Shown: one piece after another, positions 1-64,000 of the stretch
Layout of the letters: each line of letters starts with the position of its first letter
Numbering within the stretch: position 1 is the stretch's first letter
From: Sulfitobacter sp. EhC04
GTDB taxonomy: Bacteria; Pseudomonadota; Alphaproteobacteria; Rhodobacterales; Rhodobacteraceae
DNA length: 64,000 nucleotides
Direction: 5' to 3'
Assembly: GCF_001650875.1 (NCBI RefSeq)
Contig: NZ_LXYI01000028.1
Span: 1-64,000 of the forward strand
The notes under the pieces: generated by a model
What the model was told of the DNA's origin: nothing
Seen by the model: only the letters and a program-made list of their open reading frames with translations
The model's database searches: none
Program-made: the position numbers and the translations under genes

Positions 1-50
1 TTTGCGACACTACCAATGCAAATCCCCAGAGCTTTTCCACTCCCGGCGGT

Positions 51-110
51 TTGCACCCTTAATTTTCATATTGTACCGTTAATTAGCATACTGTGCCCTT
101 AATTGCCGTA
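51..110 (+). repeat. three 20-bp direct repeats, putative TniA binding sites (tni-1 left end)
   Basis: Units start at 51, 71 and 91 with exactly 20-bp spacing. Each has the form [T/C]TG.[A/G]CC.TTAATT followed by a variable A/T-rich tail ending in TA. The same core occurs inverted at the right end (AATTAAGGGTAC near 3578 and TTAGGGTACA near 3621). Arrays of this type are the transposase binding sites of Tn7/Tn5053-like elements. Confidence 0.7.
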
Positions 111-120
111 CGGTCTGAGT

Positions 121-129
121 TGTGGATAA
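121..129 (+). promoter_or_regulatory. consensus DnaA box upstream of tniA-1
   Basis: TGTGGATAA is the complement of the perfect DnaA box TTATCCACA. It lies 30 bp before the tniA start, and the same 9-mer is at the same relative place in tni-2. A link to DnaA is inferred from sequence only. Confidence 0.4.
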
Positions 130-158
130 GTGTCGACCTATTGGGGCGGGAGATTTAG

Positions 159-1787
159 GTGGCCAACAAGCGTCTTGCGAAACATCGTGCAGCGGTTCTT
201 CGGCCGATCCTGGAGCTTGAGAAGAGGGGCGAGCCGATCAGCGCTGCTATTGGTGACGCCGCTTGGGAACTCGGCTTGGCGAAAAGCCACACATGGTCAC
301 TCTACCGACGTCTTAGAGAGAACGATGCACGTGCCACGGCGTTGGAGTTGGACCGTCGCGGGCCGAAACCGGGGTCGAAACGGATCGCGCAAGACGTCGA
401 AATCATCATCGATGAGAGTCTGCAGCGTTACTATCTGGTTCGCGAGCGCTCGAGCTTTCTTCGCATCTGGCGTGAGATCCGTGCCGAGTGCGAGGCGAAA
501 GGATTTCAACCCCCGACCCGGAAAACGGTCAAGGCCCGACTCGACGCGATGGATCAGCGAGAGGTCATCCGGAAACGGCGCGGGGCAGAGGAGGCTGACA
601 AGGTCTTTGCCGCGCGTCCTGGCCGACTTGAAGTTTCAGCCCCGCTGGAAGTCGTTCAGATCGATCATACAACTTCGGACATCACGTTGGTCGATCACGT
701 CAATCGACGGCCGCTTGCGCGCCCCTATCTGACGGTGGCCATCGACGTCGCGAGCCGGATCGTTCTCGGGGTCCATGTCACTTTCGATGAGCCATCTGTC
801 TTGTCGATCGCCTTGTGTCTCGATCACTGTGTGCGCCGGAAATCGGTGCACGTCCCTGGAACACTGGAAGAGGTGATTTGGCCGACGGCCGGCATTCCTA
901 AGGCGATCCACGTCGACAATGCGCAGGAGTTCCACAGTGACGCCTTTAGAATGGCCTGCGAAGATTGGGGCATTACTGTCGAGTATCGTCCGCTTGGCGG
1001 CAAACACTATGGCGGTCATGTCGAACGGCTGATCGGAACGACCATGGGTGCCGTTCATGTGCTGCCCGGGACTACGCATTCCTCAATCGTCGAGAAGGGC
1101 GACTATGACAGTGAGAAGCATGCGGCCCTGACACTGACCGAGTTCGAGGATTGGCTTCATCTGGAAATCTGTCGCTATCACAATACGGTTCACCAAGCTC
1201 TTGGGAGAACGCCGCTTGCGGCTTGGGCGGACATGGGCGGTGATACCGCCGGACGGCAGGTTGTAGATGTCGATGCCTTTCGGATAAGCTTCATGCCGTT
1301 CGAGTGGCGCCAGCTCGGCCGCACCGGTATCACGCTCTTCGGGGTCTATTACTGGAGTGATGTCTTCGCGTCATTGGTTGGACGCGGGCAGGGCAAGGTA
1401 CAGGTGAAATACGATCCGCGAGACCTGTCGCAGGTCTGGGTCATCGCCAGTGATGGCCGCGTGATCCCGGCGCGCTACCGGGACCTCAGCCACCCGCGAA
1501 TATCGCTTTGGGAAAGCCGGCGGGCGCGGAAAGAGTGGCAGGAAAAACATGGTGGCCGGATCAACGAGCGGATCCTATTCCAATTGATTGACGCGCAACG
1601 GCGGCTGGCTGAGGCGGCGCGCCAAAAGACGCGGACTGCCCGGTTGGACATCGAAAGAGAAGCGCGGCTGCCCCGGCACCAACCAAGCCGTGATCCGTCG
1701 CGCGAAATGTTCGCGATCGACACGGGCAATCCTGATCTGCCAACCTATGAGATTGATGAGTTCAATGACCCCAGACGAAAGAATTGA
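159..1787 (+). CDS. tniA: TniA-type DDE transposase (tni-1)
   Basis: Transposase of 542 aa related to TniA/TnsB. A helix-turn-helix-like N-terminus (residues about 1-140) is followed by an integrase (rve) core and a Mu-transposase C-terminal barrel. The catalytic triad is visible: D169 in QIDHT, D253 in HVDN and E289 in GHVERLIG, giving D-x35-E spacing. The start is GTG at 159, 6 bp after a GGGAGA ribosome-binding site. The C-terminus overlaps the start of tniB, as expected for a translationally coupled tni operon. The length is typical of the family and all catalytic residues are kept, so the gene looks functional. It is closely similar to the tni-2 copy and more distant from tni-3. Confidence 0.92.
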   Translation: MANKRLAKHRAAVLRPILELEKRGEPISAAIGDAAWELGLAKSHTWSLYRRLRENDARATALELDRRGPKPGSKRIAQDVEIIIDESLQRYYLVRERSSFLRIWREIRAECEAKGFQPPTRKTVKARLDAMDQREVIRKRRGAEEADKVFAARPGRLEVSAPLEVVQIDHTTSDITLVDHVNRRPLARPYLTVAIDVASRIVLGVHVTFDEPSVLSIALCLDHCVRRKSVHVPGTLEEVIWPTAGIPKAIHVDNAQEFHSDAFRMACEDWGITVEYRPLGGKHYGGHVERLIGTTMGAVHVLPGTTHSSIVEKGDYDSEKHAALTLTEFEDWLHLEICRYHNTVHQALGRTPLAAWADMGGDTAGRQVVDVDAFRISFMPFEWRQLGRTGITLFGVYYWSDVFASLVGRGQGKVQVKYDPRDLSQVWVIASDGRVIPARYRDLSHPRISLWESRRARKEWQEKHGGRINERILFQLIDAQRRLAEAARQKTRTARLDIEREARLPRHQPSRDPSREMFAIDTGNPDLPTYEIDEFNDPRRKN

Positions 1788-2622
1788 CCGTATCCGCGGC
1801 GACCATTGGATCGCGTTTGACCGTGCCACGATCGTTCTCAACCGATTGACATCCCTGATGGAAATGCCGCAGCAAAGCCGGATGCCGGGGCTGATGGTTT
1901 ATGGAAGTTCCGGTATCGGCAAGACAATGATCGCCAAGCGCATGGCGAGTAAATACCCGACACAGTACAACGCCGAACTGGGCGCCACGAAGACACCCAT
2001 ACTGCTGGTTCAGGCGCCGCCCGCGCCGGATGAAAGACGGTTCTATCAGCACATCCTGGCAACGATCGGGGCGCCGATGTGGGGCCGGCATACCGTATCC
2101 GAGCTCGAGGTGCGCGCGCTCAGTCATCTTCGGGACATGGACCTTAGGATGTTGATGATCGACGAGGTGCACAATTTGCTTGCTGGCAGCTATCGGGAGC
2201 AACGCCGATTCCTGAACATGCTCCGGTTCCTCGCCAACGATCTCTGTGCCTCGCTCGTCGTCTTCGGTGTGAACGAAGCCCTGGAAGCGGTTCGAGGAGA
2301 CGACCAGCTGGCCCGACGTCTGGACGAACACTATCTGCCGCTTTGGGAAGATGATGTGGAGTTCTCCCGGCTAATCCAGACACTGATTGCCGCGATGGCG
2401 CTCGAACAGCGGTCAGGCCTGACAGTGGCGTCGCTACGGACGATCCTGAAAGTGACCGGCGGTGTCACCTCGCGCGTGTTCATCATGATCAAGTCCCTGG
2501 CTATCGATGCGATCGAGACCGGTGAGGAGCGGATCACGGACGAAGCAGTTCAGGCCTGGCAGCCGGTTTGGACGAAGCACGCCTGGAACATCCCTCGCCA
2601 GCCTGCCGCCGCATTCGGGTGA
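1747..2622 (+). CDS. tniB: TniB-type AAA+ ATPase (tni-1)
   Basis: ATP-binding partner of the transposase, related to TniB and the TnsC/MuB group, which in known systems selects the target site and activates the transposase. Walker A GSSGIGKT lies at residues 53-60 and Walker B LMIDE near 136-140. Several ATG codons lie in frame (1747, 1756, 1765). The first aligns best with the start of the tni-2 homologue and gives 291 aa; each choice overlaps the end of tniA. The end overlaps tniQ by four bases (GTGA). An intact, typical family member. Confidence 0.9.
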   Translation: MRLMSSMTPDERIDRIRGDHWIAFDRATIVLNRLTSLMEMPQQSRMPGLMVYGSSGIGKTMIAKRMASKYPTQYNAELGATKTPILLVQAPPAPDERRFYQHILATIGAPMWGRHTVSELEVRALSHLRDMDLRMLMIDEVHNLLAGSYREQRRFLNMLRFLANDLCASLVVFGVNEALEAVRGDDQLARRLDEHYLPLWEDDVEFSRLIQTLIAAMALEQRSGLTVASLRTILKVTGGVTSRVFIMIKSLAIDAIETGEERITDEAVQAWQPVWTKHAWNIPRQPAAAFG

Positions 2623-3551
2623 ACGTCAAATCGTTACCGTTCCGGCCACCGCCGTCACGCGATGAGCTTCTGTCCAGCTGGATTGGGCGACTGGCGAAGG
2701 CCAATCATTGTTCGGTTGAAGAGCTTTGCGGCTATCTGGGGTTGGGGCGGGGCAGGGTGCCGGAAGGTATCAACGATCTCGGACAGATAGACTGGCTTCG
2801 CCTCTGCTCGGCAGTTCAACGGACCCGGCATGAGATTGCGGCCATGACCCTTCCGGATGCGACGCATCACGGTGTGCAATATGTGTCGCGGCATGACTTC
2901 CAATACTGCCCGCGTTGTGTCGCGAAATCACCCGATCTGGCCCTCCGCCATTGGCGCTTGGCGTGGTCGATGACATGCGAAACCTGCGGTCAAACACTCG
3001 CGGCCAAGTATTCGGCCAACGATGTATCAGGCAGACTTCGTGCTCGAGCTGCACGCGGCGCGGAAGCTCTGAAGACGGCTGCCGCCACAACCGATCCCAG
3101 ACGGTTGCGCCGGATCGGTATGACCCTGCAAGTCATGTCGGTGCTAAAGATCGGGCATCTATGGTCGCTCACCTCCGTGAGCGAGCGCGAAAGGCTCCTG
3201 GCACTTGCTGCGGTCGATATCGGCACGACCCGTCCCTTGTTGGGAGCTACCATCATCCTGCGCGGAAACGACCGGGGAGCCCGGGAGTTGCGCCGCGCCT
3301 TTCCTCAACATCGTCGGGTGATTGAGCAGGCCCGTGGGTTGTCGCAGGACCTTGGCCAGCGGTTTCCTGGGCGGCGGAAAACAGAGCATCCGACCAGGAA
3401 GACGCATGGAACGAGCCCCCCAAGTGCATCCGTGAGCGCTCTGCAGGCAGCTCGTCAGGCCATATCCGAACTTGGCGCCGGCGCAAACCGTGAAGCGCTT
3501 CTGACCCGCGCCGATGCAATCTGGAAAAGCTCAGATGGTGTCAAATCCTGA
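2619..3551 (+). CDS. tniQ: TniQ family protein (tni-1)
   Basis: TniQ/TnsD-family target-selection or accessory protein of 310 aa. The family signature near the N-terminus is DELLSSWIGRLAKAN; a zinc-ribbon-like segment follows, with YCPRC and TCETCG flanking HWRLAW at about residues 98-128. The start is taken as GTG at 2619, overlapping the tniB stop as GTGA. The same arrangement occurs in the other two elements, which argues against the longer in-frame reading from 2568. In Tn5053-type elements TniQ is essential for transposition; what this one recognises cannot be read from sequence. Confidence 0.87.
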   Translation: MNVKSLPFRPPPSRDELLSSWIGRLAKANHCSVEELCGYLGLGRGRVPEGINDLGQIDWLRLCSAVQRTRHEIAAMTLPDATHHGVQYVSRHDFQYCPRCVAKSPDLALRHWRLAWSMTCETCGQTLAAKYSANDVSGRLRARAARGAEALKTAAATTDPRRLRRIGMTLQVMSVLKIGHLWSLTSVSERERLLALAAVDIGTTRPLLGATIILRGNDRGARELRRAFPQHRRVIEQARGLSQDLGQRFPGRRKTEHPTRKTHGTSPPSASVSALQAARQAISELGAGANREALLTRADAIWKSSDGVKS

Positions 3552-3576
3552 GGCGTGAAGCCTGTGGAAATATTGT

Positions 3577-3639
3577 AATTAAGGGTACAAAAACGCCCTG
3601 AATCCGCAGATTCTGATTTATTAGGGTACAGTGACAACA
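3577..3639 (+). repeat. right end of tni-1 with two inverted transposase-site copies
   Basis: An inner site AATTAAGGGTAC at 3577-3588 and an outer site TTAGGGTACA at 3621-3630 are the reverse of the left-end units. The element ends with TGACAACA at 3632-3639, so the outward-facing tip reads TGTTGTCA. TGT/ACA ends are characteristic of this transposon class. Confidence 0.65.
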
Positions 3640-4106
3640 TCGTTCGACGCAGAGGCATGTCCCGAGAGGCCGTGCAGATGAGGATCGATTGGTTGCCGAT
3701 ATGATCGAGTTGGCCAGGCAATATGGCCGATACGGCTATCGTCGGATTGCGGTTTTGCTCAGAGAGGCGGGTTGGTCGGTCAGTGATGGCCGTGTCGAAC
3801 GGCTATGGCGGCGAGAGGGGCTGAAGGTTCCAGCAAAGCAACCAAAGAAGGGACGGCTCTGGCTGAACGATGGATCATGCGTGCGGCTGCGGCCCGAGTA
3901 TCGGAACCATGTCTGGTCCTATGACTTCGTTCACTGCCGGACAGATGATGGCAAGGTCTTCCGAACGCTGAACGTCTTGGATGAGCACAGCCGGGAATGT
4001 CTGGCGATCAAAGTGAAGCGCAAGCTGAACTCGACAGACGTGATCGACGTTCTTACGGACCTGTTTATCCTGCGTGGCGCTCCCGCCTTCATCCGGTCTG
4101 ACAACG

Positions 4107-4341
4107 TCCTATGTCGGGAAAATCTGGCTACTTAGGTCAGCAGGTCCTGGGGCATTTGGTACTCCAGATGCCCTGTTAAGGTTGCCCAGACGGGCTCTGC
4201 CGTCAAGAAATGATCTCTTCCATAGCAAACACAGGGTACGCGCGGCGGCGGCCCTCACCGTCCTCAATACGAGATCCCAAATCCCAAGCAGAAGGCCCGA
4301 ACATTATCTACGAGGTCAGATGGCTGCCTCCACGGCTCATG
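4107..4341 (-). ncRNA. candidate bridge RNA/seekRNA region of the IS110-family element
   Basis: This is the non-coding segment downstream of the transposase, where IS1111-group elements are known to encode the guide RNA for recombination. It holds strong hairpins: GGGCATTTGG at 4150-4159 pairs with CCAGATGCCC at 4164-4173 around a 4-nt loop, and GCCC (4184-4187) pairs with GGGC (4192-4195). The RNA limits, and the strand if the group assignment is wrong, are not established. The assignment is inferred from position plus structure. Confidence 0.35.
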
Positions 4342-5598
4342 TCAGAGAGAGGTCCTTCCGCCTGGGCTCGCCCCTTCGAAGAAGGGGCGATAAGGTTCGC
4401 CGTGTTTGACCACGGCGTGTACGGTGCGTGCCATCTTGGCCGCGATCGCGGTGTAGGCTTTGCGGCGCAGATGCGCATTGTGTCGATCCTTCGAGATGTA
4501 GCGCTCGAACTTGTCGCGGAAGCTGTTGGTCCGCTTCAGTACCGCGGTCTGACCAGCCATCCAGAGCGTGCGGCGCAACCGGGCATTGCCGTACTTCGAG
4601 ATCCGGCTCTGGCCGCGGAACATGCCGGACTGCATCGTGGCGAGGTCCATGCCACAGAACTTCAGGAACTGCCGATGATGCCGGAACCGACGCAGGTCAC
4701 CGGCCTCGGCCAGGATGGTCATGGCGTTGATTGGGCCGATGCCGGGAATGGTCGTCAGCAGCTGATAGTCGGGCAGATCCGACAGCAACTCGACGGCCCG
4801 TGCCTCAATCACATCGCGCTGTCGGATCAGGCTGCGACCTTCGGCCAGTACCAAGCGGAACATGCGGATTGCATCGGAGTCGGAATGCACTGGCAGTCCG
4901 ACTGAACTGACCGCAGTGGCGTAAATATCTGAAAGCAGACGCTCTTTGGAGACCTTGCGGCCAACGACCCCCCAAGCGTCAGCTATGAAGGCCTCTTGGC
5001 TCATGACCGTGATCAGATGTGGCGATGGATACTTCTCGAGGAACGCCAGGAACCAATCGGTCCGCGAGCTTCGGTGAAATCGCTCGGCCTCGGGAAAGTA
5101 CAGCGGTAGGTAATGCGTCAGGATGCGGTGCCACAACTCGGTCTTCGAGCGCGAAACGATCTCGTGGGTTTTGGAGAGCTCCTGAATGTCGGCGGTCCCG
5201 GTCACCAGCGGATCGTGAAAGAACTGAACGGCGCCGATCTCCAGCATGTGCAGGATGACCTGGGCGTCCTTCGGATCGTTCTTGTCCCAGCTGTTGTGCA
5301 GGGCCTCTCGCGTTCGCGCCAGACCGACGGAGGACACGAGCTTTAGGTCGAACCCGGCCTGTCCGAGATGGTGAGCCAAGACACGGTGATAATTGCCGGT
5401 CGCTTCGAACCCGATCCGCACCGGTAGGTCGTAGCTGGTGAGAGTGGTGGCCAAGCGCTGGAAATCTTCCAGTGTGTTTGTAATCGTCAGCCGACGGCGG
5501 CGCTTCTTGCCGGGAATGCTGATCAGCACCTCATGCCGATGCTTGGAAATGTCGATGGCGACCAACACGGTCGCGATGGTAGAATTGGTGACGGTCAT
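4342..5598 (-). CDS. IS110-family DEDD transposase
   Basis: Transposase/recombinase of 418 aa. The N-terminal DEDD (RuvC-like) domain begins [16 protein letters not shown], with further acidic motifs in FEATGNYHR and NDPKDAQVI. The C-terminal Transposase_20 domain contains [19 protein letters not shown] and the serine-bearing stretch [15 protein letters not shown]. In known relatives this enzyme, guided by a bridge RNA, inserts a circular intermediate without target duplication. Length and motifs are complete. It lies antisense inside the IS3 orfB it splits. Confidence 0.93.
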
Positions 5599-5651
5599 AG
5601 CCGGTCTCCTCAGGTGTGGTTATGCAAAACCACTGTTGAGACCTGAGACCC

Positions 5652-5702
5652 GGTTATGGCCACCCGCTGCGCTATTTGGGGGCTGCGCGCGTGGCCATAA
5701 CC
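5652..5702. repeat. perfect 12-bp inverted repeat (hairpin) upstream of the IS110 transposase
   Basis: GGTTATGGCCAC at 5652-5663 and GTGGCCATAACC at 5691-5702 pair perfectly across a 27-base GC-rich loop. A second small hairpin (GTGGTT/AACCAC) lies at about 5616-5632. Both are inside the insertion sequence, between the transposase start and the outer tip, and may be part of a structured RNA or a recombination-site fold. Confidence 0.5.
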
Positions 5703-6028
5703 TAAAAAAGCGCTTCTTCCCGACGTGCTATGGTCCCGAGTTCGTTGCGCAGGCGGTCCGGGACTGGATCGCCGCCGTCGGCTCTCAGACAGCCTACATT
5801 GAGCCAGGATCGCCTTGGGAAAACGGATACTGCGAAAGCTTTAACGGGCGGATGAGGGACGAACTTCTCAACGGAGAGATCTTCTACACCCTGCGGGAAG
5901 CACAGATCGTCATCGAAGACTGGAGGAAGCACTACAACACCAAACGACCCCACAGTGCATTGGGCTACCGCCCGCCGGCCCCCGAAACCATCATCCCCAT
6001 GGAACCCAGGCCGATCATGCACTAACAA

Positions 6029-6139
6029 TCAATCTGGACCAGTCAGATGAGGCTGCTCAACACCGGCTGCGTTCAATGCGCCGATCTGACGATCAAGGGA
6101 TTGTCCGTGGCTGGACACTCTGGCGTAACCAATAAGCAT
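6029..6139 (-). pseudogene. serine resolvase N-terminal fragment (TnpR/TniR-like)
   Basis: Reading the minus strand from ATG at 6139 gives an N-terminus with GYARVSSHGQSLDRQ, the serine-recombinase motif containing the nucleophilic Ser, followed by ALNAAGVEQ. The reading then enters the IS3 end and stops after 36 aa. Intact resolvases are about 180-200 aa, so this is the first sixth of a gene cut off by the IS3 insertion. It is too short to appear in normal gene calls. It suggests that a Tn3- or Tn5053-type transposon once stood here. Confidence 0.7.
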
Positions 6140-6159
6140 GTTTTGAGGCTATCAGATCC

Positions 6160-6247
6160 AAGATATATGCACCGGAAATATGCAACTGTTTAACAGCCTT
6201 GTTTTCATAGCATGAAGTGACTGGTGCAAATATCATGATATTTGCAC
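6160..6247. promoter_or_regulatory. putative resolution (res) site beside the resolvase fragment
   Basis: A perfect 24-bp palindrome at 6224-6247 has the half-site ATATTTGCAC, with the centre between 6235 and 6236. A near copy of the half-site (ATATATGCAC) is at 6163-6172, with a related ATATGCAA next to it. The sites lie 24-108 bp upstream of the resolvase start, where res sites of Tn3-type transposons are found. Function is inferred. Confidence 0.4.
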
Positions 6248-6402
6248 ACTGTCAGCGCGAGTACGGTCTTTTTCGCTGTCGTTTTTCACAAATAAGTTCA
6301 GCATCCGGTCACACACGGTTCAGTGAGCCTCACAGCACGGAAATCGTTGTTCTTGCACAGGAGGCCGCTAAGGAGCCTAATCTGTGCCTTCGATTGGGTG
6401 GT

Positions 6403-6580
6403 CTATCCACTCAAAGCAGCACTATTGAGCCTGACCAAATCCCGAAGGAAATCAGCGACCAGGCGAACGCGACGGGACTGGGCAAGATCGGACTGGGTTA
6501 CGAGCCAGGTCGACTGGTCGATCCCGAGGTCGGAATCAAGGCAGATCAGATCATGGGACCGGGCCAGAAAATGTGGCAGG
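6403..6580 (-). pseudogene. LysR-family regulator, C-terminal remnant
   Basis: The minus-strand reading ends with STWLVTQSDLAQSRRVRLV and ADFLRDLVRLNSAALSG. It matches the end of LysR effector domains, whose usual form is LWLLTHPDLR..ARVRAFMDFL. Upstream of about 6580 the similarity is lost and the DNA-binding part is absent, so only about 58 codons remain. It abuts the 3' end of the aromatic operon and may be the relic of a former regulator. The stretch 6248-6402 between it and the res-like site shows no gene. Confidence 0.5.
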
Positions 6581-6602
6581 ACGGCGTGAGGCAGAAGCCG
6601 GG

Positions 6603-7181
6603 TTAGCCGGCCAGCCGCGCGCGCACCGGCCGGGGGATGTCCTCCGGCCTGCCTCCGTTGTCCAGGCCGATCGCCGCCTGCCAGACCTCTTTTGCCCGCA
6701 GCATTGGCGTCTCGCGCGCGGTGATCGCGGTGCCGTCCGGCAGGAGCAGGGCGGCGTCCCAATCCGCGTCCTCCAGATCGCGCCATTCGACGTTGAGATG
6801 CACCTCGGCATGGCGAAAGAGGTTGCGCAAAGCCCGCGGCGGCAGGGTGGCGGCAAGAGTGATCTCGGCGTCGCGGGCCTCGGTGGAGGGGTACAACGGC
6901 TGCGCTATGCCCGTGCGTGCGCCTTCAATGAGGCGGGCGAGGAGCCGGGCGTGATAGCTGACGTGGGCCACGAGGTGGGCGCGGGTCCAGCCGTTGCGGA
7001 GCGAGGGGCCATAAAGGTCCGCATCGTTCAACTCGTTGAGCTTGCGCGCAAAGTAGGCGGTGCCGCGGCGCGCCAGCAAGAGGTCGTCATGCGGTGCGGT
7101 CTCGGCGTCGTAGCGGGCGCCGCCGCCCTGGCGGGCGCGCAGCGCATCGCGGGCGGCGGTGTCCGCGGCGTGGCCGGTCAT
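6603..7181 (-). CDS. DinB/MDMPI-type maleylpyruvate isomerase family protein
   Basis: A 192-aa member of the maleylpyruvate isomerase N-terminal (MDMPI/DinB-like) family, last gene of the gentisate operon. Characterised members isomerise maleylpyruvate to fumarylpyruvate with mycothiol and bind zinc through His, Glu and His. The first ligand region is seen in GWTRAHLVAHVSYH and the Glu in RAKEVWQAAIGLD. The expected E-x3-H pattern reads E-V-W-Q-A, so the second His ligand appears replaced by Ala. Mycothiol is not expected in proteobacteria. The ATG at 7181 overlaps the stop of the gentisate dioxygenase (ATGA). The assignment to the family is good; the activity is doubtful, and a glutathione-type isomerase is encoded two genes upstream. 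Confidence 0.75.
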   Translation of the reverse strand: MTGHAADTAARDALRARQGGGARYDAETAPHDDLLLARRGTAYFARKLNELNDADLYGPSLRNGWTRAHLVAHVSYHARLLARLIEGARTGIAQPLYPSTEARDAEITLAATLPPRALRNLFRHAEVHLNVEWRDLEDADWDAALLLPDGTAITARETPMLRAKEVWQAAIGLDNGGRPEDIPRPVRARLAG

Positions 7182-8251
7182 TGCCCGTCCACCATGGTGC
7201 GCATGAAGTTGAGCCGCTCGATGATCGGCGCGTCGGAGAAGCGGAACAGGTCGAACGGCGTCTCCGCCTGCAGCGACCAGCCGACCCAGGAGGGCACCAC
7301 GAAGATATCGCCCTTCTCCAGCTTGCGGGTCTCGCCGCCCAGCACCACCGCGCCCGAGCCCTCGAAGACCTGGAAGACCGAGGAGCCGACCTCCTGCCAA
7401 AGGGGCGTCTCGGTGCCGGCGCGCAGCCGGTGGAACTCGCAGCGGATGGTCGGCATCACGTCGCCGCCGGTGGTCGGGTTGGTGTAGCGCACCGCCGCGT
7501 GGCCGAGACCCACCGTGGCGGGCTGGCCTTCGTCTTCCAGCAGCAACTGCTCGGTCAGGGCGCGGTCGGTGTGCTCCCAGCGGTAGGCGCCGATCGGCGA
7601 CGATACCGTATCTTGCAGGCCGGACAGAGGCCGCAGGCCGGGGTGGCACCAGAGCCGCTCGCCCCGGCTGTAGTTCGGCGTGGCATTGTCGGTGACCCGC
7701 TCGGCGCCGAACTCGAAGAAGCCCACGTCCATCTGCTGGCTGAACGGGATATCCAGCCCGTCGATCCAGGCCATCGGCTCGGTGGCGACGTTGTGGTGGC
7801 CGTGGAAGGCCCAGCCTGGCGTCAGCAGCAGGTCGCCGCGCGACATGCGCACCGGGTCGCCATTGACCACGGTCCAGACGCCCTCGCCCTCGACCACGAA
7901 GCGGAAGGCGTTCTGGGAATGGCGGTGCTCGGGGGCGTTCTCGCCGGGCAAGAGGTATTGGATGGCGCACCACAGCGTCGGTGTGCAATAGGCGTGCGGC
8001 GCGAGACCGGGATTGGCGAGGCCGATGGCCCGGCGCTCGCCGCCACGGCCCACCGGCACCAGGTCGCCGGATTGCTCGGCCATGGGCAGCAGGTCGGCCC
8101 ATTTCCAGACATGAGGTTGTGCCTTGGGCTTGGGGTGCCCGGGCATGAGGTTTCCGGTCTGGGTCCAGAGCGGATTCATGTGGTTGTCCTCGAAGCCCTT
8201 GTAGAGCGCGCGCAGTTCCGGCGTGTCTTCGGGTTGCATGGCGTTGTCCAT
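7178..8251 (-). CDS. gentisate 1,2-dioxygenase
   Basis: A bicupin ring-cleaving dioxygenase of 357 aa converting gentisate plus O2 to maleylpyruvate in the cytosol. The iron-binding N-terminal cupin shows PEHRHSQNAFRFVVEGEG (H109, H111) and GWAFHGHHN (His near 150). A second cupin follows with HRLRAGTETPLW and VFQVFEGSGAVVL. The length fits the family (about 340-370 aa). It sits between the glutathione-type maleylpyruvate isomerase and the MDMPI gene, with a 21-bp gap upstream and a 4-bp overlap downstream. This gene is the main evidence that the operon ends in the gentisate pathway. Related 1-hydroxy-2-naphthoate dioxygenases are the alternative. Confidence 0.93.
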   Translation of the reverse strand: MDNAMQPEDTPELRALYKGFEDNHMNPLWTQTGNLMPGHPKPKAQPHVWKWADLLPMAEQSGDLVPVGRGGERRAIGLANPGLAPHAYCTPTLWCAIQYLLPGENAPEHRHSQNAFRFVVEGEGVWTVVNGDPVRMSRGDLLLTPGWAFHGHHNVATEPMAWIDGLDIPFSQQMDVGFFEFGAERVTDNATPNYSRGERLWCHPGLRPLSGLQDTVSSPIGAYRWEHTDRALTEQLLLEDEGQPATVGLGHAAVRYTNPTTGGDVMPTIRCEFHRLRAGTETPLWQEVGSSVFQVFEGSGAVVLGGETRKLEKGDIFVVPSWVGWSLQAETPFDLFRFSDAPIIERLNFMRTMVDGQ

Positions 8252-8272
8252 GGCGGTCTCCTTTTGGTTTGG

Positions 8273-8920
8273 TCAGGCGGCGTCGGGCTGGTTCGGCGGC
8301 GCGGCGTCGCGGAAGGCGGGCAGCTGGTCCAATTCTCCGAAGATACGGGCAATAGTGGGCCAGTTTTCGAGCGCAATGTCGAAGCGCTTGTTGTTCCAGA
8401 CCTGCGCATAGAGGCAGAGATCAGCCAGCGACGGCTGGTCGCCATGACAGTAGCGGCCCGTCTCGGAACTGTCCGCAAGCGCGATTTCCAACGCGCCAAA
8501 GGTGAGCGTCACCCAGTGGATGAACCATTCCTTCTGCTTGGCCTCGTCAGCACCGAACTCATCGCGCAGGTAGAACAGCACCCGCAGGTTGTTGAGCGGA
8601 TGCACCTCCAGCGCGATCATCTGCGCCAGCGCCCGGACCCGTACCCGGCCGTCGGCATCGGCGGGCAGAAGCGCGGGTTCCGGGTGGGTTTCCTCAAGCC
8701 ATTCGATGATGGCCAGAGATTGGGTCAGGTGGCTGCCGTCCTCGCGCTCCAGCGTCGGCACGAGGCCTTGCGGATTGCGCCTGAGGTAGTCCGGTCGCCG
8801 CGTCTCCCCGTCGCGCAGCACGTAGGGGACATAGTCGTAATCGAGCCCCTTGTAGTTCAACGCGGCACGCAGCCGAGTTGATGTGGACGACCGGAAGAAG
8901 TTGTGCAGCTTCAGGGTCAT
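8273..8920 (-). CDS. maleylpyruvate/maleylacetoacetate isomerase (zeta-class GST)
   Basis: A 215-aa glutathione S-transferase fold enzyme. The N-terminal thioredoxin domain carries the zeta-class active-site stretch LHNFFRSSTSTRLRAALNYKG, where SSTS corresponds to the usual SSC/SSxS catalytic motif, followed by NPQGLVPTL and QSLAIIEWLEE for glutathione binding. The all-helical C-terminal domain holds HPLNNLRVL and SLADLCLYAQVWN. It should isomerise maleylpyruvate to fumarylpyruvate using glutathione, between the dioxygenase and the hydrolase of the same operon. Its stop overlaps nothing; its start overlaps the end of the upstream hydrolase by four bases. Maleylacetoacetate isomerase is the alternative name, but gene context favours gentisate. 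Confidence 0.88.
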   Translation of the reverse strand: MTLKLHNFFRSSTSTRLRAALNYKGLDYDYVPYVLRDGETRRPDYLRRNPQGLVPTLEREDGSHLTQSLAIIEWLEETHPEPALLPADADGRVRVRALAQMIALEVHPLNNLRVLFYLRDEFGADEAKQKEWFIHWVTLTFGALEIALADSSETGRYCHGDQPSLADLCLYAQVWNNKRFDIALENWPTIARIFGELDQLPAFRDAAPPNQPDAA

Positions 8921-9612
8921 TCTTTCGGCCCGATTTTCGTGGTCAGATCGCCCAGCCCCTCGATCGAGACGACGCAGGTGTCGCCCTCAACCAAGGGCCC
9001 GACACCCGCAGGCGTGCCGGTCATGATCAGGTCGCCCGGGCGTAGCTCCATCGAGTGCGACAGGATCGAGATCATCTCGGGGATCGACCAGATCAGCTCG
9101 GAGAGATCGGCCTCCTGCTTGACCTCGCCGTTGACGGTCAGCCGGATGAAGCCCTTGGACGGGTGACCCGCCTTCGCCACCGGATGCACCGGCGCGATCG
9201 GGGCGGACAGATCGAAGCCCTTGCCGAGATCCCACGGCCGGCCCTGTTCGCGCGCCTTCAGCTGCAGGTCGCGGCGGGTCAGGTCGTTGCCGACGGCGTA
9301 GCCCCAGACGTGATCCAGCGCGTCTTCCTCGGCGATGTTCTTTCCGCCTGTGCCGATCACCGCGACCAGCTCGGCCTCGTAGTGGAAGTTCTCGGTCTGG
9401 GGCGGATAGGGGATGGTCGCTTCATCCTCGACCACAGCGTCGGCGGGCTTGAGGAAGAAGAACGGCGGATCGCGGTCCGGGTCCTTACCCATCTCGACGG
9501 CGTGGGCGGCGTAGTTGCGCCCGATGCAGAAGATGCGGCGGACCGGGATGCGCGCGTCGCTGTCGGCGATGGCGACGGTCGACACGGGGGCGGGGGTGAA
9601 AGCGTAGGTCAT
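8917..9612 (-). CDS. fumarylpyruvate hydrolase (FAH family)
   Basis: A 231-aa fumarylacetoacetate-hydrolase-family enzyme expected to split fumarylpyruvate into fumarate and pyruvate. Visible motifs: IFCIGRNYAAHAVEMG at the N-terminus, the metal-binding acidic cluster in FHYEAELVAVIG and WGYAVGNDLTRRDLQ, and the C-terminal DLIMTGTPAGVGPL. The length matches the short, single-domain group that includes NagK. It directly precedes the isomerase with a 4-bp overlap and follows the transporter gene by 33 bp, so it belongs to the gentisate operon. A different 2-oxo-acid substrate cannot be excluded from sequence alone. Confidence 0.9.
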   Translation of the reverse strand: MTYAFTPAPVSTVAIADSDARIPVRRIFCIGRNYAAHAVEMGKDPDRDPPFFFLKPADAVVEDEATIPYPPQTENFHYEAELVAVIGTGGKNIAEEDALDHVWGYAVGNDLTRRDLQLKAREQGRPWDLGKGFDLSAPIAPVHPVAKAGHPSKGFIRLTVNGEVKQEADLSELIWSIPEMISILSHSMELRPGDLIMTGTPAGVGPLVEGDTCVVSIEGLGDLTTKIGPKE

Positions 9613-9645
9613 GGGTTTTCCTTTCGTTTTGAGCGTGAGGGCGTC

Positions 9646-11592
9646 TCAGCTCTGTTCGTTTTCCGGCAGCGGGCGGGCAGTGGCGCGATCCGACCGGGCG
9701 GTGACCCAGAGAATTGCGAGCACCGCGAAACCTGCCGCATTGATCCACAACGTCTGTGCCCCGCCAACACCCGGCGGCAGCAAGAGCGCAACCCCGGCCA
9801 AACCAATGAGCACCCGCCGCCCCTGCCCTGCCGGGCCATGGAACCAGCCGACGAACGCGGCCGAGATCGCATAGACCCCGATGACGGCGGTGGTGACGGC
9901 CACGACGATTTCCATCGGGTCGCCGATCAGGAGCAGCGCCGGCGAGAAGACGAAGAGGAAGGGCACGATATAGGCGGTCCAGCCGAAGCGCATGGATTCC
10001 CAGGCGGTGGCCATGGGCGAGGCCTTGGCGATGGCGGCGGCAAAGAAGGCGCCGATGCCGATGGGCGGCGTCACCATCGACATCATGCCGAGGTAGAAGA
10101 TAAACAGATGCGCCGCAATCGGCTCGACGCCGGACTGCACCAGCGAAGGCGCGATCAGCACGGCGAGCAGCAGGTAGACGCCCACGGTGGGCATGCCCAT
10201 CCCGAGGATCAGGCAGACCACGGCTGAGATCAGCAGCAGCACGAAGACATTGCCCTGGCCCAGGTCGACCAGCGCGAAGGTGGCCGCGAAGCCCAGGCCG
10301 GTGACGTTCAGCACGCCAATGATAAAGCCCGCCGCCGCCGAGATCATGATGATCTGGGTGATCGACTTGCCCGCCTCGACCGCCGAAGCCCAAAGGTCGC
10401 GCAGCACCATGCGGGTCTTGCCGTAGCCCACGGTCAGCCCAATCGTGAGCGCCGCGGCCCCGCCCCAGAGCGCCGCCGTCTCGGCCGGCTGGTTGAACCA
10501 GAAGAGCGCGGTAACAATGGCCGCGAAAGGCAGGATGAAGACCCAGCCGCGTGACATGACCGCGCCGGTTTTCGGCGCGTCCTTAACGTCGAGCGGCTTG
10601 ATCCCCTGTTTCGCCGCCTGAAGGTCGGCCTGCACGAAGAGCGCCACGTAGTAGAGCAGCGCGGGCACGATGGCGGCGACGACGATCTCGGCATAGGGTT
10701 TCTGCAGGATGTCGGCCATTAGGAAGGCCACGGCGCCCATCACGGGCGGCGCGATCTGGCCGCCGGTGGAGGCGACGGCCTCGACCGCGCCTGCGGTGGT
10801 GCGGCGAAAGCCCGACTGGATCATCAGCTTGATGGTGACGACGCCGGTGGCGACGATGTTCGACACCACCACGCCGGAGATCGAGCCGAAAAGGCCCGAG
10901 GCGACGATTGAGATCTTGGCCGCGCCGCCGCGCTTGTGGCCCATGGTGGACATGGCGATGTCGTTGAAGAAGTCCGCCCCGCCGGAGCGCAGCAGCAGCT
11001 GGCCGAAGAAGACGAAGGCCACGACGACCGTCGCCGCGACGTTGAGCGTGAGGCCCAGCAGCCCGTTGGGATCGAAGGCCAAATAGACGGCCAGCCGCTG
11101 CGGTGCGACCTCGCGGGTTTGCAGCGCGCCCGGCACCAGGTGGCCGATCATGCCGTAGCCGACGATGACCAGAACCACGATCACCAGCGTCCAGCCGACC
11201 GAGCGGCGCAGGCCCTCGAGCACCAGCAGGAACAATGCCCCGCCAACCAGCAATGCATCCCAAGGCAGTGACATCGCCTGCGACACGAGGCTCGGATAGG
11301 CTACCATCACGTAGAGCGAGAGGCCAAGGCCCAGCGCCGAGAGCACCCAGTCGAGCGTCGTGGCGGCACCGGAGCGCTTCCGGTCCGTGTCAACGCCAGT
11401 GACGAGGAAGATGATCGCCAGGCTCAGCCCCAGCACCAGCGCCAGGAATTGTTCGGTGTAGTAGGAATATCCAAGCCGCGACGGCAGGCTCGCGGCCTGT
11501 GCCATTGCGACGATCGTCAATATACCGGCCAGAGCGCTGACAACGATGCCCTTTGCGCCCGAGGCCTGGGGGGAAGTCACGTCCTGTTCCAC
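9646..11592 (-). CDS. TRAP transporter, fused 4TM/12TM permease (TAXI type)
   Basis: A 648-aa fused DctQ-DctM-type membrane protein of the TAXI branch of TRAP carriers, driving ion-coupled uptake of an organic acid delivered by its periplasmic binding protein. Many hydrophobic helices run through the chain. DctM hallmarks include FGSISGVVVSNIVATG, STGGQIAPPVMGAVAFLMA, and the C-terminal GMGMPTVGVYLLLAVLIAPS. The start is taken as GTG at 11592 because it follows a GGAAAGGGC ribosome-binding site; an in-frame ATG 48 bp upstream is less likely. Gene order points to uptake of the aromatic substrate of this operon, which is inference. Confidence 0.87.
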   Translation of the reverse strand: MEQDVTSPQASGAKGIVVSALAGILTIVAMAQAASLPSRLGYSYYTEQFLALVLGLSLAIIFLVTGVDTDRKRSGAATTLDWVLSALGLGLSLYVMVAYPSLVSQAMSLPWDALLVGGALFLLVLEGLRRSVGWTLVIVVLVIVGYGMIGHLVPGALQTREVAPQRLAVYLAFDPNGLLGLTLNVAATVVVAFVFFGQLLLRSGGADFFNDIAMSTMGHKRGGAAKISIVASGLFGSISGVVVSNIVATGVVTIKLMIQSGFRRTTAGAVEAVASTGGQIAPPVMGAVAFLMADILQKPYAEIVVAAIVPALLYYVALFVQADLQAAKQGIKPLDVKDAPKTGAVMSRGWVFILPFAAIVTALFWFNQPAETAALWGGAAALTIGLTVGYGKTRMVLRDLWASAVEAGKSITQIIMISAAAGFIIGVLNVTGLGFAATFALVDLGQGNVFVLLLISAVVCLILGMGMPTVGVYLLLAVLIAPSLVQSGVEPIAAHLFIFYLGMMSMVTPPIGIGAFFAAAIAKASPMATAWESMRFGWTAYIVPFLFVFSPALLLIGDPMEIVVAVTTAVIGVYAISAAFVGWFHGPAGQGRRVLIGLAGVALLLPPGVGGAQTLWINAAGFAVLAILWVTARSDRATARPLPENEQS

Positions 11593-11644
11593 AGCATGCC
11601 CTTTCCGTTGAGGGACGGGGCGGTCGGGCCGCCCCGGCATTACG

Positions 11645-12613
11645 TTACTCGTCCGAGGTCATCTCGACGCCGCGGTCCTCGAAGAAGGCCACCGCGCCCG
11701 GATGGTATTCTACGCCCGGGAATTGCTTGAACGCGGTCTCGAGGTTCAGCGCGAGAAGCGGCGGATAGGCGGCACCAATGGCTTCGCGTTGCTCGAACAG
11801 CACCGTCAGCAGCGCCTGCACCTGCTCCTCGGACACGTGCGCCCCGGCGACGAGGACGTTGTCCCAGGTCACGAACATCATCGGCTCGCCCACGCCCACG
11901 CGGACCGGGGCCGGGGTGACCTCCGAGAAGTAGAACGCAGGCCGCACCTCGCGTATCTTCTCCAGCGTCTCGTCGTTGGCATCGATACTCAGGAAGCGGA
12001 CACCGCCGACGGAGGCGTCGACCTCGGCCACCTTGGGACCGCCCACGGCAAAGAAGGCGCTGTCGACCCGGCCCGAGGCCATGTCGTCGGAACCGCGGAT
12101 CAGTTCCGGCACCGGCACCTGGTCTACATCGTCCCAGCCGATCCCGCCTGCGGCGAGGATGGCCGTGATGTGGGGCCGCGCGATCGGGAAGGCGTCCCAG
12201 CCCGAGGGCACGCTGCGGCCTTCGAGGTCCGCGACCGAGGTCAGGCCCGAGCTTTCCTTGACATAGAGTCCCACCGGAAACGGGTTGACCCGCGCCACGA
12301 TACGCAGGTTGGGCATCGGGCTGTCATAGTCGCCAGAGCCTTCGACCGCGGTGATCACGTCGTTCACGTCATTGAGCGAGAACTCGGCCAGCGCCTCGTT
12401 CACCGCCTGCATCATTTGCGCGTTGCCGCCATAGGGCTGCACCACCAGGCGCATGCCGGCGCTCTTGCGCGCCTCGCCGGAAATGACCGAGGCCATTGTG
12501 TTCCAGACCGAACCTTGCGGCGGCGTGGAAAAGGATTGCACCTGCGCCTGGGCTGCGGGGGCGAGGCCGGCGGCCAGCAGCGCGGCGGCGGCGAATGTCT
12601 TGATCGGTGTCAT
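11645..12613 (-). CDS. TAXI-family TRAP solute-binding protein
   Basis: Periplasmic binding protein of 322 aa. A Sec signal peptide (FAAAALLAAGLAPAAQAQ) covers residues 6-23. The TAXI-type features are FSTPPQGSVWNTMASVIS near the mature N-terminus, VVQPYGGNAQMMQAVNEALAEFSL, and a ligand-lobe stretch SVPSGWDAFPIARPHITAIL. The stretch from GSVWNTMA corresponds to the canonical T-A-X-I region that names the family. It sits 52 bp upstream of the fused permease start, a normal two-gene uptake system. The ligand is likely an aromatic carboxylate judged by neighbours. Confidence 0.87.
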   Translation of the reverse strand: MTPIKTFAAAALLAAGLAPAAQAQVQSFSTPPQGSVWNTMASVISGEARKSAGMRLVVQPYGGNAQMMQAVNEALAEFSLNDVNDVITAVEGSGDYDSPMPNLRIVARVNPFPVGLYVKESSGLTSVADLEGRSVPSGWDAFPIARPHITAILAAGGIGWDDVDQVPVPELIRGSDDMASGRVDSAFFAVGGPKVAEVDASVGGVRFLSIDANDETLEKIREVRPAFYFSEVTPAPVRVGVGEPMMFVTWDNVLVAGAHVSEEQVQALLTVLFEQREAIGAAYPPLLALNLETAFKQFPGVEYHPGAVAFFEDRGVEMTSDE

Positions 12614-12638
12614 GTGGTTTCCTCCCTGGATAAGTGGT

Positions 12639-14267
12639 TCAGGCGGTGGTTTCCGGATTGCGGATCAGTGCCTGGCGGTCGATCTTGCCCGTGCCCGTCT
12701 TGGGCAGGTCGGGCAGATAGTCGAAGAGACGCGGTGCTTTGTAGGGCGTTAGGTGCGTCTTGATGTGGTCGCGCAGCCGCTTGGTCTGGGCCTCGTCACC
12801 CGTACGGCCCTGTACGAGGCTGACGATGGCGCGCAGCGCGGTGCGCTTGTCGTCCAGTTGCTCGGCCAGCACCGCGCATTCGTTGACGTCCGGGTGCTCG
12901 TTCAGGCAGCGCTCGACCTCGAGCGGCCAGACCCACTGGCCCGAGACCTTGACCAGGTCGTCGGCGCGGCCCTGGAAGTAGTAGAAGCCGTCCTTCTCGA
13001 CGAAACGGTCGCCGGTGTAGATCCAGTCGCCGCGCATGGTGTCGCGGGTCTTGTCGGGGCGGTTCCAGTAGGTCGGCGCCGAGGAATGCCCGCGCACGAA
13101 CATCACGCCTTCCTCGCCCGGCTCGGCGGGTTTGCCCTCGGGCGTCTCCAGCCGCACTTCATAACCCGGCACCCGCGCGCCGGCCGCGCCCAGACGGTGA
13201 TCGTCGAGCCGGTTGCTCAGGTAGATGTGCAGCATTTCGGTCGAGCCGAGACCTTCGGTGGGGCCGTGGCCGACCTTGGCGTTCCAGGCGGTATAGACGT
13301 CTTCCGACAGGATCTCGGCCGCCGACATCGACTGGCGCAGCGAGGTGAGATCGCGGGTGTCGATATCAGGGGCGCGGCAGAGCGCCGTGTAGAGCGTCGG
13401 CAGACCGAAGAGCACCGTGGGACGATAGGCCTCGATGGCATTCAGCACCGCCTCGGGGCGCGGCTGGTCGGGGACCAGCAGCGTGGTGGCGCCGACGGCA
13501 AAGGGGAAGACCAGCGAATTGCCGAAGCCATAGGCGAAATAGGCCTTGGGCACGGAATAGCAGATGTCGTCTTCGTCCAGTTTCAGCACATGGGCGCCGA
13601 AGCTGTCCTGGATATAGGCCACGTCGTGATGCAGGTGCACGATGCCCTTGGGCCGCCCGGTCGAGCCCGAGGAATACATCCAGAAGGCCATGTCGTCGGG
13701 CCCAGTATCGGCGGCGTCGAGCGTCGTTGCGGTGCCGTCAAGGAATGCATCTGCCTCGGTCGCGTTGGCGACGTCGGCAGCGCCGTTGGCGATGATCAGC
13801 GTCTCGAGTTGGGTGTCCGCAAGCGTTTCCGCATCGAAGACCTTCGCCAGATCCGCCTCGACAAGGGCGAAGCGCGCGCCGCTGTCCTTCAGGAAGTAGT
13901 TCAGCACGTCCGGCTTGGTCTGGATGTTCAGGAGCACCGGCACGAAGCCTGCCCTGACAGCGCCGTAGAACGCCGCCGGATAGACCGGCGTGTCGTCGAG
14001 GAAGAACGCGATCCGCTCGCCGCGAGCCAGCCCGGCGCGGGCGAAGGCGTTGCCCCAGCGCGCCGCCTCGGCGATCAATTCACTGTAGCTGAGGCTGCCC
14101 TTCGGGCCGGTGACGGCGGTCTTGTCGGGGTTGCGAGCAAGGTTCTGCCAGAGAACCTGGGAACAATTGCGATGCTGCGCCTTGTCGAAACCGATTTCCC
14201 GGGCACCCGCTGCATCCGGTGCAACCGGGTCCGTGAGCGTGGTGGTCTGGGTCACATCCTGTGACAT
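12639..14267 (-). CDS. benzoate/aryl-CoA ligase family enzyme
   Basis: An adenylate-forming acyl-CoA ligase of 542 aa, nearest to benzoate-CoA ligases. The AMP-binding P-loop is MYSSGSTGRPKGIVHLHHD; further core motifs are EGLGSTEMLHIYLSN, GDWIYTGDRF, GRADDLVKVSGQWVWPLEVE and the C-terminal lysine in LPKTGTGKIDRQAL. It should activate an aromatic acid such as salicylate, 3-hydroxybenzoate or anthranilate with ATP and CoA. The start at 14267 is chosen for the strong AAGGAGGAAG ribosome-binding site 6 bp upstream; an in-frame extension to 14393 is unlikely. It lies between the monooxygenase and transporter genes, all on the minus strand. Confidence 0.85.
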   Translation of the reverse strand: MSQDVTQTTTLTDPVAPDAAGAREIGFDKAQHRNCSQVLWQNLARNPDKTAVTGPKGSLSYSELIAEAARWGNAFARAGLARGERIAFFLDDTPVYPAAFYGAVRAGFVPVLLNIQTKPDVLNYFLKDSGARFALVEADLAKVFDAETLADTQLETLIIANGAADVANATEADAFLDGTATTLDAADTGPDDMAFWMYSSGSTGRPKGIVHLHHDVAYIQDSFGAHVLKLDEDDICYSVPKAYFAYGFGNSLVFPFAVGATTLLVPDQPRPEAVLNAIEAYRPTVLFGLPTLYTALCRAPDIDTRDLTSLRQSMSAAEILSEDVYTAWNAKVGHGPTEGLGSTEMLHIYLSNRLDDHRLGAAGARVPGYEVRLETPEGKPAEPGEEGVMFVRGHSSAPTYWNRPDKTRDTMRGDWIYTGDRFVEKDGFYYFQGRADDLVKVSGQWVWPLEVERCLNEHPDVNECAVLAEQLDDKRTALRAIVSLVQGRTGDEAQTKRLRDHIKTHLTPYKAPRLFDYLPDLPKTGTGKIDRQALIRNPETTA

Positions 14268-14352
14268 GATATCTTCCTCCTTCGGCCGGGGTCCCGCGCG
14301 GGGACCTCGCTGGCCGCGATGTTCGTGCATTGAATTCTGGTGGTCTGAGCGG

Positions 14353-15495
14353 TCAGCCCGCCACGGCCCGCTGCGCAGCGTAGTCGGCGGCAAATTGTGG
14401 GGCGACCTGGCGCAGACGCTCTTCGGTCATCCGTCCGGACCGCATCAGGTAGTCATAGGCGAAATCCATTGGCGCGAGTTGCATCTTGTCGCCGAAACTG
14501 TCGTACCAGAGGGCTGAGGTATTGGCCGCGTCGACGATCTTTCGGGCGATGGGCTGACGGTTGTCCTGGTAGCTGGCCAGCGCCGCGTCGAGATCGCTTT
14601 CCGCCGCCAAGGCATGGACCAGCGCGATCGCATCCTCCAGTGCCAGCCGGGTGCCCGAGCCGATCGAGAAATGCGCGGTATGAACCGCATCGCCCAGCAG
14701 CGCGTATTTCCCGGCCACCCAGTTTTCGCACCAAAGGCGGGGAAACTGCCGCCACATCGACTTGTTGGTGATGAGCTTGGTGCCCTTCAGCACGTCCGAG
14801 AACAACTCGGCGCATCGCTCGGCGCTTTCCGCCTCGCCCATGTCGGCAAAACCGGCCTTTCGATAGGTCTCGGGCTCGCATTCCACGATGAAGGTGCTTC
14901 GGTCGGGTGTGAAGCGGTAGTGGTGCGCGTTCATCGGACCGTGCTCGGTTTCGATGAAGGTCTGGGTCAGCGTGTCGAAGGGGACCTGCGCGCCGAACCA
15001 GGCGAAGTGATTGTCGAAATGCTCGATCCTGGGCTGGAACTCTTCCTCGAAGGCGCGCCGTACCAGAGAATTCAGCCCGTCGGCGCCAATCACCAAATCG
15101 GCCTCAAGCTCTTCCACACCGGTGATCTGGGTGCCGAAACGGATCGGGATGTCCAGCGCCCGTGCCCGCTCGGTCAGGATCTCGATCAGGTGCAACCGGC
15201 CGATGGCGGTGAAACCCACCCCGTCCAGCGTCACCGAGCCCTCTGGCAGATTCAGCGTCATGTTCTGCCAGCGCTCCATGTGCGGCGCGACGAGGTCATG
15301 GGTCTCGGGATCGTCGGCCTTCAGGAAGGCCAGTGCCTGGTCCGAGAACACCACGCCGAAACCGAAAGTGGCGCCTTCGGGGTTCTGCTCGGTGACCCGC
15401 ACCTGGACCTGCGGCAGCAGCCGCCGAAGCAGGATCGCGGTGTAGAGCCCGGCGGGCCCCGCCCCGAGAATTTCTATGCTGGAAAGCTGTGTCAT
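14353..15495 (-). CDS. FAD-dependent aryl-CoA monooxygenase (salicylyl-CoA 5-hydroxylase-like)
   Basis: A 380-aa flavoprotein hydroxylase. The FAD fingerprint IEILGAGPAGLYTAILLRRL is at the N-terminus, FGFGVVFSDQALAFLKADDPE is diagnostic for the salicylyl-CoA/2-aminobenzoyl-CoA hydroxylase group, DLVIGADGLNSLVR is the DG motif, and YALLGDAVHTAHFSIGSGT the second FAD motif. Bifunctional relatives of about 770 aa carry an extra C-terminal reductase domain that is absent here. Position before an aryl-CoA ligase and a gentisate dioxygenase makes 5-hydroxylation of salicylyl-CoA to gentisyl-CoA the best guess. The start at 15495 follows GGGAGGACCC. A promoter-bearing gap of 87 bp separates it from the divergent thioesterase. 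Confidence 0.82.
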   Translation of the reverse strand: MTQLSSIEILGAGPAGLYTAILLRRLLPQVQVRVTEQNPEGATFGFGVVFSDQALAFLKADDPETHDLVAPHMERWQNMTLNLPEGSVTLDGVGFTAIGRLHLIEILTERARALDIPIRFGTQITGVEELEADLVIGADGLNSLVRRAFEEEFQPRIEHFDNHFAWFGAQVPFDTLTQTFIETEHGPMNAHHYRFTPDRSTFIVECEPETYRKAGFADMGEAESAERCAELFSDVLKGTKLITNKSMWRQFPRLWCENWVAGKYALLGDAVHTAHFSIGSGTRLALEDAIALVHALAAESDLDAALASYQDNRQPIARKIVDAANTSALWYDSFGDKMQLAPMDFAYDYLMRSGRMTEERLRQVAPQFAADYAAQRAVAG

Positions 15496-15541
15496 GGGTC
15501 CTCCCAATTTATCTCGACCTTTTCGAATTGATACCTTAAGA

Positions 15542-15556
15542 TTGCATATTATGCAA
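15542..15556. promoter_or_regulatory. 15-bp perfect palindrome between the divergent aromatic operons (putative IclR operator)
   Basis: TTGCATATTATGCAA is a perfect palindrome around the T at 15549. It lies in the 87-bp gap between the monooxygenase (minus) and thioesterase-IclR (plus) genes and has the size and A/T-rich centre of IclR-family operators. Binding by the IclR protein encoded at 15983 is inferred. Confidence 0.5.
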
Positions 15557-15582
15557 CGCATTTTACAATAAGGAAAGATGAC

Positions 15583-15990
15583 ATGCAGACGATACAGACC
15601 TTCGACATCACCTTCGGCGATTGCGACCCCGCTGGAATTGTCTTTTATCCCAATGCTTTCCGCTGGATGGACACGGCGCTTCACGCACTCCTGAGACCGG
15701 CTGGCGGGCACCAGGTCTTGTGCCGCAAGTTGGACGCAGTAGGCCTCGGGCTTGTCGATGCGTCCGCGAAATTCCGCCACCCGATGCACGATGGCGACCG
15801 ACTCGAACTGCGAATCGCCGTCACGGAGTGGTCGCGCCGTTCGCTCACGCTGGGCTATGAGGGTTCGGTCGAGGGCAGGCAGACATTCGAGGGACGCGAA
15901 GTGCGTTGCCTTTTCACCCGGACGGAAACCGGTATTGTGGCGGCCGATCTTGCGCCGTTACGCACGCTTCTGGAGGCCGAAGATGTCTGA
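15583..15990 (+). CDS. 4-hydroxybenzoyl-CoA thioesterase family protein
   Basis: A hotdog-fold acyl-CoA thioesterase of 135 aa. The active-site motif FGDCDPAGIVFYPNAFRWMD at residues 11-30 matches the 4HBT signature, with the catalytic Asp in DPAGIVFYP. In this setting it may hydrolyse gentisyl-CoA to gentisate and CoA, linking the monooxygenase to the dioxygenase. An AGGAAAG ribosome-binding site precedes the ATG by 8 bp. The end overlaps the IclR start by 8 bp, and the gene is divergent from the catabolic operon across the palindrome at 15542. Substrate is inferred. Confidence 0.82.
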   Translation: MQTIQTFDITFGDCDPAGIVFYPNAFRWMDTALHALLRPAGGHQVLCRKLDAVGLGLVDASAKFRHPMHDGDRLELRIAVTEWSRRSLTLGYEGSVEGRQTFEGREVRCLFTRTETGIVAADLAPLRTLLEAEDV

Positions 15991-16771
15991 CGAGAATGGC
16001 CACGGCCAGGGACTGAAATCGCTCGACACCGCGCTTGGTGTGCTGGCGCACCTGGCGGAACAGGGCGGACCGCAGTCGCTCTCTGAGATCGGTCGCGCCT
16101 GCAACATGCCGCCAAGCAAGGTGCATCGCTACCTCGCCTCTTTCGTCAATGCCGGGCTGGTGCAACAACAGGGCCGGTCGGGAAGATATGACCTCGGGCC
16201 GGGTGCGCTGCAGATCGGGCTGGCGGCGCTGGCGCGGCACGATTTCGTCAACTCAGCCGCCGACGGTCTGCCCGAGCTTTCGGCGAACACCGGGATGACC
16301 GTGCTGCTGTCTGTCTGGGCCAACCAAGGCGCGACCGTCGTCCGCTGGGAGCGAGGCGCGGCACCGACGGACACCTCAATGGGGCTCGGCACCACCCTGC
16401 CCTTGCTGACTTCGGCTACCGGCCGCGTGTTCCTGGCCTGGGGTCCACTCCACGCCATCGAACCGGAGCGCGACACACAGTTGCGCCGGCTGACGCGACA
16501 ACCGAACCTGCTGCTCGACATGGAGCCGACCAAGGCCGGCGTGGCGGCTCTTGCGGAGCGCACCCGTGCACGCAAATTCGCATCGGTCGAGGGCCGTTTC
16601 ATCCCCGGCCTCGTTGCAGCCGCAGCGCCCATTCTCGACTGGCAGAACGAAGCGCAGGCCGCTGTAACACTCGTAGGGACCGACCCGGCCGCCATTGCAC
16701 CGGGGTCAGCACAGACGGAAATGCTGTTGGACTATTGTGCGGAGAAATCCGTCGTCCGGACTGCCGTTTGA
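15983..16771 (+). CDS. IclR-family transcriptional regulator
   Basis: A 262-aa regulator with an N-terminal winged helix (residues about 10-70; LSEIGRACNMPPSKVHRYLA is the helix-turn-helix) and a C-terminal IclR effector domain (LTSATGRVFLAW; ASVEGRFIPGLVAAAAPI). It is translationally coupled to the thioesterase and divergent from the aromatic catabolic operon, so it most likely controls that operon in response to the aromatic acid or its CoA ester. The start at 15983 is the first methionine fitting the domain; a longer in-frame reading would run through the thioesterase and is rejected. Confidence 0.88.
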   Translation: MSDENGHGQGLKSLDTALGVLAHLAEQGGPQSLSEIGRACNMPPSKVHRYLASFVNAGLVQQQGRSGRYDLGPGALQIGLAALARHDFVNSAADGLPELSANTGMTVLLSVWANQGATVVRWERGAAPTDTSMGLGTTLPLLTSATGRVFLAWGPLHAIEPERDTQLRRLTRQPNLLLDMEPTKAGVAALAERTRARKFASVEGRFIPGLVAAAAPILDWQNEAQAAVTLVGTDPAAIAPGSAQTEMLLDYCAEKSVVRTAV

Positions 16772-16939
16772 GCCCAGGCGGCAGCCAAAATCACATAGAT
16801 TGCATTGGGCGGACTGGCACTCGCTGACCGGGACCGCATAACACGGCTGCTACGCGCCGAGGCGAGAGTGTTCAGGGAGATGGTCGAGCGCACCCAGCCA
16901 GACGACTGAGCCGACTGCGCTCGGTAATGGCGGTTCCGG

Positions 16940-17206
16940 TTACGCTTCAAATTCTCGCAGGACCTTGGCGGCATTGACGTCGGTGCGCTTGCCTCCCCGC
17001 ATCGAAAGCTTACCGTTGACCAGCACATAGGCGACGCCGGAGGCATAGCGGCGCGGGTTCTTGGCGGTGGCATTGCTTGCGATCGCTGCCCTGTCAAACA
17101 CGCAGATATCCGCATAATAGGGAACAGCGGCTGCCGGATCAACCGAAGTAAATGGGGACGTCAGAGGTCGCGCCATGAGGTGGCAGTGCCCTGATTCAGA
17201 GCGCAA
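16940..17206 (-). pseudogene. D-aminoacylase/amidohydrolase C-terminal remnant
   Basis: The last 58 or so codons (minus strand, from about 17115 down to 16940) read YADICVFDRAAIASNATAKN and YASGVAYVLVNGKLSMRGGK. This is the C-terminal β-sandwich segment of N-acyl-D-amino-acid deacylases, in which ADIVVFD and VLVNG are conserved. The catalytic barrel is missing, and the codons before about 17115 do not resemble the family, so this is a fragment. No gene is seen in 16772-16939 or in 17207-17314. Confidence 0.6.
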
Positions 17207-17314
17207 TCCAAAAGGTAGGATTTGGTTTTCGGTTTGAACTGCGCCGCAGCATTTGAGCTTTGGTGAGCCGATATTTTGGCCCGTCCGGTCCCGGGTTTCA
17301 ACTTCAGCATTTCC

Positions 17315-18451
17315 TCAAGCCAGCAACCCTCTTGCAATTATGGTGCGTTGAATCTCGGATGATCCTTCGTAAATCCGGAAAATTCGCAAGTCGCGCAGAT
17401 ATCGTTCCAGAGGGAAGTCGCGTGTATAACCGTAGCCGCCGTGGATTTGCAAAGCTCTGTCGGCAATACGCCATGCGGCTTCGGTGGCATAGAGTTTGGC
17501 GAAGGCAGACTCGGTTGAATAGCGCGCGCCTGTCCCGCGCTTGACGGCGGCTTGCATTGCGAGTGCCCGAGCCGCGGTCAGTTCGGTGGCGCAATCGGCC
17601 AGCATGAATTGCAACCCTTGGAAATCACCAATCGGATGGCCACCGACCTTGCGCTCCTTGGCGTAGACGATCGCCGCTTTCAGTGCGGCGTCCGCAATGC
17701 CGGTGGCCTGAGCCGCCACTTCAATGCGCCCGTTATCCAGCACTTTCATCGCCGTACGGAACCCTGTTCCTTCATCGCCAAGACGGTTCGCTGCTGGCAC
17801 CCAACAGTCGAAGGTAATGCCGAACACGTGCCCCCCTTTCAGGCCCATGGTCCGCTCGTTCGGGGCGATGTCGACACCTTCTATGTCCTTGGGTTCGACA
17901 ACGAAAGCACTAACACCGCGCGCTCCGGCTTCTCTGTCGGTCTTTGCGTAGACGACGATGAAATCAGCCGCTCCGGCGTTCGAAATGAAACACTTGGTCG
18001 CTTTGATTCGATATCCTTCGCCCTCACGCACTGCGTAGCTCGTCATGTCTGCGGGATTGGACCCTGCCTGGGGTTCGGTCAGGGCAAAGGCGCCCAGGGT
18101 CTTGCCCAATGCCGCATTTGGCAGGAAGCGCTCCTTCAACTCGGCACCCCCGCCCAACAGGATTGAATCCGTTGCAAGGAAATGTGCGGTCAGCATCGAG
18201 GCTGTCGAGCCGCACGCCCCCGCGACCGCCTCGACAGCCGCATAGAGCGCAGGGCCAGAGAGCCCGATACCGCCCAGACCCTCTGGAAGGTTCATTCCCA
18301 TCAGCCCCATCTCGGCCATGACAGGCAAATGAAGGGTCGCAAAGGTCGCTTCTTCATCGAGCACGGCGGCCTGCGGTGCCAATACTTCAAGCGAGAACCT
18401 TTCGATCTGGTCGACTACGGCACGTTCGTCTTCGGACATGGGATAGTTCAT
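17315..18451 (-). CDS. acyl-CoA dehydrogenase
   Basis: A 378-aa FAD acyl-CoA dehydrogenase oxidising an acyl-CoA to the enoyl-CoA. Recognisable segments: LPEGLGGIGLSGPALYAAVE, FALTEPQAGSNPADMTSYAV (FAD/substrate contact), YRIKATKCFISNAGAADFIV, QIHGGYGYTRDFPLERYLRD and RIFRIYEGSSEIQRTIIAR, the last holding the catalytic Glu of the short-chain type. Length is typical. The gene overlaps the upstream CoA-transferase by four bases, so the pair forms an operon that activates and then oxidises a carboxylic acid. The specific acid is unknown. A LysR regulator is divergent upstream. Confidence 0.92.
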   Translation of the reverse strand: MNYPMSEDERAVVDQIERFSLEVLAPQAAVLDEEATFATLHLPVMAEMGLMGMNLPEGLGGIGLSGPALYAAVEAVAGACGSTASMLTAHFLATDSILLGGGAELKERFLPNAALGKTLGAFALTEPQAGSNPADMTSYAVREGEGYRIKATKCFISNAGAADFIVVYAKTDREAGARGVSAFVVEPKDIEGVDIAPNERTMGLKGGHVFGITFDCWVPAANRLGDEGTGFRTAMKVLDNGRIEVAAQATGIADAALKAAIVYAKERKVGGHPIGDFQGLQFMLADCATELTAARALAMQAAVKRGTGARYSTESAFAKLYATEAAWRIADRALQIHGGYGYTRDFPLERYLRDLRIFRIYEGSSEIQRTIIARGLLA

Positions 18452-19620
18452 TTTGTTTCTCCTTTGGCCAATTCGGCCAGAATTTCGGTTGCGTTTGCAT
18501 TCAATCCCGGTGCAGCTGTACGGTCGCCGCGCGCAGCACCGCTGAAATGAACGGGCTGCTCTGGCACATTCAGGCGGCCCAACAGAGGATGGTCCACCGC
18601 CGACGCGAGGCCACGCTCGACCGCCTGTGACGAAGCCCAGGCCTGTGCGACCGACTTGATTTCAGAAGCCGGGATTCCGGCAGCGGACAAACTGGCGACA
18701 ATCTCGGCCACGCTCCGCTGTCCTGCCCAGAGCGCAATCTGTTCTGCAAGCGCGGGTTCGTTTTCGCGGCGCAAGGGATCAGTGACAAAGCGCGGATCCC
18801 TGGCCAGTTCGGGCTGCTCGATGACCTTGCAGAAGGTTTCGAACAGACGATCATTCAAGACCGCCACCGCGAAGTGCCCATCGCCTGCCGGATAGGTACC
18901 AAAGGGGGCCGACAGTGAATGACGATTGCCGGTACGGGTGGGGGCATCCTTGCCCATCAGGGTGCGGCAGGCCAGCAGCGGCATCATCGCGGTCAGCGCA
19001 TCAAACAGCGCAACATCCACATGCCGCCCTTTACCAGTTCTGCTGCGGTCAAACAAAGCGACCATTGTGCCCCATGCCGCAAAAAGGCCCCCGGCCACAT
19101 CGCCCATGGCTTCGCCAATCATGGTCGGCGTTCCGTCTGGTTCACCGGTTACATCCATCAGACCGCTCATGGCCTGAATGATAATGTCATAGGCGGGTTT
19201 CGCTGCGTTGGTTCCGGTTTGTCCAAAGCCAGAGACCGACACATACACCAGCGCGGGAAACGCGGCACTGAGGGCTTCAACGCCAAGGCCCAGTTTCTCC
19301 ATCACTCCGGGTCGGAAGTTCTCGACAAGCACATCCGTGTCGACCAGCAGCGACTTGATCGTCGCGATATCCTCATCTGATTTCAGGTTCAGAGCAATCG
19401 AACGCTTGCCTCGGTTTATCGCTTGAAACAGCAGGCTCTCGCCCTGATCAAACGGTCCGATATGGCGATAATCATCGCCGTGAAGGGCTTCCACCTTGAT
19501 AACGTCGGCTCCCAGATCGGCCATCAGCGCGGTACAATAAGGCCCGGCGAGCACACGGGTGAAATCCAGGACTCGCACGCCTTCGAGGGGCTTGGAGTTT
19601 TGGACGGGTGATGGTTGCAT
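18448..19620 (-). CDS. class III CoA-transferase (CaiB/BaiF)
   Basis: A 390-aa formyl-CoA-transferase-family enzyme that moves CoA from one acyl-CoA (often succinyl-CoA) to a carboxylic acid. Family motifs: LEGVRVLDFTRVLAGPYCTA, MADLGADVIKVE, LFQAINRGKRSIALNLK, LVENFRPGVMEKLGL, and VYVSVSGFGQTG. The catalytic Asp corresponds to the one in KPAYDIIIQAMSGLM. The start at 19620 follows a GGAGGTGCCCG stretch; a 45-bp upstream extension is possible but lacks support. It is translationally coupled to the acyl-CoA dehydrogenase and divergent from the LysR gene. Confidence 0.9.
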   Translation of the reverse strand: MQPSPVQNSKPLEGVRVLDFTRVLAGPYCTALMADLGADVIKVEALHGDDYRHIGPFDQGESLLFQAINRGKRSIALNLKSDEDIATIKSLLVDTDVLVENFRPGVMEKLGLGVEALSAAFPALVYVSVSGFGQTGTNAAKPAYDIIIQAMSGLMDVTGEPDGTPTMIGEAMGDVAGGLFAAWGTMVALFDRSRTGKGRHVDVALFDALTAMMPLLACRTLMGKDAPTRTGNRHSLSAPFGTYPAGDGHFAVAVLNDRLFETFCKVIEQPELARDPRFVTDPLRRENEPALAEQIALWAGQRSVAEIVASLSAAGIPASEIKSVAQAWASSQAVERGLASAVDHPLLGRLNVPEQPVHFSGAARGDRTAAPGLNANATEILAELAKGETK

Positions 19621-19703
19621 CGGGCACCTCCAGCTTTCTAGTCGCTGGAGTTTAGGGCGAAGCATGCTATATATAGAAACATTAAGTTCTCATATCGTGA
19701 TAA

Positions 19704-20597
19704 ATGAAACCTATACCTATAACGCTTCGGCAGATCGACTATGTGATTGCCACTGCCGACGGGGGCAGCACAGCTGCCGCCGCGCGCCTTCTCAATGTCT
19801 CGCAGCCCTCGGTTTCGCTTGCGATTTCCAAGGTCGAGGGCCATCTCGGGCGCCCACTTTTCGCCCGCACCTCTGGTCAGGGAATAGTTCCAACCGCCTA
19901 TGGGCGACGTAAACTGGGCGAGTTCAGAACCTTGCGCAACGAGGCTCAGGGCGTGCTAAATGCCGGTGCTGCCGGACATACTGTTCTGAATCTGGGCGTA
20001 TTTTCGACCCTGGGTCCACGGTATGCTCCATCCCTGGTGCGCGGGTTTCAAGACATGAAACCGGAAACCGAGATTCACCTGTTCGAAGCGAATTTGGAAA
20101 CTCTTTCAGAGGGGATAGAGATCGGTCAGATTGATGTCGCACTGATCTATGATTTCGGCCTGCCCTCAAGCCTCAGGATTACGCCGCTCGCCGATGTTCA
20201 GCCCTATGGCCTTTTACCGGGCGGGCACCCGCTGGCCGGCCGTGAAGCGCTGGACATGGCTGAACTTCTGCAAGACCCGCTGATCCTGATCAACCTGCCG
20301 CACAGTCGCGGGTATTTTCTGACACTGGCGCAAATGCACGGGATCAATCCAAAGATCGCTTACGAAACAGAGTCTGTAGAGATGCTTCGTTCAATGGTCG
20401 CAAACGGTCTTGGCGTCGGGCTTTTGGCGACAGATATCCCGCACGTCACCGCATACGACCGGCGATCCATTGTTCGGATGCCGCTTACTGGCGATCTTGC
20501 GCCACACCGTATCGCCCTGGCAAGGCCAGGGCGACTTCGATCCACTCCGTTGGTAGATCGATTCTGCCAGCACGCAGTAGAGTCATTCGCGGCGTGA
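19704..20597 (+). CDS. LysR-family transcriptional regulator
   Basis: A 297-aa LysR regulator. The N-terminal winged helix shows TLRQIDYVIATADGGSTAAA, ARLLNVSQPSVSLAISKVEG and LGRPLFARTSGQGIVPTAYG; the effector-binding domain follows (LNLGVFSTLGPRYAPSLVRG). It is divergent from the CoA-transferase/dehydrogenase pair across an 83-bp A/T-rich intergenic stretch, the usual arrangement for a LysR activator and its target. The inducer is unknown. Confidence 0.9.
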   Translation: MKPIPITLRQIDYVIATADGGSTAAAARLLNVSQPSVSLAISKVEGHLGRPLFARTSGQGIVPTAYGRRKLGEFRTLRNEAQGVLNAGAAGHTVLNLGVFSTLGPRYAPSLVRGFQDMKPETEIHLFEANLETLSEGIEIGQIDVALIYDFGLPSSLRITPLADVQPYGLLPGGHPLAGREALDMAELLQDPLILINLPHSRGYFLTLAQMHGINPKIAYETESVEMLRSMVANGLGVGLLATDIPHVTAYDRRSIVRMPLTGDLAPHRIALARPGRLRSTPLVDRFCQHAVESFAA

Positions 20598-20733
20598 TCT
20601 GTGCTTTTGCATGGGTATGTTTCGGACGCACGCTCGTCCCAACTGTTTTCTGCCAAGTCGCTGATCGGCGTATCCGTCCGTTGTGACCGCTCTAACGGAG
20701 GAGGTCTGCTGGCGATAATGTCCATGATCGATA

Positions 20734-20946
20734 ATGGACATCTTGAGGCACTTCATGGCGGGCAAGAAGGGGCAGAAGAAGCGGTTCTGGTCTGACGAGG
20801 AGAAACGCACGATCTGTCTGCAGACGCGCGCGCCTGGCGTGTCCGTGGCGCAGGTGGCGCGGCGGTATTCGATGAATTCCAACCTGGTCTTCACCTGGTT
20901 GCGGGACCCGCGCTATGCGCCCGGACCGAATGTCATGGTCATGTAA
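20734..20946 (+). pseudogene. IS66-family orf1 (TnpA) N-terminal fragment, cut by tni-2
   Basis: About 65 codons with KKRFWSDEEKRTICLQTRAP and GVSVAQVARRYSMNSN followed by LRDPRYAP, the helix-turn-helix part of IS66/IS3-type TnpA. The native sequence stops at 20930, where the left tip of tni-2 begins, and the stop codon is supplied by the transposon. The remainder of the IS is absent. Translation could start at 20734 or at the ATG near 20755. The upstream stretch 20598-20733 shows no gene. Confidence 0.75.
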
Positions 20947-20958
20947 TTCGTGAGACTC
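20931..20958 (+). repeat. left terminal inverted repeat of tni-2
   Basis: The 28 bases starting TGTCATGG and ending GACTC match the complement of 24548-24575 at 23 positions. The match includes the tip TGTCATGG and the shared ATTC.TG.GACTC block. Confidence 0.75.
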
Positions 20959-20993
20959 GCGCATGATTTTTTCGTTGTTATCAGCGGCAATTT

Positions 20994-21053
20994 GGTAAGG
21001 TTATCTTTGGGATGGTAAAGTTATTTATGAGATGGTAATTTTAACCGTGAGAT
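20994..21053 (+). repeat. three 20-bp direct repeats, putative TniA binding sites (tni-2 left end)
   Basis: Units start at 20994, 21014 and 21034 with exactly 20-bp spacing and follow GGTAA..TTAT..[T/G]G.GAT, though the third unit reads TTAA in place of TTAT. An inverted copy, ATCTCATGAATAACTTTACC, lies at 24498-24517. The array is in the same position relative to the tip as in the other two tni elements but with a different sequence, so each transposase appears to have its own site. Confidence 0.7.
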
Positions 21054-21062
21054 GGTCTACTT

Positions 21063-21071
21063 TGTGGATAA
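21063..21071 (+). promoter_or_regulatory. consensus DnaA box upstream of tniA-2
   Basis: TGTGGATAA (complement of TTATCCACA) lies 9 bp before the tniA start codon, mirroring the box in tni-1. The role is inferred; it could equally be chance in A/T-rich leader DNA. Confidence 0.4.
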
Positions 21072-21080
21072 CTTAAGACT

Positions 21081-22715
21081 TTGGCGAATGAGGCAAAGAA
21101 CAAAGCGCTAGAGAGGGCCGAGGTGCTCAGGCCACTCTTGTCGCCGCTCGCTCAGGGCCAAAGTATTGGGCGGGAGGTGGAGGCTGCGGCGGCTCAGTTG
21201 AACATTTCGCGGAGTACAGCCTGGCGCATTTTGAGCATGCTGCGTAAGAACGATGGTCGGGCAAGTTCACTCCTGCCCAAACGCAGCGGCCCCAAGCCCG
21301 GCTCTCTTCGTCTACCAGAGCACGTTGAAAGCATGATCGCCCGGGTATTGCGTGAACGATATTTGGTTCCGGAACGCCCTAGCTTTCGCAGGATTGTGGG
21401 CGAGATTCGTGCCGAGTGCCTTGCCAGAGGTTTTCAACCACCGGCACGGCAAACGATCAAGGCTCGCCTTGACGCGATAGACCAGCGCGAGGTGTTGCGG
21501 AAGCGGAAAGGATCGAAGGCCGCCAGCCAGGTTTTCGAAGCGAGGGCAGGGAGGTTGGAGGTGGAACGTCCATTGGAGGTCGTCCAGATCGATCACACAT
21601 TGGCGGACATCGTGCTTGTTGATCAGGTTGAGCGCAAACCTCTGGCGCGACCATGGCTGACGCTTGCGATCGATGTTGCGACCCGTGTGGTTCTGGGCGC
21701 CTATGTCACTTTCGACGCACCTTCCGTCCTGTCCATTTGCCTTTGCCTCGACCACTGTGTGCGGCCGAAGTCCATCCGGACACCGAGCTCGCTGGAGCAA
21801 CTTTATTGGCCGACAGCCGGGATTCCACAGGCCATCCATGTCGACAACGGCCGGGATTTTCGCAGTGACGCATTCCGATCGGCCTGTGCGGAATGGGGCA
21901 TCGCGATCAAGTACCGGCCGCCGGGCCGGGTGCATGTTGGTGGGCATATCGAACGGCTGATCGGCACGACCATGGGTGCTGTGCATGTATTGCCGGGAAC
22001 GACGCAATCCTCGCCAAAAGACAAGGGCGAGTATGACAGCGCTGCCAAGGCCTCAATGACGCTGGACGAGTTCGAGGACTGGCTGCAGCTGGAGATCTGT
22101 CGGTACCATAACACCCGCCACAGCGGATTGCGGCGCACCCCGCTGGCCGCCTGGGCCGATCTTGGGGGCGACGATGCTGGCCGACAAGTCGTGGACACAG
22201 ATGCCTTCCGGATCAGTTTCCTCCCGTCAGAACGCCGACAACTCGGTAGGACCGGGATCAACCTGTTTTCTATCGGCTATTGGAGCGACGCCTTCGCGCC
22301 GATGATCGGTCGTGGGGCAGGGAAGGTTACGGTCAAGTACGACCCGCGAGATATGTCCCGGATTTGGGTGGTCACGGACGATGGTCGAACAATTGCGGCG
22401 CGCTACAAGGATCTTTCGCGGCCCAAAGTTTCCCTTTGGGAGTCGCGGCGCGCCAATGCAATCTTCCATGAGCGGCATGGCGGAAGGATATCGGAAGCAA
22501 TTCTGTTCGGGATCATCGAAGAACAGCGGCGTATCGCCCATGCGTCGCGGCAACGGACGCTTACGGCGCGCCTGGACGAAGAACGCAAAGCACGCCTGCC
22601 AAACGACAAACCGAAGCGTGATCCATCCCGCGAGATGTTTGCAATTGATACCAGTAACCCCAACCTCCCAACTTACCCGATAGATGACTTTGATGGACCA
22701 CGACGAAAGACTTGA
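21081..22715 (+). CDS. tniA: TniA-type DDE transposase (tni-2)
   Basis: A 544-aa transposase with the same layout as the tni-1 enzyme: N-terminal DNA-binding helices (NISRSTAWRILSMLRKNDGR), rve core and Mu-type C-terminal domain. Catalytic residues D171 (QIDHT), D255 (HVDNGRDF) and E291 (GHIERLIG) keep the D-x35-E spacing. The start is TTG at 21081, an uncommon codon that may limit expression. The 3' end overlaps tniB by 32 bp. It closely resembles TniA of tni-1 by eye over most of its length. Confidence 0.92.
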   Translation: MANEAKNKALERAEVLRPLLSPLAQGQSIGREVEAAAAQLNISRSTAWRILSMLRKNDGRASSLLPKRSGPKPGSLRLPEHVESMIARVLRERYLVPERPSFRRIVGEIRAECLARGFQPPARQTIKARLDAIDQREVLRKRKGSKAASQVFEARAGRLEVERPLEVVQIDHTLADIVLVDQVERKPLARPWLTLAIDVATRVVLGAYVTFDAPSVLSICLCLDHCVRPKSIRTPSSLEQLYWPTAGIPQAIHVDNGRDFRSDAFRSACAEWGIAIKYRPPGRVHVGGHIERLIGTTMGAVHVLPGTTQSSPKDKGEYDSAAKASMTLDEFEDWLQLEICRYHNTRHSGLRRTPLAAWADLGGDDAGRQVVDTDAFRISFLPSERRQLGRTGINLFSIGYWSDAFAPMIGRGAGKVTVKYDPRDMSRIWVVTDDGRTIAARYKDLSRPKVSLWESRRANAIFHERHGGRISEAILFGIIEEQRRIAHASRQRTLTARLDEERKARLPNDKPKRDPSREMFAIDTSNPNLPTYPIDDFDGPRRKT

Positions 22716-23550
22716 TCTCATTCGCAGCGATCGCTGGATCGCTTTCGACCGCGCAACCATTGTTCTCAACAGATTGATATCCTTGATGGAGATGCCCCGG
22801 CAGTACCGAATGCCGGGCCTCATGGTTTATGGCAGCTCCGGCATCGGCAAGACCATGATCGCCAAGCGGATGGAGAGCCTCTACCCGAGTAACTATCGCT
22901 CGGACCTCGGGGTGACGCGCACGCCGATCCTTCTCTTGCAAGCGCCACCTGCACCGGATGAACGGCGGTTTTACCAACATATCCTGGCGTCGATCGGTGC
23001 GCCAATGTGGGGTCGTCACACGATCTCGGAACTGGAAGTGCGAGCTCTCAGCCATTTGCGCGGCATGGACCTTAAGATGATCATGATCGACGAGGTCCAC
23101 AATCTCCTGGCCGGAAGCTATCGGGAACAACGCCGGTTCCTGAACATGCTGCGTTTTCTGTCCAACGATTTGTGCGCATCGCTCGTCGTGTTCGGTGTCA
23201 ACGAAGCTGCCGAGGCCATTCGCGGTGACGAGCAACTGGCGCGCCGACTGGACGAACATTTTCTGCCACTCTGGGATGATGATGTTGAGTTTTCCCGGCT
23301 GGTCCAGACTCTGATCGCTGCCATGCAGTTGGAGCGCGGGTCTGGTCTGAGCGTCCAGTCACTGCGCACCATCCTCGGCATTACTGGCGGCATCACGTCG
23401 CGTGTGTTCACGATGATCAAGGCGCTCGCCATCGACGCCATCGAGACGGGCGAGGAGCGGATCACGGATGACGCGATTCAATCCTGGCAGCCGGTTTGGG
23501 CCAAACATAGCTGGACCGTTCGGAACCAGCCGCAACCTGCATTTCAGTGA
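22684..23550 (+). CDS. tniB: TniB-type AAA+ ATPase (tni-2)
   Basis: A 288-aa ATPase with Walker A GSSGIGKT (residues 50-57) and Walker B MIMIDEVHNLL. It starts with ATG inside the end of tniA and overlaps tniQ by four bases. Expected to choose the target and stimulate TniA. It is very similar to the tni-1 copy, as expected for sister elements. Confidence 0.91.
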   Translation: MTLMDHDERLDLIRSDRWIAFDRATIVLNRLISLMEMPRQYRMPGLMVYGSSGIGKTMIAKRMESLYPSNYRSDLGVTRTPILLLQAPPAPDERRFYQHILASIGAPMWGRHTISELEVRALSHLRGMDLKMIMIDEVHNLLAGSYREQRRFLNMLRFLSNDLCASLVVFGVNEAAEAIRGDEQLARRLDEHFLPLWDDDVEFSRLVQTLIAAMQLERGSGLSVQSLRTILGITGGITSRVFTMIKALAIDAIETGEERITDDAIQSWQPVWAKHSWTVRNQPQPAFQ

Positions 23551-24485
23551 ACCGCAAACCCCTGCCGAGGCGTCCGGCACCTTTTCAGGACGAACTGCTG
23601 TCAAGCTGGATCACGCGCCTGGCGGACGCCAACTACTGTTCAGTGCCGGAGCTCTGCAGATATCTGGGGCTTGCTCAAGAACGTCCGCCGGAAACGTTGA
23701 CGGATCTGATTGGCGTGGACACCGACAGGTTCTGTGCAACGTTGCGCCTCCCGCCCGAGGAGCTCGACAGCATGTTGATCCAGCGACGCGCTGAATTCCC
23801 GATTGAGTGTATTTCCTGGTCGAATTTTCAGCACTGTTCCGTGTGTGCGCATAAGGTACCTAGGATATCATTGCGCCATTGGCGCTTCGCTTGGTCAATG
23901 CACTGCGAAGCATGCGGGTCCGAGCTGTTGCCTGTGCGCAGTAAGACAGCAGCACATGTGCACCTGCCGACCCGGCTCCGCATCCGCGCCAAGGAAGGGG
24001 CGAAGCGGCTAATGCTCGCCTATCGACACGGGAACTGCCATGCTGGTCGACGGATGGATCTGACGCTGCAAGTCGCTGGTGTGCTCGCGCCAGAAATTCG
24101 TCACGGGTCGCTCTTTTCCCAGAACCGTATAGATCGCTTCAAAATCGTCGCTGCAATCGACCTCGGAATGACTCGACCTTTGCTCGCAACGGCGCTGGTG
24201 TTGAAGAACGATCCCGCCTCTGAAACCAGGCTTCGTGCTGCCTTCCCGCATAAACGGAAGCTGTTGGATCGCCTTGCACGGCTTGCCGAAAGCTTGCCTC
24301 AGCACAGATCGCGAGAGGGAGCGAGCCTCAAGAACCATTCGTGGATGAACTGCGCCGGCACGGCCCCCACACCAGAACCGGAATACCTTGAGGCAGCGCG
24401 GAGAGCGATTGATCAGCTTGGGAAAAACGCAGAACGGTCCGATTTGCTAAACTGCGCAGCGGAGTTCCTCGAAAACGCACGCTAG
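23547..24485 (+). CDS. tniQ: TniQ family protein (tni-2)
   Basis: A 312-aa TniQ protein. The N-terminal signature DELLSSWITRLADANYC and the zinc-ribbon segment HCSVCAHKVPRISLRHWRFA followed by HCEACGSELL are clear. The start is GTG overlapping the tniB stop (GTGA). Complete and of the same size class as the tni-1 protein. Target specificity is not predictable from sequence. Confidence 0.88.
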   Translation: MNRKPLPRRPAPFQDELLSSWITRLADANYCSVPELCRYLGLAQERPPETLTDLIGVDTDRFCATLRLPPEELDSMLIQRRAEFPIECISWSNFQHCSVCAHKVPRISLRHWRFAWSMHCEACGSELLPVRSKTAAHVHLPTRLRIRAKEGAKRLMLAYRHGNCHAGRRMDLTLQVAGVLAPEIRHGSLFSQNRIDRFKIVAAIDLGMTRPLLATALVLKNDPASETRLRAAFPHKRKLLDRLARLAESLPQHRSREGASLKNHSWMNCAGTAPTPEPEYLEAARRAIDQLGKNAERSDLLNCAAEFLENAR

Positions 24486-24497
24486 TCCCGTGTGGAT

Positions 24498-24575
24498 ATC
24501 TCATGAATAACTTTACCAAATATCGAAAATGGGTAGCCACTACGAAAGAGTCCCAAGAATAACGTGGCCATGACA
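24498..24575 (-). repeat. right end of tni-2: internal site plus terminal inverted repeat
   Basis: The inner site at 24498-24517 is the inverse of the left-end 20-bp unit, and the outer 28 bp (24548-24575) form the terminal inverted repeat ending CCATGACA. A TGTGGATAT, one base off the DnaA box, is at 24491-24499. Confidence 0.7.
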
Positions 24576-24819
24576 GCGACAGCGCGTAATCCCGTTTGGC
24601 TTTGTGGATGCGATTGTTCGGGGGCTTGCCGCGCGCCTTGTGCCGGATCGCCGACGCGCCATCCTGACGATAAAGCTTCAGCAGCCGGAAAATCTGCCGA
24701 CGCGTCAGTGCCAGCATGTTCGCAGCATTGTCGACGCTCAGCCGTCCATCATCGACCTGCGCCAAAACCTCCACGCGCTTCAACTCGCGCTCGCTCATAA
24801 CCACCCATCCCATGCCCAA
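24576..24819 (-). pseudogene. ISNCY-family transposase, N-terminal fragment
   Basis: The minus-strand reading from ATG 24798 (or 24819) gives SERELKRVEVLAQVDDGRLS, ANMLALTRRQIFRLLKLYRQ and HKARGKPPNNRIHKAKRDYA. This is the helix-turn-helix N-terminus of ISNCY (IS1202-type) transposases. Similarity ends at the right tip of tni-2 (24575); only about 75 codons are left. Upstream, a repeated TGACATT near 24846 and 24871 may belong to the IS end. Reading through the junction adds unrelated residues encoded by tni-2. Confidence 0.75.
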
Positions 24820-24900
24820 TCTCCCTCAGTCTCGGAAGGGAGAGTGACATTCCTGAATTGCTCATGGGTGACATTTTAGCTTTGCGGCTGTGAGCGATAC

Positions 24901-25998
24901 TTGAACCGCGACTCCTATTGTCGTTGAGGGTAGGGGGATCGACCTATCTCTTCCATCATCTTTTCACGGAAGACCTCGGCGGGTGTTTTCCATCCTAAGC
25001 ATTTGCGAGGCGTGTTGTTGAGCTGATCGCAGATCTGCTTGATGTCAGCGTCCGTCATTGCCCTGATATCACGCGTGCGGGGTAGCCAGCGTCTGGCGCG
25101 GCGGTTGGTGTTCTCAACGGTGCCTTTTTGCCAGGGAGAGGAGGGATCGCAGAACCACGTTTGGGTGCCCAGCTCGGCTTGCAGGTGCGGCCAGCTCACG
25201 AACTCAGTACCACGGTCGAAGGTGATTGATCTACGAGCGATCAGGGGCAGGTCTTTGATCGCCTTCATGATCTTGCCCATCACAGGTTTCGTTCGCTTGT
25301 TAGGGTTCTTCAGGATCACAGTGAACCGGCTGACCCGCTCGACCAACGAGGTCACATTTGTCTGGCCACGCTTTTGTTCAAACAGCATTAAATCGCCCTC
25401 CCAATGGCCGAACTGGCGACGGTGAGCGACATCGTCAGGCCTGAATAAGATGCTGACATCACGGTCAAACTTGGACTTCTGACGTTTGCGGGCACGGCGT
25501 GGTTTGCGGTTTTTGCGATGTAAGGGCAGATACCACCACAGCTCTTGCGCCATGCCTTCTTTGGAATAGATGTAGCGATAGATCGTCTCCTGGCAGACCC
25601 GCAGTTTGTCACCTTCATGGATCATCCGGTTGCCGATCTGTTCAGGCGTCCAGCCTTGTTTGATCCGTTCAATCACGCGCTTGCACAGATCAGGATGTCG
25701 GATCAGTTTGCGTTGCGTGGATCGGCGTTGCTGCGTGCGCTGGTGTGCTGCCATCCCAAAGTATCCAGCGTACTTCTTGGGCAAAGAGTCATCGGCCCAG
25801 AAGTTACGTTTGATCTCCCGAAAGATCGTCGACTTGTGACGCTTCAGGACACGCGCCATCTCTGCGACGGGGACCTTTGCAAGCCACCAGTCTTCGATTC
25901 TGCGTCGTTCTTGCATGCTCAGTTGCGTGTAAACGGTTCCCATGCGATATTCCTCCTATTAGATAACTCATTGTTTTCTAATAGGAGTCGCACTTCAA
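24901..25998 (-). mobile_element. IS30-family insertion sequence
   Basis: An element of about 1.1 kb with one transposase gene. Inverted repeats share GCGACTCCTATT: left 24908-24919 and, inverted, 25980-25991, with TTGAA just outside on both sides (24901 and 25998). Sequence between ends is intact. The exact tips and the 2-3-bp duplication typical of the family could not be fixed. Confidence 0.8.
24915..25943 (-). CDS. IS30-family transposase
   Basis: A 342-aa DDE transposase. The N-terminal helix-turn-helix reads LSMQERRRIEDWWLAKVPVA and LKRHKSTIFREIKRN; the catalytic core shows HWEGDLMLFEQKRGQ (first Asp), TFDRGTEFVSWPHL (second Asp) and DPSSPWQKGTVENTNRRARR (Glu), the classical IS30 pattern. 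Length and motifs are complete, so the copy is probably active. It carries its own inverted repeats at 24901 and 25998. Confidence 0.94.
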   Translation of the reverse strand: MGTVYTQLSMQERRRIEDWWLAKVPVAEMARVLKRHKSTIFREIKRNFWADDSLPKKYAGYFGMAAHQRTQQRRSTQRKLIRHPDLCKRVIERIKQGWTPEQIGNRMIHEGDKLRVCQETIYRYIYSKEGMAQELWWYLPLHRKNRKPRRARKRQKSKFDRDVSILFRPDDVAHRRQFGHWEGDLMLFEQKRGQTNVTSLVERVSRFTVILKNPNKRTKPVMGKIMKAIKDLPLIARRSITFDRGTEFVSWPHLQAELGTQTWFCDPSSPWQKGTVENTNRRARRWLPRTRDIRAMTDADIKQICDQLNNTPRKCLGWKTPAEVFREKMMEEIGRSPYPQRQ

Positions 25999-26124
25999 AG
26001 TAGCGCGCACCGCTACACGGCTCAAAAACGTATAAGCAAGCATATGTTAAGTTGGCTCTTGGCCAAGAGTGCGCATGACTCGGGCGCACCTGGGACGAAT
26101 ACTTCTCGGGCGAAAGCGGCGCGC

Positions 26125-26355
26125 CTAAGACCCGCAGCAAGAGTTAAGTCCGCTATCCGCGTCGGACCCGGGGTCATGCCAGCCAAGTTCGCAGAACGTC
26201 AGAAGGCCGCAAGCATGTGGACTAGGCCTTTTTCGATGTTCTTCCACGGCTTCTTGCCCACGGTATGTAAGAACCAACATCTGGTACCGCAGATATTTTT
26301 CGTAAAGAACTGCATGAAGCGACAACAGATTTTGTGACCCACAGGCCTGGATCAA
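26125..26355 (-). pseudogene. GntR/FCD regulator, C-terminal remnant
   Basis: The minus strand reads ACGSQNLLSLHAVLYEKYLR followed by YQMLVLTYRGQEAVEEHR, matching the last helices of FCD domains in GntR regulators. The following residues are degenerate and the DNA-binding part is missing. It is wedged between IS30 and an IS3 remnant. Upstream, 25999-26124 shows nothing recognisable. Confidence 0.4.
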
Positions 26356-26370
26356 GGACTTATGGAACTC

Positions 26371-26815
26371 CCAGTCATATCGGAATCAGGATCGGAGCGA
26401 CCACGCCCTGCGCCAATGGCTGCGGGAACTGGCGAATAAACGTCGCCGGTTCGGATATCGTAGTTAGGGCATCCTTTTGGCCAGAGAGGGTTTTGAAGTG
26501 AACCATTAGAAGCTTTTCCGTCTCTATCGCGAGGAAGGGCTGGCCGTGCGCCGCAGGTGATCACGCAAACGCGCACTGGGTACGCGCAGGCCCATCCTAG
26601 TGCCGGATCGCGCCAATCAGCGTTGGTCGTTGGACTTCGTGTCCGATGCCTTTGCTAATGGCCAAAGGTTCCGTGTGTTGTGCATCGTGGATGACTGCAC
26701 GCGCGAAGCCTTGGCGGCCACTGTGGTGGATCGCTCACTGTCAGGTGAGCGGATGATCCGCGAACTGGATGACCTGATCGGGAGGCTGGGTCAGTTGACT
26801 TTCTGACCCACGATC
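26371..26815 (+). pseudogene. degenerate IS3-family orfB fragment
   Basis: Plus-strand translation gives HALRQWLRELANKRRRFGYR, then stop codons, then ANQRWSLDFVSDAFANGQRF and RVLCIVDDCTREALAATVVD, characteristic of IS3/IS407-type OrfB. There are at least three in-frame stops (near 26465, 26510 and 26560), and the C-terminal DDE half is missing. It is therefore an old inactive copy, different from the IS3 at 3640. No gene is seen in 26816-26895. Confidence 0.7.
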
Positions 26816-26895
26816 AGATCAAAGCGATGACAACGGCCGACCGTATCGTCAACCTCGGCACTCGTCAGGGGTATGTTACCCCCTGGATCACGACG

Positions 26896-27528
26896 TCAGC
26901 GGAAAAGCGCCCTTAGGGGTGCCACAGCCTCTTGCCAGCTGTCACGCGCTTCTAGCCGGTCGATCCAACTCGCAACTCCTGGGTACTGGTCCAGTAAAAT
27001 CCCCGCTTGATCGCGATACATGAAGGTGGTCGCAAGATAGAAGTCGGCAAGGCTGAGTGCGCCTGCGATCCAGTCCTTGCCGTCGAGTCCGGTTTCCAGA
27101 ACGGCAAGGAACTGATCTGTGGCTTTTCGTTCCGCTTCGACCACAGTCGGATCGGGATCGCCCATGCCGAATTTCTCTTTGAGAAACAGCTCAAAGGACA
27201 ATTTCTGCATCGCCGGGCCAAGGTGGATCGCTTGCCACCAGGTCCATTGATCGACGAGGGACCGCGCCTTGCGGCCCTCAGGATAGAGGCCCGCCTCGGG
27301 CCGAAGCCCCGCCAGATAGGCACAAATTGCCCGGGATTCCCAAAGCACGAAATTCCCGTCCTCCAAAACGGGCACCTTTGCATTGGGATTGCGAGCGAGA
27401 AATTCCGCCGCGCGGTTGTCCCCGGCCCGGATGTCGACCTGGACGATTTCGAGGTCCACGCCCAGTTCGTGTGCCACCGCCCGCACACGCAGCGCATTGG
27501 GCGAGAAATTCGCGTTGTAGAGTTTCAT
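26896..27528 (-). CDS. glutathione S-transferase family protein
   Basis: A 210-aa GST. The N-terminal thioredoxin fold reads KLYNANFSPNALRVRAVAHE (likely catalytic Ser near residue 9) and NPNAKVPVLEDGNFVLWESR (cis-Pro and Glu/Ser glutathione contacts); the C-terminal helical domain includes GALSLADFYLATTF. It is the last gene of a five-gene minus-strand operon with an NmrA-type reductase, a dioxygenase and a DoxX protein, which suggests detoxification of electrophiles such as quinones. Substrate unknown. Confidence 0.88.
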   Translation of the reverse strand: MKLYNANFSPNALRVRAVAHELGVDLEIVQVDIRAGDNRAAEFLARNPNAKVPVLEDGNFVLWESRAICAYLAGLRPEAGLYPEGRKARSLVDQWTWWQAIHLGPAMQKLSFELFLKEKFGMGDPDPTVVEAERKATDQFLAVLETGLDGKDWIAGALSLADFYLATTFMYRDQAGILLDQYPGVASWIDRLEARDSWQEAVAPLRALFR

Positions 27529-27548
27529 GATTTTGTCCGCCTCTATAG

Positions 27549-28445
27549 TTACTGCGGCGCCCGAAGAAGCACCGCCCGGTTTTCGGTCAGGAAATCGGTA
27601 ACCGACTGTCCGGACTTGCCGGTGAGCGTCTTGAGATCGTCGCTGGCCACATCAAGGTAGCCTTCGGCGATTGCCTGGTCGAAAGAGACGAAAACACGCG
27701 CCATGAACTCGGGCAGGCCATTTGCGATCATCGCCTGCACCATGTCTTCGGCCGGCATCGGAACGTAGGGGATGTCCTTGCCGGCGATGTCCGACAAAAG
27801 CGCCGCGATATCGGCCTGGCCGGTGGATTCGGGCCCGGTGATGTCCAGGACCTCGCGGTCGGTCGCATTCATCAGCGCGGCAGCGGCGGCGCGGGCGCAG
27901 TCGGCGCGCGTGACGTAACTCGCCCGTCCGTCCCCTGCCGCGGCAAAGAGCTGCCCCATGTCGATCGCCTGCGGTCCGCTCATAAGCAACAGATCCGTGT
28001 AAAGGTTGTTGCGAAGGATCGTGTAGCTGGCGCCGCTTTGCTCGATCAGCTTCTCGGTGTTCTGATGATCCTTGCTGAAAGTGATGGGGCTTTCGGGTAC
28101 CGGGCTGGCAAGCGAGGTATAGACGATGTGGTCGATACCCGCCTCGCGTGCGGCGGTGATCGCATTGGAATGAGCCGCGAGCCGTTTGCCCGGCTCCAGA
28201 TCGTCGGTGGAGATGATCAGGATCCGCTTGCCGCCCGCGATGGCCGGACCCAGTGTTTCGGGCGCGTTGAAATCGCCTTGGCGAACATCCACCCCCTTGT
28301 CCCTGAACTCGGCGAGTTTGTCGGCGTTGCGCGTGACCGCGATGATCGGACCGGCGCCCGCCTCGATCAGTTGATCGATTACCTGGCGTCCAAGCTGGCC
28401 GGAGGCGCCTGTGACGATAAATGGTCCGTTCTGAAAGCTTGCCAT
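27549..28445 (-). CDS. NmrA-type NAD(P)H:quinone reductase-like protein
   Basis: A 298-aa atypical short-chain reductase with the nucleotide-binding motif TGASGQLGRQVIDQLIEAGA at residues 12-31. Sequence blocks such as DHIVYTSLASPVPESPITFS, HQNTEKLIEQSGASYTILRN and NLYTDLLL resemble the QOR2/YtfG quinone oxidoreductases of the NmrA family. It would reduce quinones in the cytosol. It lies 20 bp upstream of the GST and 28 bp downstream of the DUF5519-like gene. A purely regulatory NmrA role is the alternative. Confidence 0.85.
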   Translation of the reverse strand: MASFQNGPFIVTGASGQLGRQVIDQLIEAGAGPIIAVTRNADKLAEFRDKGVDVRQGDFNAPETLGPAIAGGKRILIISTDDLEPGKRLAAHSNAITAAREAGIDHIVYTSLASPVPESPITFSKDHQNTEKLIEQSGASYTILRNNLYTDLLLMSGPQAIDMGQLFAAAGDGRASYVTRADCARAAAAALMNATDREVLDITGPESTGQADIAALLSDIAGKDIPYVPMPAEDMVQAMIANGLPEFMARVFVSFDQAIAEGYLDVASDDLKTLTGKSGQSVTDFLTENRAVLLRAPQ

Positions 28446-28473
28446 GGGCGTATTCCTGTTCTTTGAGAGAGAG

Positions 28474-28971
28474 TCAGCCGTGGATGTGAACCTGCGCGGG
28501 GTTGGCCAGCTTGCCGCGGGCGAAGTCCCAGCTCGTTGTCAGGATTTTGATCATGACGTCGACCTCTGACCCATCGCGCGGCGCAAAGGCCATGACGGCA
28601 TTTGCCGGGATGTGTCCGGCCGACGCCATCGGGTGCGGTTCGCCCCATCCCTTGGCGATGAGTTCATCGACCGCCGCCAGCGGCAGCATCATGTGCGACG
28701 AACCGTCATAGGAGGGATGCACATGGGCAAATTCGCGTCCGATCATGAAGGCTTCACGCGGGCCGCAGGCATGCGCCACCGGCAAGACCAGTGCTTCGGC
28801 GCCGGGCACCGAGATGCCCGACCGGCAGCGCTCGACGAAGGGCAGGGCGAAGGCCTTCTCCTTGAAAAATGCGTGGATCTCTGCCGAGGAGTTCTGCGAC
28901 ACCTGCTCATGCGGGGCGCAATCGGTGGTGTCGGGGCGCGGGCCCTGCCGCGGGGGAAGTTCGAAGCTCAT
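28474..28971 (-). CDS. luciferase-domain/DUF5519-like protein
   Basis: A 165-aa protein without a signal peptide. The stretch REFAHVHPSYDGSSHMMLPL followed by AVDELIAKGWGEPHPMA and APRDGSEVDVMIKILTTSWD resembles the small Pfam luciferase (DUF5519) domain, in which HPDGSLHL, GWAERHP and PRD.EE are conserved. The biochemical role of stand-alone copies is not known. The start at 28971 is the ATG preceded by a GGACCAACC context and lies just after the dioxygenase stop; an in-frame extension upstream would overlap that gene. Co-transcription with oxidative-detoxification genes is the only functional hint. Confidence 0.65.
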   Translation of the reverse strand: MSFELPPRQGPRPDTTDCAPHEQVSQNSSAEIHAFFKEKAFALPFVERCRSGISVPGAEALVLPVAHACGPREAFMIGREFAHVHPSYDGSSHMMLPLAAVDELIAKGWGEPHPMASAGHIPANAVMAFAPRDGSEVDVMIKILTTSWDFARGKLANPAQVHIHG

Positions 28972-28979
28972 GGTTGGTC

Positions 28980-29795
28980 CTATCCAAATCTGAACGCGCT
29001 TTCGACCGCGCCCAACACGTGATCCTCGAGGGTCTTCTCCCCCCGATCCGCAAGCGCAGCCCCGGCCACGACGTGCAACGGGATCAGATGTTCCTCGCGC
29101 GGATTGGCATCGCGTGCGCCGGGCGCCTGATCCCACTCGGCCAGCATGGCATGGCGCACTGCGGGGTCTTCATGGGTCACCGCACTCGTGAGCCATCGGT
29201 CAAAGTCTCCGCCGTTCACCGGGCCGTCCGGTCCGCCCCTCATCGCCCGCATCATCTTGCCCATGTTATGATAGGTATTGCCGGATCCGATGATCAGCAC
29301 CCCTTCGTCGCGCAAGGGCGCCAACGCGCGACCGACGGCAAGATGCGCCTCGGGGTCGAGATCGTCGCGCAGGCTCAATTGGACGGTGGGGATGTCGGCC
29401 TCAGGAAAAGCCACCTTTAGTGGAACGAATACCCCGTGATCGAAGCCACGCGCAGCATCGGCCCCGGTTTGGAATCCCGCGTCTTCTAAAAGTGCGCGTA
29501 CGCGGGTCGCCAGCGCGGGCTCGCCCGGCGCGGGCCAGGTTAGCTGATAGGTATGCTGCGGAAATCCCTGATAGTCGAACAGCAGAGGCGGGGCGGGGTT
29601 GGTCTGCAAGGTAAAGACCCGCTCTTCCCAATGGCCCGAGATCACGAGGAGCGCCTTGGGCCTTGCCGGCAGGCTCGCAGGCAAGTCCTCAAGGAATTTG
29701 CGGTGCCGATCCCAGGCGTCAGGCGGGTTCCAGTCCATGAAGAAACAGGGGCCACCCCCATGGGGAACAAACAATGTCGGCTGCTTTTCAGTCAT
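28980..29795 (-). CDS. extradiol ring-cleavage dioxygenase, LigB/DODA type
   Basis: A 271-aa class III extradiol dioxygenase. The metal site is visible as the His of FVPHGGGPC near the N-terminus, SGHWEE (about residue 53), the GFDHGVFVPL segment (about 120) and the GSGNTYHNM segment (about 170). This layout corresponds to the YgiD/DODA branch, which opens catechol-type rings. Genomic context (DoxX, quinone reductase, GST, HxlR regulator) suggests removal of catechols or quinones rather than growth on an aromatic. The ATG at 29795 starts 63 bp after the DoxX gene. Confidence 0.88.
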   Translation of the reverse strand: MTEKQPTLFVPHGGGPCFFMDWNPPDAWDRHRKFLEDLPASLPARPKALLVISGHWEERVFTLQTNPAPPLLFDYQGFPQHTYQLTWPAPGEPALATRVRALLEDAGFQTGADAARGFDHGVFVPLKVAFPEADIPTVQLSLRDDLDPEAHLAVGRALAPLRDEGVLIIGSGNTYHNMGKMMRAMRGGPDGPVNGGDFDRWLTSAVTHEDPAVRHAMLAEWDQAPGARDANPREEHLIPLHVVAGAALADRGEKTLEDHVLGAVESAFRFG

Positions 29796-29858
29796 GTTGT
29801 CGTCCTTTTAAACCCAAGTCCGAGGCTATGGGCACCCCCGTGGCAACTCCGCAGCAGA

Positions 29859-30266
29859 TCAGATTGGCGCTGCCGGAACTGCCGGTGCATAGGCCGACTT
29901 GACCGCACGCACGCGATTGGCGGTCAGCCACGAGACGATCAGGAGTACCCAGGTCGCCAGAGCCGGCGACCAACCCGGATCGCCTGCGCCCACATGGGCC
30001 CCGAAGGCGAGCACCAGATGCCAGAACATTGCCGCATAGGCCCAATCTGCCAGCACCGCCGAAGGGCGCCAGAGGATCACAACGGCACCGACGATCTTCA
30101 AAATTGCGAGTGGCCAGATGATGTATGTGGGATAGCCCAACACCTCGCGATACATGCCCGCGACCATGTCGTGGGATGAGATGTAGAAGGCCGCCGCACC
30201 CAGATAGACCAATGCCACAAGGCCGGTCGCGATCCAGTAGACATATTTTGCCACGTTGTCACTCAC
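29859..30266 (-). CDS. DoxX-family membrane protein
   Basis: A 135-aa four-helix membrane protein (YWIATGLVALVYLGAAAFYI, TYIIWPLAILKIVGAVVILW, WAYAAMFWHLVLAFGAHVG, LATWVLLIVSWLTA). DoxX proteins are small quinone-linked membrane subunits of oxidoreductase systems. The start is taken as GTG at 30266 following GGGAGAGC; an ATG-initiated reading 90 bp further upstream would run into the regulatory region. It is the first gene of the operon under likely HxlR control. Confidence 0.82.
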   Translation of the reverse strand: MSDNVAKYVYWIATGLVALVYLGAAAFYISSHDMVAGMYREVLGYPTYIIWPLAILKIVGAVVILWRPSAVLADWAYAAMFWHLVLAFGAHVGAGDPGWSPALATWVLLIVSWLTANRVRAVKSAYAPAVPAAPI

Positions 30267-30359
30267 TGCCGCTCTCCCGGTTTTCGGCGGGTTGTTAGGC
30301 TGCCGTTTTCCATATAGTATCATTAGGTGCCTTGCTTCATCAGTTAAAGTAGGCACTTA

Positions 30360-30374
30360 AAAGTAACTTACTTT
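30360..30374. promoter_or_regulatory. 15-bp perfect palindrome between HxlR gene and DoxX operon (putative operator)
   Basis: AAAGTAACTTACTTT is a perfect palindrome centred on C30367. It sits 24 bp before the HxlR start and about 95 bp before the DoxX start. A related AAAGTA and TACTT-like series occurs nearby (AAAGTAGGCACTTA, 30346-30359). HxlR-family repressors bind such A/T-rich dyads; assignment is by position. Confidence 0.55.
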
Positions 30375-30398
30375 CGTGGGCTGCGAGGGCTATCCACA

Positions 30399-30752
30399 AT
30401 GAAAAGCGTCCAACCAGCTTCCTGCCCGATGGAGGCGCTGCTGCGTGTCATCACGGGACCTTGGACGATTTATATCCTTTGGGTTCTGTCCGAACAGGGT
30501 CCACAGCGTTTCGGCGCGACCAAACGGCTGGTGCCTGGAATTTCCACCCGGGTCCTGACTGAGAGGCTGAGAATGCTGGAACATGCCGGCGTGGTCTGGC
30601 GCGAGCAGGCCATGACCATCCCGCCCGCTGTCACATACGGGCTGACTGAACGCGGCGCGGAGCTGCGCGGTGTGCTGGACACCCTTGGATCCATTGCACG
30701 CCGCTGGGAGGCGGAGGGTGCTTTCGACGGGACGGCACGCTCGGCGGAATGA
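30399..30752 (+). CDS. HxlR-family transcriptional regulator
   Basis: A 117-aa winged-helix regulator. HxlR hallmarks: the single N-terminal cysteine in SCPMEALLRVITGPWT (Cys9), RFGATKRLVPGISTRVLTER and LRMLEHAGVVWREQ. In relatives such as YodB and QorR the equivalent cysteine senses quinones or diamide. It is divergent from the DoxX/dioxygenase/quinone-reductase/GST operon, matching a quinone-stress sensor. The gene is compact and complete. Confidence 0.88.
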   Translation: MKSVQPASCPMEALLRVITGPWTIYILWVLSEQGPQRFGATKRLVPGISTRVLTERLRMLEHAGVVWREQAMTIPPAVTYGLTERGAELRGVLDTLGSIARRWEAEGAFDGTARSAE

Positions 30753-30921
30753 TGACGTCCGTCCTGTTCGCGGAATAATCCCGCGCCAGAAAGCACCGCG
30801 AACGGAGCACGGCCCGAAGCTCATGACGAATTGAAAGCCGCGTTGGGTATGCCTGACAGGCGGCACTCACTCCGAACGATCCGCCCAGGTTTGCGGCTTG
30901 CCGCCACATAAAAATCAATTT

Positions 30922-30945
30922 ACTGTACCGACTAGACGGTACAGT
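30922..30945. promoter_or_regulatory. 24-bp near-perfect palindrome, putative TetR operator
   Basis: The half-sites ACTGTACCG (30922-30930) and CGGTACAGT (30937-30945) are exact complements and flank A-CTAG-A, itself symmetric except for one pair. It lies 44 bp before the TetR start at 30990 and matches the size of AcrR/TetR operators that overlap their own promoter. Confidence 0.65.
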
Positions 30946-30989
30946 CAAGTTTGAAATCCCGCAATGCTGCACAGGACAGGAAGAGCGAG

Positions 30990-31592
30990 ATGCGCGAGAG
31001 AAAAATGGCCGAGGTTTTGTTCGGCGCGCGGGAGGTCTTCTTCCGGTGCGGTTATGAAGGCGCCACCGTCGATGCCATTGCCGCCGAAGGGAAAGTGTCG
31101 AAGGCAACAATGTATTCGTATTTCCCGACCAAGGAGCAGCTGTTTCTGAGCGTCGTGGAATCCGAATGCGGTCGGCTTGCGGAAGAGATCCTCCGACCCT
31201 TGTCCGCAGGTCCCGAGCCGCGCGCCCAGTTGGAAAAACTTGCCCTGCGCATGATCGATCTCGTTCTGGACGAAACCTACATCCGCCTTCTGCGGACGTG
31301 TATCGGTGCCACCGAGATGCTTCCCGAGGTCGGGGAGGTGTATTTTCGTGCCGGACCGAAACGGGCACGCGAACTCATCAGTAAAGTTCTGGAACGCCTT
31401 TCCCGGGAAGGCGCGCTTGAGATCGACAACCCCCCGCGTGTTGCGGATCACTTCATACATCTTTGCGTTTCTGGACTGTTGATGCCACGCCTGCTGGCCG
31501 TGCAAAGAACAGTCGAGCGGGACAAGCATGCGGCCGATGCAGTCACTGCATTCCTGCGACTCTACGGGAGCGGACATAGAGTAGAGCTCTGA
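30990..31592 (+). CDS. TetR/AcrR-family regulator
   Basis: A 200-aa TetR regulator. The N-terminal helix-turn-helix reads VFFRCGYEGATVDAIAAEGK followed by VSKATMYSYFPTKEQLFLSV; the C-terminal ligand domain resembles TetR_C (AefR-like). The start at 30990 is chosen because AGGAAGAGCG precedes it by 4 bp and it matches the usual domain start; an upstream TTG at 30951 lacks a ribosome-binding site. With the 24-bp palindrome just upstream, autoregulation is likely. It is followed by a second TetR gene and a truncated RND adaptor, so it may have regulated an efflux pump. Confidence 0.88.
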   Translation: MRERKMAEVLFGAREVFFRCGYEGATVDAIAAEGKVSKATMYSYFPTKEQLFLSVVESECGRLAEEILRPLSAGPEPRAQLEKLALRMIDLVLDETYIRLLRTCIGATEMLPEVGEVYFRAGPKRARELISKVLERLSREGALEIDNPPRVADHFIHLCVSGLLMPRLLAVQRTVERDKHAADAVTAFLRLYGSGHRVEL

Positions 31593-31664
31593 ACTGACCT
31601 TGCTTTCCGACAACGGGGCAGTGCTCCACATCTCTCAATAAAATTGCCGAATGGACAGTGAATA

Positions 31665-32216
31665 ATGACCATACAATCCAAAATGCAGGCAAAGAATGCG
31701 TCACCAAGGATCCTCGGCGCTGCGCGGGCAATTGCGCACAGAGAGGGCGCGGGAAAGATTACGATCGACGCCGTCGCGCGTGAGGCCGATCTCAGTAAAG
31801 GCGGGGTCTTATACAATTTTCCGACCAAGAGAGCGCTTCTTGCCGGGCTGCTTGATGAGATGCTCGCAGAACATCACGAACGCCTGGCATCAGTCCCGGA
31901 AGATCGCAGATCCCGCACCCTGCGTGGGCACCTGGAAGCAATCGTGCAAGCCAGAGCCGTCGATGACGACCTCTCGATGGCGATTCTCGCGGCTGCCGCG
32001 TCAGATCCGCGGCTGCTCGATCCGCTACGGGCTGAACTGACCGGCGACCTTGAGCGTATCCTGTCCGACACACAAGACACTCCGGGTGCTATGGTTGTCG
32101 TCCTAGCGATCCAGGGACTTCGGTTCCAGAAACTTCTGGGCCTTCCCGACGGTGGCGCGGATCTCAGGGGACGCGTCATCGAGCAATTGAGGGCCATGAT
32201 TAATGAACTCGAATAG
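31665..32216 (+). CDS. TetR-family regulator (second copy)
   Basis: A 183-aa regulator with helix-turn-helix HREGAGKITIDAVAREADLS and KGGVLYNFPTKRALLAGLLD; the C-terminal part fits the TetR_C_37-type domain common next to RND pumps. It overlaps the start of the adaptor gene by 14 bp, so the two are co-transcribed. A typical regulator-adaptor-pump operon order, whose pump gene is now missing because of tni-3. Confidence 0.87.
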   Translation: MTIQSKMQAKNASPRILGAARAIAHREGAGKITIDAVAREADLSKGGVLYNFPTKRALLAGLLDEMLAEHHERLASVPEDRRSRTLRGHLEAIVQARAVDDDLSMAILAAAASDPRLLDPLRAELTGDLERILSDTQDTPGAMVVVLAIQGLRFQKLLGLPDGGADLRGRVIEQLRAMINELE

Positions 32217-33141
32217 AGAGACACGAAGTTTGAAGCGGATCGTTTTTGTTATTGCGGTAGCGGCCGTGTCGGCCGTTGCCGTCCCGTTTGTTTCGCCGTT
32301 CCTGACCGATGTGCTGGCCCAGACCGCGACGGACACCCTGGAGGCAGAAGTCGATACAAGGCCTGCAGCGAACGTGGAGCGACCAGTCACGGTCGAAGTG
32401 ACCCGTGCGCTCAATCGCGTCGTAAGTCAGTCTCGCAGCGTTGCAGGCCGCGTCGAACCTGCTCGAACGGTGGACCTTGCGTTTCAGATACCCGGGCAGA
32501 TCATTCGCCTTGAGGTTGAGCCCGGCGACACGATTCGCGAGGGCGAGGTGATCGCGGAGCTCGACCAAATCGATTTCGAACTCGCCGTCGACCGGGCTCA
32601 GGCGTCCTACGACCTGGCGAATTCCGAACTCGCGCGCGCCTCGGACCTCGCCGATCGTGGCGTGGCGTCCGACGCGCGCCTCGACACGGCCCGCGCGCAG
32701 TTCGTCCAGGCAGAAGTCGCGCTCCGCGAGGCAGAGCGGCGCCTGTCCCAAACGAAAATCGTCGCGCCATTCGACGCGATTGTGGCGCGCACCTTCGTTG
32801 AAGAATATGTCAACGTCACGTCGGCCGCGCCTGTCGCGCGTCTACAGGATGTCAGCGAGATGCGGCTCGTGATCTCCCTGCCAGAGGAACTTGCGGCCAT
32901 TGCGCGGTCGGCACCCGATGCCTTCGAGATCGTTGCAACTTTTCCGGCTGTTCCGGGTTACACCGCGCCTCTGGTGCTTCGCTCGTTTGCGACCGATGCC
33001 GACCGGACGGCGCAGACCTACGACGTGGAATTTGCGATCACGGGTGATATCGACCCGCGTCTTCTGCCCGGGATGACTGCGGATGTGCGCATCTCCATTG
33101 CCGCAGAAGCAGATCGCCCGCAATCCGTGATTGTCGCGTAG
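32203..33141 (+). pseudogene. RND efflux periplasmic adaptor (HlyD/AcrA type), C-terminus lost to tni-3
   Basis: Membrane-fusion protein of an RND pump. A signal anchor (RIVFVIAVAAVSAVAVPFV) is followed by the lipoyl motif VDLAFQIPGQIIRLEVEPGD, a coiled-coil hairpin (ASYDLANSELARASDLADRG to RLSQTKIVAPFDAIVARTF) and a β-barrel. Native codons end at 33131; the last three codons and the stop come from the tni-3 tip (TGTCGCGTAG). Usual adaptors are about 350-380 aa, so about 40-60 residues of the membrane-proximal domain are absent, and no pump gene follows. Whether the 309-residue stub still folds is unknown. Confidence 0.85.
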
Positions 33142-33250
33142 CCCTTAATTGTGAGATGAGAAATCCAACGAAATCAACAGCTGTGCTTTGCCCTTAAATA
33201 TGAGATTTTGCCTTTAATTCCGATATTTTTGCTCTTAAACCTGAGACAGG
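33132..33250 (+). repeat. tni-3 left end: terminal repeat plus 20-bp-period sites
   Basis: The tip TGTCGCGT (33132) is followed by a site GCCCTTAATTGTGAGAT at 33141, a gap, then three units at 33190, 33210 and 33231 following GC[C/T][C/T]TTAA...[T/C][G/C][A/T]GA. Consecutive starts are 20 and 21 bp apart. The same unit occurs inverted at 36571-36590 and 36611-36629. Confidence 0.7.
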
Positions 33251-33277
33251 GTTCACAGACATTTGCGGCAAATATCG

Positions 33278-34912
33278 ATGGATGATGATGGCGAAGACTC
33301 CGTTGCCGTTGGTGCTGAAGAAGCGCGCAGAGCCGCGGTGCTGCGTCCCCTTGTTCAGGCCTTTCTCAAAGGGACTGGCAGTCTGGAAAGTGGCATCAAT
33401 GACGCCGTTTGGGAGCTTGGTGTCAGCAGGGCGACGGTCTGGCGTTGGATAAAGCGGTTGGCGGAAGAGGGTGGGCGCACCAGCGCTCTGGCGCCGCGGA
33501 AACGGGGCCGCCCGACCGGGACGCTCTTGATATCCAGCAAAGTCGAAGCGGTGATCGAAGAGCACCTTCGCCGTTATTTTTTGCGCCGGGAGCGTTCGAG
33601 CCTGTCGCGCGTCGTGACAGAAATCCGCAGTGTGTGCTGGCAACAGGGCTTGCAGGCGCCGACACGGCGGACGGTTCAGCGTCGCCTGGATGCGATGGAT
33701 GCCCGCGAAGTTGCGAAGGCACGAGAGGGCGCAAAGGTTGCCCGCCAGAAATTTGCGCCGGTCACAGGTGAGAACAAGGCCAGTGTGCCACTGGAGATCG
33801 TCCAAATTGATCATACGCCGGCGGACATCATTCTTGTCGACAGCTTTGAACGCCAACCAATTGGGCGGCCTTGGGTCACGCTGGCGATCGACATCGCAAC
33901 GCGGATGGTAACCGGATACTACACTTCTCTCGAGGCGCCTTCGCGACTGTCAGTGGCGCTTTGCCTGACACAGGCGGTGGCCCCCAAGGCGGAACTTCTG
34001 ACGGAATTGGCGTGCAATATTCCTTGGCCCGCACAGGGCAAACCGCTCAGCCTCCACGTCGACAATGGCCGCGATTTCCGGTCGCGGGCCTTTCGTTCGG
34101 CATGCGCGGAATGGGGGATCGATCTGGTCTATCGGCCGCCGGGAAGTCCTCACTTCGGAGGTCACATCGAACGTTTGATCGGGACGATGATGGGGGCCGT
34201 CCACCTGTTGCCGGGAACAACGCAATCCTCGATCGCGACCAAGGGCGACTATGATGCCGAAGGCATGGCCACGATGACGTTGAGCGAATTCGATCGTTGG
34301 TTTGCTTTGGAAATCTGCCGTTACAACAACAGCATTCATTCGAGTCTTGGCTGCACGCCCGTTGCCAAATGGGAGGCGCTCTCAGAGCAAATGACGGGCG
34401 ACATCCCATTTGATATCGAAGCCTTTCAGGTGAGTTTCCTGCCGAGCGAACTGCGCAAGATCAGGCGTGACGGCATCCATCTGTTCCAGATAAGATATTG
34501 GTCCGATGCCCTTGCAGGCCACATCGGGCGCGGGGATGGAAAGGTGGTCGTTCGCTACGATCCTCGTGATATCTCAATGATCTGGGTTGAACTGGACGAT
34601 GGCCGGTATGTTGAGGCGCGGTACAGAAACCTCGAGATTCCGCCCGTCTCGCTCTGGGAATATCGCGAAGCCATGAGGAAGGCTCGTGCCCTTGGCGCGT
34701 CCGGGTCCAATGAGCTGGTTCTGGCTGAGCTGATCCGACAGCAACGCCAGATAGAAGCTGAAAGCCGGGGCCTAACGAAGGCCGAACGCAGAACCCGTGA
34801 AAGAAAAGGGACATTGGAGGGTGCCAACTCGGCCGTCTCGTCAACCGAAGGGCTGCGAGCGATCGATACGGGTGATACATCGCGCCCATTGTTCAAGGTG
34901 GAGAGATGGTGA
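33278..34912 (+). CDS. tniA: TniA-type DDE transposase (tni-3)
   Basis: A 544-aa transposase with the family layout: N-terminal helix-turn-helix (WELGVSRATVWRWIKRLAEE), rve core and Mu-type C-terminal domain. Catalytic D178 (QIDHT), D262 (HVDNGRDF) and E298 (GHIERLIG) with D-x35-E spacing. ATG at 33278 is used for its length match to the other two TniA proteins; a TTG at 33263 is possible and neither has a strong ribosome-binding site. It is clearly the most divergent of the three TniA proteins here, and its end sites differ accordingly. Confidence 0.91.
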   Translation: MDDDGEDSVAVGAEEARRAAVLRPLVQAFLKGTGSLESGINDAVWELGVSRATVWRWIKRLAEEGGRTSALAPRKRGRPTGTLLISSKVEAVIEEHLRRYFLRRERSSLSRVVTEIRSVCWQQGLQAPTRRTVQRRLDAMDAREVAKAREGAKVARQKFAPVTGENKASVPLEIVQIDHTPADIILVDSFERQPIGRPWVTLAIDIATRMVTGYYTSLEAPSRLSVALCLTQAVAPKAELLTELACNIPWPAQGKPLSLHVDNGRDFRSRAFRSACAEWGIDLVYRPPGSPHFGGHIERLIGTMMGAVHLLPGTTQSSIATKGDYDAEGMATMTLSEFDRWFALEICRYNNSIHSSLGCTPVAKWEALSEQMTGDIPFDIEAFQVSFLPSELRKIRRDGIHLFQIRYWSDALAGHIGRGDGKVVVRYDPRDISMIWVELDDGRYVEARYRNLEIPPVSLWEYREAMRKARALGASGSNELVLAELIRQQRQIEAESRGLTKAERRTRERKGTLEGANSAVSSTEGLRAIDTGDTSRPLFKVERW

Positions 34913-34913
34913 A

Positions 34914-35795
34914 TTGAGGGCAGGGACAACTGAAGAAGACGGCCGGATCGCCCTCATTCAATCGGATATCTGGATCGGCTTTCCACGGGCGGAACAGGTG
35001 TTGGACCGCTTGCAGGGCATGATCGAAGCGCCACGACAAACCCGTATGCCTGGGCTTCTTGTGCATGGCGCCTCCGGGATTGGAAAGACGATGATTGCCC
35101 GAAACCTGTCGCGCAAGTACGCACCAGAATACGATCCGGCGTCGGGCATCACCCGCACACCGCTTCTGCTGTTGCAAGCGCCGCCCGCGCCTGATGAACG
35201 GCGGTTCTACCTGCACATCCTGGCCGCCGTCGGCGCCCCGGCGACGGCACTGAGCGCTCGCGCTCAAAATGTGGCTTCCCTCGAAGTCCGTGTCATCGCG
35301 CTCTTGCGTGACCTTGGCCTGCGGATGATCATGATCGACGAGGTTCACAACCTTTTGGCCGGGACCCACCGCGAACAGCGCCGCTTTCTCAATGTTTTAC
35401 GGTATCTCAGCAATGAACTCGAAGTATCGCTGGTCTGCCTCGGGGTCAGCGAGGCCGTCGATGCCATCCGTGGTGATATCCAGTTAGCCAGGCGGTTGGA
35501 CGAACATCACCTCCCAAACTGGCGCGACGATGCCGAGTTCTCGGACATGATCCAGACACTCATCGCGGCAATGCCCCTCGAGAAGAAATCCAATCTGAAG
35601 GTCAAGTCACTCAAGCAGATACTTGCGCTGACCGGTGGGGTGACCTCGCGCATCTTCGCGCTGATCAAGGATCTTTCCATCGACGCCATTGTCACAGGTG
35701 ATGAATGCATCGCCGATGACGCAATCGCAAAATGGACCCCGGTTTGGTCGCGCCATGCGAACGCCCATCGGCGGCTTGAGATGACCGGGCTGTGA
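34914..35795 (+). CDS. tniB: TniB-type AAA+ ATPase (tni-3)
   Basis: A 293-aa ATPase with Walker A GASGIGKT (about residues 52-59) and Walker B MIMIDEVHNLL. The start is probably TTG at 34914, one base after the tniA stop and 8 bp after a GGAGAG ribosome-binding site; longer readings would run back through tniA. It overlaps tniQ by four bases (GTGA), the same coupling as in the other two elements. Confidence 0.88.
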   Translation: MRAGTTEEDGRIALIQSDIWIGFPRAEQVLDRLQGMIEAPRQTRMPGLLVHGASGIGKTMIARNLSRKYAPEYDPASGITRTPLLLLQAPPAPDERRFYLHILAAVGAPATALSARAQNVASLEVRVIALLRDLGLRMIMIDEVHNLLAGTHREQRRFLNVLRYLSNELEVSLVCLGVSEAVDAIRGDIQLARRLDEHHLPNWRDDAEFSDMIQTLIAAMPLEKKSNLKVKSLKQILALTGGVTSRIFALIKDLSIDAIVTGDECIADDAIAKWTPVWSRHANAHRRLEMTGL

Positions 35796-36583
35796 AGCCG
35801 CGTTCGCTGCCCAAGACTGTCGCGCCGCTGCCAGACGAGTTGTTGTCAGGTTGGCTGTCCCGGCTGGCTGCGGCCAACTACTGCAATGACGCGGAACTGC
35901 TGGCTCATATCGAAATCGATACCACGCATGGCACCGCCTTGGACTTCAGCATCGACGCGGCTGCGGCAGAGAAGATTGGCAATGCCGCACGGGTCGCCCC
36001 AGATGTCGTGCGATCTTTGGCCTTTCCGGCGATGACGCCACGAGAAGCCTCGCTGACGGCCCAGATGCCATTCCAGCATTGTCTGCAATGCTCCCGAGAG
36101 GGCCTTTCGCTCAGGCATTGGAGGCGGGCCTGGGCATTCGACTGTCAAGTTTGCGGGACGAGACTTGTGCAGACACTTGGTAAAACAGGTGACGAACAAT
36201 TACCCGACAAACTGATTTACCGAGCGCGCCGCGGGGCAGGGATGCTTGAGTGCGCCGCGCGATCTCGAAGCCCCAAGCAACTTCGGCGCGCAATGCGCGC
36301 GGTCACCTTTTCCATGTCACTTAAGGGCTGCCACGGGGAGCCGTTGTTCGCTCTTCAAAGCCACAGACCAGAAGTGAGGCTGTTTTGCCTTGCCGCAATC
36401 GCCGCCGCGCGATCTCATCCCTTGGCTAAGGCAGCCATCGTCAGCTTCGCCATAGACGACTTTGCCAGGGTTGCTCTCTTACGCGCCTTCGAGAAGGAGC
36501 ATCGATTGCTAGCCGCGGTCGATCACATCGCGCAAAGGCGCGCGAGAAGCAAAGTCCCCATGACAGCCGAATCTCGCAATTAA
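35792..36583 (+). CDS. tniQ: TniQ family protein, short form (tni-3)
   Basis: A 263-aa TniQ protein, about 50 residues shorter than the two others because the region after the zinc-ribbon part is reduced. The signature PDELLSGWLSRLAAANYC is at the N-terminus; the zinc-ribbon segment shows HCLQCSREGLSLRHWRRAWA and DCQVCGTRLV. The start is GTG overlapping the tniB stop. Its stop codon falls inside the first inverted binding site of the right end (36571-36590). Confidence 0.86.
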   Translation: MKPRSLPKTVAPLPDELLSGWLSRLAAANYCNDAELLAHIEIDTTHGTALDFSIDAAAAEKIGNAARVAPDVVRSLAFPAMTPREASLTAQMPFQHCLQCSREGLSLRHWRRAWAFDCQVCGTRLVQTLGKTGDEQLPDKLIYRARRGAGMLECAARSRSPKQLRRAMRAVTFSMSLKGCHGEPLFALQSHRPEVRLFCLAAIAAARSHPLAKAAIVSFAIDDFARVALLRAFEKEHRLLAAVDHIAQRRARSKVPMTAESRN

Positions 36584-36637
36584 GGGCAAAACTCGATGCC
36601 GAAAGCGTCTCGTCTCAGATTTAAGGGCAACGCGACA
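36571..36637 (-). repeat. right end of tni-3 (inner site and terminal inverted repeat)
   Basis: The inner site at 36571-36590 (ATCTCGCAATTAAGGGCAAA) and the outer repeat 36609-36637 ending GCGACA are the inverse of the left end. The space 36638-36777 beyond the tip shows no gene. Confidence 0.7.
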
Positions 36638-36777
36638 GCTAGAGTCAACGCCTCTGTCCGCCAAACTTGCAGAGAATTCGCGCATCTAGCCCAGTTTGAC
36701 GAATGTTGCTCGAAGCACGAATGTCCGCACAGATGAAAACGAACCGCCCGTGTCCAGTCTTCGTCTCTTGCTGCGAT

Positions 36778-38097
36778 TTATAAATGCGTGGCCCAGCGAG
36801 GATGGCTCTCGTCAATGATCAAGGCATGGCTGTGCCTGCGATGTCCCCTTAGGTGGGGATGGTCGAGTGGCAAATTTTTGTGGGTGTGCTCAAGCTCAAC
36901 GGGATCGCCGGACGGCCAGAGTTTCAGCGCTGCGAGCATACCGAAGGCGGCGATGAGGGCCAGTCCGATCAGTGCGGGAACGACACCATAGACCGTCAGC
37001 AGCCATCCCGACAGCGGATAGGTCACAAGCCAGCAGGCGTGGGACAGCGCGAATTGCGCCGCGAAGAGTGCCGGGCGGTCCCCGGCGTGGGCGGAACGGC
37101 GCAGCAACCGGCCCGAGGGGGTGAGAACGGTGGAATACCCCAACCCCACTAGCAGCCAGGCTGTCAGAAGGATGGACCAGCCAAGGCCTGCTCCAAGGAC
37201 CGTCAACGCCAGACCGACCAGAGTAGCCACCATCAGCGCGGCTCCGCCGAACATAACGGGCCGGTCCGGCAACACATCGAGAACACGCGGCAGGACCAGC
37301 GCGGCGATCATCGACCCTGCGCCGAAGGCGAACATCGTCCAGGCCAGAGCACTTTCCGAAAGGCCGAGCGAGCCGCGCACAAGAACGACGGTATTGACCA
37401 GCACCATCGCACCTGCCGCCGCCGCCGCGAGGTTCAATGCCAAGAGCCCGCGCAAGCGCGGCGTGGCCAGATAGATGCGGATGCCGCGCGTTGTGCGGTC
37501 ATAGACACCGCGCGGCTCGGATGGGCGGGGACTCGGCAGCACGATCGAAGCAACCAGAAGGGCCGATGCGGCGAAACCGAGGACCGTTCCGAGGAAAAGT
37601 GAATTGTAGGACATCACCGCGAGCAGAAGGGCCGCCAGCGTCGGGCTGACGATGTTTTCCAGATCGTAGGCCAGCCGCGACAGCGACAGCGCGCGGGTAT
37701 AGCGCGCCTCTTCGGGCAGAACGTCCGGGATCGTGGCCTGAAAGGTCGGCGTGAAGGCGGCGGAAGCCGATTGAAGAAGGAAGATCAGGACGTAGACCTG
37801 CCAGACCTCGGTCACGAAGGGCAGTGCGAGGGCGACACCGGCACGCACCAGATCGAGCATCACCAGAAGCGCGCGGCGCGGCACGCGGTCTGCGAAAGCC
37901 CCTGCAATGGGCGCGATGCCCACATAAGCAACCATCTTGATGGTGAAGACTGTGCCGAGGACCAGCGCCGCCCCGTCGCCCGAAAGATCAAAGGCGAGCA
38001 GGCCGAGTGCGACTGTGGCGAGTCCGGTACCCAGAAGGGCTACGACTTGCGCCAGAAAGAGGTGCCGATAAGTGCGGTCGGAGAGAATATCGAGCAT
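36778..38097 (-). CDS. NreB-like MFS metal (nickel) exporter
   Basis: A 439-aa major facilitator with about 12 membrane helices and the cytoplasmic loop motif GAFADRVPRRALLVMLDLVR. The C-terminal tail is histidine-rich (HTHKNLPLDHPHLRGHRRHS plus further His), as in the nickel exporter NreB, which is also about 440 aa. It should pump Ni2+ (or Co2+) out of the cytoplasm. It is immediately downstream of a CsoR/RcnR-type repressor gene, an nreA-nreB-like order, under a palindromic operator at 38373. Copper efflux is the alternative because the repressor has Cys/His/Cys metal ligands. Confidence 0.78.
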   Translation of the reverse strand: MLDILSDRTYRHLFLAQVVALLGTGLATVALGLLAFDLSGDGAALVLGTVFTIKMVAYVGIAPIAGAFADRVPRRALLVMLDLVRAGVALALPFVTEVWQVYVLIFLLQSASAAFTPTFQATIPDVLPEEARYTRALSLSRLAYDLENIVSPTLAALLLAVMSYNSLFLGTVLGFAASALLVASIVLPSPRPSEPRGVYDRTTRGIRIYLATPRLRGLLALNLAAAAAGAMVLVNTVVLVRGSLGLSESALAWTMFAFGAGSMIAALVLPRVLDVLPDRPVMFGGAALMVATLVGLALTVLGAGLGWSILLTAWLLVGLGYSTVLTPSGRLLRRSAHAGDRPALFAAQFALSHACWLVTYPLSGWLLTVYGVVPALIGLALIAAFGMLAALKLWPSGDPVELEHTHKNLPLDHPHLRGHRRHSHALIIDESHPRWATHL

Positions 38098-38105
38098 GGT
38101 CGGCC

Positions 38106-38366
38106 TCAGAGATATCGGGCGATCGCCCGCAACTCTGCGCGATCAGTTTCAGAACTTTCAACGTCAATACAATGGTCCATGTGATCATGGATCAGCGCAC
38201 GCTTGGCGTTCGTCACGGCCTTTTCGACCGCTTGCATCTGCTGAGCAATCTCCAGACAGGGTTTGCCCGCCTCGATCATTTCGATCACGGCGCGCAAATG
38301 GCCGTCAGCGCGTTTCAGCCGGGCGACAAGGGCGGGATGGGTTGCATGGACTGGATGTTTTGTCAT
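38106..38366 (-). CDS. CsoR/RcnR-family metal-sensing repressor
   Basis: An 86-aa all-helical repressor (DUF156). The metal fingerprint is Cys37 (KPCLEIAQQM), His62 and Cys66 (DHMDHC), the X-Y-Z pattern C-H-C known from CsoR, combined with N-terminal histidines at 4, 7 and 10 as found in RcnR/NreA-type nickel sensors. The metal therefore cannot be called safely from residues alone, but neighbours (HupE, NreB-like exporter) favour nickel/cobalt. The 27-bp palindrome starting 7 bp upstream is its likely operator. Confidence 0.85.
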   Translation of the reverse strand: MTKHPVHATHPALVARLKRADGHLRAVIEMIEAGKPCLEIAQQMQAVEKAVTNAKRALIHDHMDHCIDVESSETDRAELRAIARYL

Positions 38367-38372
38367 AAAGTA

Positions 38373-38399
38373 GTTCTATCCCCCCCGGGAGGATAGAAC
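38373..38399. promoter_or_regulatory. 27-bp palindromic operator for the CsoR/RcnR-type repressor
   Basis: GTTCTATCC (38373-38381) and GGATAGAAC (38391-38399) are exact complements around a C/G tract (CCCCC/GGG); only one pair in the whole dyad mismatches. Poly-C/G flanked by A/T-rich arms is the known shape of RcnR/DmeR/CsoR operators. It lies between the minus-strand repressor-exporter pair and the plus-strand His-rich/HupE genes and could control both. Confidence 0.75.
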
Positions 38400-38427
38400 A
38401 AGATGGTGCCACGACGCACCACGCTAG

Positions 38428-38460
<33 letters not shown>

Positions 38461-38466
38461 GAACCT

Positions 38467-38823
38467 ATGGAAACCTTGAGGACAGTTGTAAACGCCGCGT
38501 TTGCGACACTCTTATGTTTAGCCGTACTTCTCTGGTCTGTGGTGCCCGCAACCTCGCACGCGCCCTCAGTCTTCAGCGTCCTCCAAGAGCACGCAGAAAT
38601 GATTGCTGAGCACGGTCATTCGCATGGACTGGAAGAAGACCTTGCCTGGGCCATGCATGGACACAACCATGACAGCGTCGATCACGATCACAGTCAGGCG
38701 GTTGTGCCTGGCCCCGACCGATCGCCGCACCCGCTCGATATTTACAGAGCCGCATGGCCTTTGAGGTCGGCCACGTCGAACACCTTACAGACATACCAAA
38801 TCGAACGACCTCCGCGCGTCTGA
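38467..38823 (+). CDS. exported histidine-rich small protein
   Basis: A 118-aa protein with an N-terminal hydrophobic signal (ATLLCLAVLLWSVVPATSHA) and a His-rich middle (EHGHSHGLEEDLAWAMHGHN followed by HDHSQ). It is likely periplasmic and binds nickel/cobalt, feeding or buffering the HupE permease encoded 60 bp downstream. No catalytic family is recognised. The tandem GACGGGCA repeat ends right before the start codon, so initiation here is plausible but without a clear ribosome-binding site. Confidence 0.6.
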   Translation: METLRTVVNAAFATLLCLAVLLWSVVPATSHAPSVFSVLQEHAEMIAEHGHSHGLEEDLAWAMHGHNHDSVDHDHSQAVVPGPDRSPHPLDIYRAAWPLRSATSNTLQTYQIERPPRV

Positions 38824-38883
38824 CCGACTGCGTGCCAACAGCGCGCTGCATTCGATCATCAACACATATGCGGAGTCAAATCC

Positions 38884-39612
38884 ATGAATATAGTCCACCG
38901 GGGCTGGACCGATCCCGGCATACGCCGGATCGTGATCCTGTCCTTAATAACGCTGTCGGCACTCGTTCTGAGTGCAAGCCACGCGTTTGCCCACAATGTC
39001 ACCGAAGGTGACGCGGGCTACATCCAAGAAATCTGGGGGATCAACATCATTCCCTTCATGTATCTCGGCGCCAAACACATGGTGACGGGATACGACCACA
39101 TCCTGTTCCTGCTCGGCGTCGTCTTCTTCCTCTACAAGATGAAGGATGTCGGCGTCTACGTCAGCCTCTTCGCCCTCGGGCACTCGTCCACTATGCTGGC
39201 CGGTGTCTGGTTCGGCTGGGGCATCAACGCCTACATCATCGACGCGATCATCGGCCTTTCGGTCGTCTACAAGGCGCTCGACAATCTCGGGGCGTATCAG
39301 CGCTGGTTCGGGTTCCAGCCGAACACTAAGGCCGCAACGTTGATCTTCGGCTTTTTCCACGGCACGGGCCTGGCCACGAAAATCCTAGAGTATGAAATCG
39401 CTTCGGACGGGCTGCTGGCCAATCTTCTGGCGTTCAACGTGGGCGTCGAGCTTGGCCAGATCATGGCGCTTGCCGTGATCCTCATCGTCATGGGATTCTG
39501 GCGGAAATCCCCAAACTTCTTCCGCCAAGCCTACACCGCCAACGTCGTCATGATGTCCATGGGATTCATCCTCATGGGCCTGCAAATCACCGGCTACTTC
39601 GTAGCCACCTGA
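38884..39612 (+). CDS. hupE: HupE/UreJ-family nickel/cobalt permease
   Basis: A 242-aa membrane protein with a cleavable signal (SLITLSALVLSASHAFAH), leaving a His at the mature N-terminus, and about six helices. The HupE signature is MVTGYDHILFLLGVVFFLYK, with FALGHSSTMLAGVWF and FGFFHGTGLATKILEYE. HupE proteins take up Ni2+ or act as metal permeases for hydrogenase and urease, neither of which is encoded here. It is followed 17 bp later by a membrane-anchored acidic protein and preceded by the His-rich protein. Confidence 0.87.
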   Translation: MNIVHRGWTDPGIRRIVILSLITLSALVLSASHAFAHNVTEGDAGYIQEIWGINIIPFMYLGAKHMVTGYDHILFLLGVVFFLYKMKDVGVYVSLFALGHSSTMLAGVWFGWGINAYIIDAIIGLSVVYKALDNLGAYQRWFGFQPNTKAATLIFGFFHGTGLATKILEYEIASDGLLANLLAFNVGVELGQIMALAVILIVMGFWRKSPNFFRQAYTANVVMMSMGFILMGLQITGYFVAT

Positions 39613-39629
39613 GAAGTTAGGAGACCAAA

Positions 39630-40253
39630 ATGTTTAACGCAAAAAAACCGAGCCTTGATGAGCTTCCCAGCTCCGCGCAGCTTATCCGTTCCACTGCCAT
39701 TGCGGCGGCCAGCGCCGTTGCGATCCTTGTGACCGTCGTGCTGCCTGCCGAATACAACATCGACCCGACCGGGATCGGCGGGGTTCTCGGGCTGAGCGAG
39801 ATGGGGGAGATCAAAGCCCAGCTTGCGGAGGAGGCCGAAGCCGACAGGCTGTTGGAGATCGAAGCCGAAGAGCAGTCGAGCCTTATGAACGATATCTTTG
39901 GACTCTTTGTCGGCACGGCACATGCACAGGAGGCCGAAGTCTGGCGCGACGAAACCACCTTTACGCTGGCACCCGGCGACAGCGCCGAGTGGAAGCTGGT
40001 CATGGAAGAGGGCCAGACAGTGGAATACCGAATGCTGGTCGATGGCGGTCGGGTGAATTTCGACATGCACGGCCACGGCGGCGGTCAGTCGGTGACCTAT
40101 GAAAAGGGCCGCGGTTCGACCGGCGACGAGGGCGAGATCATCGCGGCATTTGACGGCGAACACGGATGGTTCTGGCGGAATCGGGACAGCCAGCCCGCAA
40201 CCGTGACTGTCCAGGTGCGCGGCCAATACACCGAATTCAAAGACGCAAGTTGA
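39630..40253 (+). CDS. membrane-anchored protein associated with HupE
   Basis: A 207-aa protein with one N-terminal transmembrane segment (TAIAAASAVAILVTVVL, residues about 23-39), an acidic linker (LAEEAEADRLLEIEAEEQ) and a C-terminal β-rich domain with HGHGGGQSVTYEKGRGSTGD and FDGEHGWFWRNRDSQPATVT. It is often annotated as a transmembrane anchor protein next to HupE. The function is unknown. The exposed His and Glu residues suggest metal binding. A strong hairpin terminator follows at 40260, closing the operon. Confidence 0.72.
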   Translation: MFNAKKPSLDELPSSAQLIRSTAIAAASAVAILVTVVLPAEYNIDPTGIGGVLGLSEMGEIKAQLAEEAEADRLLEIEAEEQSSLMNDIFGLFVGTAHAQEAEVWRDETTFTLAPGDSAEWKLVMEEGQTVEYRMLVDGGRVNFDMHGHGGGQSVTYEKGRGSTGDEGEIIAAFDGEHGWFWRNRDSQPATVTVQVRGQYTEFKDAS

Positions 40254-40259
40254 CACAAG

Positions 40260-40295
40260 GGCAGCCACCCGCATGAAAAGATGCGGGTGGCTGCC
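40260..40295 (+). terminator. 15-bp hairpin terminator after the HupE operon
   Basis: GGCAGCCACCCGCAT (40260-40274) pairs perfectly with ATGCGGGTGGCTGCC (40281-40295) around GAAAAG. There is no U-tract, so it may be bidirectional or Rho-assisted. Confidence 0.75.
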
Positions 40296-40427
40296 TGGCT
40301 CCGAAACAGACCTTGGATGAGTCCGCAGTCTCGCCTCAGATTTTCCCCTGAAACCAACCTCGGGCATCCGTTGGCCAATCAGTGAGTACCCACGTGGCAA
40401 TGTCACGCCTATGTTACAGGATACTTC

Positions 40428-40458
40428 TTGACCTCCCCCTACTGGAAGCTTGCATAAG
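40428..40458 (+). promoter_or_regulatory. CueR/MerR-type promoter with 19-bp spacer
   Basis: TTGACC (40428-40433) and CATAAG (40453-40458) are 19 bp apart, the long spacing typical of MerR-family promoters, with a CCCCCTACTGGAAG dyad-like core between them. CueR from 50400 is the expected activator. The ATG at 40465 begins about six bases after the -10, so the mRNA may be leaderless. Confidence 0.6.
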
Positions 40459-40464
40459 AATTGC

Positions 40465-40818
40465 ATGATCCGCGTTTTTCGCCTCATTTTGATTCTTGCA
40501 TTGAGCTTCGGTGCCGTGGTTGCGCCGGATGTATCGGCAGCGAATGCGGCTGAGGCAGCAATGGTTCAGATGGTGGGCGCCGAAAGCGCGGACGACCATT
40601 GCGGCGGATGCGATCCGATCGGATTTGCTGACGGGATATCCTGCGAGGGTGGGTGTACGGTCCCATGTGGCGCGGGAAGTTCGGCCGGTATCGTAGCTCG
40701 TACGTCAGCGATGACGCTTGAGATGGCCTTCGGTGTTGTCATCCCGGTCGCGGGACCTGTGATCCCGATTGGCGCGATTCCCTCGCTTGATCCATTCCCT
40801 CCCAAGCTGCCTGTCTGA
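40465..40818 (+). CDS. exported cysteine-rich small protein
   Basis: A 117-aa protein with an N-terminal signal (FRLILILALSFGAVVAPDVS), then a cysteine cluster DDHCGGCDPIGFADGISCEG followed by GCTVPCGAGSS and a hydrophobic tail with proline-rich motifs. It is likely periplasmic or membrane attached and binds copper. The ATG at 40465 is preferred over the TTG at 40450 because the latter lies within the promoter -10. It opens the copper-oxidase operon. Not similar to a family that can be named with confidence. Confidence 0.6.
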   Translation: MIRVFRLILILALSFGAVVAPDVSAANAAEAAMVQMVGAESADDHCGGCDPIGFADGISCEGGCTVPCGAGSSAGIVARTSAMTLEMAFGVVIPVAGPVIPIGAIPSLDPFPPKLPV

Positions 40819-40908
40819 ACCTGATAACGGCCTAGCTTATTGCGGGGCCTGACCGTTGCCTTGGCCGAAGCTGGCTGAGCGCGACCCCTTCAGATCAAGG
40901 CAGAAGTG

Positions 40909-42348
40909 ATGACCCTCAACAGACTGATTTCACGACGGCACGTGCTGCGCACCGGTGCCGCTTTCACGGCCATATCCGCTCTGTCACCGGCTCGAGTAGC
41001 GATGGCAGGTCCGACAGAGGACCCATTCTTGCTACGCGCTGCGGCCGGACAAGCCGCCCTGCGACCGGCACCCTACGGCTCTACCGACGTCTGGAGCTAC
41101 AATGGATCCCTCCCCGGCCCCGAGATCCGGGTGCGGCAGGGAGACCGAATTCGGGTTCTGGCCCGGAATGGGCTAAATGAGGGGACGACGGTCCACTGGC
41201 ATGGCATTCGCACACCCAATGCGATGGATGGTGTGCCGTTCCTAACACAGGACCCGATCCCCGTCGGTGGCGATTTTCTCTATGAATTCGATGCACTGGA
41301 TGCTGGCACGTTCTGGTATCACCCGCACCAACGCAGTTCCGAACAGGTCGGACGCGGGCTTTACGGGCCGCTGATCGTCGAGGAAGCAAACCCGATCCGC
41401 GTAGATCGCGATCTGACCTGGATGCTCGATGACTGGCGGATGACCGGCGACGGACAGATTGCGACAGATTTCGGAAGTCGGCACGACGCCGCGCACGGCG
41501 GGCGTATCGGCAATTCCGTGACCATCAACGGCCAGATACCGGACCGCATCGCCGTGCGATCCGGAGAACGCATCCGCCTGAGGTTGGTCAACGCAGCCAA
41601 TGCCCGGATATTCGGGCTGGATTTCGGGGGGCTTGCGCCGGTCGTGGTCGCTCTGGACGGTCAACCCGTGGCACCTCATGCACCAGACAGTGACGCCGTG
41701 GTGGTCGGCCCGGCCATGCGTGTCGATCTGGTGATCGACATGACCGGCAAGCCCGGAGAGAGCGTGACCGTCACCGATGTCTTCTACAGGGATCTGGAAT
41801 ACCGTCTGGTCGATCTCGCCTACGGGCCTGACAGGCTGCGGGACAGTGTGCCGGATTGGTCGATGGACCTGTCGCCCAACCCGCTGGCCGAACCGGATAT
41901 GGCGTCGGCTGCGCGGCATCAGATCGTCTTCAACGGCGGCATGATGGGGCAGATGATGATGGGCGGCGGCATGGGGTCCATGATGGAGCAGATGCGCGAA
42001 GGCAACATGTGGTTCATCAACGGCAAAGCAGCAACGGGGCACATGATGGATCCCTTGCTGGTCCTGCCGCAGGGCACGTCGCATGTGCTGCAGATGGACA
42101 ATCGCACCGCGTGGCATCACCCGATGCATTTTCATGGACATTCGTTCCGTGTGATCACACGGAACGGGCAACCGACACGGCACCGCGAATGGCAGGACAC
42201 CGTCCTGATGGCGCCCGAGGAACGGGTCGAGATCGCCTTCGTGGCGGACAATCCGGGAGACTGGATGTTCCATTGTCACATCCTGGAGCACCAGGCGGCC
42301 GGCATGATGGGCATCATACGTGTCGATCCTGGCACGACCAAAACCTGA
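40909..42348 (+). CDS. multicopper oxidase (CueO/CopA-like), Tat exported
   Basis: A 479-aa three-cupredoxin-domain oxidase, likely oxidising Cu(I) to Cu(II) in the periplasm. A Tat signal with SRRHVLRTGA (RR at 9-10) precedes domain 1. Copper ligands: HWHG (about 100), WYHPHQ (about 142), HHPMHFHGHSFRV near the C-terminus and CHILEHQAAGMMGIIRV at the end, which supplies T1/T2/T3 sites. A Met-rich stretch GGMMGQMMMGGGMGSMMEQM (about 344-363), as in CueO, binds extra Cu(I). The reading is complete; a GTG one codon before the ATG is an alternative start. Confidence 0.92.
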   Translation: MTLNRLISRRHVLRTGAAFTAISALSPARVAMAGPTEDPFLLRAAAGQAALRPAPYGSTDVWSYNGSLPGPEIRVRQGDRIRVLARNGLNEGTTVHWHGIRTPNAMDGVPFLTQDPIPVGGDFLYEFDALDAGTFWYHPHQRSSEQVGRGLYGPLIVEEANPIRVDRDLTWMLDDWRMTGDGQIATDFGSRHDAAHGGRIGNSVTINGQIPDRIAVRSGERIRLRLVNAANARIFGLDFGGLAPVVVALDGQPVAPHAPDSDAVVVGPAMRVDLVIDMTGKPGESVTVTDVFYRDLEYRLVDLAYGPDRLRDSVPDWSMDLSPNPLAEPDMASAARHQIVFNGGMMGQMMMGGGMGSMMEQMREGNMWFINGKAATGHMMDPLLVLPQGTSHVLQMDNRTAWHHPMHFHGHSFRVITRNGQPTRHREWQDTVLMAPEERVEIAFVADNPGDWMFHCHILEHQAAGMMGIIRVDPGTTKT

Positions 42349-42388
42349 AACAATCTCACGTAACGATCACCACGAAAGGAAAGAACCG

Positions 42389-42844
42389 ATGAAGAAACTA
42401 ATTGGACTTGCCAATCTTGGCACCGCAGGTGCTGCCGCTATACTTGCAATGAGCCTGAATGCCGCGCCTGCCGCAGCGCAAGAGGCCACGCTCTACAAGA
42501 ACCCGCAATGCGGATGCTGCGAGAGCTATGCGGACTACCTGCGCGAGAATGGCTTCACAGTCGAGGTGAAGCCGACCCACGATCTGGCTCAGATCAGCCG
42601 TGATGCAGGTATCCCGGACGATTTTCAGGGCTGCCATACGACCTTTCTGGAAGACTACGTCGTCAGCGGTCATGTGCCGGTCAATGTCGTCAACAAGTTG
42701 CTTGATGAGCGCCCGGACATTGTCGGCCTGACACTTCCCGGCATGCCGTTGGGATCGCCGGGTATGGGGGGTGCGAAGCAGGAACCGTTCAAGATTTACA
42801 CCGTCGAAGAAGGTGTGAACCCGACCGTCTATGCGGTCGAATGA
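42389..42844 (+). CDS. DUF411 periplasmic metal-binding protein
   Basis: A 151-aa exported protein with a signal sequence (GTAGAAAILAMSLNAAPAAA) and the DUF411 core starting LYKNPQCGCCESYADYLREN; Cys41, Cys43 and Cys44 are the likely copper ligands. Further conserved residues are FQGCHTTFLEDYVVSGHVPV. Members are recurrent in copper- and silver-resistance clusters, where a role in periplasmic copper binding is proposed but not settled. It starts 40 bp after the oxidase, with AAAGGAAAGAACC as ribosome-binding site. Confidence 0.86.
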   Translation: MKKLIGLANLGTAGAAAILAMSLNAAPAAAQEATLYKNPQCGCCESYADYLRENGFTVEVKPTHDLAQISRDAGIPDDFQGCHTTFLEDYVVSGHVPVNVVNKLLDERPDIVGLTLPGMPLGSPGMGGAKQEPFKIYTVEEGVNPTVYAVE

Positions 42845-42901
42845 TCAATTGCGCGGTCTGGTGCGATCCCGTGCCTGACCGGTTTCAAGGGAAAACAAAG
42901 G

Positions 42902-43045
42902 ATGAAGTGCATGATGATGGATGGTGGAATGATGGGTGGCGGCATGATGATCGCGATGGGACTGGTTTGGTTACTCATCGTGGCGGTGCTGGTGCTCGCG
43001 GCAATCGCCTTGGTCAAATACATCCGCTCGGACAGCGGAAAATAG
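42902..43045 (+). CDS. Met-rich small membrane protein (47 aa)
   Basis: A tiny reading frame: a Met/Gly-rich head (KCMMMDGGMMGGGMMIAMG) and one membrane helix (LVWLLIVAVLVLAAIALVKY) followed by a short basic-acidic tail. It sits between DUF411 and a cytochrome gene in the same direction. The methionine-rich head suggests Cu(I) binding at the membrane. It is below normal gene-calling length but well placed, and the start is preceded by AACAAAGG. No family is recognised. Confidence 0.55.
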   Translation: MKCMMMDGGMMGGGMMIAMGLVWLLIVAVLVLAAIALVKYIRSDSGK

Positions 43046-43057
43046 AAATGCGCCAAG

Positions 43058-43198
43058 ATGCGGAATGAGGGCGACAGCAACGGCGACGGCCTGTTGTCGA
43101 TGGGGATTGGTCTGGGGGCGTCCGTCCTGCTTGTCGTGGCATCGATAGTCGCACTCTCGTTGTATTTGGATAGCCAGAAGAAGGCACAAGCGACATGA
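43058..43198 (+). CDS. small single-helix membrane protein (46 aa)
   Basis: A 46-aa frame, RNEGDSNGDGLLSMGIGLGA then SVLLVVASIVALSLYLD, with one helix and a basic C-terminus. The stop overlaps the cytochrome ATG by four bases (ATGA), which indicates true translation and coupling. Its function is unknown; partner of the neighbouring cytochrome or of the 47-aa protein is a guess. Confidence 0.5.
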   Translation: MRNEGDSNGDGLLSMGIGLGASVLLVVASIVALSLYLDSQKKAQAT

Positions 43199-43620
43199 AA
43201 ATTACCATTAGGCTCGCAGCACTTTTGCTGGCTGCAACGGTCTTGCCCGTTTCGGCGCAGGATGACTCGCTCGCGGGCGAACGCCTTTATCAGGAGAATT
43301 GCGCCAGTTGCCATGGCGCAAACCTGGAGGGGCAGCCCGATTGGCGCTCCAGATTGCCGAACGGCCGGTTGCCTGCCCCGCCGCATGACGCCTCGGGCCA
43401 TACTTGGCACCATACGGACCGCGTGCTTTTGGACATCGTGAAGCGCGGAACGGCGGCGATTGTCGGGAATGGCTATGAAAGCGACATGCCCGGTTTCAAG
43501 GAGGTGCTGACGGATGAAGAGATCACGGCGATCATCGATTACATCAAGAGCACATGGCCCGATCGGATCCGCGCTTCGCAGGAAAGCCGTACCCTTGCGG
43601 ATGAGCAGGTGCAGCCATGA
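43195..43620 (+). CDS. c-type cytochrome
   Basis: A 141-aa exported monoheme cytochrome c. The signal (LAALLLAATVLPVSAQ) ends at residue 22; heme motif CASCH at 36-40; the axial Met is probably in MPGF (about 98). It may accept electrons in the copper/thiol redox system encoded by the same operon. It overlaps the small gene upstream and the DsbE-like gene downstream by four bases each. Confidence 0.9.
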   Translation: MKITIRLAALLLAATVLPVSAQDDSLAGERLYQENCASCHGANLEGQPDWRSRLPNGRLPAPPHDASGHTWHHTDRVLLDIVKRGTAAIVGNGYESDMPGFKEVLTDEEITAIIDYIKSTWPDRIRASQESRTLADEQVQP

Positions 43621-44213
43621 CGCAAGAGGTCGTCAGCAAAATCGACCCCGTACCGCGGCGCAGGATCTCCGGGTTTGTGCTGGTGCCGCTGATAGCTTTT
43701 GCCCTCATGGTCTTGTTCGGCTGGGGGCTTTTCAGGGGCGGCGACGACTTGCCATCGGCGCTTCTCGACAAACCTGTGCCGGAGTTTGCGCTTGCTCCGG
43801 TGCTCCGCCGCGAGGAAGGTCTTTCGACGCAGGACCTGATCGGCCATGTCTCGCTGGTGAACGTCTTTGCCTCGTGGTGTGTGCCCTGTCGGGCCGAACA
43901 CCCGCTGTTCATGGAGCTGAGCGCCACCGGTGAGGTGCCGCTCTACGGGATCAACTACAAGGACCCACCCGAGCAGGCGCGCGCCTGGCTCGACGAATTG
44001 GGCGATCCCTACGCGCGCATCGGGGCCGACATCGACGGACGTGCTGGCATCGAATGGGGCGTTTACGGCGTGCCCGAAACCTATGTCATCACGTCCGACG
44101 GCACCATTGCCTACCGCCATGTCGGCCCCATCACGCGAGCGATTCTGGAGGAAACCCTTTTGCCGATCGTCCGTGATCTGAAAACCCAAGCTGGCAAGGA
44201 GCCAACGCCATGA
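43617..44213 (+). CDS. DsbE/CcmG-like membrane thioredoxin
   Basis: A 198-aa thiol-disulfide protein with an N-terminal membrane anchor (ISGFVLVPLIAFALMVLFGW, residues 17-36) and a thioredoxin fold with active site FASWCVPCRAEHPLF. The GVYGVPETYVI cis-Pro loop is typical of CcmG/DsbE, which keeps apocytochrome cysteines reduced for heme attachment. Here it is followed by a second thioredoxin, SCO and CcdA, so it may instead transfer electrons to copper-carrying proteins. Coupled to genes at both sides by 4-bp overlaps. Confidence 0.87.
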   Translation: MTQEVVSKIDPVPRRRISGFVLVPLIAFALMVLFGWGLFRGGDDLPSALLDKPVPEFALAPVLRREEGLSTQDLIGHVSLVNVFASWCVPCRAEHPLFMELSATGEVPLYGINYKDPPEQARAWLDELGDPYARIGADIDGRAGIEWGVYGVPETYVITSDGTIAYRHVGPITRAILEETLLPIVRDLKTQAGKEPTP

Positions 44214-44722
44214 AATATCTCAAAACGGCGCTGCTCGTCTGGGCATTGTCCGTCGGCACGGCGTTTGCCGGGCCGCAAGGCTTCGCACTGCACGACACGC
44301 CGCAGCCGGTGATCAATGTGCGCTTCGAGACCGAGGACGGCAGCCGTGGGGACATGGAGGATTTTCGTGGCAAGGTGATCCTCGTGAACGTTTGGGCAAC
44401 CTGGTGCGTCCCCTGCCGGGAAGAGATGCCGACGCTGGATGCACTTCAGGCGGAACTTGGCGGCGACCGTTTCGAGGTCGTCGCCCTGTCCATCGACAGG
44501 GCCGGGTCGCCCGTCGTGCGGCGGTTCTACGACGAGATCGGTGTCAACAATCTCAAGATGTATGTCGACAAGACCATGCTGTCGATGACCGCGCTGCGCA
44601 CCGTCGGTCTGCCGACAACGATCCTGATCGACGCGCAGGGGCGGGAGCTTGGGAGACTGGTCGGCCCGGCCGAATGGGATGATCCCGAGATGGTCTCCTT
44701 CTTGCGAGGCTTTATCGAATAA
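44210..44722 (+). CDS. TlpA-like periplasmic thioredoxin
   Basis: A 170-aa exported thioredoxin: signal (ALLVWALSVGTAFAGPQG), RGKVILVNVWATWCVPCREE with the WCVPC active site, and GLPTTILIDAQGRELGRLVG as the cis-Pro loop. TlpA proteins reduce SCO and copper-site cysteines of oxidases. It is the second thioredoxin in the row and lacks the large insert of DsbE. The gap 44723-44804 holds no gene. Confidence 0.87.
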   Translation: MKYLKTALLVWALSVGTAFAGPQGFALHDTPQPVINVRFETEDGSRGDMEDFRGKVILVNVWATWCVPCREEMPTLDALQAELGGDRFEVVALSIDRAGSPVVRRFYDEIGVNNLKMYVDKTMLSMTALRTVGLPTTILIDAQGRELGRLVGPAEWDDPEMVSFLRGFIE

Positions 44723-44804
44723 GCGCCCCTGAAAGAGCGCCGCCCGCCCTTGACCGCCCAGTTATCAGAATGACCAGTACTCAAACGTCAGAAGGATTTT
44801 CCGG

Positions 44805-45095
44805 ATGACCGACATATCATCTTCCAACGATGCGGGTGCCGCCGACATCGAAAGCGCAGGCAATTGGCCCCGGTGGTTGACGCGCAGACGACTGCTGTTC
44901 GTCGGTGCGGCAACCGTTATGGGCGGCGGCATGGCGCTGAACTGGGGATGGCTCACCGCGATCGGTCTCGCGCCTGTCTTGGTTTCGCTGGCACCCTGTG
45001 CCGCGATGTGCGGGCTTGGTCTGTGCATGAAGGGCGGGTCTGGCGGGAAATGCGACGATGCGGGTGGTGGCAAGCCCCATCAATCCGAAAGGTGA
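44805..45095 (+). CDS. small membrane protein with cysteines
   Basis: A 96-aa protein with one to two hydrophobic segments (LLFVGAATVMGGGMALNWGW; LAPVLVSLAPCAAMCGLGLC) carrying four cysteines, and a Gly/Lys/Cys-rich tail. AGAAGGATTTTCCGG precedes the ATG. It overlaps the SCO start by one base (TGATG). The function is unknown; cysteines within and next to the second helix could bind copper or be redox partners of the neighbouring thioredoxins. Confidence 0.55.
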   Translation: MTDISSSNDAGAADIESAGNWPRWLTRRRLLFVGAATVMGGGMALNWGWLTAIGLAPVLVSLAPCAAMCGLGLCMKGGSGGKCDDAGGGKPHQSER

Positions 45096-45799
45096 TGCAG
45101 TTGATTGTCTATCTGACCCGGCGCGCCGCCTTGGCGACATTTGCGGCCACGATCTCCTTTCCGGCCTCCGCCGATCATCCGGGTGAAAATCTGGATGCGC
45201 GGATGTTCGAGATGGAGCCATACTTCCAGGCCATCGACGCAGCACAGGCCCCGGATTTCGAGTTGCAGGATGCGGAGGGCAATCCTGTGCGCTTGGCGGA
45301 TTTCAGCGACAAGGTCGTCATCCTGCATTTCATCTACGCCAACTGCCCGGACATCTGCCCGCTCCATGCGGAAAAGATCGCGGCGGTCCAGGCTTCGATC
45401 AACGACGGGCCGATGAGGGATCTGGTGCAATTCATCTCGATCACAACCGATCCCGTGAATGACACGCCTGACGTTCTGCGCGGGTACGGGGACCGGCATC
45501 GGTTCGATCCGACCAACTGGGTCATTCTGACCAAACGGCCTGATCAGGCTGACGACGCAACGCGCCTTCTGGCGCGGAACTACGGGCTGGAGTTCACGAT
45601 AGCGGACGACAGCGACATGATGATGCACGGTGCGGTCACCCATGTCGTGGATATCGGGGGGCGGTTTGCCGCAAAGTTCCATGGCATGGAATTCAAGAAT
45701 GTGAACCTGATCCTCTATGTCAGCGAGTTGATCAACAATGCCCAGCACCGACGCCGGGAACGCGGTTGGTGGGACCGGCTGACGGGGGCGTTTCAATGA
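45095..45799 (+). CDS. SCO1/SenC-family copper chaperone
   Basis: A 234-aa exported or anchored SCO protein. The thioredoxin-fold domain starts at APDFELQDAEGNPVRLADFS; the copper motif FIYANCPDICPLHAE holds Cys84 and Cys88, and the third ligand is the His in MMMHGAVTHVVDIGG. SCO proteins deliver copper to the CuA/CuB site of oxidases or act as thiol sensors. It starts right after the small membrane protein and ends overlapping the next gene (ATGA), with TlpA and CcdA near by to keep its cysteines reduced. Confidence 0.9.
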   Translation: MQLIVYLTRRAALATFAATISFPASADHPGENLDARMFEMEPYFQAIDAAQAPDFELQDAEGNPVRLADFSDKVVILHFIYANCPDICPLHAEKIAAVQASINDGPMRDLVQFISITTDPVNDTPDVLRGYGDRHRFDPTNWVILTKRPDQADDATRLLARNYGLEFTIADDSDMMMHGAVTHVVDIGGRFAAKFHGMEFKNVNLILYVSELINNAQHRRRERGWWDRLTGAFQ

Positions 45800-46287
45800 G
45801 TAATGCTGCGATTGGCGTCATGCAGTCCGCGCCGGATAGAATTTCCCTGACAGCACTCCGTCGATATTTTTCGGTGATCATCCCGGCTAATCTGATCTGG
45901 GAGTTCGCCCACATGCCGCTCTACACGATCTGGAACGAGGGCACCTGGGGTGAGATCGCCTTCGCCGCGGTTCATTGCACGGGTGGCGACATCCTGATTG
46001 CCATGAGCGCGCTGATGCTTGCCTTGATGCTGACCGGCCGCGGCTGGCCCTTCGTGGCGCCGACACGACGATCGGTGACCGTCCTGACAATATTGTTCGG
46101 TTTGGGATATACGCTGTTCAGTGAATGGCTCAACATCGTGATCCGCGCGGCTTGGGCCTATTCGGACCTGATGCCGATCATTCCGGTCCTCGATGCAGGG
46201 TTGTCGCCGGTACTGCAATGGATCGTAATCCCGCTGATTGCCTTCTGGTGGGCATCACGGCCCTTCAGCGGACATGGTAACGCATGA
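45796..46287 (+). CDS. four-helix membrane protein of unknown function
   Basis: A 163-aa integral membrane protein with about four helices. Polar residues sit inside hydrophobic segments: NLIWEFAHMPLYTIWN, FAAVHCTGGDILIAMSALML and LFSEWLNIVIRAAWAYSDL. These His, Cys, Asp and Glu residues in membrane contexts suggest a metal or redox site. It is coupled to SCO upstream and CcdA downstream by 4-bp overlaps, so it belongs to the copper/thiol system. No named family is recognised. Confidence 0.6.
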   Translation: MSNAAIGVMQSAPDRISLTALRRYFSVIIPANLIWEFAHMPLYTIWNEGTWGEIAFAAVHCTGGDILIAMSALMLALMLTGRGWPFVAPTRRSVTVLTILFGLGYTLFSEWLNIVIRAAWAYSDLMPIIPVLDAGLSPVLQWIVIPLIAFWWASRPFSGHGNA

Positions 46288-47024
46288 TGGATATTTCCGG
46301 CATCGGCATCGTCGCGGCGTTTCTGGCGGGAGCCATTTCGTTCCTGTCGCCCTGCGTCCTGCCGCTGGTGCCGGGCTATGTCTCCTATATTGCGGGCCAG
46401 CCGGATTTGCGCACGACACGGTCGGTCGGTCTGCGGGCACGCGCCGGGGCACTTGGGCTAAGCGCCTGTTTCGTTTTGGGATTTTCCACGGTCTTTGTCG
46501 CGTTGGGTGCCGGGGCCAGCGCGCTCGGGTCGCTGCTTCTGTCCTGGCGCACTGAGCTCAACTATCTGGGCGGGGCGATCATCATCCTGTTCGGACTGGT
46601 CATGCTGGGTGCCTTCCGTCTGGAAGCGTTCTCGCGTGACACCCGCTTCACACTCGACATTCCGGGGGGTCGCCCGCTCGGAGCCTACGTCCTGGGCTTG
46701 GCCTTCGCGTTTGGATGGACGCCGTGCATCGGACCGATCCTTGGCGCGATCCTGACACTCAGTTCGACTTCCGGCGGCATGTCGGACGGCATTTGGCTGC
46801 TGTCGATCTATTCCGCCGGGCTAGGCGTGCCGTTCCTGCTGGCCGCGCTGTTCACCGACGCCATCGCCGCGCGGGTCAGACAGATCGGCAAGGCCGGTCG
46901 CTGGCTCTACAAGGGCGCAGGCGTCGCCATGATCATCATGGGCGTTGCCATCATGACCGGCCAATTGTCCCGGTTTGCCTACTGGCTTCTGGGAACCTTC
47001 CCATTCCTGGCTTCAATCGGTTAA
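46284..47024 (+). CDS. ccdA: CcdA-type cytochrome c biogenesis/thiol transporter
   Basis: A 246-aa DsbD-β/CcdA membrane protein with six helices. It carries electrons from cytosolic thioredoxin to periplasmic thioredoxins. Hallmarks: FLAGAISFLSPCVLPLVPGY (first Cys/Pro segment) and FAFGWTPCIGPILGAIL (second cysteine). The partners are the DsbE-, TlpA- and SCO-like proteins directly upstream. The end overlaps the converging permease gene by four bases (47021-47024), so transcripts meet there. Confidence 0.91.
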   Translation: MMDISGIGIVAAFLAGAISFLSPCVLPLVPGYVSYIAGQPDLRTTRSVGLRARAGALGLSACFVLGFSTVFVALGAGASALGSLLLSWRTELNYLGGAIIILFGLVMLGAFRLEAFSRDTRFTLDIPGGRPLGAYVLGLAFAFGWTPCIGPILGAILTLSSTSGGMSDGIWLLSIYSAGLGVPFLLAALFTDAIAARVRQIGKAGRWLYKGAGVAMIIMGVAIMTGQLSRFAYWLLGTFPFLASIG

Positions 47025-48130
47025 TTTTCCTTGGCGTTTCTGAGGTGAAGCCAGATCAGTATTGCCCCGATGACGAGAAATATCAGGTTGAGGAAGAACG
47101 TGTAGTCGATGCTGAACCGGACCATTTCCTGAAGCGAGGGCCGCTCGGTCGGGATCATCCCTACGAGAGCAAACAGGTAATGCACCGTAATTCCCGCAGC
47201 GACCATGCACAGGTACAGCAAGCCTGAAAGATAGAGCGCATACTGCCAGCCATAATACTTTGCGTGCACCCATATCACCGTGGCAGCAACAAGATCGGCT
47301 CCGAGAAAGGCGATCACGCCTCCGAACGACGCATCACGCGACCAGAGCATCGCGGCCAGGGGGACATTGCCCATCGACCCGATGAAGGTGAAGAAAGCGA
47401 CGACCGGTGCCACCAGCGCGTTTTCGAGAACGATCAGGAAGCCCGGCGCGTCCTGCGCACCGCCATCTGCGACCAGGAAGATCGCGTTCCAGAAGCTCTG
47501 CGGCACAAAGACGGAAATGAATCCCGCGACCGTGAAGCCGAAGAGGATCTCCTTCCAGACCATCTTCCATTCCATGAAGAAAACGCGGGCGATCCGGTCC
47601 CATCCTTCGCGGGACAGCAGTTTGTCGCGGAACGATCCCTTCATGGTCTGGTCGGTGTCCATACCTTCGTCGGACTGGGCCTTCTCCGCATGCTCTTTTT
47701 CGCTTTCGACAAACGACCTTGGAAGCCACATCAGGGAGAGGGCATAGGCGTAGATCGTCATCAGGATGCCAAGCAGGAAATTCGCCACCATGAATTTCCA
47801 GCCCAGCAGGACCAGAAGGACGATTCCAAGCTCGATCACCAGATTTGTCGATGAAATCAGGAAGGCGATCGAATTGACCGGATGCGCACCTTTCACGAGG
47901 ATCGAACGCGACGCGGCAAGAGCCGCGAAGGAACAGGACGACGACACGAAACCAAAGGAGCCGGCAATGCTTGGCTTCCTGGCACCACGATCACCCAGAA
48001 CACGCGCCATCTGATCCCGTGTCACGAAGATTTGGATGCCTGCGGAGATGATATAGCCGAAGATCAGCGCCCAGAGCGCCTTCCAGAGCATGCCCGCCCC
48101 GGTCGTGAATGCTTCGACTATCTGGTCCAT
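47021..48130 (-). CDS. permease of the ArsP/DUF318 group
   Basis: A 369-aa membrane protein of the PF03773 permease family, with two halves of about four helices each joined by a charged cytoplasmic loop (residues about 130-190). The conserved motif FGFVSSSCSFAALAASRSIL is in the first half, and FFTFIGSMGNVPLAAMLWS in the second. Known relatives extrude organoarsenicals (ArsP) or other thiol-reactive compounds; the substrate here may be copper-linked or a thiophilic metal. It converges on ccdA and is preceded by the glutaredoxin-MauE gene in the same direction. Confidence 0.83.
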   Translation of the reverse strand: MDQIVEAFTTGAGMLWKALWALIFGYIISAGIQIFVTRDQMARVLGDRGARKPSIAGSFGFVSSSCSFAALAASRSILVKGAHPVNSIAFLISSTNLVIELGIVLLVLLGWKFMVANFLLGILMTIYAYALSLMWLPRSFVESEKEHAEKAQSDEGMDTDQTMKGSFRDKLLSREGWDRIARVFFMEWKMVWKEILFGFTVAGFISVFVPQSFWNAIFLVADGGAQDAPGFLIVLENALVAPVVAFFTFIGSMGNVPLAAMLWSRDASFGGVIAFLGADLVAATVIWVHAKYYGWQYALYLSGLLYLCMVAAGITVHYLFALVGMIPTERPSLQEMVRFSIDYTFFLNLIFLVIGAILIWLHLRNAKEN

Positions 48131-48216
48131 TCAGCTTGACCTTTTTCGCAGTGCTGTCTGACCTGCGCACCTGTCGGGAGAACGGGTCTGAGGGATGTGA
48201 AAAAGGCACCCGCCTT

Positions 48217-48942
48217 TCAGCCGATCAGATAGACCCTGATCGGCATCCAAATCCCCATGACCATCATCATCAGGTTCTCCGTGAGCGAGACAAAGCCAAG
48301 CGGCACATTGCTGTCACCGCCGACACAGGCGCATTTCAATTCACGCTTGTCGATATAGACCGCCTTGAAAACCGATACTGCGCCAACAGTGCCGATGAAC
48401 AGGGCCACCGGTGCCGAAAGCCAGGTCAGCGCCCCGGCGACCATGAGGATGCCTGCGAACGCCTCTCCGAACGGATAGATCTTGCCATATCGCACCCACC
48501 GACGCGCCAGCAGGTCGTAGTTCAGGAACATGGTCGAAAAGCTTTCGACATCCTGAAGTTTTTGTACGGCCAGAAAGCACATCGAGATGGAAATGAACCA
48601 TTCCAGGGCGCGCAGGGTAATAATGGTCTCGAAGCTGTACCACGACAAACCGAGCGCCATCAGGAACGCGACGGCAAAGATCGCAATCACCGGCTGATAG
48701 GATGTGTCCGAGCGTTCGTCTTCGGGCGCATCCATGCCGAAATGGACCCGAAGGTCGTCATATCCGCCGATCCGCTCGTCGCCGATCCAGGTTTGCGGGG
48801 TGGTTTCGACGCCGTGCTCTTCCATGAACGCGTCGGTTTCCTCACGCGTGGTCAAAGGGTGATCCTTGACTTCGAAACCCTTGCGCTCCAGCAGGTCCTT
48901 GGATTTGAGCCCATAGGGACAGAGGTGGTCGGGCATCACCAT
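48217..48942 (-). CDS. glutaredoxin domain fused to a MauE/DoxX-like membrane domain
   Basis: A 241-aa fusion. The N-terminal glutaredoxin fold has the redox segment MPDHLCPYGLKSKDLL (a single active-site Cys) and the cis-Pro loop HGVETTPQTWIGDERIGGYDD; from about residue 80 four helices follow (PVIAIFAVAFLMALGLSWYS onward) ending in LKCACVGGDSNVPLGFVSLT, a MauE-like cysteine motif. It may relay thiol electrons across or along the membrane. An upstream CTG at 48981 with a good GGAGGA site would add 13 residues and give the usual KLYRM start of the glutaredoxin fold, so the true start may be that unusual codon. Confidence 0.75.
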   Translation of the reverse strand: MVMPDHLCPYGLKSKDLLERKGFEVKDHPLTTREETDAFMEEHGVETTPQTWIGDERIGGYDDLRVHFGMDAPEDERSDTSYQPVIAIFAVAFLMALGLSWYSFETIITLRALEWFISISMCFLAVQKLQDVESFSTMFLNYDLLARRWVRYGKIYPFGEAFAGILMVAGALTWLSAPVALFIGTVGAVSVFKAVYIDKRELKCACVGGDSNVPLGFVSLTENLMMMVMGIWMPIRVYLIG

Positions 48943-49003
48943 CCGGTAAAGCTTGGCTGTCTGGGTTGTGTCTCTTGGCAGGTCATATCCTCCGTTTCAG
49001 GGT

Positions 49004-49873
49004 TCAGGCGTCGCAGCCATAATAGCCGCGATAGCCTGCCCGCAGGCCGGCATCGAGCTCGAGTACGAGGTTGGCGTCCTGCACTTCACCACTGTTTTCC
49101 AGCGCCGCAGCCCCGTCCGGCGCACTGAGGGCCACGGACATTCCTTCGGTGCGCAGGGTGCCGGTTCCGTCGGTTGAACCAAGACGCACCAGATCGCCGC
49201 TGATCTTTGCCAGCGCCGCCGGGGCGCCATCGATCTGTCCTGCGGCAAGCACAGGTTTGCTGGTCGCGGTATACTTGAAGGTGCAGATGGCCCCATCCGG
49301 GAAAAGCTGCGCGATCTCGTCGCCGGTCAGGAATTCCAGATCGAGGATAGCGATTTCGGCGGATGAAAGCGCCTCGTTCAGATCGACGATGCGGGCCGGA
49401 CCATCCGGGCTCTCATCGGCCGCGTCACCATTCGCGTCGATGTCATTCACCAGATACCGCATCTCGGCGATTTCCTTGTCCTGGGCAAAGATGATCTCGT
49501 CAGCCAGTTTGCGCACCCGCGGGTCAGAAATGTTGGCGCGGCTCGACGTCATGATCGCGATCGAATGGTGCGGGATCATCGCGCGCATGTAGCTGGTATC
49601 GCCAACGGTTACCTGGCTCCGGACCAACCAGAGGGATCCGGCAAACACCACAGCGCCGCCAATGAAGATGGCAGCGTTGATCGCCTTGCTGGAGTACATC
49701 GACAGCATGAAGCCCAGCATGATGATCGACATTGTGGCCCCCATCAGCACGGCCATATAGGCGCGTGTTTCGGACCAGAAGATATGGCTCAGCAGATAGG
49801 TGTTGAGATACATTAGGATGAACATCACCACCGTGGATGTGGCGATCATCGCGAAAAAGCGTATGTATGTCAT
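49004..49873 (-). CDS. DUF305-containing membrane-anchored protein
   Basis: A 289-aa protein. Three N-terminal helices (about residues 1-85) are followed by a DUF305 region with MIPHHSIAIMTSSRANISDP and LADEIIFAQDKEIAEMRYLV, then a C-terminal β-rich half (from FLTGDEIAQLFPDGAICTFK) not part of the usual domain. DUF305 is a helix-bundle domain frequently found beside copper-resistance genes; the His pair suggests copper binding. The start at 49873 (MTYIRF) is preferred over a long upstream reading. The spacer to cueR at 49874-49980 shows no gene. Confidence 0.75.
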   Translation of the reverse strand: MTYIRFFAMIATSTVVMFILMYLNTYLLSHIFWSETRAYMAVLMGATMSIIMLGFMLSMYSSKAINAAIFIGGAVVFAGSLWLVRSQVTVGDTSYMRAMIPHHSIAIMTSSRANISDPRVRKLADEIIFAQDKEIAEMRYLVNDIDANGDAADESPDGPARIVDLNEALSSAEIAILDLEFLTGDEIAQLFPDGAICTFKYTATSKPVLAAGQIDGAPAALAKISGDLVRLGSTDGTGTLRTEGMSVALSAPDGAAALENSGEVQDANLVLELDAGLRAGYRGYYGCDA

Positions 49874-49980
49874 TGGAAACCTCCAGTCTCGAAAAATTGA
49901 TGTCCTATAGAAGGAACAACATTGCTGCGCTGGAATGTTCCGTAGTTTTCGGGAAAGTTCGGCTTTTGCAGACGTCAGAG

Positions 49981-50400
49981 CTATCCGGACGCCTTGCTGA
50001 TACTGCCCGCCTTTTGTTCCATCGCCAGATCGGCCAAGATGGGGCAATCGGGGCGGTGATCACCCGCGCATGCATCCACAAGATGCGACAGCGTCGCGCG
50101 CATTTCGGTTAGTTCAGCGATCTTGCTGTCAATCCGATCAAGATGCTCTTCGGCAATCTGCTTCACCTCGGCACTGGCGCGGTCAGTATCGGCATAAAGC
50201 TTCAGCAGGCTCCGGCAATCCTCGATGGTGAACCCAAGGGCCCGTGCCCGGGCGAGAAAGGCCAGCTTGTGCACGTCGCTTTGCCGAAAGCTGCGATAGC
50301 CATTTGAACTGCGCAGCGGTTCGACAAGACCGATGTCTTCGTAGTAGCGGATCGTTTTGGCGGGAAGGCCGGAAAGGTCGGCCACATCTCCGATGTTCAT
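49981..50400 (-). CDS. cueR: CueR-type copper-responsive MerR regulator
   Basis: A 139-aa MerR-family activator. The helix-turn-helix starts NIGDVADLSGLPAKTIRYYE, followed by a dimerisation coiled coil. The metal loop has Cys111 and Cys119 (CAGDHRPDC), the CueR pattern, and Ser76 is at the position that favours monovalent metals (Cu+, Ag+). It is 19 bp downstream of copA on the same strand. It likely activates the 19-bp-spaced promoters at 40428, 52955 and 53013. Confidence 0.9.
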   Translation of the reverse strand: MNIGDVADLSGLPAKTIRYYEDIGLVEPLRSSNGYRSFRQSDVHKLAFLARARALGFTIEDCRSLLKLYADTDRASAEVKQIAEEHLDRIDSKIAELTEMRATLSHLVDACAGDHRPDCPILADLAMEQKAGSISKASG

Positions 50401-50419
50401 AATCGTTTCCTCCTTGAGT

Positions 50420-52927
<2,508 letters not shown>

Positions 52928-52954
52928 GAGAATCTCCTTGATCTGATCCTCCTA

Positions 52955-52985
52955 TAGATAGGGCCTCCAGTTACTGGAAGGTCAA
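52955..52985 (-). promoter_or_regulatory. CueR-type promoter of copA (19-bp spacer, full dyad)
   Basis: On the minus strand TTGACC (-35, 52980-52985) and TATCTA (-10, 52955-52960) are 19 bp apart. Between them is the CueR dyad, read on the plus strand as CCTCCAGTTACTGGAAGG (52964-52981). This matches classical CueR operators closely. Confidence 0.85.
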
Positions 52986-53012
52986 CAGCCATGTTGAGTA
53001 AAATTCTGGCCA

Positions 53013-53043
53013 TTGACCTTCCCATGCAGGAACGCCTTACATG
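53013..53043 (+). promoter_or_regulatory. CueR-type promoter of copZ
   Basis: TTGACC (53013-53018) and TACATG (53038-53043), 19 bp apart, enclose a CCTTCCCATGCAGGAACG dyad. It is divergent from the copA promoter and 23 bp before the copZ start. Confidence 0.65.
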
Positions 53044-53065
53044 CATGTCTTCAAAGGAGACTGCG

Positions 53066-53275
53066 ATGTTCAGATTCAGCGTACCGAACATGAGTTGCGG
53101 CCATTGTACCGCTTCTATCCAAAAGGCCATCATGGCTGCCGACCCGGATGCAACGGTTTCGTGCGATCTGACTGCACGTATCGTCGACGTCAACAGCACC
53201 CTGGGTGAAACTGCATTGGCCGCAGCGATCCGCGATGCGGGCTACAGGTCTGAGAAGCTGGCAGAGGTTCAGTAG
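53066..53275 (+). CDS. copZ: CopZ-like copper chaperone (HMA domain)
   Basis: A 69-aa heavy-metal-associated domain with MFRFSVPNMSCGHC (Cys11 and Cys14 bind Cu+). It shuttles Cu+ to CopA. The start is the ATG at 53066 with AAAGGAGA ahead of it; an in-frame reading from 52991 passes through the promoter and is not used. It is divergent from copA and under its own CueR-type promoter. Confidence 0.88.
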   Translation: MFRFSVPNMSCGHCTASIQKAIMAADPDATVSCDLTARIVDVNSTLGETALAAAIRDAGYRSEKLAEVQ

Positions 53276-53393
53276 CCAAGATGCGTCAGCAACGCTCTGC
53301 TGAACGGAAATAGCGGCTCTCTCTATGTCGCTGATATGCAACATTCTCTGACAGCAGCGGCCAAAACTCGCCGGTTTCAAAAAAAGCGACGAA

Positions 53394-53411
53394 CCTTCCT
53401 GCGCAGGACGG
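53394..53411 (+). promoter_or_regulatory. weak CueR-like dyad before the 53448 gene
   Basis: CCTTCCTGCGCAGGACGG resembles the dyads at copA and copZ, but there is no TTGACC at the expected place. Offered as a possible degenerate site only. Confidence 0.3.
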
Positions 53412-53447
53412 ATTGACTGTACTGCATGGGTATCCGATGTTCGCGGC

Positions 53448-53864
53448 ATGAGCTTTCGAGTTTTCATATCAAGCTGGTCAAGGGCGTTTACGTGCATTGC
53501 GTTTGCGCTGGCATTGGTATTGTCACCACCTTCTGCCGCTCACGCGGCGTCCGGCATGCATGACGGACATCAAGCCAAGTCTATTGTTGTCGTTGGTGCC
53601 GCCATGACTCATGACACCGGAAGCGATGCGCATCACGCGCATGAGAAGCTTAGGGTCGCAAGCGACATCGCAGCGTCCGACAAGGATGGCAAAGAGCAAC
53701 AATCCCAAGAGTGTTGCAACGGTATCTGTATTTCTGTCGTCTTCCTCGAAGACACCAAGATCGAAGCAGAGCCGGTTGGTACAAGTGAATATGTCATTCT
53801 CGACGGTCAAACGTATTCGGTGGAAACAGCAGGGTTCCTGCGGCCCCCTCGATTCCTGATCTGA
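53448..53864 (+). CDS. exported His/Cys-containing protein
   Basis: A 138-aa protein with a signal (CIAFALALVLSPPSAAHAAS) and a His-rich part (GMHDGHQAKS; DAHHAHEKLRV), then ECCNGICIS in the C-terminal third. It may bind copper in the periplasm and resembles small proteins seen in front of TolC/oxidase copper operons. No defined family. The gap 53276-53447 holds only the weak dyad. Confidence 0.6.
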   Translation: MSFRVFISSWSRAFTCIAFALALVLSPPSAAHAASGMHDGHQAKSIVVVGAAMTHDTGSDAHHAHEKLRVASDIAASDKDGKEQQSQECCNGICISVVFLEDTKIEAEPVGTSEYVILDGQTYSVETAGFLRPPRFLI

Positions 53865-53937
53865 ACCGACGCCCAAAACGGGTGTGAGCCTTGCGCAGAG
53901 TCTGCGTGAGACAACGTTCATCAATCAGGTTACGTTC

Positions 53938-54159
53938 ATGAAAATTCATCTACTTATGGGGGCTTCGGCCCTCGGGCTTGGCGCATGCGCCTATGAGCCC
54001 ACCCCGTTGCCGTCCGTCGCGACCCAACAGGCCGTCGCCAACACGGCAGTTTCATCGCTGATCAGCTATCAGGACCCCTTGGCGGGCTACACCTACCGCG
54101 GCCCCACAGGTCCCCGCGACTGGCGTTCCGTCAATCAAGAACAGACGGAGGGCAACTGA
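53938..54159 (+). CDS. small lipoprotein
   Basis: A 73-aa protein with a lipobox LGLGACAYEP (Cys17) and a mature part of 56 residues with GYTYRGPTGPRDWRSVN. Overlaps the TolC-like gene by one base (TGATG) and may be an accessory lipoprotein of that efflux component. Function unknown. Confidence 0.65.
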   Translation: MKIHLLMGASALGLGACAYEPTPLPSVATQQAVANTAVSSLISYQDPLAGYTYRGPTGPRDWRSVNQEQTEGN

Positions 54160-55619
54160 TGCGGGTATCGAAGTTTCCGCTGGTTTTCGGCTTTCCGCTA
54201 ATCTTGGGTGCCTGTGCTGCAGCTGTACCGGGCATCTACACGGAACCAAAAGCTGGCTTCGCCAACATTTCCAGCCAGGTCACACCAGCCATCGGCAAAC
54301 GGACAGCCTTCGCCGAAACCCAGGCCGAAAACGAGGCCTTGAAGAAGCAGGTGCACGCAATGGTGCACCGCAAGACCATTTCGGCGGACACCGCCGTTCA
54401 GGTCGCGCTTCTGAACAACAAGGGATTGCAGGCGTCTTATGCAAATGTCGGCCTATCCGCCGCTGAGGCCTGGCAGCAATCGACCCCGGAAAATCCGATC
54501 GTCGCAATCGGTATACTGGGCATCGGTGCGCCCGAACTGGGTGCCTACAGGGCGATCGAAGGACTGATCCGGTCGAACGTGCTCGATGCCACCACTCGCA
54601 AGCAGCGTACGGCCATTGCAGACGCAAATTTCCGGCAGGCTCAACTGAGCGCCGTGAACGACACGCTCGCACTGGCCAATCAGACGCGGAAGGCATGGGT
54701 CGATGCCGTAGCTGCCTTCGAGGCCGTGAGCTATCTGCGCCGCGCGAAAGCGACCTCTGACGCCGGATCGGAATTGGCTATGAGGCTGGGCGAGACCGGC
54801 GCGCTGAACAAAGCCGGGCAGGCCCGTGAACAGGCCTTCAATGCCGAACTCGCCGGACAACTTGCCCAGGCACGCTTGAATGCTACCCGGTCCAAGGAGC
54901 AGCTGACCAGGCTCATGGGGCTGTGGGGCACCGAGGTCGACTATTATGTTCCCGATGCCCTTCCTGCGCTGCCGCGTTCCGTCGGCCGTGTGACTGACAT
55001 CGAAGCGAAAGCATTGCGAAATCGGGTTGATCTGCGCGTTGCCAAACTTGGCCTGGAAGCACAGGCCAAAGCGTTTGGTCTGACTGATCAGACTCGCATT
55101 ATCAGCGATCTCGAATTCATTGCCGGGTTCGAAGCGGAGCGGGAGGTTGAGGACGGAGAAACGGAGACCGTAACCACCCCTCAGGTGGAGGTGGAGTTCG
55201 CAATCCCGATCTACGACACCGGCAAGGCCCGGATGCGCAAGGCGGAATTGTCTTACCTGCAAGCAGCCAACGTGCTGGCAGAGAGAGCTGTCAATGTCAG
55301 GTCCGAAGCGCGTGGCGCTGAAGCCTCCTATCACGCCGCATATAAGATCGCCCGCCACTATCGCGACGTTCTTGTGCCTCTACGCACGACCGTCGAAGAA
55401 GAAGGGCTGCTGTCTTATAACGGCATGATCACCAACACTTTCGAGCTGCTGACAGATGTGCGCGAAAAACTTGGCGCATCGCTGGAAGCGGCAAACGCAA
55501 AACGCGAATTCTACATGGCACAGGCTGATCTGACCGCTGCGATCTATGGCGGTGGCGACGGCGGTGGTGCTGGTGGAGAAGGCGCGACACTTGCCGCCGG
55601 TGGCGGCGCAGGACACTGA
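54159..55619 (+). CDS. TolC-family outer-membrane efflux lipoprotein
   Basis: A 486-aa outer-membrane channel of the OEP type. A lipobox LILGAC (Cys19) follows the signal; long helices include TLALANQTRKAWVDAVAAFE and GQLAQARLNATRSKEQLTRL; the repeat typical of OEP proteins appears twice. The C-terminus ends with a Gly-rich tail. It could be the outer channel for the CusA pump at 61545. It is co-transcribed with the following multicopper oxidase. TolC proteins of this type, sometimes called CopB/CusC-like, are normal in copper islands. Confidence 0.88.
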   Translation: MRVSKFPLVFGFPLILGACAAAVPGIYTEPKAGFANISSQVTPAIGKRTAFAETQAENEALKKQVHAMVHRKTISADTAVQVALLNNKGLQASYANVGLSAAEAWQQSTPENPIVAIGILGIGAPELGAYRAIEGLIRSNVLDATTRKQRTAIADANFRQAQLSAVNDTLALANQTRKAWVDAVAAFEAVSYLRRAKATSDAGSELAMRLGETGALNKAGQAREQAFNAELAGQLAQARLNATRSKEQLTRLMGLWGTEVDYYVPDALPALPRSVGRVTDIEAKALRNRVDLRVAKLGLEAQAKAFGLTDQTRIISDLEFIAGFEAEREVEDGETETVTTPQVEVEFAIPIYDTGKARMRKAELSYLQAANVLAERAVNVRSEARGAEASYHAAYKIARHYRDVLVPLRTTVEEEGLLSYNGMITNTFELLTDVREKLGASLEAANAKREFYMAQADLTAAIYGGGDGGGAGGEGATLAAGGGAGH

Positions 55620-55630
55620 AAGGAACTGAC

Positions 55631-56989
55631 ATGTTGAACAGACGTCAATTACTCGGAGCCGGCGCGGCAGGTGCAACGCTGGTCTCTTCGAAAGCCTGGG
55701 GTCAAACCCTGAACATGGGTTTGCCCGAAGCCGCGCAGATGGACAGTGCGGCTACGGCGATCACGGCGCGTCCCAATTCCGGGCCGGACTACACACCTGT
55801 GGTCACATTGAACGGGTGGACCCTGCCGCACCGGATGAACAACGGGGTGAAAGAATTTCACCTTGTGGCCGAACCGGTCGAACGCGAGCTGGCCGATGGC
55901 ATGATCGCGCATTTGTGGGGCTATAACGGCCAATCCACCGGCCCGACGATAGAAGCTGTCGAAGGCGACCGGGTGCGCATCTACGTCACCAATAAGCTGC
56001 CGGAAGGCACTACGGTGCACTGGCACGGGCTCATTCTCCCCTCAGGCATGGATGGGGTCTCCGGGTTGAGCCATCCAAGCATCCCGCCGGGCAAAACCTT
56101 CGTCTACGAATTCGACTTGGTGAAGTCCGGAACGTTCATGTACCACCCCCACGGCGATGAAATGACCCAGATGGCGATGGGGATGATGGGCATGTTCGTG
56201 GTCCACCCCAAGGATCCCACATTCATGCCGGTGGATCGTGATTTCCTGATCATGCTGAATGCTTTCGACATCGATCCGGGGACCTATGTGCCCCGCATCA
56301 TGACGATGACGGATTTCAACCTTTGGACCTGGAACAGCCGGATCTTCCCCGACATCGATCCGCTGGTCGTGAACAAGGGCGACCGGGTGCGAGTACGGGT
56401 TGGGAACCTTACGATGACGAACCACCCGATACATATGCACGGCTATGACTTCAAGGTCACCTGCACAGATGGCGGCTGGGTGCCGCCTGAAGCACAGTGG
56501 CCGGAGGTCAGCATCGACATTCCCGTAGGTGCGATGCGCGCCTACGAATTCGTCGCCGATCATCTGGGAGATTGGGCGATCCATTGCCACAAATCACACC
56601 ATACGATGAACGCCATGGGCCATGACGTGCCGACGTTCATCGGGGTGAACAAGAAGCCACTGACTCAGAAGATCCGTCAATTCCAGCCGGAATACATGCC
56701 GATGGGCATGTCCGGCATGGGGGACATGGCAAAAATGGAAATGCCGCTACCCGACAATACCATCCCGATGATGACGGGTTGGGGCCCGTACGGACCCATC
56801 GAGATGGGCGGCATGTTTTCGGTCGTGAAGGTGCGGGACGGCATCGACGCGGACGATTACTCCGATCCCGGCTGGTACGAGAATCCTCCGGGCGAGATGG
56901 CCTACGAATGGACCGGCGAATTACCCGAATTTGCCTCCAACAATAGCCCCAAGACCATTCTCACACCGAAACCAACCTCGAAGGGCTGA
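55631..56989 (+). CDS. multicopper oxidase, Tat exported (second)
   Basis: A 452-aa oxidase with a Tat signal (MLNRRQLLGAGAAGATLVSS). Copper ligands: TVHWHGLILPSGMDG, MYHPHGDEM, HPIHMHGYDF and HCHKSHHTMNAMGH. The C-terminal Met/Gly-rich tail (MPMGMSGMGDMAKMEMPLP) may load Cu(I). It is shorter than CopA oxidases (about 600 aa) and distinct from the oxidase at 40909. Preceded by the TolC-like gene (11-bp gap) and followed by cupredoxins. Confidence 0.92.
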   Translation: MLNRRQLLGAGAAGATLVSSKAWGQTLNMGLPEAAQMDSAATAITARPNSGPDYTPVVTLNGWTLPHRMNNGVKEFHLVAEPVERELADGMIAHLWGYNGQSTGPTIEAVEGDRVRIYVTNKLPEGTTVHWHGLILPSGMDGVSGLSHPSIPPGKTFVYEFDLVKSGTFMYHPHGDEMTQMAMGMMGMFVVHPKDPTFMPVDRDFLIMLNAFDIDPGTYVPRIMTMTDFNLWTWNSRIFPDIDPLVVNKGDRVRVRVGNLTMTNHPIHMHGYDFKVTCTDGGWVPPEAQWPEVSIDIPVGAMRAYEFVADHLGDWAIHCHKSHHTMNAMGHDVPTFIGVNKKPLTQKIRQFQPEYMPMGMSGMGDMAKMEMPLPDNTIPMMTGWGPYGPIEMGGMFSVVKVRDGIDADDYSDPGWYENPPGEMAYEWTGELPEFASNNSPKTILTPKPTSKG

Positions 56990-57035
56990 GCGGCCCTTCG
57001 TCATCTCCAACCAAACCAACCTACAGGACAATAAA

Positions 57036-57752
57036 ATGAGAAATCTTCTTTTGACGACAAGCTTTGCGATCGCGTTATCAGCACCGGCCTTTGCTGCAGG
57101 TACACACGACGGTGGGCATGGGGAGAACAAGCCGGCCGCAATGATGGTCGGCATGCCGGGTGACGCCGCCAAGGTGGATCGTACAATCGACGTCACTTTG
57201 CTCGAAAACGATGAGGGCCAGATGCTGATCGAGAGTGAGCCGATGGATATCAAGGAGGGCGAAACCATCCGCTTCAACATCACCAACAAGGGTGAGCTGG
57301 AGCATGAATTCGTCCTCGACACGGTAGAGCGTAATGCCGAGCACAAGATCGAAATGGCCAAGATGGACATGGAACATGACGATCCGAACCGTATCCGTCT
57401 CGATGCGGGCGCCTCGGGCGAGGTTGTCTGGACTTTCGCAAATTCTGGCACATTCGAAGCAGCGTGCCTGATCCCGGGCCACTACGAATCGGGAATGCAC
57501 CGTGAGGTCGCAGTCGGTGACCAGATGGCTCAGGCTGACGTGGAATACACAAGCGGCACCATCAAGAAAATCGACGCAAAGGCCGGCAAGGTCACAATTA
57601 TCCACGGCCCTCTCGTCAACCTGGATATGCCGGCAATGACCATGGTGTTCCGCGCCGACGAGGCGATGGTGGCCAAGATGGCGGAAGGTCAGGACATCGA
57701 GTTCGTTGCCGACCGGGTCAAGGGTAAACTGACCGTCACGCAGATGAAGTAA
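57036..57752 (+). CDS. cupredoxin-CusF fusion protein
   Basis: A 238-aa exported protein with two copper domains. Residues about 45-165 form a cupredoxin (TIDVTLLENDEGQMLIESEP; LEHEFVLDTVER with a His ligand; AACLIPGHYESGMHR with Cys, His and Met ligands). Residues about 170-238 form a CusF-like domain with LDMPAMTMVFRADEAM, the Met-binding motif. CusF in other systems transfers Cu(I) to CusB. The fusion suggests direct transfer of copper between a redox-active and a chaperone domain. It ends before a hairpin terminator. Confidence 0.84.
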   Translation: MRNLLLTTSFAIALSAPAFAAGTHDGGHGENKPAAMMVGMPGDAAKVDRTIDVTLLENDEGQMLIESEPMDIKEGETIRFNITNKGELEHEFVLDTVERNAEHKIEMAKMDMEHDDPNRIRLDAGASGEVVWTFANSGTFEAACLIPGHYESGMHREVAVGDQMAQADVEYTSGTIKKIDAKAGKVTIIHGPLVNLDMPAMTMVFRADEAMVAKMAEGQDIEFVADRVKGKLTVTQMK

Positions 57753-57761
57753 CTACTAACA

Positions 57762-57792
57762 ATGGGGCCGGGGGTAAACACTCCGGCCCCAT
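57762..57792 (+). terminator. 10-bp hairpin after the cupredoxin-CusF gene
   Basis: ATGGGGCCGG (57762-57771) pairs with CCGGCCCCAT (57783-57792) around an 11-base loop, 10 bp after the stop. There is no U-tract, so it may act as a processing or attenuation hairpin. Confidence 0.6.
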
Positions 57793-57861
57793 CGCCTTGA
57801 TCGCTTAGCCCAAGCAAGCAAGAAGATCCCATAAAATCAAGCGCTACGGAGGTAGCCGAGC

Positions 57862-58395
57862 ATGAAGAATTTCCTGAGAACCTGCACCATCGCCCTTGCG
57901 CTTGTCCTTCCGGCTTTTTCAGTGGGCGCTTCCAGTGGCAAGGGCCAGCAGCCTCACGCGCGAGCCTTCGAAGTGCCTGGCCATGATACGATCGGGAAAC
58001 CCGGTGATGGCTCCTCGATCGACAGGACGATTGAAATATCCATACGGGAGACGGAAAGCGGCTACATGCTTTTCGAGCCGGACGCGATCCAGATTGAAAG
58101 CGGCTCGGTTGTCCAGTTTTCAATCAGAAATACCGGCGCATTGGATCACGAGTTCTTTCTCGGTTCCTTTGACGAGGTCGCAAAACATCAGCAATGGATG
58201 CGCGAACATCCCGATATGCAGCATGACAGCGCCAACTCGGTTTCGATCCCAAGTGGACAAAATGCCGATTTGATCTGGGAGTTCTCCGATGTGACCAACC
58301 TGGAGTTTGCATGCTTGATACCCGGCCACCGGGAGGCGGGCATGTGGGGCGTCATCATCGTCCACGATCACCTCGCGCCGAAATCCAAGGGTTAG
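57862..58395 (+). CDS. cupredoxin-domain protein
   Basis: A 177-aa exported protein with a signal (CTIALALVLPAFSVGASS) and a cupredoxin domain: RTIEISIRETESGYMLFEPD, TGALDHEFFLGSFDEVAKHQ (His ligand), FACLIPGHREAGMWGVIIVH (Cys, His, Met). It is similar to the first domain of the fusion protein upstream, so the two probably arose by duplication. It would bind or oxidise copper in the periplasm. Confidence 0.83.
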   Translation: MKNFLRTCTIALALVLPAFSVGASSGKGQQPHARAFEVPGHDTIGKPGDGSSIDRTIEISIRETESGYMLFEPDAIQIESGSVVQFSIRNTGALDHEFFLGSFDEVAKHQQWMREHPDMQHDSANSVSIPSGQNADLIWEFSDVTNLEFACLIPGHREAGMWGVIIVHDHLAPKSKG

Positions 58396-58403
58396 ACTTT
58401 TCC

Positions 58404-59708
58404 ATGTCACTCTTGGAAAGGTATCACTTGTTTGTACATAACGTATCTGCCGCGTTCGGATACGACTACAACGATGCCACGCCAGACTGGGTGCATCCGT
58501 TCATTCATCTCATACTGGTCTTGGCGCCCGCTCTGCTGATTAGTGTCGGCTCATATCTTGCTATTCGCGGCGTTCTGAAGCTTTGGAGGCACCTTCGCAC
58601 GCCTGCGTTCCACCAAGAGCCCATACGAGGGCTCGAAAGAAGTCTTTTCAGCACCGTCTTGCGCTATTCAAGAAGGCAGCAGGCATTGATGATCGTGGTT
58701 AGCCTCATCGCGATGCCTATTCTCTATCTAACCCTGGAACTGCCAAAACAGATCGTGAATAACGCCCTGGATTCAGACCGTTTCCCGGTTGTCGTTCTGG
58801 GACAAGACCTCGATCAGGTCGGTTTCCTCATACTTCTTTGCGGTCTCTATCTTCTGGCGATCATTCTGAATGGGTTAAACAAATATGGCCTAAACGTCTT
58901 CAAAGGGTATGTCGCGGAGCGTTTTCTGCGGCGCTTCCGCCTGCTGGTCTATCGGCAATGGCGCAGCGATCCAGACTCCCAAAACCAGAGCGAAATCGTC
59001 CCTATTCTCGCGCAGGAAGTCGAGCCCATAGGTGGCTTTGCGGCAGATGTCCTTACGCTGCCAATCCTGCAAGGCGGTACGCTTTTGACGATCCTGTTTT
59101 TCATGTTCGTTCAGGACCCTGTCTTGGGTGCCGCAGCACTGACCGTACTGCCAATTCAGCTCGTGCTGCTGCCCAAGCTGCAGCGCCGGGTCAACGCGCT
59201 TTCGCGCACCAGGATCAAGGAAGTCCGACAGCTTGGCAGGCAGCTGAGCGATCAATTGCGCGAACGTCAGGTCAATCCTGCCGGGCTGCTCCCAGCGAGT
59301 GCAAGCTTCAGAGAGCTTGAGCACGTGCGCAGGAAGATCTTCCGCCTGAAGTTCTTCATCAAGGCCCTCAACAATTTTCTGACCGCGCTGACGCCATTCC
59401 TGTTCTACTCTTTGGGTGGATATTTTGTCATCGAAGGTCGCATTACACTCGGCGCGTTGGTGGCCGTCCTGGCAGCACACAAGGACTTCTCGGCACCGCT
59501 GAAAGAGCTCTTCAGTTACTATCAGACGCTGGAAGACACGCGGATCCGGTACCAGGAAATCACGACCTTTTTCACTGGATCGATTCAGCGATCGGGGAAA
59601 GCTCAGGCAGACAACCCCAAGCTGGAAGAGGTCAGCCAATTCGAGGAAGCTACACTGAGTTACCCGGCTTTGTCTGTGAAGAGACAGGGGGCGATCGCAA
59701 CATCATGA
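58404..59708 (+). CDS. ABC-exporter transmembrane domain lacking an ATPase domain
   Basis: A 434-aa protein. After an N-terminal hydrophobic segment (LILVLAPALLISVGSYLAIR), a type-1 ABC exporter transmembrane domain spans residues about 85-370 (QQALMIVVSLIAMPILYLTL; GGYFVIEGRITLGALVAVLA). The C-terminal EEVSQFEEATLSYPALSVKR resembles the first strand of the ATPase domain, but the Walker A and signature motifs are missing and the protein ends 11 bases into that strand's usual continuation. It may be a decayed full ABC protein or a membrane partner of an ATPase encoded elsewhere. Confidence 0.7.
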   Translation: MSLLERYHLFVHNVSAAFGYDYNDATPDWVHPFIHLILVLAPALLISVGSYLAIRGVLKLWRHLRTPAFHQEPIRGLERSLFSTVLRYSRRQQALMIVVSLIAMPILYLTLELPKQIVNNALDSDRFPVVVLGQDLDQVGFLILLCGLYLLAIILNGLNKYGLNVFKGYVAERFLRRFRLLVYRQWRSDPDSQNQSEIVPILAQEVEPIGGFAADVLTLPILQGGTLLTILFFMFVQDPVLGAAALTVLPIQLVLLPKLQRRVNALSRTRIKEVRQLGRQLSDQLRERQVNPAGLLPASASFRELEHVRRKIFRLKFFIKALNNFLTALTPFLFYSLGGYFVIEGRITLGALVAVLAAHKDFSAPLKELFSYYQTLEDTRIRYQEITTFFTGSIQRSGKAQADNPKLEEVSQFEEATLSYPALSVKRQGAIATS

Positions 59709-59722
59709 AGGAGTCTGATAGA

Positions 59723-60163
59723 ATGAGATGTGCAGCGATATTTTTTGCTCTGGTCGCCGTTGCTGCGGCGGAATGGTATTTCAAGCAGCAGACCGACTCC
59801 CAAACGGGCACCCAAACCGGCGAAAGCATGGCGCTTCCCGCAGGCGCACTTGCAGCCGTCAATTTGCCCTCCAGTTTTACAGAGCAGGAGCAAATCGGCG
59901 CAAGCGCTTATGATGCGGTATGTGCCGCCTGCCACGGCCTGAACGGGCAAGGCCAGGATGGCATCGCTCCACCGCTTGTTCACAAAATCTATGAACCGAG
60001 CCACCACGGCGACATGGCGTTTGTCCTCGCGGCGCAAAATGGAGTTCGGGCGCATCATTGGAAATTTGGTAACATGCCAGCGGTTGAAGGCGTGACGCGA
60101 TCAGATATTCTCGATATCGTGGCTTACATTCGTGTATTGCAGCGTGCCAACGGGATAAACTGA
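59723..60163 (+). CDS. c-type cytochrome (small)
   Basis: A 146-aa cytochrome with an N-terminal membrane anchor (AAIFFALVAVAAAEWYF), a linker and a cytochrome c domain with heme motif AVCAACHGLNGQGQDGIAPP, and axial Met in FGNMPAVEG. It could take electrons from copper oxidation or from the ABC-like neighbour's partner. The ATG at 59723 is preferred over 59705 because GAAGGAG lies at the right distance. Confidence 0.82.
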   Translation: MRCAAIFFALVAVAAAEWYFKQQTDSQTGTQTGESMALPAGALAAVNLPSSFTEQEQIGASAYDAVCAACHGLNGQGQDGIAPPLVHKIYEPSHHGDMAFVLAAQNGVRAHHWKFGNMPAVEGVTRSDILDIVAYIRVLQRANGIN

Positions 60164-60259
60164 GCCGTTTCGACGGACAAAAGGGTGGGATTTGGTTCCC
60201 GATCAACTACCAATGGGTTCGCCGCAACATGGCCACGACTAGTGGGGATAATTCTCTGT

Positions 60260-61501
60260 ATGAGTAAGTGTCTCGCTGCATCGATCCTGATCCTTGCTGC
60301 ATTTTTCAGTTCTTTCCCTGCAACTCATGCCGAGGAAACCGCCCTCTTCAGATTGACCGACCGTGCAGCACCGGTCGGCATCAGTGCCCGTGAACCATCA
60401 CTTGCAACCTTGCCGGATGGCCGGATCATATTGAGCTGGACAGAAGAAAACGGAGCCGAAGCGGAAGTTCGCATGGCCATACTCGATGGCAGTGAGTGGT
60501 CGGACGCTCGCACAATTCATAAATCGTCAAAGATTTACATCAACTGGGCCGATTTCCCATCGGTAGCGGTACTGGCCGATGGTGGACTGGCGGCACAATG
60601 GCTGAAACTGAATGGGGAAGGTGACTACCAGTATGACGTCAATATCGCTTTTTCCATGGATGAGGGCAGAAGCTGGACGGAACCGCTTATTCCGCACGAT
60701 GACAGATCTCAACGCGAGCACGGTTTTGTTTCGTTAATTCCCGATCAGTTTGGCGGGTTGACGGCGCTGTGGCTGGATGGCCGGGAGTATGACAATCAGA
60801 CAGAAGGCGAAAGCTTCGAGAATGCGATGCAGCTGCGCGCGCGACAGGTCGACTCTGACGGAGCGATGAAGCCAGAAAGCCTGTTGGACGCGCGCGCTTG
60901 TACTTGTTGTCAGACGTCCGCAGCGCGGACCGCCTCGGGCGATTTCGTGGCGGTCTATCGTGATCGAACCGCCGAGGAAATCCGCGATATTTCGATTGTC
61001 CGATCTATCGGAGGGGAATGGACGCAACCCCTCACTGTTCACAACGACGGATGGGAAATTGCCGGCTGCCCCGTAAATGGCCCAGCCATTGATGCGATCG
61101 GCGACAAGGCAACCGTCATCTGGTTTACTGCAGCATCAGACGAACCGAGGGTTCGTATTGCCTTTTCGGACGATGGAGGAATGCAGTTCGACGAACCGCT
61201 CCGCCTCGACCTCGGCGCGGCCTCGGGTCGGGTCGATGTTCTGCAAATGCTGGATGGAAGCGTTTTGGCACTCTGGATGGAATATGTGAGTGGCGGTGAG
61301 GCGATCGTTCTGTGCCATGTATCCCGTGGTACCGGATGCGCCGCGCCCCAGGCTCTCTACGTCAATCGGGGTGCTGGATCGGTCGGCTTTCCGCGAATGA
61401 CACGCGGAGAAGCCGGTGCATTTGTGGCCTGGACCCAACCGACAGGAGCTTCAGACAGAAGCACCACAGTCCGCGTGGTCGAAGTTGCGCTGGCGCCATG
61501 A
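60260..61501 (+). CDS. BNR/sialidase-like β-propeller protein
   Basis: A 413-aa exported protein. A signal (SILILAAFFSSFPATHAEE) is followed by repeated Asp-box-like segments typical of six-bladed sialidase propellers (FSMDEGRSWTEPL; FSDDGGMQFDEPL). The cysteine motifs CTCCQTSAARTASG and IAGCPVNGPAIDAIGD are characteristic of a copper-associated branch rather than true sialidases, whose catalytic Arg triad is not evident. A metal-binding role is inferred from position. The start is ATG at 60260. The stretch 60164-60259 shows no gene. Confidence 0.72.
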   Translation: MSKCLAASILILAAFFSSFPATHAEETALFRLTDRAAPVGISAREPSLATLPDGRIILSWTEENGAEAEVRMAILDGSEWSDARTIHKSSKIYINWADFPSVAVLADGGLAAQWLKLNGEGDYQYDVNIAFSMDEGRSWTEPLIPHDDRSQREHGFVSLIPDQFGGLTALWLDGREYDNQTEGESFENAMQLRARQVDSDGAMKPESLLDARACTCCQTSAARTASGDFVAVYRDRTAEEIRDISIVRSIGGEWTQPLTVHNDGWEIAGCPVNGPAIDAIGDKATVIWFTAASDEPRVRIAFSDDGGMQFDEPLRLDLGAASGRVDVLQMLDGSVLALWMEYVSGGEAIVLCHVSRGTGCAAPQALYVNRGAGSVGFPRMTRGEAGAFVAWTQPTGASDRSTTVRVVEVALAP

Positions 61502-61544
61502 ATTGCAGCGACCATTTGAATGTGCCCGTTCTTCCTTAATTCCG

Positions 61545-64000
61545 CTACACCTGCTCTGCGGCCCGGTCGAGAGGCCAATGATCCGCGGCGACAGTTTTCT
61601 TCAGGCTCCAGCCCTTGATGATACCGTAGACCGCCGGAATCACGATCAGGGTCAGTAAGGTGGACGACACCATCCCGCCGATCATCGGGACGGCGATGCG
61701 CTGCATGATTTCAGAGCCTGTGCCGTGCGCCCAAAGGATCGGCATCAGGCCCGCCATGATCGCTACAACCGTCATCATCTTGGGGCGCACTCGATCTACT
61801 GCACCCACCATGATCGCGGCGTAAAGTTCGTCGCGGGTCAGGTCCCGACCGTCCGCGCGGTCACGCGCTTCATTCAACGCCTGATCGAGATAGATCAACA
61901 TGATCACCCCGGTTTCAGCCGCCACCCCGGCCAGCGCGATAAACCCGACGGCCACCGCAACTGACATATTGAAGCCCATGAACCACATGAGCCAGATGCC
62001 ACCTACCAAAGCGAAGGGCAGCGACAGCATCACGATCAAGGTTTCCGTCAGGCGGCGGAAGTTTAGGTAAAGCAGCAGGAAGATCAGCGCCAGTGTCAGC
62101 GGCACAACGGTGGCCAGCCGCTGTTTCGCACGTTCAAGATATTCGAACTGGCCGCTCCAGCCCAGGGAATAGCCAGGTGGCAGGGTGACGGAGGTCGCGA
62201 CTGCCGCTTGAGCTTCCGCCACGTAGCCGCCTAGATCGCGTCCGATGATATCGACGAAGATATAGACGGCAAGCTGTCCGTTTTCGGTCCGGATCGAAGT
62301 GGCGCCACGGGTGCGTTCGATGGTGGCCACATCTCCCAGCGGAATGGTGCCTCCGTCCGGCAGTGCAACCTGAACCTCACGCCCGATGGCCTCCGGATCT
62401 GACCTCAGGGTCGCCGGATAACGCACAGCGACGTCGTAGCGCTCGCGGCCCTCGACGGTCTGCGTGATCGCCTTGGCTCCCAGGGCCATGCCGATCACCT
62501 CTTGCACATCCTGCACCGACAGGCCGTAGCGGCCAGGCGCCGTACGGTCCGGGGTGATGTCGAGGTAATAGCCGCCGATCACCCGTTCGGCATAGGCGCT
62601 GGTCGTTCCGGGCACCGTGCGTACCACGGCTTCGACCTCGCGGGCGACCTTTTCCATCTCGGTCAGACTCGTGCCATAAACCTTGATGCCCACCGGCGTG
62701 CGGATACCGGTGGATAGCATGTCGATCCGGGCGCGGATCGGCATGGTCCAGGCGTTCGATACGCCGGGAAATTGCAGCGCGGCGTCCATTTCCTGCCGCA
62801 GGCTTTCGGTGGTGACACCGGGGCGCCACTCTGCCTCGGGTCGTAGCTGGATGATGGTTTCGAACATTTCAGTTGGCGCGGGGTCTGTGGCAGTCAATGC
62901 ACGTCCCGCCTTGCCGAACACCGACAGCACCTCGGGGAAGGTCTTGATGATGCGGTCCTGTGTTTGCATCAACTCTGCCGCCTTCGTCACAGACAAGCCG
63001 GGCAAAGTCGTCGGCATATACATCAAGGTGCCCTCGTTCAGGACAGGCATGAACTCCGACCCCAGCTGCCGCGCGGGCCAGATCGTAACGATCAAGGCGA
63101 ACAGCGCCACGATGATGGTGAGGCTTTTGGCCTTCAGCACCGCGCGGATGATCGGGCGGTAGACGGCGATCAGCGCGCGATTCACCGGATTCCTGTGTTC
63201 AGGGATGATCCGGCCGCGCACGAAGACCACCATCAGCGCAGGCACCAGCGTCACCGACAGGAAAGCAGCCGCCGTCATCGAAAATGTCTTGGTATAGGCC
63301 AGGGGGCCGAACATGCGTCCCTCCTGTCCTTCCAATGCAAAGATCGGCAGGAAAGACACGGAAATGATCAGCAGACTAAAGAACAGCGCCGGGCCGACCT
63401 CGCTTGCGGCTTCGATCAGCACCTCGATGCGGGGCTTGTCGGGGGCGGCACGTTCCAGATGCTTGTGCGCGTTCTCGATCATCACGATGGCGGCGTCGAT
63501 CATCGCGCCGATGGCAATCGCAATGCCGCCAAGGCTCATGATGTTGGCACCGATCCCGAGAAATTTCATTGCGGTGAACGCCATCAGCAGACCCACCGGC
63601 AGCATGATAATAGCCACAAGGGCAGAGCGGACGTGCAGCAGAAAAATGATCGTGACTCCGGCCACGACGAGACTTTCTTCGAGAAGCGTGGTTTTCAGCG
63701 TCTTGATCGCCGACAGGATCAGGTTGGACCTGTCATAGACCGGTACGATGTCGACCCGGTCAGGCAGGCTTTGAGCCACCACGCCCAGTTCTGATTTGGC
63801 GTTTTCGATCACATCCAGTGCATTGGCACCCACCCGTTGCAGCACGATGCCACTGGCGACCTCGCCCTCACCGTTCAACTCGGCGATGCCGCGGCGTTCA
63901 TTGGGGACGATTTCGACCCGCGCGACATCTTTCAGGTTGATCGGCACCCCGCCGATACTGCGCAGGGTGATGTTGCCGATATCCTCGGTTCCCGCCAGAT
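61545..64000 (-). CDS. cusA: CusA/CzcA-type heavy-metal RND pump (N-terminal part beyond the window)
   Basis: An open reading of more than 815 codons continuing past the right edge; the usual length is about 1040-1070 aa, so about 230 N-terminal residues are missing. RND features: SLGGIAIAIGAMIDAAIVMI with the proton-relay Asp, IFALEGQEGRMFGPLAYTKT, GLSVQDVQEVIGMALGAKAI and the C-terminal VGFIALAGVAAETGVIMLIY. Residues of heavy-metal pumps, such as SGIRTP-type AWTMPIRARIDMLSTGIRTP with Met residues, are kept. It exports Cu+/Ag+ (or divalent metals) from the periplasm. Its adaptor would be to the right. Confidence 0.93.
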   Translation of the reverse strand, partial: LAGTEDIGNITLRSIGGVPINLKDVARVEIVPNERRGIAELNGEGEVASGIVLQRVGANALDVIENAKSELGVVAQSLPDRVDIVPVYDRSNLILSAIKTLKTTLLEESLVVAGVTIIFLLHVRSALVAIIMLPVGLLMAFTAMKFLGIGANIMSLGGIAIAIGAMIDAAIVMIENAHKHLERAAPDKPRIEVLIEAASEVGPALFFSLLIISVSFLPIFALEGQEGRMFGPLAYTKTFSMTAAAFLSVTLVPALMVVFVRGRIIPEHRNPVNRALIAVYRPIIRAVLKAKSLTIIVALFALIVTIWPARQLGSEFMPVLNEGTLMYMPTTLPGLSVTKAAELMQTQDRIIKTFPEVLSVFGKAGRALTATDPAPTEMFETIIQLRPEAEWRPGVTTESLRQEMDAALQFPGVSNAWTMPIRARIDMLSTGIRTPVGIKVYGTSLTEMEKVAREVEAVVRTVPGTTSAYAERVIGGYYLDITPDRTAPGRYGLSVQDVQEVIGMALGAKAITQTVEGRERYDVAVRYPATLRSDPEAIGREVQVALPDGGTIPLGDVATIERTRGATSIRTENGQLAVYIFVDIIGRDLGGYVAEAQAAVATSVTLPPGYSLGWSGQFEYLERAKQRLATVVPLTLALIFLLLYLNFRRLTETLIVMLSLPFALVGGIWLMWFMGFNMSVAVAVGFIALAGVAAETGVIMLIYLDQALNEARDRADGRDLTRDELYAAIMVGAVDRVRPKMMTVVAIMAGLMPILWAHGTGSEIMQRIAVPMIGGMVSSTLLTLIVIPAVYGIIKGWSLKKTVAADHWPLDRAAEQV

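Follow-up and report, generated by a model that had tools for sequence, protein, structure and literature searches.

Cytochrome c, thioredoxin-like, SCO and CcdA genes downstream in a cutFOG-like operon of Sulfitobacter sp. EhC04

Introduction

Periplasmic thiols are oxidised and occupied by copper. In Sulfitobacter sp. EhC04, ten genes on the + strand form one row (positions 42389-47024 of the 64,000-nucleotide stretch analysed here, the window) that combines genes for thiol reduction with copper-linked genes, raising the question of whether they form a unit and what such a unit would do. A preliminary description of this DNA had proposed a tightly coupled, copper-linked and undescribed unit with mostly overlapping junctions, in which CcdA supplies electrons to two thioredoxins and SCO.

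Gene content and extent of the row

The tight coupling is confirmed: all genes lie on the same strand and 6 of the 9 junctions overlap by 1-4 bp, the gaps being 57 bp (DUF411 to the 47-aa peptide), 12 bp (47-aa to 46-aa peptide) and 82 bp (TlpA to CysMP). The ten genes proposed are real, but the head of the row had been missed: it consists of an ORF that shows CutF features and a multicopper oxidase, with a predicted stem over the ribosome-binding site between them. The row very probably starts upstream of DUF411 and includes the oxidase and the CutF-like ORF. The features are as follows.

40465..40818, +: CutF-like leader ORF (sequence features)
40807..40903, +: predicted RNA stem (40807-40819 pairs with 40889-40903)
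40906..42348, +: multicopper oxidase, CutO/CueO type (PF07732, PF07731, PF00394)
42389..42844, +: DUF411 protein, CopG/CutG family, CGCC (PF04214, 77.8 bits, cut-off 27)
42902..43045, +: 47-aa Met-rich membrane peptide, single helix (sequence)
43058..43198, +: 46-aa membrane peptide, single helix (sequence)
43195..43620, +: cytochrome c, one CASCH site (PF00034)
43617..44213, +: DsbE/CcmG-type thioredoxin-like protein, WCVPC, YGVPETY (TIGR00385, 167 bits, cut-off 123.15)
44210..44722, +: TlpA-like thioredoxin, WCVPC, VGLPTTI (NF047696, 164.1 bits, below the cut-off of 230)
44805..45095, +: CysMP, 96-aa membrane protein, PCxxMCGLGLC (relatives by profile)
45092 (GTG) or 45095 (ATG)..45799, +: SCO-family protein, CPDIC and the His of MMHGAVTHV (PF02630, 72 bits, cut-off 22.8)
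45796..46287, +: 4TM protein, 163 aa (relatives by profile)
46284..47024, +: CcdA, DsbD_TM only (PF02683, 68 bits, cut-off 27.1)

With its head included, the row makes up a cutFOG-like operon to which cytochrome c, DsbE, TlpA, CysMP, SCO, 4TM and CcdA have been added. The multicopper oxidase has a twin-arginine-like start and lies 40 bp upstream of DUF411, the order of a cutFOG-like operon. The leader ORF has a hydrophobic N-terminus, the motifs CGGC and SCEGGC, and a C-terminal PSLDPFPPKLPV. Oxidase-preceding ORFs of this kind (CxxxC, proline-rich end) occur in 44 of 48 loci versus 83 of 5520 random positions; in the other four the upstream stretch is cut, and the cut gene is visible in L106. 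The CutF family is called DUF2946 in PMC9973294. The leader has no Pfam match and does not match DUF2946 at E<=0.1, so membership of that family was rejected, and the term CutF-like refers to its features only.

The end of the leader is predicted to pair with a segment containing the Shine-Dalgarno site of the oxidase. In the prediction, pairing holds in 91.6% of cells and 2 pairs are altered on both sides; the z-score of the stem is -2.46 or -1.36, varying with the stretch chosen. The stem is not the preferred prediction in L013 and L017, and the Shine-Dalgarno site is mostly open in L173.

Occurrence of the gene set in relatives

Relatives were fetched via the 4TM protein, and the counts depend on it. 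TlpA, DUF411 and 4TM are accompanied by CcdA or SCO in 30 of the 45 fetched loci, and we call this combination the unit; 11 of the 30 belong to eight families other than that of the host. TlpA and DUF411 are found in 30/30 units, both being part of the definition, and 20/30 have the exact gene order of the window. The operon is located on plasmids of marine bacteria, within metal-resistance islands. Outside the fetched loci, there are the window itself, two contig ends (G064 and G073) and a second place in G587. Scattering of the genes in relatives, which would have spoken against the proposed copper-linked unit, is not borne out, and the unit emerges as a conserved set associated with copper genes. 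A chance row and scattered genes were both rejected, since the unit recurs and its order is kept across families.

Loci L163-L172 are near copies of the window; the non-redundant full-core set comprises 11 loci. In these, the pairwise distances of seven products correlate (r 0.39-0.93), the CcdA comparisons including broken copies. Single parts have been lost in L020-L024 and in L173, and L024 is divided into two. L020-L022 and L179 lack SCO, and L022 lacks CysMP and 4TM as well; all of these retain TlpA.

Thiol and copper proteins

The nearest solved structure to the window TlpA is that of Bradyrhizobium TlpA (1jfu, E 1.6e-33), a protein reported in PMC6696091 and PMC9145763 as reductant of the SCO protein ScoI. 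Given this closeness, a path from CcdA via TlpA to SCO is a sound reading. The window SCO has CxxxC and the distal His, which aligns with that of PDB 4hde, and SCO proteins of its type are found in 28/30 units. The copper-ligand His is kept in 20/20 sampled single-SCO rows (groups of 11 and 9 chosen by us, some of them near copies and L195 a partial unit; L088 and L183-L185 carry further SCO genes outside the row). In rows with an added canonical SCO (B-type rows), the canonical protein has the His and the row's own SCO lacks it in 12/12. The B-type rows are one clade, in which L194 has no recognisable TlpA, and the His split is one event in that clade. L179, also examined, has no SCO. PCuAC is added in 9 of the 12 B-type rows and Cox11 in Jiella. 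Beyond the row, the host genome encodes a CcmG, two further DsbD_TM proteins and five further SCO proteins, and the copies in the row are therefore extra.

DsbE matches CycY (1kng) at E 2.1e-40 and exceeds the TIGR00385 cut-off. It is present in 21/30 units, and the 9/30 without it all keep cytochrome c and TlpA. Cytochrome c occurs in 27/30 units, with CASCH in 27/27; in L174, L191 and L199, it was not found beside DsbE and CcdA. CcdA, whose 246 aa are nearly all covered by the DsbD_TM match, was detected in 29/30 units and is intact in 25. Four loci (L187, L188, L189 and L192) have a broken copy, and L173 has no more than a fragment of the gene. These cases make up 5/9 units without DsbE versus 0/21 with it, although four of them come from related loci. 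As the decay is confined to units lacking DsbE, CcdA appears tied to DsbE rather than TlpA, and the fragment in L173 lowers confidence in the CcdA step. The electron supply proposed earlier survives in part: the branch to TlpA and SCO is soundly suggested by sequence similarity, but DsbE is dispensed with in nine units, and CcdA is broken or nearly gone in five of those.

Comparison with described systems

The Rhodobacter capsulatus cutFOG operon is described as three genes (PMC8456105, PMC9973294). The window resembles it in having, in the same order, a CutF-like leader, a predicted stem at the oxidase start, a multicopper oxidase and DUF411/CutG, and differs downstream, where two very small membrane peptides and six thiol/copper genes of larger size come next. 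The claim of an undescribed unit therefore fails for the head, which resembles a studied system, and stands for the extended unit, of which our search of open-access papers found no description. For a roseobacter under copper, PMC6308992 reports multicopper oxidases, CopA and CopB; the portion of its text searched does not mention DUF411, CcdA or thioredoxin.

The window DUF411 protein resembles CopG of Pseudomonas aeruginosa (PDB 6wis, E 4.7e-20; 6wje) in CxCC, kept in 30/30 units, and PGMPxGSPGM, with no difference seen at this level. The pairing of a TlpA-like reductant with a copper-site SCO recalls the Bradyrhizobium TlpA-ScoI relay (PMC6696091); however, the window row lies beside a multicopper oxidase in metal islands, has no oxidase gene, and its TlpA stays under the equivalog cut-off. 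With Scs (suppressor of copper sensitivity; PMC8900818), the row shares a transmembrane thiol reductant, thioredoxin-like proteins and a link to copper tolerance, but its CcdA is DsbD_TM only, unlike the three-domain ScsB, and no ScsC-like protein is present. Membership of Scs was rejected on these grounds, there being no DsbA/DsbC-like gene among the ten. Finally, the combination of CcdA and a DsbE of CcmG type with a neighbouring cytochrome c gene recalls the CcdA-CcmG branch of cytochrome c maturation. The host CcmG lies elsewhere, however, and a second ccm operon was rejected because neither Pfam nor NCBIfam matched any further Ccm gene in the row.

A possible role in copper detoxification

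We favour, with a probability of about 0.48, the reading that the row forms the downstream portion of a cutFOG-like operon that is mobile, serves copper detoxification and has its own thiol-reducing genes. Gene content, order, conservation and motif retention are directly seen; every transfer step below is inferred. By analogy to R. capsulatus, the CutF-like leader may sense copper, upon which the stem over the oxidase start would open, and the oxidase and DUF411 would oxidise or hold periplasmic Cu(I). Electrons from cytoplasmic thioredoxin would pass to CcdA, and TlpA would receive them from the row's CcdA, or from host CcdA where the row's copy is broken. TlpA would keep the copper-binding thiols of SCO reduced against oxidation by copper, and perhaps also reduce those of DUF411 and CysMP. 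DsbE, where present, would play this part for the cysteines that bind heme in the operon's cytochrome c. The Met-rich peptide, CysMP and 4TM probably act at the membrane as partners in copper or thiol handling. The reading draws on the conservation and order of the unit within and beyond the host family, the widespread leader ORF, the SCO His that is kept in single-SCO rows and lost beside an added SCO, the closeness of TlpA to the ScoI reductant of Bradyrhizobium, the extra nature of the row's copies in the host genome, and the absence of DsbE from units retaining cytochrome c and TlpA. It is weakened by the loci that lost SCO, or CysMP and 4TM, while TlpA stays, by the decay of CcdA in units without DsbE, and by the SCO split being a single event in a single clade.

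That same decay, set against intact CcdA in 21/21 units with DsbE and 4/9 without, would suit a back-up for cytochrome c maturation, in which CcdA and DsbE would maintain apo-cytochrome c in the reduced state while the host pathway is upset by copper, and TlpA and SCO would be secondary. The CcmG type of DsbE and its overlap with the cytochrome c gene fit this too, as does the loss of cytochromes CcoO and CcoP from copper-treated R. capsulatus cutO and cutF mutants, reported in PMC8456105. Yet cytochrome c persists without DsbE in nine units, DsbE and CcdA occur in three where cytochrome c was not found, and the row has no further Ccm gene, which makes this unlikely. Copper supply rather than defence, with SCO, TlpA and partners loading a respiratory oxidase or the multicopper oxidase under changing copper, could draw on the added PCuAC and Cox11 genes and on the role of Bradyrhizobium TlpA and SCO in CuA assembly (PMC6696091). 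We consider it still harder to accept: an oxidase subunit was not found among the annotated genes of the rows examined, and the row lies downstream of a detoxification-type oxidase inside metal-resistance islands. If the row were a set of unrelated metal-stress genes that travel as a cluster but share no function, this would explain the loss of single parts and the division of L024, but order maintained across families and correlated distances render it very improbable.

A more specific form of the detoxification reading, which we put forward as doubtful, is a plasmid-spread, copper-dedicated periplasmic reduction pathway of alphaproteobacteria on a cutFOG-like operon. CcdA and TlpA would re-reduce a detoxification-specific SCO, CysMP and 4TM would be copper or thiol transfer parts, and in one clade SCO would have diverged into two proteins, one carrying copper and the other, which lacks the His, acting as a partner through its thiols only. 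If true, a plasmid-borne resistance operon would bring its own electron supply, making thiol repair part of alphaproteobacterial copper defence; SCO and TlpA would gain a role beyond oxidase assembly; and two uncharacterised membrane families, CysMP and 4TM, would be placed in a testable pathway.

CysMP, 4TM and the small peptides

No Pfam or NCBIfam model matched CysMP or 4TM at E<=0.001. CysMP has 157 relatives at E<=0.001 and occurs in 28/30 units; C65, M68, C69 and C74 are invariant in 38 sequences, and its predicted structure is of low confidence (pLDDT 58, pTM 0.26). The 47-aa Met-rich peptide is found in 29/30 units, and the 46-aa peptide has profile matches in close relatives only. For 4TM, with 1502 relatives at E<=0.001, four long helices are predicted (pLDDT 84). 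A phylum-wide profile search, scoring up to 9 candidates per genome, matched at least 5 of 398 genomes, including the host and one already known; two of the remaining genomes belong to other classes and match distantly (E 2e-21 and 8e-15), and the last matches at E 6e-4.

Extent of the operon and its leader

The ten plus-strand genes at 42389-47024 (DUF411, a 47-aa Met-rich peptide, a 46-aa peptide, cytochrome c, DsbE, TlpA, the 96-aa cysteine-bearing membrane protein CysMP, SCO, the 163-aa membrane protein 4TM, and CcdA) do form the copper/thiol-redox row proposed in the preliminary description, with overlaps of 1-4 bp at 6 of the 9 junctions and gaps of 57, 12, and 82 bp at the remaining three. 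That description had the row start at DUF411 (42389); the operon very probably begins earlier, with a multicopper oxidase (40906-42348) ending 40 bp before the DUF411 start and a leader ORF upstream:

40465-40818, + strand: CutF-like leader ORF of 118 aa, with a hydrophobic N-terminus, CGGC and SCEGGC motifs, and C-terminal PSLDPFPPKLPV

The locus is best explained as a cutFOG-like copper operon with an extension of thiol-redox and SCO genes. Excerpts of two papers (PMC8456105, PMC9973294) describe R. capsulatus CutF as Sec-exported, with CxxxC and a proline-rich end, and as controlling translation of the oxidase CutO via a stem over the CutO ribosome-binding site. The third gene of that operon encodes CutG, a CopG homologue. 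The claim that the system had not been described as a unit thus fails for the head (leader, oxidase, and DUF411), which is already known, and stands for the extended unit, of which we found no published description in the open-access literature.

A leader-type ORF, scored as a Cys pair (CxxC or CxxxC) plus a PP-containing end upstream of the oxidase, is present in 44 of 48 loci with an oxidase at least 45% identical (the window and its close copies counted in), compared with 83 of 5520 random positions and 0/12 other gene starts of the window. All four misses have a cut upstream stretch: L016 and L107 begin within the oxidase, and the upstream ORF reaches the edge in L106 and L176. The leader ORF of the window has no DUF2946 match. 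The oxidase Shine-Dalgarno site lies within 40889-40903, and this segment is predicted to form a stem with the end of the leader ORF (40807-40819). A consensus fold of 13 sequences recovers much of this stem, with 91.6% of cells able to pair; two pairs are changed on both sides, a number that shuffles reach in 43/500 cases. The folding z is -2.46 for 40785-40912 but only -1.36 for the longer 40740-40925, and other folds are preferred in L013, L017, and partly L173. Support for a conserved stem over the Shine-Dalgarno site is therefore modest.

The annotation of plasmid NZ_CP054602 starts the oxidase at the equivalent of 41029, removing a twin-arginine-like N-terminus (ISRRHVL). The window holds two further candidate CutF-like leaders on the + strand, neither with a Pfam match: a His-rich ORF at 38467-38823, ending ERPPRV 60 nt before HupE/UreJ (z -1.42), and an ORF at 53448-53864 with ECCNGIC and the end LRPPRFLI. 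As for the leader of the oxidase, the end of this second ORF is predicted to base-pair with the sequence preceding the following start, at a non-significant z of -1.03.

Distribution and conservation

The window covers bases 1-64000 of the host contig (C28; 86,152 bases), part of a 4.85 Mb genome that is 99.9% complete. The row DNA is 100% identical to a stretch of the Pseudosulfitobacter pseudonitzschiae plasmid NZ_CP054602 and, among the matches listed, approximately 85-93% identical on Sulfitobacter and Roseovarius plasmids. It matches 300 of 72,556 plasmid records, 43 of which carry at least 80% of the row in one place.

From a search with TlpA, 80 of 571 confirmed loci were kept. Eighteen loci (L007-L024) have a TlpA with an identity of 76% or more, and every one of them encodes DUF411, cytochrome c, DsbE, and CcdA. 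L020-L022 lack SCO, L022 also lacks 4TM, CysMP, and the oxidase, and L024, whose unit is split in two, likewise has no oxidase. Among the other 62 loci, L025 has DsbE and CysMP, and none of the 61 in L026-L086 has a DUF411, CysMP, 4TM, or CcdA match at E<=1e-3.

Searching with 4TM gave matches in 26/390 genomes of the order and 21/385 of the class (host in both counts). Of 45 loci fetched in this way, 30 hold a unit, i.e., TlpA, DUF411, 4TM, and either CcdA or SCO within 9 kb; 3 are partial (L170, L194, L195), and the other 12 have 4TM but no unit. Eleven of the 30 units come from eight families besides that of the host. They include the oxidase in 26, the Met-rich peptide in 29, cytochrome c in 27, DsbE in 21, CysMP in 28, and CcdA in 29 (intact in 25). 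SCO occurs in 29, being of the unit's own type in 28; the sole SCO of L173 is from another cluster, and L179 has none. The exact gene order of the window recurs in 20 units, the other ten showing swaps or a part located elsewhere. Pairwise distances of seven products correlate across 11 non-redundant loci (r 0.39-0.93).

Behind CcdA, an ArsP-type permease and a glutaredoxin-MauE fusion lie on the - strand (47021-48942); the permease is convergent with CcdA, their stop codons overlapping by 4 bp, and is not found there in other builds, e.g., L088. Outside the window, the same contig (G000:C28) has another DUF411 together with two SCO genes of canonical type at 75604-80042, a separate cluster like that in L104 and L113.

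Two builds of the row

Twelve rows, on plasmids of Roseovarius indicus, Tritonibacter mobilis, and Phaeobacter sp. G2 and in their relatives, are of a second build (B-type) with an added canonical SCO and, as extra genes, a beta-propeller protein (11/12), PCuAC (9/12), and DsbA (5/12). One SCO histidine we take to be a copper ligand, partly from general knowledge of SCO proteins; its position was set by alignment with PDB 4hde. In 12/12 B-type rows the own SCO has lost it and its cysteines now read CGxPC, or CGAPSC in the case of L194; the added SCO carries both the histidine and CPD[IV]C. The B-type SCOs group in a single clade (support 0.994), so the loss was one event. Rows with their own SCO alone retain the histidine in 20/20 sampled cases (11 and 9 in two sets). 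Loss where an SCO was added and retention where it was not suggest, from sequence, that the row needs a copper-competent SCO and that the altered copy may retain a thiol-only role.

Proposed thiol-redox partners

The best solved relative of the row TlpA is Bradyrhizobium TlpA (1jfu, then 4txo), reported in excerpts of PMC6696091 and PMC9145763 to reduce ScoI and subunit II; that of DsbE is CycY (1kng). CcdA, according to part of PMC9145763, carries electrons outward from cytoplasmic thioredoxin. The copies in the row are extra, since the host genome has five more SCO genes, two more DsbD_TM genes, and one more CcmG-type match; the last, at C9:328490-328987, is separated by 352 bp from a match to Cytochrom_C_asm.

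We infer all steps of electron and copper transfer in the extended unit. TlpA to SCO would be the likeliest working pair, fed by the CcdA of the row or that of the host, and DsbE would serve the operon's own cytochrome c. The unit would work like Scs, as portrayed in an excerpt of PMC8900818, yet is not an Scs member. DsbE is an accessory, since 9/30 units lack it yet all 9 have cytochrome c and TlpA. A point against the proposed relay is that five of these nine units (L173, L187, L188, L189, L192) have a disrupted or fragmentary CcdA, compared with, by profile score, 0/21 units with DsbE; this pattern links CcdA with DsbE no less than with TlpA. Four of the five damaged loci are related to each other. 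CcdA, at the 3' end of the unit, has undergone frame changes, with an IS3-like transposase ORF alongside in L188, and is reduced to a fragment in L173.

CysMP, 4TM, and cytochrome c

A search with CysMP gave 157 relatives at E<=0.001, and an alignment of 38 sequences shows no variation at C65, M68, C69, and C74; the structure model of CysMP is poor. The cytochrome c Met-ligand pattern MPxF occurs in 19/27. For 4TM, with 1502 relatives, W35, E36, H60, C61, and D65 are invariant in 48 sequences, and H60 and C61 remain nearly so once distant sequences are added. Its confident model (pLDDT 84) has four long helices and no convincing match among solved structures. As several of the 12 loci without the unit have 4TM beside a CopA-type ATPase, 4TM belongs to a broader copper-linked family. 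It may act on copper independently of the unit: in L102, L103, L190, L197, L200, L201, and L204, a Chroococcidiopsis plasmid among them, distant 4TM homologs without the unit share the fetched stretch with a CopA-type ATPase match.
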